Below the pieces are notes generated by a model, which did not search any database, was not told the origin of the DNA, and saw only the letters and a program-made list of their open reading frames with translations. This document shows, piece after piece, positions 1 to 34,243 of a stretch of 34,243 nucleotides of DNA. Both the position numbers and the translations under genes were made by a program. Position 1 is the stretch's first letter; each line of letters starts with the position of its first letter. This stretch comes from Ruminiclostridium sp. (GTDB lineage Bacteria > Bacillota > Clostridia > DSM-8532), in assembly GCA_012523055.1 (NCBI GenBank), contig JAAYJG010000286.1, positions 1 to 34,243 on the forward strand. Direction: 5' to 3'.

Positions 1-2
1 CG

Positions 3-380
3 AAAATACTTTCAGGTTTCGGAGCGGATGTCTGGGTTGAAGCGAGAAACTATTCGGATTTAAGCTGGATCGAGGCCAATGGCTACAAGCCAGTACACCT
101 GAATGATCTGGAGCGTTACGTTACAGAGATGAACGTGATTGTCAATACAGTCCCCCATATGTTGATAACAGCGGACATCCTGAACAAAATCCATTTGGAA
201 TGCTATTTGCTGGATTTGGCTTCAAACCCCGGAGGAATTGACTTTGAGCACGCGGCGAAACTGGGTTTAAAAACTGAATGGGCTCTCAGCCTGCCGGGGA
301 GGGTGGCCCCGATGACAGCGGCTGAAATCATAAAAATAACCATTGACAATGTGATGCTGGAGGGGGGAGGGAAAAAGTGA
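3..380 (+). CDS. dpaA: Dipicolinate synthase subunit A, C-terminal part (5' end outside window)
   Basis: Frame open from base 3 (KILSGFGADVWVEARNYSDLSWIEANGYKPVHLNDL...) through ORF 129-380; VNTVPHMLI...LLDLASNPGGIDFEHA matches DpaA/SpoVFA C-terminus; followed directly by dpaB. Confidence 0.88.
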   Translation, partial: KILSGFGADVWVEARNYSDLSWIEANGYKPVHLNDLERYVTEMNVIVNTVPHMLITADILNKIHLECYLLDLASNPGGIDFEHAAKLGLKTEWALSLPGRVAPMTAAEIIKITIDNVMLEGGGKK

Positions 381-967
381 TCTGCGCCGGGAAAAAGATT
401 GGCTTTGGTTTGACGGGTTCCTTTTGCACGCTGGAAAAATCACTGGCTCAAATGGAAAAACTGGCGTTGCTTGGAGCGGACATATACCCCTTTATAACCG
501 GTATCGTGGAAGTGAGCGACACCCGGTTTGGGAAGGCTGAGTACTTCAGGAGCAGGATTGAGCAGATAACCGGAAAAAAATGTGTCACCACCATTGTGGA
601 TGCCGAGCCTGTGGGCCCCAAAAACTTTCTCGATATTATGGTTGTGCTGCCATGTACGGGAAACACGCTGGCAAAGCTGGCCAATGGCATTACCGATACC
701 TCGGTGACAATGGCTGTGAAGGCCCATCTTCGAAACAACAAGCCGGTTCTGCTGGGTATCGCTACGAATGACGGCTTGAGTGCCAATGGCAAGAATATCG
801 GGTTACTGCATAATACCAATAATGTTTTTTTTGTCCCGTACGGACAGGATGATCCCCATAAGAAGACGAATTCCCTGATCTGTTTGATGGATCTGTTTCT
901 TCCTGCGCTTGAGGCAGCTTTGGAAGGAGTTCAGCTGCAGCCTGTACTTAGGATGCAGTCAATGTAA
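377..967 (+). CDS. dpaB: Dipicolinate synthase subunit B (flavoprotein-like), GTG start overlapping dpaA stop
   Basis: 196 aa; KKIGFGLTGSFCTLEK...VVLPCTGNTLAKLANGITDTSVTMAVKAHLRNNKPVLLGIATNDGLS is characteristic of SpoVFB; GTGA overlap with upstream gene. Confidence 0.92.
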   Translation: MICAGKKIGFGLTGSFCTLEKSLAQMEKLALLGADIYPFITGIVEVSDTRFGKAEYFRSRIEQITGKKCVTTIVDAEPVGPKNFLDIMVVLPCTGNTLAKLANGITDTSVTMAVKAHLRNNKPVLLGIATNDGLSANGKNIGLLHNTNNVFFVPYGQDDPHKKTNSLICLMDLFLPALEAALEGVQLQPVLRMQSM

Positions 968-1049
968 GGGTAAGGTTTGACGATGCGAACCCATTTGCTT
1001 GAATATGTTTTCCAGTTCGAAATTTCAAAGAAACAGCATCGTCAAAGTC

Positions 1050-1080
1050 CCAAGCCCCCACCCATCAGTGGGGGTTCTTT
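1050..1080 (+). terminator. Intrinsic terminator-like hairpin downstream of dpaB
   Basis: CCCCCAC(1055-1061)-CCATCA-GTGGGGG(1068-1074) followed by TTCTTTC. Confidence 0.6.
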
Positions 1081-1197
1081 CGTTCATTCAATCTGTCAAT
1101 ACCGTAATCTTTCCACTTGTGAGTTGGTCAGGGGTGTGATACTCTAAATGAAGGAAAACACGGCAAGCCACACAGGCTTTGAAAACCGGAGGTTTTT

Positions 1198-1995
1198 GTG
1201 AGTTCCCGGAATGAGTCTGCTCCCATGTGGGTTTCTATCCCTATGAGGGATAACCGAATAAAGGCAATCTTTACAACTCGCTGCGGCGGTGTCAGCAGTC
1301 CCCCGTTTGACACCCTGAATTTAAGCTTTCAGCGGGCGGACAACCGGGAGCATGTCATGGAAAATTACCACCGTCTGTCACAGGGTCTTGAGATCCCCAT
1401 GGAACGAATGGTTCTGTCCAGACAGGTTCATGGCTCAACGGTGACGGTTGTTGACAAAAGCCATTGCGGCATGGGTTTGATCAGGCACAGCAGCTATGGT
1501 GATACCGATAGCCTTGTTACCTGTGAACGCGGGGTTGCGCTGGTCACATTTTATGCCGATTGTACGCCGGTATATCTGTACGATCCGGTTTCATGCGCAA
1601 TCGGCCTTGTACACTCCGGCTGGCGCAGCACATTGCGGCATATTTCGGCAAAAGCCGTCCAAAAAATGAAGGAAGCCTTTGGCTGCAGGCCGGAAAACAT
1701 GATAGCCGCTTTGGGTCCTCATATCCGCCAATGCTGTTTTGAGGTGGGAGAGGATGTATACCGGCAATTTGCAGAGGTTTTTCCGGATATGCGGGACTGT
1801 ATGGTGGCTCGTAAGGATAAGTGGCATATCGACTTAAGCAGGATAATTACGCGCACGTTGGTACGTGAAGGTTTGGCTTGGAGCAATATCAACGATGTCG
1901 ACCGGTGTACGGTGTGTGAAAAGGAGCTTTTTTTCTCCCATCGGGGTGGAAAAGGCAATAGCGGAACCGGAGCTGCGCTGCTGATGATAAACTGA
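1198..1995 (+). CDS. pgeF: Polyphenol oxidase/purine nucleoside phosphorylase family (YfiH/PgeF, laccase domain)
   Basis: 265 aa; FTTRCGGVSSPPFDTLNLS, RQVHGSTV, GDTDSLVT, ADCTPVYLYDPV...GLVHSGWRSTL, GPHIRQCCFEVGEDV; GTG start after GGAGG. Confidence 0.92.
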   Translation: MSSRNESAPMWVSIPMRDNRIKAIFTTRCGGVSSPPFDTLNLSFQRADNREHVMENYHRLSQGLEIPMERMVLSRQVHGSTVTVVDKSHCGMGLIRHSSYGDTDSLVTCERGVALVTFYADCTPVYLYDPVSCAIGLVHSGWRSTLRHISAKAVQKMKEAFGCRPENMIAALGPHIRQCCFEVGEDVYRQFAEVFPDMRDCMVARKDKWHIDLSRIITRTLVREGLAWSNINDVDRCTVCEKELFFSHRGGKGNSGTGAALLMIN

Positions 1996-2015
1996 ACAGG
2001 CACGATCCAAATCCG

Positions 2016-3515
2016 GTGAACGAGGAGAATATGTACAGATACATCAAGCCAATTGCAGGGATCATCATCCTATATATTTTTTTTGTTACAGCGGGTTGCA
2101 GAGCCCGGGAAACCTCCAATGCTCAGGCTCCGACCATTACACCGTCCATCGGCAGGCTGATGAAGCAAATCGACAGCGGCCCGGTGCAGGGTGGAACGCT
2201 TGCGCTTCCTGTCACGGCTGTGGATACCCTGAACCCCTATAAAACCACGGACAGGTATGTGAACTATATGAACTGCCTGGTTTTTGAATCACTTTTTGTG
2301 CAGATCGGGGAAGACAGGGTGAAGACGTGGCTGGTTTCAAGCTGGGAAAGCAGCGAGTATACCGTCTGGAATTTCTCACTGAATAAAGGAGTTAGCTTTC
2401 ACAATGGCTCGTCCTTATCGGCCTATGACGTGAAATATTCGCTGGAATTACTTCAAAATTCGAGTAATCCTTTCCACAACAAAGACATCTGTGATAATTT
2501 CCTGCAGATAAATGTGGTCGATAACTATCAGATTGAGATTACTTTAAAAGTGCCGGATCCTTCTTTTACCAGTAAGCTTACCTTTCCCATTCTCAGTCGA
2601 TGGACGGAGGACTTTGATAGCACAGCCTTAGCCGGGACAGGCCCGTATCAATATGATGCGAAGACGGAAAAGCAGGTCACCTTGAAGCGGTTTGACAATT
2701 GGTGGACAAAGCAGCCTGCGAACCTGGATGCTGTTGTTTTCAAGGTATACACAGAAACACAAATGCATGATGCCTTCCAAAACAATGAGACCGATGTGGC
2801 TTTTGTAAGAAATGTTGATTTCACAAAATACCAGCATCGCACTGACATCGGTTACCAGGTGTTTCCCGATAATCAGGGCAACTTCATCTATGTGAACCCA
2901 AATGGTTTGTTTGGTCAGGCCAACCGCCAGGATGCCCTGTTCCGATATGTTACTTCCAGGCTGAATGAGATGAACCTTGGTCAGGTTCTGTACTTTGATG
3001 AATACAGTGAAAGCCCCCTGGATGTGGATGGTTTCAAGCAAGCATTGGTGGAGACAGGATTAAGCTGGAATGAAACACAAAAGCTTTTTACCTGGAGGGG
3101 AAGCCCTTTGGGCACGATTTCGATCATCATCCCGAAACAAGATATCCAAAAGCTGCATACGGCCAATTTCCTTGTCAATATTCTTCAGGATGCGGGAATA
3201 AAGGCCCAAATACATCAGAGCGCAAACACCGGGGAGGTGAATCGGTTTATCCGCAATGGCGGGTATGACTTGTCCCCGGTGACCGGAGAGATGAGGCCAT
3301 GGGAGAACCTGGACGATACGCTGCAGCGGTTGCAGGCAGAGCTTGGCTACGAGAAGAAAAATTCCTACATCCTGCCCCTGTACCGTAATCAACAGGCGAT
3401 GCTATACAAAAACAATATCCGCGGAGATAAAAACGCTTTTTTCTGGAACCCCTATCAGGGCATTGAAACCTGGTATTTGCCCGTAATGGTTGAAAGCAGT
3501 CTGGATGATACATGA
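2016..3515 (+). CDS. Extracellular solute-binding lipoprotein (family 5, peptide/nickel type); start may be ATG 2031
   Basis: 499 aa; signal peptide with lipobox (FFVTAGC); GGTLALPVTAVDTLNPYKTTDRY...W.FSLNKGVSFHNGSSLSAYDVKYS typical of SBP_bac_5. No permease/ATPase genes next to it in the window. Confidence 0.85.
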   Translation: MNEENMYRYIKPIAGIIILYIFFVTAGCRARETSNAQAPTITPSIGRLMKQIDSGPVQGGTLALPVTAVDTLNPYKTTDRYVNYMNCLVFESLFVQIGEDRVKTWLVSSWESSEYTVWNFSLNKGVSFHNGSSLSAYDVKYSLELLQNSSNPFHNKDICDNFLQINVVDNYQIEITLKVPDPSFTSKLTFPILSRWTEDFDSTALAGTGPYQYDAKTEKQVTLKRFDNWWTKQPANLDAVVFKVYTETQMHDAFQNNETDVAFVRNVDFTKYQHRTDIGYQVFPDNQGNFIYVNPNGLFGQANRQDALFRYVTSRLNEMNLGQVLYFDEYSESPLDVDGFKQALVETGLSWNETQKLFTWRGSPLGTISIIIPKQDIQKLHTANFLVNILQDAGIKAQIHQSANTGEVNRFIRNGGYDLSPVTGEMRPWENLDDTLQRLQAELGYEKKNSYILPLYRNQQAMLYKNNIRGDKNAFFWNPYQGIETWYLPVMVESSLDDT

Positions 3516-4018
3516 TGGATATATATATTTCAGGGGACACTATAAAGTTGACCCCGATGAAAAAAGAAAATCTTTCCATGATCAACCTGTGGTATCGTCA
3601 GATCGATTCATATGGTTATGCAACAGCGGGAAAAAACCCGGAAGAGGTATTGGATGGGCTGAACAACGAGAATACCGGGTTTGTTCTGGGCATTTATGCC
3701 GCAGGGACAGAAAACTGCATCGGGCTGATTGCCGGAGAAATCAAAAGCATTCGGGAGCCTGTTCTGTGGGTGCGCACCTTTCTGATCGATACCCTCTGGC
3801 AGCGCATGCATTACGGCTCCACAGCCTTTCAGCTGCTTTCTGAATACATTACCCGGAATCTTCACATCAAAAGGTTTTTTGTATCAGTAGCTATAAAGAA
3901 CCGTGTGGGCGCGGCTTTCTGGAAGAGCCTCGGGTTTCGCTGCATCAAGCTGTTTTTTGGATCATCAGGGCACAGCAGCTCGGCATATATCTTTGAAAAG
4001 GTTATACAACTGCAGTAG
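3512..4018 (+). CDS. GNAT-family N-acetyltransferase
   Basis: 168 aa; overlaps preceding stop; IGLIAGEIKSI...LWVRTFLIDTLWQRMHYGSTAFQLLSEYI...NRVGAAFWKSLGFR is GNAT-like. Confidence 0.75.
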   Translation: MMDIYISGDTIKLTPMKKENLSMINLWYRQIDSYGYATAGKNPEEVLDGLNNENTGFVLGIYAAGTENCIGLIAGEIKSIREPVLWVRTFLIDTLWQRMHYGSTAFQLLSEYITRNLHIKRFFVSVAIKNRVGAAFWKSLGFRCIKLFFGSSGHSSSAYIFEKVIQLQ

Positions 4019-4116
4019 CCAACTCAATAATTACAGAAAATGTACATCATAGGGTGCTTATCCAATCTATTCGCCACTTATTCCGCGAACAGGGTATGAA
4101 AGCTGGAGGTTTGGGC

Positions 4117-6489
4117 ATGATGAAAAGGCTCGTGCTACACGCCGCAGTTGCATTTGGATCGGGTATTCTTACTGCCTGGTATATCCGGCAGGTCTTCTTT
4201 TTCATGATTATTTTTTTACTCGCGATGATCCTGTTTGCTTATGGCCTTTGGAAAAAGCTGCGGTGGAGACAACAGCTTTTATTGTGGGCGCTGTGTTTTT
4301 TCTGTGGTTACGTGAATTATGCCTTTCAGTATACCGTGCTGCGAAAACCTGTTGAAACATACCAGGGTTGTGAAGTAACGGTTTTGGGCTATGTCAGCAG
4401 TGCCTGTATCCGTTCGGACGGGAAGGCAGGTTTTAGCTTTTTTGCGGAAGAGATACAGCTGCAGGGTAAATCGGAGAATTTCGCCCGTACAATCCGGATG
4501 GATGTTTACCGCGTTTCTGAATTTCATGACTTTTCTCCGGGAGTCCGCCTTGCCATTTCAGGTGTGTTGGAAAAGCCACCCGGTTCCAGAAACCCGGGTG
4601 GGTTTAATTACGAAAGCCTGCTGCAAGCGCGAAAAACACCCGCTCGCATGGCTGTTAAAGCGGATGCGATCCTTTGGAGCGGGGAGAATAAAGACCTTCC
4701 GCTGCTGCGTTTTGGGCTGGGAATCCGGCAAGTTATTTTAGATCAACTGGATATAAACCTTTCCGATGAAAAAGCCTCCCTGATGGCAGCCATGCTGACA
4801 GGGTACAGGGAAGATCTGACCGATAGCATGGAAAATGCTTTCAGTATCGCAGGGCTTAGCCATATCATGGCGGTTTCAGGGGCTAATCTTGCTTTTTTGC
4901 TGCTTCCGCTGTTGTGGCTGCTTAGAATGCTGGGGTTGAATCGCAAAGCCGCGGCAGTGATTACGGTTCCCTTTCTGTTTTTCTTTGTTCTGGTAACCGG
5001 CATGGAGGCCTCCGTGCTAAGGGCTTGTGTCATGGCTTGCGTCCTGATGGCGGGAAAGGCACTGGACAGAAAACCCGATCTGCTCAATTCTCTTGGAATC
5101 GCCTCACTGCTGTTGCTGGCTGTCAACCCGTTCCTGTTGTTTGATACGGGCTTTATCTTATCCTTTGGTGCCACCGCGGGGTTAGCTTTGCTTTATGGGA
5201 GGATCCGCGGGGTCATACCCGATTGGGTTCCGAAAATCATCCGGGAAGCAGTTTCCGCGACTATCGCCGCGCAAGTGGGTATTCTACCGCTTTTGATCCT
5301 GTTTTTCAGCAGGATATCCCTGATCTCACTGTTATCAAACCTCCTTGTGGTGCCCCTGACAGGAATGACAACCGTTTTGGGGATGGTTTGCGTGATATTG
5401 GGCAGTCTTCATCCCTTCCCGGGGCAAGTCATCGGATATATGCTCCAAAGCCTTTTGCATGTCATTCTGCTCATTACCGATTTTTGTGCTTCGATCCCCT
5501 GGGCACAGGTGCATATGCAGCATTGGAGATTGCCGGCGATCCTTTCCTGGTATGCTGTTTTAATACCGACAGGGGCTTATGGCCTGCCTTTCTTTATCCG
5601 ACATAAAAAAAAGCTTGTCGCGGGCGCTTTCATGGCAGGTGTTTGCATTCTTCTTTCAGGCCTGATGCCAGAAAGGCTGAAGGTAACCTTCATTGATGTG
5701 GGGCAGGGAGACAGTGCTTTGATACAGACTGTTTCGGGCAGTAATTACCTGGTGGACGGAGGGGGAACTGTTCAGGAATTCGAAACGGGTTATATTGGGG
5801 AGAGGATCCTTCTGCCGCTTTTCATGCATGAAGGGGTTACCAGCCTGGAGCAGGTGTTTGTCACCCATGCCCATACCGATCATATGGCTGGTGTTTTAAC
5901 CCTTTTGCAGTCCTTCCCCGTCAAATCAGTCGGGCTGCCCGATTATTCCGAAGCGAATCAGGATTTTGAAGCTCTGATAAAAATTTGCTTTAAAAAAGGA
6001 ATTGAATTGAATTATTACAGTACCGCAGACGAAGTGTTTTTAGATCCACAGACTTCTATCCGTTTTTTACACCCGGGTACTGACAACCAGACTTTGTCTG
6101 GCAATCTGAACAACACTTCCCTTTGCGCGCTTCTATCTTATGGGCAACTGCAGATCCTTTTCAGCGGCGATCTTGAAACCAGTGCTGAAAAAATCTTCTT
6201 TAGCAACAATTTTATATTGGATTGTGATATCCTGAAAGTACCCCATCATGGTGGTAAAAACGCATCCTCGGAAAGGTTTATCCAATTTACGCAGCCTGAA
6301 ACTGCCGTGATCAGCGTAGGGAGAAACAGCTTCGGTCATCCTTCAGAAGCTGTGCTCAATCGTTTGGATGCTCATGGGGTAAAGGTTTATACCACTTTGG
6401 AGAACGGAGCCGTGATCGTGGACAGTGATGGGAACAAATACCGGATCCGCACCTGGTACAGGGAAGAAGCATTTACTTTTTTGAAGTAA
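4117..6489 (+). CDS. comEC: DNA internalization competence protein ComEC/Rec2 (competence domain + metallo-beta-lactamase domain)
   Basis: ORF 4054-6489; ATG 4117 preceded by GGAGG is the likelier start. GLSHIMAVSGANLAFL, LLAVNPFLLFDTGFILSFGATAGL, VTFIDVGQGDSALIQT, VTHAHTDHMAG, LKVPHHGG, SVGRNSFGHPS. Confidence 0.93.
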   Translation: MMKRLVLHAAVAFGSGILTAWYIRQVFFFMIIFLLAMILFAYGLWKKLRWRQQLLLWALCFFCGYVNYAFQYTVLRKPVETYQGCEVTVLGYVSSACIRSDGKAGFSFFAEEIQLQGKSENFARTIRMDVYRVSEFHDFSPGVRLAISGVLEKPPGSRNPGGFNYESLLQARKTPARMAVKADAILWSGENKDLPLLRFGLGIRQVILDQLDINLSDEKASLMAAMLTGYREDLTDSMENAFSIAGLSHIMAVSGANLAFLLLPLLWLLRMLGLNRKAAAVITVPFLFFFVLVTGMEASVLRACVMACVLMAGKALDRKPDLLNSLGIASLLLLAVNPFLLFDTGFILSFGATAGLALLYGRIRGVIPDWVPKIIREAVSATIAAQVGILPLLILFFSRISLISLLSNLLVVPLTGMTTVLGMVCVILGSLHPFPGQVIGYMLQSLLHVILLITDFCASIPWAQVHMQHWRLPAILSWYAVLIPTGAYGLPFFIRHKKKLVAGAFMAGVCILLSGLMPERLKVTFIDVGQGDSALIQTVSGSNYLVDGGGTVQEFETGYIGERILLPLFMHEGVTSLEQVFVTHAHTDHMAGVLTLLQSFPVKSVGLPDYSEANQDFEALIKICFKKGIELNYYSTADEVFLDPQTSIRFLHPGTDNQTLSGNLNNTSLCALLSYGQLQILFSGDLETSAEKIFFSNNFILDCDILKVPHHGGKNASSERFIQFTQPETAVISVGRNSFGHPSEAVLNRLDAHGVKVYTTLENGAVIVDSDGNKYRIRTWYREEAFTFLK

Positions 6490-6671
6490 AATGGTAGGAT
6501 TTTTAGTGGAAGCCGCCGCTGTGAACGGATAGGATTGTATTCGCTCGGAATGATGGTATTTTCTGCGGTACTATAAGTCATTGCGGGTGAAGCTTCGTTT
6601 TTTTAGGACGAATCACCAGAGAGCTTGCTCTGCCCGGAAAGATAAATTTACTAAAAGGAATAAGAAAGCTT

Positions 6672-7664
6672 ATGAGCATGGATGTTCTAAAAAGGCACAT
6701 GAAAGAGAATAAAATCGGAAAGCTTTACCTGTTTACCGGTCCGGAGCAGTACCTTGTCCGGTATTATACAGACCAGATCCTGGAAAAGCTTTTGGATGAA
6801 AACACAAAGGTCTTCAATTATTCGGAATTGACCGGAAAGGTTTCTTTTCAGGCTATCTCCGATGTCGTATCCATATATCCTGCTTTTGCGGACAGACGGG
6901 TGGTGCTGATAAAGGAAAGTACCCTGTTTAAGCAGGGGGGCAAGGAAACCGACTGGAATGCTTTTTTCAGTTCTCTGCCGGAATATATCTGTCTGATCTT
7001 TATTCAGCAGGAGGTTGATAAACGGCTCATATTTTATAAAGCACTGGATAAAAATGGTTTAATCGTGGATTTCAAACGCCAGGACGAAAAGGCTCTGATC
7101 AAATGGGTGATCAACAGATTTTCCCGTTTCCGCAAGCAAATCAATGAGCAGGATGCCGCGTACCTGGTCACACTGCTGGATCCCGACATGAGCTTTATGT
7201 CGTTGGAGCTTGAAAAAATAGCGCGGTACGCGGGAGAAACCGAACGAATCACCCGTAAACACATCGATGCCGTTGCTTCACGCAGTGTGAAGAGCATCAT
7301 TTTCGATCTGACCGATGCCATTTCACAGCGACAGACCACCCAGGCACTTAAAATTTTGAGCGAGCTGGTGGAGCAAAAGGAACCCATCCCCTTGATTATG
7401 GCTATGGTTGGCAGGCAAATGGGGGTCCTGCTTCGGCTGAAGAAGATGGAGGAAAAGAAGCTGTCTCAACCGGAAATGGCCAAATTACTGGGCATGAACC
7501 CTTACGTCGTGGGCAAAATTCGCAGGCAGGCAGCTTCCTTTACGATAGACCAGCTGAAGCAGACCATGCGCAAATGCGTGGAAATGGATCAGGCTTCAAA
7601 AAGCGGACGGATGGATCCAAGAATGGCCTTGGACGTGTTTATCACCGAACTGGGCCTGCGATAA
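6672..7664 (+). CDS. holA: DNA polymerase III delta subunit
   Basis: 330 aa; KLYLFTGPEQYLVRYYTDQIL...VVLIKES...LELEKIARYAGETERITRKHIDAVASRSVKSIIFDLTDAI; HolA/YqeN pattern following comEC. Confidence 0.92.
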   Translation: MSMDVLKRHMKENKIGKLYLFTGPEQYLVRYYTDQILEKLLDENTKVFNYSELTGKVSFQAISDVVSIYPAFADRRVVLIKESTLFKQGGKETDWNAFFSSLPEYICLIFIQQEVDKRLIFYKALDKNGLIVDFKRQDEKALIKWVINRFSRFRKQINEQDAAYLVTLLDPDMSFMSLELEKIARYAGETERITRKHIDAVASRSVKSIIFDLTDAISQRQTTQALKILSELVEQKEPIPLIMAMVGRQMGVLLRLKKMEEKKLSQPEMAKLLGMNPYVVGKIRRQAASFTIDQLKQTMRKCVEMDQASKSGRMDPRMALDVFITELGLR

Positions 7665-7836
7665 GAGACGAAATTACAAGCTGAAGACGCATTGTTACTC
7701 CTGCCAAACCTTGGCAAGTTTCACAGGAGTAAAGACGCATTACCCGCGTATTTCAATTTCTTATGGAAACTTGCATTCTATGCGGTTTCTTTGGTAAAAT
7801 AATAGTAAACAGGCCATACTAACATGTTGGTAAAAC

Positions 7837-9003
7837 ATGCGTTGGAGTTGCGATATCTTAAGAAAACCAGAGAGGATGGATCCGATGCAGTTTCGATATA
7901 TCAGAGATTTGTCCATACAGTTCCTGGTCGGTTGTACACTGACAAACTGGATCAAGCTTTTGTGGCAGAACAGGGATAAACCCATCTATATTAAAAGCCT
8001 TCCCAAGTTCCTGTACATTACCCTTGTCATCATTTTGCTAACGCCGGTACGCTTAATCGAAAAGCTTCTGTTTGATTTGCGTGTGAAGAAAACCAAGATC
8101 GACAAGGAGCCCATTTTTATTCTCGGTCACTGGCGCAGCGGGACAACCTATATGGTCAACATGCTTTCACAGGACCAGCAGTTTGGTGTCACAAACGCCA
8201 TGCACTGCTTTGGCCCAAGCATGTTCCTGGTCGGTAATAAGGTTTTTGAGAAGATCGTGGAAAAGGCATTGCCCAAGAACCGTCATATGGACAGTGTGGT
8301 GTTGGACACCGTGTCTTCGCAGGAAGAGGAATTTGCCATTGCCAATTTGTCCACGCTATCCAATTACCACCTGGTCGCTTTCCCCGGAAACCATTTCAAG
8401 TATCAGAAATATGCCTCTTTCCGGGATATGACAGAAGGAGAGCTTTCAGAGTGGAAACAAAAATATTTATATATCATCAAAAAAGTGACTTTCCAGCTAA
8501 AGGGGAAAAGGCTCTTGCTGAAAAGCCCTACCAACACCAGCAGAATCCGCCAGTTGTTAGAGCTGTTTCCCAATGCCAAGTTTATTCACATATGCAGAAA
8601 CCCCTACAAGGTTTATGTATCTACAAAGAGGCTGTATGACAATTTCTTCCCCGTATTCGGTCTCCAGAAGCGGATCCCCGAAGAAGAATCCGAGGAAACC
8701 CAGTTTGAAATCTATGAAAGCATGTACAAGAAATATTTTGATGAGAAGCATCTTATCCCTGAAGGGAACCTCATCGAGGTTCGTTATGAAGATGTTGTGA
8801 AGGATCCCATTGGAAATATTGAAAAAATTTATCAAAAGCTGGGTATCGAGGGATTTGAAAAAGCAAAACCGGCCATCGAGCAATATATTGAATCACAGAA
8901 AAACTATAAACCCAACAAGCATGAAATGGATCCCCGGGTAATGAAAAAGGTTTCGCAACGCTTTGATTTTACGTTTAAGGAATGGGGCTACCCCAAGAAC
9001 TAA
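7837..9003 (+). CDS. PAPS-dependent sulfotransferase family protein
   Basis: 388 aa; 5'-PSB-like FILGHWRSGTTYMVNMLSQD and 3'-PB-like KFIHICRNPYKVYVSTKRLYDNFF; KSPTNTSRIRQLLELFPNAKF. Start could be an internal ATG (7876). Confidence 0.82.
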   Translation: MRWSCDILRKPERMDPMQFRYIRDLSIQFLVGCTLTNWIKLLWQNRDKPIYIKSLPKFLYITLVIILLTPVRLIEKLLFDLRVKKTKIDKEPIFILGHWRSGTTYMVNMLSQDQQFGVTNAMHCFGPSMFLVGNKVFEKIVEKALPKNRHMDSVVLDTVSSQEEEFAIANLSTLSNYHLVAFPGNHFKYQKYASFRDMTEGELSEWKQKYLYIIKKVTFQLKGKRLLLKSPTNTSRIRQLLELFPNAKFIHICRNPYKVYVSTKRLYDNFFPVFGLQKRIPEEESEETQFEIYESMYKKYFDEKHLIPEGNLIEVRYEDVVKDPIGNIEKIYQKLGIEGFEKAKPAIEQYIESQKNYKPNKHEMDPRVMKKVSQRFDFTFKEWGYPKN

Positions 9004-9133
9004 ATGATCACCCATGTTTCGTTCTGCCGGCCCGGCAGATAAAAAGAAACTACAGTCACCTTTTTAAACCCATCGGGGTTTGTCCGGAAGATATGGCGCG
9101 TTATTTGCGCAGGGCTCATTGAATGAACACAGA

Positions 9134-9159
9134 AAGTTTGCCTGCCGGCAAACTTTTTT
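9134..9159 (+). terminator. Intrinsic terminator/attenuator hairpin just upstream of the trmH-family start
   Basis: AAGTTTGCC(9134-9142)-TGCC-GGCAAACTT(9147-9155) then T run to 9159; RBS AGGAAGGGAG follows at once. Confidence 0.7.
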
Positions 9160-9175
9160 GCAGGAAGGGAGCATT

Positions 9176-9991
9176 GTGGAAAAGCTTCAATTGGTTCAAA
9201 GCCGCCAGAATAAAACGGTCAAGGAAATCATCGCCCTTCAGGATAAAAAGGAACGCAAAAGGCAGCGCTGCTTTATCGTGGAAGGCGTCCGATTTGTCAA
9301 GGAAGCCCTTTTATCGGGTATGGATGTGGAAAAGATTTGTTTTGCCGCGGAAACAGCCGATAAATTGGTTCCGGCGTTTAACAGCTTGCTGCCTGCAGGC
9401 CTTCCGATGTTCGAGATGCCTTTGGGTTTGTTCAGCCAGATGGCGCAAACTGAAACTCCGCAAGGCGTGCTTGCGGTCGTCCGAATTCCGGCTCGCTCCC
9501 TGAACTCACTGTATCGCCAGGGATTTCGGGGATTGGTTCTGGATAATGTGCAGGATCCCGGAAACTGTGGAACCATGATACGCTCAGCCCATGCGCTGGG
9601 CTTTGATGCTGTCATTACAGCCAGTGGAAGTGTGGACGTCTTCAATGGCAAGGTTCTGCGCTCCACTATGGGTTCTGTTTTTCATATTCCCGTTGTTGAA
9701 AATGTGAACCTGACGGGAATCGTCAGCTTTGCAAAAGAACATCAGCTTGAGCTGATTGTTGCATCCCTGGAGAGCGCATCTGCGTGCCACAAAACAAATT
9801 TAACAGGAGAATTTCTTCTTGCTGTCGGCAATGAGGGAAAGGGTGTGTCGGAAGAGATGTTCGCCGCAGCCGGGAAAAGGGTTTATATTCCGATGCCGGG
9901 GGGAGCAGAGTCCTTTAATGCAGGTGTAGCCGCATCCATACTCATGTATGAAAGCAATCGCCAAAAAACACAGGGGTGTTTCGTACCATGA
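9176..9991 (+). CDS. SpoU/TrmH-family RNA 2'-O-methyltransferase (RlmB-like)
   Basis: ORF 9080-9991, but GTG 9176 follows a good RBS and the family similarity begins there (VEKLQLVQSRQNKTVKEI). GLVLDNVQDPGNCGTMIRSAHALGFDAVI, LLAVGNEGKGVS, PMPGGAESFNAGVAASILMYE. Confidence 0.9.
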   Translation: MEKLQLVQSRQNKTVKEIIALQDKKERKRQRCFIVEGVRFVKEALLSGMDVEKICFAAETADKLVPAFNSLLPAGLPMFEMPLGLFSQMAQTETPQGVLAVVRIPARSLNSLYRQGFRGLVLDNVQDPGNCGTMIRSAHALGFDAVITASGSVDVFNGKVLRSTMGSVFHIPVVENVNLTGIVSFAKEHQLELIVASLESASACHKTNLTGEFLLAVGNEGKGVSEEMFAAAGKRVYIPMPGGAESFNAGVAASILMYESNRQKTQGCFVP

Positions 9992-10102
9992 TGCAACACT
10001 CCATACCTGTAAGGGCTGCCCTGTTTACTGAAGCTTGCCGTTTCTTGTACAAATTACATAATTTGATTCCTGGTAATCGATCATTTTTTTACCTGATGAG
10101 AC

Positions 10103-10131
10103 TTGAAAAGAAGGGTAAAATAATATAGAAT
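10103..10131 (+). promoter_or_regulatory. Sigma-A type promoter for gap
   Basis: TTGAAA (10103-10108), 17-bp spacer, TAGAAT (10126-10131). Confidence 0.6.
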
Positions 10132-10157
10132 AGTTGCGATGATTGTTATTTTGTTAA

Positions 10158-11216
<1,059 letters not shown>

Positions 11217-11236
11217 GGTTCATTCAGCTTTCAGAA

Positions 11237-11265
11237 CAGGCATCCTTTAGGGGATGCCTGTTTAT
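11237..11265 (+). terminator. Terminator-like hairpin downstream of gap
   Basis: CAGGCATCC(11237-11245)-TTTAGG-GGATGCCTG(11252-11260)-TTTATT. Confidence 0.75.
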
Positions 11266-11287
11266 TGATAACGGGTCGCTCAATGCT

Positions 11288-11307
11288 GGATTTTGTAAAC
11301 AAAATCC
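11288..11307. promoter_or_regulatory. Inverted repeat upstream of pgk-tpi (operator or RNA hairpin)
   Basis: GGATTTTGT-AA-ACAAAATCC, 9-bp perfect arms; related to the IR at 13461-13481. Confidence 0.5.
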
Positions 11308-11395
11308 TCTGATAACCGGGTCGCAACTTAATTTACACGACTGCTTTTGTTGAAACAAAAACACTTAACGCCTGGAATGTAAGGAGATGGAGATT

Positions 11396-13342
11396 ATGAG
11401 CTTGTATAATAAAATGAGCGTCGAAGACATTGATGTTAAGGGAAAACGCGTCATCGCCAGGGTTGATTTCAATGTCCCCCTGGACAGTGAGGGAAACATC
11501 ACCGACGATAAAAGGATTGTTGCTGCCGTCCCCACCATCAAATATCTGATTCGTAATGGTGCCAAAACCATTCTTGTGTCCCACCTGGGTCGCCCGAAAA
11601 ACGGTTTTGAGCCAAAATTCAGCATGAAACCTGCTGCAGTAAGGCTTAGTGAGCTTCTTGGGCAGGAGGTCGTCCTGGCTGCCGACGTCATCGGCGAGGA
11701 TGCGAAGGCGAAAGCCGCTGCACTGAAAGATGGCCAGGTGATGATGCTTGAAAACGTACGCTTCCACAAGGAAGAAGAGAAAAACGTACCTGAATTTACA
11801 AAGGAACTGGCTTCCATGGCTGAAATATTTGTGAATGACGCCTTTGGAACCGCACACCGAGCACATTCCTCCACCGCTGGCCTGGCCGATTTTCTGCCCG
11901 CCGTTTCCGGTTTTCTGATTAAAAAGGAAATCGATATCATGGGCAAGGCACTTTCGAACCCTGCACGGCCATTTGTCGCCATTCTTGGCGGGGCAAAGGT
12001 TTCCGACAAAATTACCGTCATTGAAAACCTGTTAAACAAGGTAGACAGCCTGATCATCGGCGGTGGTATGGCCTATACGTTCCTCAGGGCAAAGGGCTAT
12101 AAAATTGGAAATTCCATCTGTGAGGAAGATAAGCTGGATCTGGCCAGAGAATTGATGGAAAAAGCTGAAAAGATGGGTGTCAACCTTCTGCTGCCCATTG
12201 GCAATGTCATCGGTAAGGAATTCAGCGCCGACACGGAAGACAAATATGTTCCCTCCGATAATATTCCGGACGGATGGATGGGAATGGATATCGGAACGAT
12301 CACCATCGAAAAGTTCAGCCATGAAATCAAAAAGGCAAAAACCATCGTATGGAACGGCCCCATGGGCGTGTTCGAGTTCCCTAAATTTGCCAACGGCACT
12401 AAGAAAATTGCAGAAGCTGTGGCCGAATCCGGTGCTATTTCCATCGTTGGCGGCGGTGATTCCGCAGCAGCGGTTGAACAACTGGGTTTTGCAGATAAAA
12501 TCACCCATATTTCCACAGGCGGCGGAGCTTCACTGGAATTCCTGGAGGGCAAGGTTCTGCCCGGTATCGCGTGCCTGCTCGACAAACACAGCCGTGTCAT
12601 TATGGCTGCGGGCAACTGGAAGATGAACAAAACCCCTGCGGAAGGAGCTGCGTTTGTTGCCAGCCTGAAGGATTCTGTCAAAGATTCTAAAACCGAAGTG
12701 GTTGTTGGTGTTCCCTTTGTTGCCATCCCGGCAGTTGTTGAAGCCAGTAAGGGCACCAATATCAAGGTTGCCGCACAGAACGTCCATTGGGAGGACAACG
12801 GCGCCTACACCGGTGAAGTATCCTGCGCAATGCTCAAGGAATGCGGCGTTGATTATGTGATCATCGGCCATTCCGAAAGAAGGGAATACTACGCCGAAAC
12901 TAACGAGCTGATCAACAAGAAGGCTCATGCCATTTTCAACAGCGGCATGACACCGATCATCTGCTGCGGAGAAACCCTGACACAAAGGGAACAGGGCGTT
13001 ACAAAGGAACATATCCGCTACCAGATGAAGGTTGCTCTGCTTGGCCTGACCAAAGATCAAATCAAAAAGCTTGTGATCGCATATGAACCCATTTGGGCTA
13101 TCGGAACCGGCAAGACAGCAACCAGTGCTCAGGCTGAAGAAGCCTGTTCGGTCATCCGTGATCTGGTTACCGAGTTGTATGATGAAGATGCGGCAGCCAA
13201 CGTTCGCGTTCTTTATGGTGGCAGCGTTAAGGCTTCCAACGCAGCAGAATTATTTAGCATGTCCAATATCGATGGTGGTTTGATAGGCGGTGCAAGCCTG
13301 AAGCTCGACGAATACCTGAAGATCGTCAACTACGAAGCGTAA
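11396..13342 (+). CDS. pgk-tpiA: Bifunctional phosphoglycerate kinase / triosephosphate isomerase fusion
   Basis: ORF 11387-13342; ATG 11396 better spaced from [76 protein letters not shown] follows in frame ([43 protein letters not shown]). No stop or frameshift between domains. Confidence 0.97.
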
Positions 13343-13365
13343 CAGCACAATGTTTCATCGTTCCG

Positions 13366-13393
13366 GCCCTCCGGATTTTCCGGAGGGCTTTTT
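13366..13393 (+). terminator. Intrinsic terminator downstream of pgk-tpi
   Basis: GCCCTCCGGA-TTT-TCCGGAGGGC-TTTTT (13366-13393), 10-bp perfect stem. Confidence 0.9.
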
Positions 13394-13400
13394 AAATCAA

Positions 13401-13518
13401 ATGATTTCGCTGTATTCGCTCAAAAAGAATACATTCTTATGAAGCGGAGCACCCATTGCTGGGTTTTACAGAGTAAAATCCTTTCATTCATTGGAATGCG
13501 TTTCTGCAGCGAAATCAT
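13401..13518 (+). promoter_or_regulatory. Candidate structured leader of gpmI
   Basis: 12-bp IR ATGATTTCGCTG(13401-13412)/CAGCGAAATCAT(13507-13518) enclosing hairpins 13411-13433, 13461-13481 and 13485-13498. Confidence 0.4.
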
Positions 13519-13572
13519 CATATGTAAACTTTATCCTTTTTACAGATTTGTTTTCCACAGGAGGTTTGACGC

Positions 13573-15216
13573 ATGCTTAAGAAACTGAATCAATTCCCGG
13601 GGTACAAGGGCCCGGTTGTGGTAGTGGTGATGGATGGCGTTGGCATCTCTGAAAAAACCGAAGGCAACGCCGTGTATCATGCCTATACCCCTTATCTTGA
13701 CAGCCTGTTTCAAAAGTATCCCAATACGCTTCTGAAAGCTCATGGCACCGCGGTGGGCCTTCCAAGCGATGATGACATGGGAAACTCCGAGGTGGGTCAT
13801 AACGCCATCGGGTCGGGGCAGGTGTACAGCCAGGGGGCCAAACTGGTAACCGAAGCCATTCGGACCGGAAAAATGTTTGAAGGAAAGTCCTGGAAGGATT
13901 TGTCCGACAATGTGAAGGAGCACCAATCCACACTGCATTATTTAGGCCTTTTCAGTGATGGCAATGTACACTCCCATATTGATCATTTAAAAGCCATGAT
14001 CCTCAAAGCCAGGGATGAAGGAATTGCAAAGGTTCGTATTCATATTCTGCTTGATGGGCGGGATGTGGGCGAAACCTCCGCTCTCGATTATGTTCAGCCC
14101 TTTGAAGCTTTCCTTGCAGGGCTTCGCAGCAACAGCTTTGATGCTCGCATTGCCAGTGGCGGCGGCCGTATGAAGGTCACGATGGATCGGTACGAAGCCA
14201 ACTGGAGCATGGTGGAAATCGGATGGCAAACCCATGTGTTGGGCGAAGGAAGGATCTTCTCGTCCGCAACGGAAGCCATTGAAACCTACCGGGCCGAACA
14301 GCCTGTCATCGATCAGGATCTGCCTGCCTTTGTTATTGGTGAAAACGGCCAGCCGGTTGGAACCATCCACGATCACGACAGCGTTGTGTTTTTTAACTTC
14401 CGCGGTGACCGTGCCATCGAAATCAGTAAGGCCTTTGAAAACACAGAATTCAACAAGTTCGACAGGAAGAGGTTTCCGAAGGTTGTTTACGCCGGTATGC
14501 TCGAGTACGACGGGGATCTGCATATTCCGAGAAGATACCTGGTCTCTCCGCCGGAGATCCGTAATACCCTGGGTGAGTATCTGACCAAAGCCGGTGTCAC
14601 ACAGCTTGCGATTTCGGAAACACAGAAATACGGCCATGTTACTTATTTCTGGAATGGAAACCGCAGCGGAAAGTTTGACGATGTGCTTGAAACCTATATT
14701 GAAGTTCCGTCCGACATCATCCCGTTTGAACAGCGACCATGGATGAAGGCGGCTGAAATCACCGATAAAGTGATCGCTGAACTGCGCACGGGCAAATACC
14801 GCTTTGCGCGGTTGAATTTTGCCAACGGTGACATGGTGGGGCATACCGGCAATTTCCTGGCAGCCCGCATTGCCGTCGAGACAGTGGATTTATGCCTGAA
14901 GCGTCTGCTTCCTGTCATTGACGAACTGGGAGGAATGGCCATCATTACAGCCGACCATGGAAATGCGGATGAAATGTTCGAGATGGACAAGAACGGTAAA
15001 CCCAAGAAGAATGAAAACGGCGGTTTCAAGGCAAAAACCAGCCACACACTGAACAAGGTGCCGCTGATCCTTTATGACAATCAGCACAAAAACGACTATT
15101 CCCTGAAGAACAAAGAGTTTGGGCTTGCGAATATTGCCTCTACGGTGGTGAACCTGTTGGGCTTTGAAGCACCGGAGGTCTGGGAAGAAACGATGATTCA
15201 CATTGACAAGGCTTAA
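13573..15216 (+). CDS. gpmI: 2,3-bisphosphoglycerate-independent phosphoglycerate mutase
   Basis: 547 aa; VVVVVMDGVGISEKTEGNAV, DDDMGNSEVGHNAIGSGQVYSQGAKLV, HILLDGRDVGETSA, TADHGNADEMFE; AGGAGG RBS. Confidence 0.97.
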   Translation: MLKKLNQFPGYKGPVVVVVMDGVGISEKTEGNAVYHAYTPYLDSLFQKYPNTLLKAHGTAVGLPSDDDMGNSEVGHNAIGSGQVYSQGAKLVTEAIRTGKMFEGKSWKDLSDNVKEHQSTLHYLGLFSDGNVHSHIDHLKAMILKARDEGIAKVRIHILLDGRDVGETSALDYVQPFEAFLAGLRSNSFDARIASGGGRMKVTMDRYEANWSMVEIGWQTHVLGEGRIFSSATEAIETYRAEQPVIDQDLPAFVIGENGQPVGTIHDHDSVVFFNFRGDRAIEISKAFENTEFNKFDRKRFPKVVYAGMLEYDGDLHIPRRYLVSPPEIRNTLGEYLTKAGVTQLAISETQKYGHVTYFWNGNRSGKFDDVLETYIEVPSDIIPFEQRPWMKAAEITDKVIAELRTGKYRFARLNFANGDMVGHTGNFLAARIAVETVDLCLKRLLPVIDELGGMAIITADHGNADEMFEMDKNGKPKKNENGGFKAKTSHTLNKVPLILYDNQHKNDYSLKNKEFGLANIASTVVNLLGFEAPEVWEETMIHIDKA

Positions 15217-15334
15217 GCGATTGGGTTATGATGGTAGAGGTTTATCTGATGTACGCTTGCGGGTTATACCGATGCTTAACGTCCGGCACCTGTGCTTTCT
15301 CTTTCCCTGTTTAAGGGTATAGACTGGAGGGTTT

Positions 15335-15751
15335 ATGCGAATACTGGGTATAGATTTTGGCGAAGCCAGAATTGGGGTTGCGGTCAGTGATCCCTTGGGA
15401 ATTACTGCCCAGGCACTCGAAACCATCCATTGGAAGGGCGAATGGAAAAAACCTCTGCAGAGGATTCAGGAACTGGTGAATTTCTATTCCTGTAATACAC
15501 TCGTTGTGGGTTTCCCGGAAAACATGAACGGTACGCTGGGCCCGCGGGGAATCAGAACCCAAAGGTTTATCGAGAAGCTGGAAGGGTTTATACCGGGCAT
15601 CAGGGTCATCCCATGGGATGAAAGGCTTTCCACCGTGCAGTCCAGAAATGTACTCATCGAAATGGGCATCGACAGCAAAAGGCACAAAGAGAAAATTGAT
15701 CAGCTGGCAGCATCCTTTATTCTTCAAAGCTATATGGATGCACACCGCTGA
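15335..15751 (+). CDS. ruvX: Putative pre-16S rRNA nuclease (YqgF/RuvX)
   Basis: 138 aa; MRILGIDFGEARIGVAVSDPLGITAQALETI, LVVGFPENMNGTLGPR, WDERLSTVQSRNVLIEMG. Confidence 0.95.
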   Translation: MRILGIDFGEARIGVAVSDPLGITAQALETIHWKGEWKKPLQRIQELVNFYSCNTLVVGFPENMNGTLGPRGIRTQRFIEKLEGFIPGIRVIPWDERLSTVQSRNVLIEMGIDSKRHKEKIDQLAASFILQSYMDAHR

Positions 15752-15812
15752 AATGATTGATTCAGCAGGGGAAACCCATGCACATAAAAGGTGATTAAAG
15801 GAGGAATTGATT

Positions 15813-16181
15813 ATGTCTGAACATAACTGCCATGATTGCGGTCATCAACATGATTGCGAAGGTATGGACAATATTATTGAATTGACCGGTGAAAACGGTG
15901 AAACGATTCAGGTCGAGTTCCTGGCCACCGTCAAGCTGGAAGATCAGGAGTATGCCGTGATGCATTCTCTCGAAGACAGTGATGACGAGGATGAGGGCGA
16001 GGTCATCATCATGAGAATGGAAAAAGACGGTGAAGAAGATTTTCTGGTCAGTATCGAGGATGAAGATGAGCTTGACAGGGCTTTTGAAGCGTTCAAGCAA
16101 GCCGCTTCCGACGAGTTTGACTTTGAAGATGATGAAGACGACCTTGACGACGAGGACTCAGAAGACGACGACTTTGAGTAA
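15813..16181 (+). CDS. DUF1292 (YrzB-like) protein with strongly acidic C-terminal tail
   Basis: ELTGENGETIQVEFLATVKLEDQEYAVMHSLED...EDFLVSIEDEDELDRAFEAFKQ; follows ruvX; ATG 15813 after GGAGG. Confidence 0.85.
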   Translation: MSEHNCHDCGHQHDCEGMDNIIELTGENGETIQVEFLATVKLEDQEYAVMHSLEDSDDEDEGEVIIMRMEKDGEEDFLVSIEDEDELDRAFEAFKQAASDEFDFEDDEDDLDDEDSEDDDFE

Positions 16182-16204
16182 GAAAAAGTCAACATCACCA
16201 CCAC

Positions 16205-16246
16205 AAAGGCACGATATGAAACAAACTTCATCTCAGTGCCTTTTTT
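16205..16246 (+). terminator. Intrinsic terminator downstream of the DUF1292 gene
   Basis: AAAGGCAC(16205-16212)...inner ATGAA/TTCAT...GTGCCTTTTTT to 16246. Confidence 0.75.
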
Positions 16247-16305
16247 ACGCCTGACAGGTTTTCTGGAATGGGAAAGTTTGGATCGGGCTGAAATGGAACA
16301 AAATA

Positions 16306-16333
16306 TTGATATTCACCGTCCATCCGGTATAAT
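16306..16333 (+). promoter_or_regulatory. Sigma-A type promoter for the DUF3048 gene
   Basis: TTGATA (16306-16311), 16-bp spacer, TATAAT (16328-16333). Confidence 0.6.
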
Positions 16334-16498
16334 AATATATAACGAGGGAGGATATGCCTCGCCTTATTATGGACAGAAATATACACAATGAGTGAACATG
16401 TCCGGTCTTGTGGGTTTAAACACCAACACCAAAGGCGAAACGGTGATGTTCCCACTCATAGTAAAAGAAAACAGTAACAACAATTTCGGGGGTTAGCG

Positions 16499-17620
16499 AT
16501 GAAAAAGTTCAAGATCAAGCTGAATAAACGAGGTTGGATTCTGCTTGCGGTGGCTGGTTTTTCCATTGTGACCATTATAACAATTCTCATAATGGGGGCT
16601 ATCCGAAACGGGAAGAACAAACAGGCAGGTAACATGGACATTACACCTACACCTACGCCGGTCCTTGTTTCGCCCGTGCCAACCGAACCCGTAGAAATTA
16701 CCATAATACCCACACCAATGCCCAGGGCGGAAGATAACTTTATTTTCCCAAAAGAAGGGGTCAGACCCATTGCCGTCATGATCGACAATGAGACCAACAA
16801 AGTACTGCCCCAGGGGGGGATCGGCATTGCGCAAATTGTATATGAAATCCTTGTGGAATATGGGGATACCCGTTATATGGTGCTGTTTTACAATAATATG
16901 CCCGAACTGATAGGACCGGTTCGCAGTTCCAGGCATTACTTTCTGGATTATGCCATGGAGTACGACGCCATCTATGCTCACATCGGCTGGAGCGATTATG
17001 CCTACCGTGATTTGGAACTGTTTGAGATTGACAGCATCGACGGGGTCACCAGCGAAGCCGGCAGCGTTTACTGGGATTTAACGCGGGACAGATCCAACTA
17101 TCATGATTCTTATACCTCTCCCGAAAGAATCAATAAATTCCTTGGCGAAGCGGAGTACACCCAGGAAACTGAAAAGAAGCTGCCTTTTAACTACCATCCA
17201 TCCGATACCGACCTGCCCGAAGGTCAAAGCGCGAAGGAGGTTTTTATCAAATATAGTACCAACAGCAACGGTGGTTTCTATTATGACTCTGCACAAAAGA
17301 ATTATAAGCGGACGCGCCTTGGAGAATTCCAAATCGACAGAAATACCAACGAGCCAATCCGCGCTAAAAACATCATCATTATGTATGTGGAAACGAAAAA
17401 TATCCCACAGGATAAATATGGAAGGAAAGATTTGATCACCACCGGATCCGGAAAGGGCTATTACGTCACCAATGGTCTGGCACAGGAGATCACCTGGGAG
17501 AAGAGTTCACGTACATCCCAGACCATATACCTCAATGCGAAGAAGGAAAAAATCGTTTTAAACCCCGGTCAGACCTGGATTCAAGTCGTCCCGCCGGACA
17601 TCAGTGTCAGATTACGATAA
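16499..17620 (+). CDS. DUF3048 (YerB-like) membrane-anchored protein
   Basis: 373 aa; N-terminal TM segment, VRPIAVMIDNETNKVLPQGGIGIAQIVYEILVEYGDTRYMVLFYNNMPELIGPVRSSRHYFLD. Confidence 0.85.
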   Translation: MKKFKIKLNKRGWILLAVAGFSIVTIITILIMGAIRNGKNKQAGNMDITPTPTPVLVSPVPTEPVEITIIPTPMPRAEDNFIFPKEGVRPIAVMIDNETNKVLPQGGIGIAQIVYEILVEYGDTRYMVLFYNNMPELIGPVRSSRHYFLDYAMEYDAIYAHIGWSDYAYRDLELFEIDSIDGVTSEAGSVYWDLTRDRSNYHDSYTSPERINKFLGEAEYTQETEKKLPFNYHPSDTDLPEGQSAKEVFIKYSTNSNGGFYYDSAQKNYKRTRLGEFQIDRNTNEPIRAKNIIIMYVETKNIPQDKYGRKDLITTGSGKGYYVTNGLAQEITWEKSSRTSQTIYLNAKKEKIVLNPGQTWIQVVPPDISVRLR

Positions 17621-17627
17621 TTTTTAC

Positions 17628-17656
17628 TTTACAGCGGGGTAGTGCTGTGTTATAAT
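17628..17656 (+). promoter_or_regulatory. Sigma-A type promoter for rplS
   Basis: TTTACA (17628-17633), 17-bp spacer, TATAAT (17651-17656). Confidence 0.7.
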
Positions 17657-17733
17657 GTTCTGCGTGACTACGGGCGGTCCGCTGTCTGAAAAGAGTTTGC
17701 AGGCATGAACGTCTACGATATGGAGGAACTGGA

Positions 17734-18096
17734 ATGGATAAATACGATATTATCCGCACCCTGGAAAAGGAAAACATGAAAGAAAACCTTCCGAACCTGA
17801 TGATCGGTGATTATGTAAAGGTTGCCGTGAAAGTTAAGGAAGGTACCCGCGAAAGGCTTCAAATATTTGAAGGAACCATCATTGCCATGCATGGGGCCGG
17901 CATCAGCCGCGCCATCGTTGTCAGAAGGCTGTCCTTCGGAATCGGCGTTGAAAGGGTTTTCCCCATTCATTCGCCCAAGGTTGACAATGTTGAAATCGTT
18001 CGCAGAGGTAAGGTCAGAAGGGCCAAGCTGTACTACCTGCGTGACAGAGTGGGTAAAGCGGCCAGGGTTAAGGAAGACATCAACAAAAAGAAGTAA
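17734..18096 (+). CDS. rplS: 50S ribosomal protein L19
   Basis: 120 aa; [59 protein letters not shown]. Confidence 0.98.
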
Positions 18097-18102
18097 TTTA
18101 TC

Positions 18103-18129
18103 AGAAAGAGGACGGGCTGTCCTCTTTCT
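18103..18129 (+). terminator. Hairpin downstream of rplS
   Basis: AGAAAGAGGAC-GGGCT-GTCCTCTTTCT, 11-bp perfect stem, no long T tail. Confidence 0.55.
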
Positions 18130-18161
18130 TACGTTATGAGCATTTATATGGAGAAGATACG

Positions 18162-19019
18162 ATGAATATTCAATGGTTCCCGGGTCATATGGCAAAAACA
18201 AGGCGCATGCTCACCGAGAACATCAAGATGGTGGATGTTGTGGTGGAGCTTTTGGATGCTCGGATCCCCAAAAGCAGCCAAAACCCCGAAATCAACGAGT
18301 TGACAATGAATAAGCCCAGAGTCATTCTGTTGAATAAAAGCGATCTGGCCGATCCCGCCAAAAACAAGCTTTGGAAGGATTGGTTCAACCAGGCGGGCAT
18401 TGAGGTGATCCAGACCAATTCCATCACCGGCGAAGGCATACCGGAGCTGAAAGCCAGACTGAAAAAGATCATGCGGCCGAAGCTTGAAAACGCGGCTGAA
18501 AAGGGAAGAATCAACAGGCCGATTAAGACCATGATCGTTGGGATCCCCAATGTCGGGAAGTCGGCATTCATCAATAAGCTCACCGGCAGGGCTACCGCCG
18601 CCACCGGGGACAGGCCGGGTGTAACCCGCAGCAAACAGTGGGTGCGCATCAATCCGGAAATCCAGCTGATGGATACCCCGGGAATTTTGTGGCCCAAATT
18701 TGAAGATCCGGAAACCGGCATGCATTTGGCATTTACCGGTGCCATACGGGATGAGATCATGGATGTGCCCACCCTGGCAGCAAAGCTATTTGATAAGCTT
18801 GCCGTGCTGTATCCCGCCAGCCTGGCCAAGCGCTATAAGCTGGAGGAGATCCAGGGAAAAACGGGAGCGGTTCTTCTGGAAGAAGCCGGGCGCAAGCGGG
18901 GCTGCTTGATTTCGGGCGGAGAGGTCGATTATTACCGCATCGCAAATATCGTTCTCGATGAATTCCGTGCCGCAAAGATCGCGAGAATCACACTGGAAAC
19001 CCCAGGAGGGATGATATGA
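18162..19019 (+). CDS. rbgA: Ribosome biogenesis GTPase YlqF/RbgA
   Basis: 285 aa; MNIQWFPGHMAKTRRML, LLNKSDLADP, GIPNVGKSAFINKLTGRATAATGDRPGVTRSKQW, MDTPGILWP. Confidence 0.96.
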   Translation: MNIQWFPGHMAKTRRMLTENIKMVDVVVELLDARIPKSSQNPEINELTMNKPRVILLNKSDLADPAKNKLWKDWFNQAGIEVIQTNSITGEGIPELKARLKKIMRPKLENAAEKGRINRPIKTMIVGIPNVGKSAFINKLTGRATAATGDRPGVTRSKQWVRINPEIQLMDTPGILWPKFEDPETGMHLAFTGAIRDEIMDVPTLAAKLFDKLAVLYPASLAKRYKLEEIQGKTGAVLLEEAGRKRGCLISGGEVDYYRIANIVLDEFRAAKIARITLETPGGMI

Positions 19020-19795
19020 AGCCCAAAATGACTGTGAGCGAAATTCGGGAAAAAGCCGCGGGAATGCCTTTGGAGCAAGCCGCGCAATGGCTTGCGGACC
19101 TGGCACCGCAGCAGGGTATCCAGGTTGCCAAACTTGCCGATATATATAGCAGGAAACTACATAAGCTCAATGAAGAACGCAACAGAATTCTAAAAATGTC
19201 CCAATACGAGATCCTTGCCCGGGGAAAGGGCTATGTCCATATCGGGGGCATTGATGAAGCAGGCAGGGGTCCATTGGCTGGCCCGGTTGTGGCAAGCTGT
19301 GTGGTGCTTCCTCAGGGTTGCTTCATCGAGCAATTGAACGATTCAAAGAAGCTGTCACCAGCTGTCAGGGACAAGCTGTTTGACAGGATTATGGACGAAG
19401 CCGTGGATTATGGCATTGGAATGGTGATGTCCGATGAGATTGATCGGATAAACATTCTGAATGCTACCCGAAAAGCAATGGTTCTGGCGGTATCGCAATT
19501 AAAAAAACAACCGGATTACCTCATCATTGATGCGGTAAAGCTATCCCTGCAGATTGAACAGCTGTCCATCTTCAAGGGTGACAGCCTCAGTATTTCGGTT
19601 GCGGCAGCGTCCATACTGGCCAAGGTTACCCGGGACAGATGGATGGAACAGGCCGACAAACAATATCCAGGGTATGGTTTTTACCAACACAAGGGGTATG
19701 GAACCGAAGATCATATTCAGGCCATCCGCGAAAACGGACTGTGCCCGATACACCGGCGAACCTATACCCGACAGTGGGTGGATGAAGATTTATGA
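19016..19795 (+). CDS. rnhB: Ribonuclease HII
   Basis: 259 aa; GGIDEAGRGPLAGPVVASCVVLPQG, LNDSKKLSPAVRDKLFD, AAASILAKVTRDRWM; ATG overlaps rbgA TGA (ATGA). Confidence 0.97.
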   Translation: MKPKMTVSEIREKAAGMPLEQAAQWLADLAPQQGIQVAKLADIYSRKLHKLNEERNRILKMSQYEILARGKGYVHIGGIDEAGRGPLAGPVVASCVVLPQGCFIEQLNDSKKLSPAVRDKLFDRIMDEAVDYGIGMVMSDEIDRINILNATRKAMVLAVSQLKKQPDYLIIDAVKLSLQIEQLSIFKGDSLSISVAAASILAKVTRDRWMEQADKQYPGYGFYQHKGYGTEDHIQAIRENGLCPIHRRTYTRQWVDEDL

Positions 19796-21387
19796 AAATA
19801 ACAGACAGCCAACAAATTCTCCAGCTTTTTACCCAATATGCAAAAGAAGCTTTGATGGTGGGGGAGCACTTTACCGGCCGCATCCTTGCGATCACCGACG
19901 GGCTTTTGGCGCTGCAGCTTCCAGATGGAAGCAAAGTCAACGCCGAGGTAAAATCAGGGGTGGAATACTCGCCCGGTCAGGTACTGAGGCTGGAGGTTGT
20001 TGAAGAAAACGAAGGCCGTCTGTTTGTAAAGGAAGTGGCTGTAAACCAGATTCAGCCAAAGGATAATCCCATGGATCCGGTGAGTGTTCTGAAAGCTTTG
20101 AAGCTTCCTATTGACGGTGGCAGAATGGAAATCGTAAAAGCTATGACCGATCTGGATGTCAAACCGACTGCCCAAATGGTGGAAAAGGCGTTGAACCTTA
20201 TCCAGTCCAAGGACATCACCGAACCCAGACAAGCTGTATTTTTGGTCTTAAATAAAATGGAAAACAACAGCGAATATTTTCCGCTGATCAAGCAGTTTCA
20301 GCAGCAAAGCTTTCAATTCCATGAAAGGCTGCAAAGCCTCGCAAACAACCTTACACAATTGGACAGCAATACCGTTTTGGCGCTGGCCGACGCCCTGGTA
20401 ACCGATGAAATTCTGCAAAAGCAGGATCTGGCATCCTTAGAGAAACAGATCACAACCATATTGAATTCCAATGTTGTTGCGGATAAAAATACAACAGAAT
20501 TGTCTCTGGTTCCGGACAAAGCTTTGGCTAATACCTTGAAAAATGTTCTGCAGCAAATGATTACCCCGGCCTCTGATTCAGAAAGTATTTTGCAGCATCC
20601 ACAGACAAAACTCATGGACCCAAAAGCAACCCATAACCTTTTAAACCGGCTTCTGCCAGGCTTCGAAAAAGCAGATCCTCCCCTTCGCGATGAGATTGTG
20701 AAAGCGCTTGCAGATTTCTCGGCACAAGTGGTTCAGGAAAAAAACCAGCAGCCGATGACCCTGGAAAAAGCAGGACAAATCATCCTGAAGGCAACGAAGG
20801 ATGTGCTTTCTGATAAATCCGTACGGGTACAGGACGCAGGGCTTCCGAAAGTGGATGAATGGATCGAGCAGACCGAAAGAAAGCTGCTGGTGTTCAGTCA
20901 GGTTTTGGAAAAGGTTGAAGGCAGGGAAGGTGAGAGGCTTTTACCTGAAGTGCGGGAGCTGCAGACAGCCATTTCATTTTTCAATGATATTACAAGCTAT
21001 GAAGCCTTTGTTCAGCTTCCCCTGGTTTTAAAGGACAATACCACCCACGGAGAACTGTATGTGATGAAACGCAAGGGACCCAAAAAGCTGAACGCGGAAG
21101 ATTTTTCCCTGTTTCTTTCCCTGACCACGATGAATCTGGGAACCATCGACACCTTTGTTCATGTGCAGAAAAAAAATATTATGCTTCGTGTGATGGTGGA
21201 GGATGAAAGATTTTATCCCCTCTTAACCGATCAAACCAAAGCTTTGCATGAAGCTTTGAAAGCAAAGGGCTTTCACTTGTATGAACTGAAGGTTGCCCCC
21301 AGAGATGAGGGGCTGGATCTGTTCAATGCAGTGAAAAAGGCCCGCGACATCACGCAGCCCAACCCCAAAATTGATATAAAGGTTTGA
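19792..21387 (+). CDS. FliK-like / YlqG-type protein with hook-length-control-like C-terminus
   Basis: 531 aa; C-terminal LPLVLKDNTTHGELYVMKRKGPKKLNAEDFSLFLSLTTMNLGTIDTFVHVQKKNIMLRVMVEDERFYPLL; position between rnhB and the FlhB-C gene matches B. subtilis ylqG. Confidence 0.72.
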   Translation: MKITDSQQILQLFTQYAKEALMVGEHFTGRILAITDGLLALQLPDGSKVNAEVKSGVEYSPGQVLRLEVVEENEGRLFVKEVAVNQIQPKDNPMDPVSVLKALKLPIDGGRMEIVKAMTDLDVKPTAQMVEKALNLIQSKDITEPRQAVFLVLNKMENNSEYFPLIKQFQQQSFQFHERLQSLANNLTQLDSNTVLALADALVTDEILQKQDLASLEKQITTILNSNVVADKNTTELSLVPDKALANTLKNVLQQMITPASDSESILQHPQTKLMDPKATHNLLNRLLPGFEKADPPLRDEIVKALADFSAQVVQEKNQQPMTLEKAGQIILKATKDVLSDKSVRVQDAGLPKVDEWIEQTERKLLVFSQVLEKVEGREGERLLPEVRELQTAISFFNDITSYEAFVQLPLVLKDNTTHGELYVMKRKGPKKLNAEDFSLFLSLTTMNLGTIDTFVHVQKKNIMLRVMVEDERFYPLLTDQTKALHEALKAKGFHLYELKVAPRDEGLDLFNAVKKARDITQPNPKIDIKV

Positions 21388-21391
21388 CAAG

Positions 21392-21676
21392 ATGGAGAAA
21401 AAAGAGATAAAAAAAGCGTCGGCATTGGCTTATACTCCTGGTGAAAATAACGCTCCGATGGTTGTTGCATCGGGTAAGGGCGTGCTTGCCGAGAAAATTC
21501 TTGAGGTGGCAAAGCAGGAAAAGATTCCTGTGGTGCAGGACGCTCATCTGGCAGAAACCCTGGACAAGCTGCGCGTCGGCTCTGAAATCCCTGCCGAGCT
21601 GTATGAAGTGGTGGCCGAGGTGTTGTTATTTATCAGCCGGGTCGATGAAGAAGCCGGTAGAAAATTCGCCCGGTAG
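21392..21676 (+). CDS. Stand-alone FlhB C-terminal (cytoplasmic) domain protein, YlqH-type
   Basis: 94 aa; ALAYTPGENNAPMVVASGKGVLAEKILEVAKQEKIPVVQDAHLAETLDKLRVGSEIPAELYEVVAEVLLFI aligns by eye with the FlhB C-domain after the NPTH site. Confidence 0.88.
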   Translation: MEKKEIKKASALAYTPGENNAPMVVASGKGVLAEKILEVAKQEKIPVVQDAHLAETLDKLRVGSEIPAELYEVVAEVLLFISRVDEEAGRKFAR

Positions 21677-21854
21677 CCATTCAACCCCCGTTGGTAAGAC
21701 TAAAAACCCTAACTGACTCAAAACACCGTCCATAGGCCACTGTGGTGGTTCTATTTAACTGAAAATCATGTAAACAGATCAGCATTAAGCTTGCATAACA
21801 CTGGATAATGCACATATCGGCGAATTGAATGAATAAGATGGAAGGAAACCTGTT

Positions 21855-22217
21855 GTGATGGATCGGAAGCAGACCGGAAAGCTTGGTGAAAAACTTGCGC
21901 AGGAGTATCTGAATCAAAAGGGTTTCAAGATTCTGGCGGTAAATTACAGAGTGGGTCGCCTGGGAGAGATCGATCTGATTGCTGCTCATGGGGATCAGCT
22001 CTGTTTTATTGAGGTGAAAACACGTACGGGAAACACTTATGGAACCCCGGCCGAGGCTGTATCCTGGAAAAAACAGCAAACCATCCGTCAGGTGGCGGCA
22101 TGCTTTTTGAAGGCTCATGGCGCCGTAAACGCCCCTGTACAGTTTGACATCATGGAAGTATTCGTCTCCCGGGAAGGAAAGCTGCTGGAGCTTCATCATA
22201 TTGAGAAGGCGTTCTAG
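21855..22217 (+). CDS. yraN: UPF0102 / YraN family endonuclease-like protein
   Basis: 120 aa; GEKLAQEYLNQKGFKILAVNYRVGRLGEIDLIAAHGDQLCFIEVKTRT. Confidence 0.93.
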   Translation: MMDRKQTGKLGEKLAQEYLNQKGFKILAVNYRVGRLGEIDLIAAHGDQLCFIEVKTRTGNTYGTPAEAVSWKKQQTIRQVAACFLKAHGAVNAPVQFDIMEVFVSREGKLLELHHIEKAF

Positions 22218-22339
22218 GGCAACTGGGGCTGACCGTCAACAGGTTTCAGCCAACTGCGATGAACACAGAAGAACCATCCCCCTGTTTCAACAAGAGGAAC
22301 AATTAGAACCGTCTGAGTGACTCACCGTAAGGAGAGGAT

Positions 22340-23317
22340 ATGCTGATATTTGATGCGCATTGCGATACATTGACCAGGGCTGTGAATGAAGGTAAAAACC
22401 TTTCAGCCAATTCACTTCACTGGGATGTAGCAAGAGCCGGGCAATATGACGGTTTTGTGCAGGTGTTGGCCATATGGCAGGATCCTGATAAGGTCAAACC
22501 ATCCTTTGAAGGTGCAATGCGTTATATTCTGGCGGCAGAGAAGTTTCAACGTGAGGCTCCTCGTCTGAAGCTTTGCAGGAATGCCTCGGAGCTTGAAGGG
22601 GGTCTGCAGGAAAAAAAGGTTTGTGCTTTTCTGGCCGTTGAAGGCGGTGAATGCCTCGAAGGGGAAATCGAAAACCTGAGGCTGTTTTACCAGGCTGGGG
22701 TGCGTGTTCTGACACTGACATGGAACCACGCCAATGGGTTGGGGGATGGTGCCGACGAACCCGAAAACAGAGGGCTGACACCTTTCGGACGGGAGGTTAT
22801 GCAATGGATGCAGCAAAACGGAATGGTCGTGGACATATCCCATGCCGGAGAAAGGGCCTTTTACGATTGTATTGATATTGCCCGCAAGCCCATCATTGCT
22901 TCCCACTCCAATGCGAGGAGAATCCATGATCACCCCAGAAACCTGCGGGACGAACAATTACTGGCAATCGCAAAAACCGGTGGTGTGATCGGAATGAACT
23001 TTTATACGAAGTTCATCGGCCCTCCAGGGAAAGCAGATCTTACCGCTTTAATCGGACACATAGAGCATATTCTTGGAATAGCCGGTGAAGATTCGCTAGG
23101 CCTTGGTGCGGATTTTGACGGTATGTACAGCCTGCCACCCCCGATAGTCGGCGTCGAAAACTTGTATAGCCTGTTCAATACATTGGCTCGCATGAATTAT
23201 TCGGATGAGATTCTTGAAAAAATTGCATCAGGAAATTTTCTCCGGGTTTTTGGTAATGCTTTGGAACAGACTGGGAATAATATGGATAAACCTGTACAAG
23301 CCAGCGAAAACGATTGA
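22340..23317 (+). CDS. Membrane dipeptidase (peptidase M19)
   Basis: 325 aa; IFDAHCDTLTRAVNEG, FLAVEGGECLEGEIENLRLFYQAGVRVLTLTWNHANGLGDGA, VDISHAGERAFYDCIDIARKPIIASHSNAR, LGLGADFDGM. Confidence 0.95.
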   Translation: MLIFDAHCDTLTRAVNEGKNLSANSLHWDVARAGQYDGFVQVLAIWQDPDKVKPSFEGAMRYILAAEKFQREAPRLKLCRNASELEGGLQEKKVCAFLAVEGGECLEGEIENLRLFYQAGVRVLTLTWNHANGLGDGADEPENRGLTPFGREVMQWMQQNGMVVDISHAGERAFYDCIDIARKPIIASHSNARRIHDHPRNLRDEQLLAIAKTGGVIGMNFYTKFIGPPGKADLTALIGHIEHILGIAGEDSLGLGADFDGMYSLPPPIVGVENLYSLFNTLARMNYSDEILEKIASGNFLRVFGNALEQTGNNMDKPVQASEND

Positions 23318-23386
23318 ACCGCCAGGGAACTTATTTATGGTGAAAGCAATCATACTAATATACGCTGCATAAACTCATTGCGATGG

Positions 23387-23424
23387 AAAAACAATGGCAT
23401 TATCAGCAAAATAATATTGCATTG
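23387..23424 (-). terminator. Intrinsic terminator-like hairpin on the - strand, 3' of the candidate ncRNA
   Basis: - strand: CAATG-CAAT-ATTAT-TTTGCTG-ATAAT-GC-CATTG-TTTTT. Confidence 0.55.
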
Positions 23425-23751
23425 AAATTTTTATCAAATGCCCTAAGACCCCTGCCTCACAGCGTATTTTTAGCCCTTTGGGCTAAAAAACGCGTAGCGG
23501 GGGATAAATCGATTTCTGCTTCAGTGGTGGGTACAATCTCCCACTGAAGGGGCTGGTCGCAAGCTTCGTTTGCTGCTCGCCCATGCAGCCTGGCATTTGA
23601 TAAAATGCTCGCAGACCGTTCGTAACTATCAGAGATAGTTACGAACCAGTTGCACACAAAACGCGCAAATCGGGAGTGTAGCGCAGGCTTTAGCCGAGGA
23701 ACACTCCCCCTGAAGGCACTTTCAGCGCCCGCGTTTTGGCGAACAATTCGC
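23387..23751 (-). ncRNA. Candidate large structured noncoding RNA between the dipeptidase gene and rsmB
   Basis: 14-bp perfect long-range IR (23429-23442/23592-23605) enclosing several hairpins; 13-bp perfect hairpin 23618-23646; further domain closed by 23657-23665/23730-23738; - strand terminator-like hairpin with T run at 23387-23424. No plausible protein. Confidence 0.68.
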
Positions 23752-23840
23752 GCAAGTGCTCATTGAAATATGAAAATGCGGTGAACTACGAATGAATGCA
23801 GCGAAACATCCGTCTATAAGCAAAGGAACAAGGGAAAAGC

Positions 23841-25190
23841 ATGGATAAAGCAAGGGAAACTGCCCTGAAGGCATTAACTGAAATAGAGACGAAGGAAGCC
23901 TACTCCAACCTTGTACTGAAAAAGGTTCTGCGGGATGCAAGCCTGGATGGCCGGGACAAAGCCTTTGTCACAGAGCTTGTTTATGGCACCGTCACCTGGA
24001 AGCTAACCTTGGACTGGGTCATTTCCCGTTTTTCAAAAACAAGGCTGAACAAGCTGTCAGTATGGGTTCTGCAAATTTTAAGGCTGGGCGCGTACCAGCT
24101 TTTGTTTCTCGACAGGGTTCCCCCCTCGGCAGCCTGTAACACCGCTGTTGATCTTGCAAAAAAGTACTCAAAGGCTTCAAGCGGCTTTATCAATGCGATC
24201 CTGAGGAATATTTCCCGGCAAAAAGCGCAGATTGATCTTCAGAATCCTCAATCCGGCTCATTGACATCCGATCTGTCGCTTCAGTATTCCTTTCCTGAGT
24301 TTCTGGTGACAGACTGGATCAAAGAATTTGGGGAAGATTTTACCCGGCAGCTGTTGAAAGCTCTTTTGGAGCGTCCTGACTTTTCAGTTCGTGTGAATAC
24401 ATTGAAAACAACCACTCAGGATGTAACAAACGAATTATCCGGGGCAGGCATCGAAGCCGAGCCGGGGCGCTTCTTGCCTGAAGCCCTTGTTTTGCATGGC
24501 GTGACGGATATTTCACAGTTACCGGCGTTTCTCGATGGCAGGCTTACCGTTCAGGATGAAAGCTCGATGTTGGTTACAAGAATACTGGATCCTAAGCCGG
24601 GCGAACGGGTTCTCGATGTCTGTGCGGCACCCGGTGGGAAAACAACCCATATCGCACAGATGATGAATGATCAAGGTCATATCACCGCATGGGATATTCA
24701 CGAGCATAAAACCGACTTGATCCGGGAAAATGCGCAAAGGCTGGGCATACACATCATCGACGCCCACAAAAGGGACGCCATGGAGAGCACAAACGACGAA
24801 ATAGATCGATATAACCGGGTGCTGGTGGACGCACCATGCTCCGGAACCGGAATCATCCGCAGAAAGCCCGATATTAAATGGCAGCGGAAGCAGGGTGATA
24901 TCGGCAGTTTGGTTGAGGTGCAAAGAAAAATATTATATAATGCGGGTAGAGCGGTTGCACCCGGTGGTATACTGGTTTACAGCACCTGCTCAATGGATGT
25001 CAGGGAGAATGAACAGGTCATTCGGCATTTTTTGAACGCAGAGGCCGGTTTTGAGTCCGTATCTCTTGACGATATCTTGCCAGAGGACCTGCGCAGAAAG
25101 CAGGGAACGGAAGACGGCATGTTAAGGCTATACCCTCATATCGATGGAACCGATGGCTTCTTTATTGCGCGGTTGAAGAAGAAGGCTTAG
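23841..25190 (+). CDS. rsmB: 16S rRNA (cytosine-967 C5)-methyltransferase RsmB/Sun
   Basis: 449 aa; NusB-like N-terminus plus VLDVCAAPGGKTTHIAQMM, VDAPCSGTGIIRRKPDIKW, LVYSTCSMDVRENEQVI. Confidence 0.96.
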   Translation: MDKARETALKALTEIETKEAYSNLVLKKVLRDASLDGRDKAFVTELVYGTVTWKLTLDWVISRFSKTRLNKLSVWVLQILRLGAYQLLFLDRVPPSAACNTAVDLAKKYSKASSGFINAILRNISRQKAQIDLQNPQSGSLTSDLSLQYSFPEFLVTDWIKEFGEDFTRQLLKALLERPDFSVRVNTLKTTTQDVTNELSGAGIEAEPGRFLPEALVLHGVTDISQLPAFLDGRLTVQDESSMLVTRILDPKPGERVLDVCAAPGGKTTHIAQMMNDQGHITAWDIHEHKTDLIRENAQRLGIHIIDAHKRDAMESTNDEIDRYNRVLVDAPCSGTGIIRRKPDIKWQRKQGDIGSLVEVQRKILYNAGRAVAPGGILVYSTCSMDVRENEQVIRHFLNAEAGFESVSLDDILPEDLRRKQGTEDGMLRLYPHIDGTDGFFIARLKKKA

Positions 25191-25216
25191 GCGACGAAAG
25201 AAGGATCTTTTAGAAT

Positions 25217-26287
25217 ATGAGCACAATCAATATCCTGGATCTGGAATTGGATGAACTGAAAAAGGAAATCGAAAGCATGGGTGAGCCGGCATTTCGAACA
25301 AAGCAGGTTTGGCAGTGGCTTTACCAGGGGGCGGAAACCTTCGATGAGATGACCAACCTGCCCAAGACCTTTCGTCAGAAGCTGAAGGAACGGTTCCACC
25401 TGGGCGGGGTGAAAATTACCAGGAGACTGATATCCGAAAAGGACGGGACCAGAAAATACCTGTTCGCTACCCTGGATGGGAAGGTTGTCGAGGGTGTACT
25501 GATGAAGTACAATTATGGGAACAGCGTTTGTTTGTCTACGCAAATTGGCTGCCGGATGGGCTGCCGTTTTTGTGCGTCAACCGGCTTGGGTATCAACCGT
25601 AACCTCACAACAGGAGAAATGCTGGCTCAGGTTTTGTCCATCCAGAGAGATTTGGGGGAACGTGTCAGTCATGTTGTACTGATGGGTATTGGTGAGCCCT
25701 TTGATAATTATGAAAACGTCATGCGCTTTTTGCGAAGGCTGAACTCACCAGATACACTGGAGATCAGTTACAGGCGCATGACCATATCCACCTGCGGGCT
25801 GGTGCCCGAAATTCTGCGGTTTTCACAGGAGGATCTGCCCATCAACCTGTCCATTTCGCTGCATGCCCCCAATGACGCCATCCGCACTGAAATCATGCCC
25901 ATTGCCAAAAGATATCCATTTGACAAAGTACTGTCTTCATGTCATATTTATACTCAGAAGACTGGCAGAAGAATCACCTTTGAATATACCCTGATGCATG
26001 GTGTCAACGATGCGGACGAACATGCGCAGGAGCTGGGGAAAAGGCTGTCCGGGCTTTTATGCCATGTCAATCTGATCCCTGTGAACCCCGTGGAGGGCAA
26101 AGGCTTTTTAAAAAGCAGCAGGGAAAGGGTTGAAGCCTTTCAGGGCATCCTGGACAAACACAGAATACCGGTGACAATCCGCAGGGAACTGGGAAGCGAT
26201 ATATCTGCCGCTTGCGGGCAGCTTCGCAAAAATACCCTTGAGAATGATGGGATGGTGGATGAGTTTGAAATACGCTGCGATCAGTGA
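25217..26287 (+). CDS. rlmN: 23S rRNA (adenine-2503 C2)-methyltransferase RlmN (radical SAM)
   Basis: 356 aa; KQVWQWLYQGAETFDEMTNLPK, STQIGCRMGCRFCASTGLGINRNLTTGEML, VVLMGIGEPFDNYENVMRFL. Confidence 0.97.
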   Translation: MSTINILDLELDELKKEIESMGEPAFRTKQVWQWLYQGAETFDEMTNLPKTFRQKLKERFHLGGVKITRRLISEKDGTRKYLFATLDGKVVEGVLMKYNYGNSVCLSTQIGCRMGCRFCASTGLGINRNLTTGEMLAQVLSIQRDLGERVSHVVLMGIGEPFDNYENVMRFLRRLNSPDTLEISYRRMTISTCGLVPEILRFSQEDLPINLSISLHAPNDAIRTEIMPIAKRYPFDKVLSSCHIYTQKTGRRITFEYTLMHGVNDADEHAQELGKRLSGLLCHVNLIPVNPVEGKGFLKSSRERVEAFQGILDKHRIPVTIRRELGSDISAACGQLRKNTLENDGMVDEFEIRCDQ

Positions 26288-26999
26288 CAGAGGAATGCTT
26301 CGTGCAAAGAATGAGGATTCGTGCAATATTGTTCTTGCTGCCGACGTCAGTCCGCAGGCGTTCATCGTTGCAGACGGCATGGGTGGCCACGAAGCGGGGG
26401 ATGTTGCAAGCGCAATGGCTGTGCAGATCGTCTCGGATGAGGTGGCGGTCCTGATTCAAAACCCGGATAACGATTCTTCAGTTAAAGAGCTTTTGGAAGA
26501 TGCTATTTTAAAAGCAAATGCCCGCATTTATCAATACTCTCTGCGAAAACTAAGCGGGTTGGGAACCGGCACAACGCTAACGGCGGGCGTTTTACATAAG
26601 GGAAAACTGACGGTTGCCCACATTGGCGACAGCCGATTTTACCTGCTGCGCAGCGGGCAGCTACAGAAATTAACCCGGGATCACTCCTTTGTCGGGGAAT
26701 TGGTTGATAAGGGGATTCTGGATGCGGAAGAAGCCAAAACACACCCGTTGCGCAATCAGATTACAAGAGCATTGGGTTATGAGGCACAGATAGAGATTGA
26801 TTTTTTTGAAATAGACATATACAGGGATGACATTTGGTTATTCTGCACCGACGGGCTGACACAGAAGGTAACATCGGACGAATTGCTGTCCATGCTCGCA
26901 AACGCGGATGATCCGGAAAATATATTGAGGAATATGGTGGCACTGGCCAATCAACGGGGCGGGGAAGACAATATCACTGCCATTGTTGTTCAGGTTTAA
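26259..26999 (+). CDS. stp: PP2C-family serine/threonine phosphatase (Stp/PrpC)
   Basis: ORF 26238-26999, likely start ATG 26259 overlapping the rlmN 3' end; AAISDRGMLRAKNEDSC, IVADGMGGHEAGDVAS, VAHIGDSRFYLLRSGQLQKLTRDHS, GGEDNITAIVVQV. Confidence 0.95.
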   Translation: MSLKYAAISDRGMLRAKNEDSCNIVLAADVSPQAFIVADGMGGHEAGDVASAMAVQIVSDEVAVLIQNPDNDSSVKELLEDAILKANARIYQYSLRKLSGLGTGTTLTAGVLHKGKLTVAHIGDSRFYLLRSGQLQKLTRDHSFVGELVDKGILDAEEAKTHPLRNQITRALGYEAQIEIDFFEIDIYRDDIWLFCTDGLTQKVTSDELLSMLANADDPENILRNMVALANQRGGEDNITAIVVQV

Positions 27000-27066
27000 G
27001 GCTTGTGGCATCAAATCGTGGATGATGAGGGAGCAGATCCCAAACGAATAAAATTGAGGTGCGGGG

Positions 27067-29043
27067 ATGACTGGTAAAGTTCTAAATAACAGGTATGAAC
27101 TGGCTGAAAGAATTGGATACGGTGGCATGGCGGAGGTATACAAGGCACGATGCCGCGTTTTAAAGCGCTGGGTTGCTGTTAAAATATTGAAGGATGAATT
27201 TGTCAATGACGAAGAGTTTCTGGAACGGTTTGAGCGGGAAGCATTTGCTGCCGGAAGCCTGAACCATCCGAACATCGTTTCCATCTATGATGTGGGCAGG
27301 GAAGACAATATTCATTATATTGTCATGGAATATGTGGATGGCATCACGCTGAAGGATTATATTCAGCAAAACGGCGCACTGCCCTGGGAAGAGGCGGCGG
27401 ATATCGCAATCTCCATCCTTAGCGCACTGCATAAAGCCCACAGGCATAACATCATACACCGGGACATTAAGCCGCAGAATATCATTATGACATCGGACAA
27501 TGTGCCAAAGGTGGCAGATTTTGGGATAGCCCGGGCTGCAACAACCACGACAGCCACCAGAAAGGTTGATACGGTGGGATCGGTCCATTATGCTTCCCCC
27601 GAGCAGGCCAGAGGCGGTTACACCGATGAAAAGTCCGACCTTTACTCCGTGGGGGTTACTTTGTTTGAAATGGTTACCGGCAGGGTTCCCTTTAACGCGG
27701 ATAATCCTGTAACGGTAGCACTGAAGCATATTGAAGAGGAACCATCGGTACCTTCTGATTTTGTGCCCGGAATTCCCGGAGCAATGGATGGTATTATTCT
27801 TCGGGCTATGAAGAAATCAAAAACCGAAAGATATGACAGTGCCCTGCAAATGATTGCAGAGCTGGATCATCTGAAAAAGGGTGAGGCCCTGGATCGGGAG
27901 CCGGTCAGCCAGACCGATGCCTTTGACACCAGGGTGATTGGAAGTTTGGAGGATGAAAATTTGTCAGGCAATAAAAAACCCACAAAGAAAAAGAAGGATA
28001 AGCCCAAAAAGGTTATGATAGCAACCTATATCATGCTGATCGGGGTTATCCTCGGCGGGCTTTGGCTGATTTACGATGTTGTTGTGAAAGATTTGTTGAC
28101 GCTGTACTTTGAACCAAAGCTCTCTCCGGTTGAAGTGATCAGTTACGAAGGGTGGAACGTCGAAGAGGCGATTGCCGACTTAACCTTGAAGAATCTTCCC
28201 TATGCCGAGCCTGAATACGAATATAATAGCAAGGTGGAAAAGGGAAAGATCATATCCCAGAAGCCCTCTGCGGGGATCAGTATCCTGCCGGGCGGAATGA
28301 CAAAGGTAGAGTTGGTGGTCAGCAGCGGGATGCAAGAGGTGGTAATCCCCGAGGACATCAAGTTCGGAGAATATCTGGATGTTGAAATTCTCCTGCGCGA
28401 CGAATTAAAGCTAAAGCCCAGAGAGGTTGCCGAATATAGCGACGAGGTGGCTCAGGGCAGGGTCATCCGTACCGATCCGGCCATGGGAACAACCGTTCAG
28501 GTGGGCACAGAGGTGATCATCTACAAAAGCCTGGGCCCCAATTTTCTGGATGTGGTTGTTCCCGATCTGACGGGACGCACCATGGATGAAGCAAAAAACA
28601 TTCTTCTGGAGAAGAACCTGAGTATCGGTCGTATCTTTCCCGAAGACCGTGACGGGTACAAAGGCACGATCATCAACCAGGTTCCCAGGGCTGGGGACAC
28701 CATCAAGGAACTGTCACCGGTCAACATCTACTTCAGGGATGACGAAGATGTCGCCGCAGGGGATGGTATCGGCTTTAGCAATGTCGTTGTTCCCGGAGAC
28801 GGACACATCTCCGAGAACATCGTTCTGCCTGAAGGAATTACTTTCGGTGACGATATTCATCTGGTTGTGTACGCATACCCGGGAAGCACCGGTGAAGAAA
28901 AGCTGCTGGCCAATGTGAACCTGAAGAGGTCCGGGTTCCCCAGGGCTGTCCAGGTTCCTGTGTCTGCGGGCCATATCACAACGCTTAAGGTTTATATGGA
29001 TGGCAAGCTGCAATATCAGAAGGATATCATCGGCAAGCAGTAA
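27067..29043 (+). CDS. prkC: PASTA-domain serine/threonine protein kinase (PrkC/PknB)
   Basis: 658 aa; kinase motifs (HRDIKPQNIIM, DFGIARA), TM segment VMIATYIMLIGVILGGLWLIY, about three PASTA repeats. Confidence 0.96.
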   Translation: MTGKVLNNRYELAERIGYGGMAEVYKARCRVLKRWVAVKILKDEFVNDEEFLERFEREAFAAGSLNHPNIVSIYDVGREDNIHYIVMEYVDGITLKDYIQQNGALPWEEAADIAISILSALHKAHRHNIIHRDIKPQNIIMTSDNVPKVADFGIARAATTTTATRKVDTVGSVHYASPEQARGGYTDEKSDLYSVGVTLFEMVTGRVPFNADNPVTVALKHIEEEPSVPSDFVPGIPGAMDGIILRAMKKSKTERYDSALQMIAELDHLKKGEALDREPVSQTDAFDTRVIGSLEDENLSGNKKPTKKKKDKPKKVMIATYIMLIGVILGGLWLIYDVVVKDLLTLYFEPKLSPVEVISYEGWNVEEAIADLTLKNLPYAEPEYEYNSKVEKGKIISQKPSAGISILPGGMTKVELVVSSGMQEVVIPEDIKFGEYLDVEILLRDELKLKPREVAEYSDEVAQGRVIRTDPAMGTTVQVGTEVIIYKSLGPNFLDVVVPDLTGRTMDEAKNILLEKNLSIGRIFPEDRDGYKGTIINQVPRAGDTIKELSPVNIYFRDDEDVAAGDGIGFSNVVVPGDGHISENIVLPEGITFGDDIHLVVYAYPGSTGEEKLLANVNLKRSGFPRAVQVPVSAGHITTLKVYMDGKLQYQKDIIGKQ

Positions 29044-29055
29044 AGGAACGGAGGA

Positions 29056-29949
29056 GTGTTTTTGCCAGAAGGTTTGATACTGAAAGGGATAGGCGGTTTT
29101 TATGAGGTTGAAGGGGATACCGGTCTGTATGCCTGTAAAACAAGGGGTATTTTCAGAAAGAGGGGAATCACTCCCCTGCCGGGAGATAATGTTCTTTTCA
29201 CCATCACTAATGAAACCCTTCGTGAGGGATGGATAGAGCAAATCAAAGAAAGAAGGAATTCTTTTGTCCGCCCTCCTGTGGCCAATGTAAAGCAGGTTGC
29301 CGTCGTCATGTCGGGAACCAGCCCTGAGCCGGATTTTCTTTTGGTAGATAAGCTGCTGGTTTCAGCATTGCAAAGTGATATACAACCCATCATCATCATG
29401 AACAAAACCGATTTACTGGACTCACCCGGCCTGAAGTGCATGGAATCCATCTATGCGGGGACGGGGTTTCCTTTCATCCCGATGAGCAAGGTTACAATGC
29501 GGGGATACGAGGATTTGCATGAGATATTGCGTGGCTCCTGCACAGTTTTCGCAGGACAATCCGGGGTGGGCAAGTCTACCATCCTGAACATGATCATGGA
29601 TGAATGGGTGATGGAAACCAACACGGTTTCTGAAAAAATACAAAGAGGCAGGCATACCACCCGCCATGTACAGCTGCTGCCGCTGGATTGCGGGGGATAT
29701 GTTGTAGATACGCCGGGTTTCAGCTCTTTTACCCTGGAGGGGCTCAAACATGACGAGCTGGCCTGGTACTACCCGGAATTTGAAAAAGTACAGGGCAAAT
29801 GCCGGTTTAATGGCTGTAACCATATTCATGAGCCGGAATGTGCCGTGAAAAACGCGGTCGAAGCAGAGGAAATATCTTCAAAGCGTTATGAGTGCTACAG
29901 GAAGCTTTATGAGGAGTTAAAAGAAAGCTATGAACAACGTTACCGGTGA
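29056..29949 (+). CDS. rsgA: Ribosome small subunit-dependent GTPase A (TTG 29062 is a likely alternative start)
   Basis: LPEGLILKGIGGFYEVEGDTGLYACKTRG, FVRPPVANVKQVAVVMS, IMNKTDLL, FAGQSGVGKSTILNMIM, DTPGFSSFTLEG, CRFNGCNHIHEPECAVKNAV. Confidence 0.96.
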   Translation: MFLPEGLILKGIGGFYEVEGDTGLYACKTRGIFRKRGITPLPGDNVLFTITNETLREGWIEQIKERRNSFVRPPVANVKQVAVVMSGTSPEPDFLLVDKLLVSALQSDIQPIIIMNKTDLLDSPGLKCMESIYAGTGFPFIPMSKVTMRGYEDLHEILRGSCTVFAGQSGVGKSTILNMIMDEWVMETNTVSEKIQRGRHTTRHVQLLPLDCGGYVVDTPGFSSFTLEGLKHDELAWYYPEFEKVQGKCRFNGCNHIHEPECAVKNAVEAEEISSKRYECYRKLYEELKESYEQRYR

Positions 29950-30613
29950 AAAAGGGATTTTGGTTGCGCCGTCGATTTTATCGGCTGATTTTACGCGACT
30001 GAAGGAAGCCCTTGACCTGATAAAAAACTCCGGCGGAGACTGGGTTCATGTGGATGTGATGGATGGGCATTATGTACCAAACCTGACCATCGGGCCACCG
30101 GTGATTGAATCCATCCGCGGGGCGACGGAGATGTTTATGGACGTCCATCTGATGGTGGTTGAACCCGATCGGCTCGTTCCCAGCTTCATTCAGGCAGGTG
30201 CCGATATGATCACCGTTCACGCAGAAGCATGTACACATCTGAACAGAACCCTGCAGTGCATCCGGGAAGCAGGCATAAAAGCCGGTATCGCGCTGAATCC
30301 GGCCACATCCTTGTCCATGTTAAATTACAGCTGGGATGCAGTGGATATGATCCTGTTGATGACGGTGAATCCGGGATTTGGCGGGCAATCCTATATTCCT
30401 CAGATGACAGGCAAGATCAGGGAATTGAGAGAAATGATCCAAATGAAGAATCCAGATATCTTGCTTGAGATAGACGGTGGGATCAGTACAGAAAATATCG
30501 CAGAGGTGACGGCAGCGGGGGCGAATGTGATTGTAACAGGTTCTTCTTTCTTTGGTGCTGCCGACCCGGCGCGCTATGTCCGTGAATTAAGAGAACTGGC
30601 AGAGGTTTTTTAG
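29930..30613 (+). CDS. rpe: Ribulose-phosphate 3-epimerase
   Basis: 227 aa; VAPSILSADFTRL, DWVHVDVMDGHYVPNLTIGPPVIESIRG, MTVNPGFGGQSYI, LEIDGGISTENI. Confidence 0.97.
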   Translation: MNNVTGEKGILVAPSILSADFTRLKEALDLIKNSGGDWVHVDVMDGHYVPNLTIGPPVIESIRGATEMFMDVHLMVVEPDRLVPSFIQAGADMITVHAEACTHLNRTLQCIREAGIKAGIALNPATSLSMLNYSWDAVDMILLMTVNPGFGGQSYIPQMTGKIRELREMIQMKNPDILLEIDGGISTENIAEVTAAGANVIVTGSSFFGAADPARYVRELRELAEVF

Positions 30614-30669
30614 CAAGCGACCCTCCGATTTCTCAGATTTTCATACAAATCAGTAAAGAAGGTTATTGA

Positions 30670-31305
30670 ATGGATGTTTTGATTGTGGGCAGCGGCAGTG
30701 TGGAATCATCGGAGCTTTTACAGCAGACTGCTTCCCTTGCACAGCTTTTAATATGTGCTGATGGTGGGGCCCGTCATTTCAAGCAAGCCGATATCACCCC
30801 CCATGTCGTGCTGGGCGATTTTGATTCCATCGATGCAGAACTGCTGCAGGCCTATGAACAAGAAGGAGTAGAACTGAGAAAATACGAAGTCCGAAAAGAT
30901 TTCACCGATATGGAGCTGGCCTTGGATTACGCAGCAGAGCAAGGTGCCACCCGTGTTTTTATGATGGGGGCGATGGGAACGAGGATTGACCATTCCCTGT
31001 CAAACCTGCAGCTGCTGCATAAATTATTGGATAAGGGCATTCGGGGTATCATCCTGAACGAGAACAACCGGGTATATCTTATCAAGGATAAAGTAAAGAT
31101 CAGTCAGATGGAAGGCTATAAAGTATCACTTCTTCCAGCCACACCGATTGTTGAGGGGGTCACTACGGAAGGTCTGACCTGGCCCCTGTTCAATTTCACT
31201 ATGAATGTGGGTACCGGGCTTGGAATCAGCAATGAGTTTGCCGAAGACACGGCAACGATCAGAATCAGCAGCGGGCGGCTATACGTTATTCTTTCAAAGG
31301 ACTAA
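30670..31305 (+). CDS. thiN: Thiamine pyrophosphokinase
   Basis: 211 aa; ICADGGARHFKQADITPHVVLGDFDSID, RKDFTDMELALDYA, GAMGTRIDHSLSNLQLL. Confidence 0.94.
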   Translation: MDVLIVGSGSVESSELLQQTASLAQLLICADGGARHFKQADITPHVVLGDFDSIDAELLQAYEQEGVELRKYEVRKDFTDMELALDYAAEQGATRVFMMGAMGTRIDHSLSNLQLLHKLLDKGIRGIILNENNRVYLIKDKVKISQMEGYKVSLLPATPIVEGVTTEGLTWPLFNFTMNVGTGLGISNEFAEDTATIRISSGRLYVILSKD

Positions 31306-31320
31306 GTGGTTTTACCACTT
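31304..31320. terminator. Short symmetric hairpin between converging thiN and the DUF6171-like gene
   Basis: AAGTGGT-TTT-ACCACTT overlaps the DUF6171-like stop codon and touches the end of thiN. Confidence 0.5.
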
Positions 31321-31566
31321 TCGGATTACAGCAGGGCAATAAGCCCTGTTTTTTGCTGCCCTGGCCAGAACAAAACAGCCGCATACCCTGCACAGCCCCT
31401 CCAGGCATTGCTCGCATTGAAAGCATACTTCAAGACGTTCTTTATAAAGCCTTTCACCGGCTTTTTCGTCCGGTGAAAGGCTTTGTACATAATCCTGGAT
31501 GTTTTGTGTGAATTGCTCTTTATTCAGGTTCTCGAACAGACAATTGCGGCACTGGTGTTCCATCAT
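31312..31566 (-). CDS. Small Cys-rich DUF6171-like protein
   Basis: 84 aa; CRNCLF...[31 protein letters not shown]; zinc-ribbon-like Cys spacing; start overlaps the GH51 stop. Confidence 0.75.
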
Positions 31567-33038
31567 TGTTCCAAAGTAAGGCTTATGACGCTTCTGGCCG
31601 GAATTTCAAAGGTAAGCCCGTCTTCTGTGACAGAGAAATTATCAAAGGATACGAGCTTAATCATTTCAGGGGCTTCAAAGGTGTTGTGATCGGCCATGGC
31701 ACCGGTTAAAATGCGACCAACCCCGTTTTTAGCCTTGAAACCGGTAATATAGGTGTCTACGCGGCAGCTATCGGTAAGTGAGAGATTGCACACGGTGATA
31801 TGAAGCTTGCCGTCGCTTGAGAGGGACACTGATTCATGGAGGTTTGGTACGGTGTTACTGTCTGAGCCCACAGGAGTGGTTTCGATATAGCTTTCAAGAA
31901 GCTCGGCTTCCTGATGCTGCTTATACATATCAAACACATGGTAGGTGGGAGTGAGTACCATTTTATCGCCCTCGGTGAGGATGACAGCCTGCAGCACATT
32001 CACTATCTGGGCGATGTTGGCCATGGTAACCCTGGAGCTGTGCTTGTTGAAGATATTCAGGTTAATGCCCGCTACCAGAGCGTCCCGAAGGGTGTTCTGC
32101 TGGTAGAGGAAACCAGGGTTTGTTCCGGGCTCGACATCGTGCCAGATTCCCCATTCATCCACAATCAGGCCGATGCGCTTTTCAGGGTCATACCGATCCA
32201 TGATCTGTGAATGCCCTGTAACGAGCTGTTCCATCACGAGGGTTTTACGCAGTGTCTTGTACCAGTCGTCTTCGGTGAATTGGGTTGCGCTGCCCTTCTT
32301 GCCCCAATCACCCGTTACGGTATAATAGTGAAGGCTTATGCCATGCATGAATTTTCCGGCCTGTTTCACAACGGTGTCGGTCCATTCATAATCTCCTGAA
32401 TTAGGACCGCAGGCGATGCGGTAGATTTTATTCGCACCGTAAGAGCGCACATAGGTTTGATATCTGCGGTATAAATCGGCGTAATACTCGGGGCGCATGT
32501 TTCCTCCGCAGCCCCAGTTTTCATTGCCAACTGCAAAATACTTCAAGCGGTAGGGTTTTTCATGTCCGTTGCTTTTGCGAAGATCAGCCATGGGTGAGAT
32601 GCCGTCAAAGGTCATATACTCCACCCAGTTCTGCATTTCTTCAACCGTACCGCTGCCCAGGTTTCCATTGACATAAGGCTCGCAGTCCAGCTGACGGCAA
32701 AGCTCCATGAATTCATCGGTTCCGAAGCTGTTATCTTCCAAAACACCGCCCCAATGGGTGTTGATCATTTTTTTGCGGTTCTCTTTCGGGCCTATACCGT
32801 CCATCCAGTGATATTCGTCGGCAAAACAGCCTCCGGGCCAGCGTAAAACGGATATTTTCAGTTTTTTAAGCACTTGTATGACATCCTTGCGCATACCGTT
32901 GACATTGGGAATGGGTGAGTTCTCGCCCACATAGATCCCCTCATAAATGCATCTTCCCAGATGCTCGGAGAAATGCCCATAGATCTCTTTGCTGATTTTG
33001 CTCTTCCTGTTGAAGGCGTTGATTACAAACCTTGCCAT
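31563..33038 (-). CDS. Alpha-N-arabinofuranosidase, GH51 family
   Basis: ORF 31563-33086; ATG 33038 ([38 protein letters not shown]) preceded by [82 protein letters not shown]. Confidence 0.94.
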
Positions 33039-33124
33039 AACATAGCTCCTCTCATAGAAACTCACATGGTAAGGGGACGATGTCATATCCCTACCATTGC
33101 CTGCCGGATTTTAACAGCAACCCT

Positions 33125-33133
33125 ATTATACCA
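33125..33133 (-). promoter_or_regulatory. Extended -10 element for the GH51 gene
   Basis: - strand ATGGTATAAT (TGnTATAAT), -10 hexamer at plus coordinates 33125-33130, ~87 bp upstream of the start. Confidence 0.5.
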
Positions 33134-33266
33134 TGAAATATCTACAAAAACTTTTGAATTTGTATTCTTTTTATTTTTATTGGTTGGATAAACGAGTATT
33201 CCGCAATCATCATGAAATGTTCCATTCGCTCATAAGATTAAACGAAACAACATATGAGGTGATGCC

Positions 33267-34160
33267 ATGAAGAAGTTTTTTATTCTGTCCATAGACGGCG
33301 GAGGCCTTCGGGGGATCATTCCTTCGGTCTTTCTTGCCACATTAAAGGACATGCTGGAGAATCGCGGGCTAAAGAAGCCCTATCATAAGGTTTTCAATCT
33401 AATGGCAGGAACCTCTACCGGTGGGTTAATTTCACTGGCGCTCAGTGTTCCTCTGTATAAAACTCCTAATGGCAATCTTTATGCTCCCGAGGGTGGGATT
33501 GTCCCGCAGAAATTGCCAGAATTGTACGAAACCCTCGCAGACAGGGCGTTCCCGGGCAACAGGCAACATGTGTGGCGTACAATACGGCAGTTTTTTACCT
33601 GTAAATATACTGCCACTTCCTTTCAGACTATTTTGTTCGAACTATTCGGAACCTGCACCCTAAAAAATGCACTGACGAATCTGTTGCTCACTTCTTTTGA
33701 TATGAAATCCATGCAACCGATCTTTATGAAAAAGCGCACCACCGAGGCTGGAGGTGAAAGCGATCCGGACTTTTTTATGGTGGATGCGGCATTGGCCACT
33801 ATCTCTGTTCCCACTTATTTTCCCCCTGCTCATGTGATGCCCGTTGATGACAGGGCCAATTACTGTCTTGTTGATGGTGGAATCTTCTGCATCAATCCGG
33901 CCATGAGTGCATTGACTGAGGCAAGGAAAATCAGCCCGAAGAGTGAATATATCCTGCTGTCCCTTGGAACAGGGACACAGAAAGAGGAATATAGCACCGA
34001 CGCCATGAACCGATGGGGCTTTTTCAACTGGATCGCGCCCTGGCTGGGTGTTCCGTTGATCACTGCGGTAGGGGAAGGTCAGCGAATCAGCACCAATCAT
34101 ATGCTGAAAAGGTATCCCGGGGTTACCCTTTACCGCTATGATGTTCAATTGGACAACTGA
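33267..34160 (+). CDS. Patatin-like phospholipase; reading frame apparently interrupted by TGA at 34158-34160
   Basis: 297 aa to the TGA; ILSIDGGGLRGIIPSVFLATL (oxyanion loop), AGTSTGGLISLAL (GxSxG), VDGGIFCINPAMSAL (DGG). The frame continues after TGA with family-like sequence to the window end. Confidence 0.9.
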   Translation: MKKFFILSIDGGGLRGIIPSVFLATLKDMLENRGLKKPYHKVFNLMAGTSTGGLISLALSVPLYKTPNGNLYAPEGGIVPQKLPELYETLADRAFPGNRQHVWRTIRQFFTCKYTATSFQTILFELFGTCTLKNALTNLLLTSFDMKSMQPIFMKKRTTEAGGESDPDFFMVDAALATISVPTYFPPAHVMPVDDRANYCLVDGGIFCINPAMSALTEARKISPKSEYILLSLGTGTQKEEYSTDAMNRWGFFNWIAPWLGVPLITAVGEGQRISTNHMLKRYPGVTLYRYDVQLDN

Positions 34161-34243
34161 AAGGGCCGGATTGACGATGGAAGCCCCGAAAATCTGAACT
34201 ACCTCCACAAAAAAGCCCAGGAAATGATCCGGGACAATTATGA

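Follow-up and report, generated by a model that had tools for sequence, protein, structure and literature searches.

A dispersed, modular hairpin repeat upstream of rsmB in a Ruminiclostridium genome

Pneumococcal BOX repeats are modular and MITE-like: they are intergenic, fold and are assembled from interchangeable modules. The element described here resembles them in these respects but, compared by description, differs in sequence, target and module system. IS200/IS605 elements and the group A IStrons insert downstream of a T-rich pentanucleotide such as TTTAT, are specific at one end only, do not duplicate the target and lack terminal inverted repeats (PMC4227781). The palindrome-associated PATE elements are IS200/IS605 derivatives that consist of the ends only (PMC7290912), and the bcr1 repeats of the Bacillus cereus group are short, folded, multicopy and associated with TTTAT (PMC6542083).

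A densely base-paired stretch upstream of rsmB in Ruminiclostridium sp. had been put forward as a candidate structured non-coding RNA on the - strand. Here, the window is the whole stretch of DNA analysed, the 34,243 nt of contig JAAYJG010000286.1. The feature in the window is a mobile repeat rather than an ncRNA gene associated with rsmB.

The folded stretch upstream of rsmB

Comparison of copies identified the folded stretch as one copy of a dispersed repeat that occupies 23435-23767 on the - strand (333 nt), an extent that also rests on empty sites. This copy begins with TTCAATGAGCACTTGCGCG and finishes with GGGCATTTG. The span in the original prediction, 23387-23751, starts too low and ends 16 nt before the conserved 5' end. 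Immediately next to the element's 3' end is TTTAT (23430-23434 on the + strand; ATAAA on the - strand), which was probably the pre-existing target, as ATAAA-like sequence is present in the empty sites of other copies.

All parts of the element are given here as read on the - strand. The first 30 nt of the family, which are nearly invariant (TTCAATGAGCRCTTGCGCGAATTGTKCGCC), lie at 23738-23767, within a core long-hairpin region (23633-23767) that matches covariance model R1 with 43.2 bits. The same region includes a small core hairpin, h1 (GGGCGC...GTGCC, 23715-23730), and, in slot 1, hairpin module B (GGGAGTGT...ACACTCCC, 23672-23708), where other copies have another hairpin or none. Slot 1b holds hairpin module H (GTTCGTAACTATC/GATAGTTACGAAC, 23618-23646), which in other copies occurs as double compensatory variants or is replaced by an unrelated hairpin. 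The 3' domain (23435-23605) is closed by the 14-bp inverted repeat and is missing from short copies. It contains slot-2 hairpin module G (23551-23590), hairpin D (CTTCAGTGG/CCACTGAAG, 23519-23549) and slot-3 hairpin module E (23462-23493), in place of which many copies have a short TATAG loop.

The base pairing originally described is present throughout: the 14-bp, 13-bp and two 9-bp stems (one of them CAAAACGCG) and the two 5-bp stems are perfect and correctly placed, and the GCGTATTTTTAGCCC/GGGCTAAAAAACGC hairpin has the bulge reported for it. Dense pairing was likewise borne out, as both strands of 23380-23790 fold far beyond dinucleotide-shuffled controls (z -6.2 for the - strand, z -7.3 for the +). 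The element alone has a folding z of -6.8 on the - strand, and the window copy with its flanks folds slightly better on the + strand than on the -.

The signals expected of an RNA gene fared less well. A hairpin at 23387-23424 on the - strand had been taken for a 3' terminator, but it is weak: the 23383-23428 hairpin has a z of -1.1, 26 of 200 shuffles fold equally well, and it was not accepted by the terminator scan. Comparison of copies also puts it outside the element, and it is absent from the other copies because it lies outside the repeated unit. No promoter was found above the shuffled background, in agreement with the original prediction. When cmscan was run with Rfam at the gathering threshold and at E<=5, the only match was a sub-threshold one located outside the element, and the models for the raiA motif and HEARO-type RNAs, which had been proposed as known classes, found no match. 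A TnpB guide RNA was rejected, as PF07282 (the TnpB domain) was not found in the same genome.

Copies, modules and insertion sites

Numerous copies scattered through the genome had been named in the original prediction as an observation that would count against it, and such copies are present. A pattern search with the 33-nt 5' end returned 41 copies in this genome at 0-3 mismatches and none with the reversed control, and an own-genome search yielded 118 candidates, of which at least 40 were scored places. Many contigs of this assembly end within the element. With at least 41 copies of a protein-less mobile element in one genome, the feature is therefore no regulatory RNA gene peculiar to the rsmB locus; an ncRNA gene tied to rsmB is ruled out by this multicopy state together with the empty locus in a sister species (see below).

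Copies have sharp ends against unrelated flanks, TTCAATGAGCGCTTGCGCGAATTGTGCGCC on the 5' side and GCATTTGATAAA on the 3' side, so that the fixed ends are TTCAATGAGCGCTTGCGCGAATTGTGCGCC ... GCATTTG. Intact copies are all 95-368 nt. The minimal copy, of about 97 nt, is a single long imperfect hairpin in which the two ends pair with one another, whereas long copies have hairpins near both ends. On top of the minimal hairpin, hairpin modules are present, absent or swapped at fixed sockets, and 47 combinations were seen in 110 copies, both ends being fixed and module assignments being based on approximate patterns. Slot 1 has either of two unrelated hairpins or none; slot 1b has a GTTCGTAACTATC-type, a GTTCATAATTATC-type or the unrelated GTTGGTATTTG hairpin; and the 3' domain with its 14-bp closing repeat itself holds optional modules. 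The module GGGTCGAGGC...GTTCCAGTG is in slot 2 in this genome and in slot 1 in a relative, G002.

At one orthologous site, the copies in the sister species G001 and in G002 (L096 and L112) contain different hairpin modules, which suggests that modules were exchanged in place or that the site received more than one insertion. Different module sets at the same or neighbouring sites were also seen for L090 and L271 (this genome, G000, and G002), again fitting in-place change or re-insertion. A further module, GGGTCGAGGCTTGTGGTGCGTTCCAGTG (L088, L114, L138, L274 and L275), turns up in various sockets and in either orientation, much as a repeat in its own right would. Some copies (L030, L031, L032 and L044) are reduced to the 3' domain, L030 having its own TTCAAATGCC 5' end, and these may be free-standing simple hairpin elements. 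Copies truncated on the 3' side also exist.

Four comparisons of occupied and empty sites (R2/L046, L083, L009 and L085) revealed exact insertion with no target duplication. The first involves R2 (GATCCTTCGCTGCGCTCAGGATGACATCGCTGCGCTCAGATAAAACACATACCTCTGAAGC...), a second high-copy repeat that is unrelated to the hairpin element, occurs in this genome in at least 40 places with about 60 matches (L141-L170, e.g. G000:C134:7455-7574) and is one of the element's targets. Empty R2 reads CTCAG-ATAAAACACATACC in about 30 copies, and in L046 it is interrupted as CTCAG-TTCAATG...GCATTTG-ATAAAACACATACC. Orthologous empty sites for L083 and L009 are found in G001, as is that of the minimal, 98 nt copy L085, where empty TTTTTCA-ATACTCAGACAATTAC corresponds to occupied TTTCTCA-element-ATAATCAGACAATTAC. 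The junction is TTTAT (ATAAA on the - strand) in the R2/L046, L083 and L009 empty sites and ATA(A/C)T in that of L085. From these pairs we conclude that the element joins directly 5' of an ATAAA-like sequence, that is, 3' of TTTAT on the other strand.

At the window locus, the intergenic region between the M19 peptidase gene and rsmB in G001 has no element; the insertion here is therefore lineage-specific, but the G001 sequence differs in other ways too, so this locus gives no exact junction. Orthologous loci without the element were also found for L081, L045, L041, L036, L018, L013 and L015, with junctions too diverged for exact placing.

Copies are intergenic; 35 are antisense to both neighbours and fewer, 19, are sense (p 0.04). 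No longer, autonomous copy with an ORF was found among the copies examined, and the ORFs neighbouring copies include no single recurrent family. Carriage as phage or plasmid cargo was rejected, as the phage, plasmid and IMG/VR collections contained no match to the element. Among the papers searched, none described its 5' sequence.

Distribution and conservation of the fold

The 5' motif was found in Thermoclostridium and Clostridiaceae MAGs, a Clostridium thermobutyricum MAG, Syntrophomonas zehnderi, Syntrophomonas UBA4922, HGW-Firmicutes-15, GWB2_37_7 and the isolate Desulforamulus aeronauticus. Its invariance across these taxa is in part ascertainment, because the scan demanded the 30-nt motif; copies obtained from G067 and G002 with the covariance model also largely keep it. 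Of 399 genomes sampled evenly across the phylum, only three had a match, and such a patchy distribution is as expected of a mobile element. No match to the motif was found in any Bacillus species among the genome contigs scanned.

The element occurs in several unrelated lineages of anaerobic Firmicutes, and its long core hairpin has been retained, with compensatory changes, in Thermoclostridium, Clostridiaceae, Syntrophomonas and Desulforamulus. In 66 distinct rows, 89.2% of the 1965 cells of the core structure are standard pairs, and 30 cells are doubly changed compared with 11.1 in shuffles (0/500 shuffles as high), though these covariation figures lean towards structure because the alignment was fitted to the model. 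On the - strand the core has 335 G-U cells and 70 A-C cells, or 166 and 69 when three constant wobble pairs are left out, a G-U excess that moderately favours folding of the - strand. With RNA parameters the - strand folds better in 56 of 76 copies, and DNA parameters agree weakly. The original view of a structured - strand RNA thus gains some support from the predominance of G-U over A-C cells in the core, and its conserved covarying fold stands; its reading as an RNA gene is countered by the multicopy state, the absence of promoter and terminator and the empty locus in the sister species.

These data bear on the likeliest alternative, that a functional structured - strand RNA has spread as a mobile cassette, the DNA copies being its genes and the fold being kept because the RNA acts, for instance in its own mobility or for the host. 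The core wobble bias, the three near-constant wobble pairs, the strand preference under RNA parameters and the covariation all favour it, but promoter and terminator signals at the window copy do not exceed background, Rfam has no match, the interior is freely reshuffled, the window copy with flanks prefers the + strand and the bias under DNA parameters is weak. We consider this explanation unlikely.

Mode of movement

The best reading of the family is as an undescribed, PATE/MITE-like, dispersed and non-autonomous hairpin repeat. We lean, with some reserve, towards the window feature being a copy of a non-autonomous mobile DNA element that has a single-stranded (hairpin) recognition form and is moved in the way PATE elements are. 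An HUH/Y1-type (IS200/IS605-like) transposase acting in trans would cleave and rejoin the folded single-stranded element DNA, reading both ends and the TTTAT target as for PATE elements. The extra hairpins may be tolerated passengers, gained through template switching or recombination between hairpins. Single-stranded DNA transposition in trans is favoured because the one-sided TTTAT, the lack of duplication and the palindromic ends match the rules of IS200/IS605 and PATE elements.

Like PATE elements, the element is non-coding, has palindromic ends and is inserted 3' of TTTAT with one-sided specificity and no target duplication. It differs in that no parent IS with its ends was found among 30 Y1_Tnp loci, that the ends of its short form pair mutually, that its interior is made of exchangeable hairpins and that it has a - strand wobble bias. 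The lack of a parent IS counts against an IS200/IS605-like view. So do the wobble bias, which favours the - strand while the top strand with TTTAT on its 5' side would be the +, and the minimal form, in which the ends do not make two separate end hairpins, although hairpins lie near both ends of long copies. It differs from classical MITEs in having no target duplication and ends with only short, imperfect similarity that are not terminal inverted repeats.

The enzyme would be missing from the searched genomes or have gone unrecognised in them. None of the 30 Y1_Tnp loci examined, in this and further carrier genomes, has the element's ends, and no Y1_Tnp match was obtained in two copy-rich genomes, G002 (99% complete) and G067. 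The Ruminiclostridium genome has three Y1 transposase genes (L116, L117 and L118), which are RAYT-like, fall in the RAYT length class and have other repeats around them. Around L117 these are TGTCAAGGGGACGGTTCTGTTGACA-type palindromes, and around L116 and L118 they are of other kinds; they probably represent additional REP systems in the genome. REP/REPIN sequences with their RAYT (TnpA-REP) are comparable to the element as high-copy palindromic intergenic repeats in a genome with RAYT-like genes, but those genes are flanked by repeats of the GGGACGGTTCT type and others and not by the element, and a RAYT/REPIN origin was ruled out on these neighbourhoods.

The main arguments against single-stranded DNA transposition are that no matching Y1 gene was found and that the wobble bias favours the - strand, and both allow for an explanation based on RNA. 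It is doubtful, and a little more so than for the RNA cassette above, that the element belongs to a new mobile hairpin class of several anaerobic Firmicutes groups, in which a conserved single-stranded fold, possibly RNA, would direct insertion at TTTAT without the help of either a Y1 transposase or a reverse transcriptase, and which would evolve by plugging entire hairpins in and out of fixed sockets.

A bcr1-type repeat, moved at TTTAT by a host or phage recombinase in the manner of site-specific recombination, is improbable. The element is, as bcr1 is described to be (PMC6542083), short, folded, multicopy and tied to TTTAT, and it is likewise dispersed and mobile-looking. However, its 5' motif is not in any Bacillus species among the genome contigs, TTTAT is on one side only, and, with bcr1 compared by description, its interior is modular and its distribution wide but patchy over Firmicutes. 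Least probable is RNA-mediated, SINE-like spread, in which a transcript ending in GAUAAA would prime on nicked TTTAT and be copied by a reverse transcriptase in trans: ATAAA is common to the RNA-sense 3' end and the target, and L030, L031, L032 and L044 retain the 3' part only, but copies truncated on the 3' side exist as well, there is no poly-A-like tail, and three carrier genomes, G002, G062 (S. zehnderi) and G066 (the C. thermobutyricum MAG), have no RVT_1 match, which rules out a reverse transcriptase as universal partner.

The insertion upstream of rsmB is most likely neutral or has a weak regulatory effect. In these anaerobes the element accounts for many structured intergenic regions and assembly breaks, and it serves as a caution that a mobile repeat can give strong folding plus covariation. 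About 110 natural copies with clean empty sites provide material for studying the movement of hairpin elements that encode no protein and the way they swap parts. Should the mobiliser prove to be something other than a Y1 transposase or a reverse transcriptase, the element would represent a new mobility mechanism.
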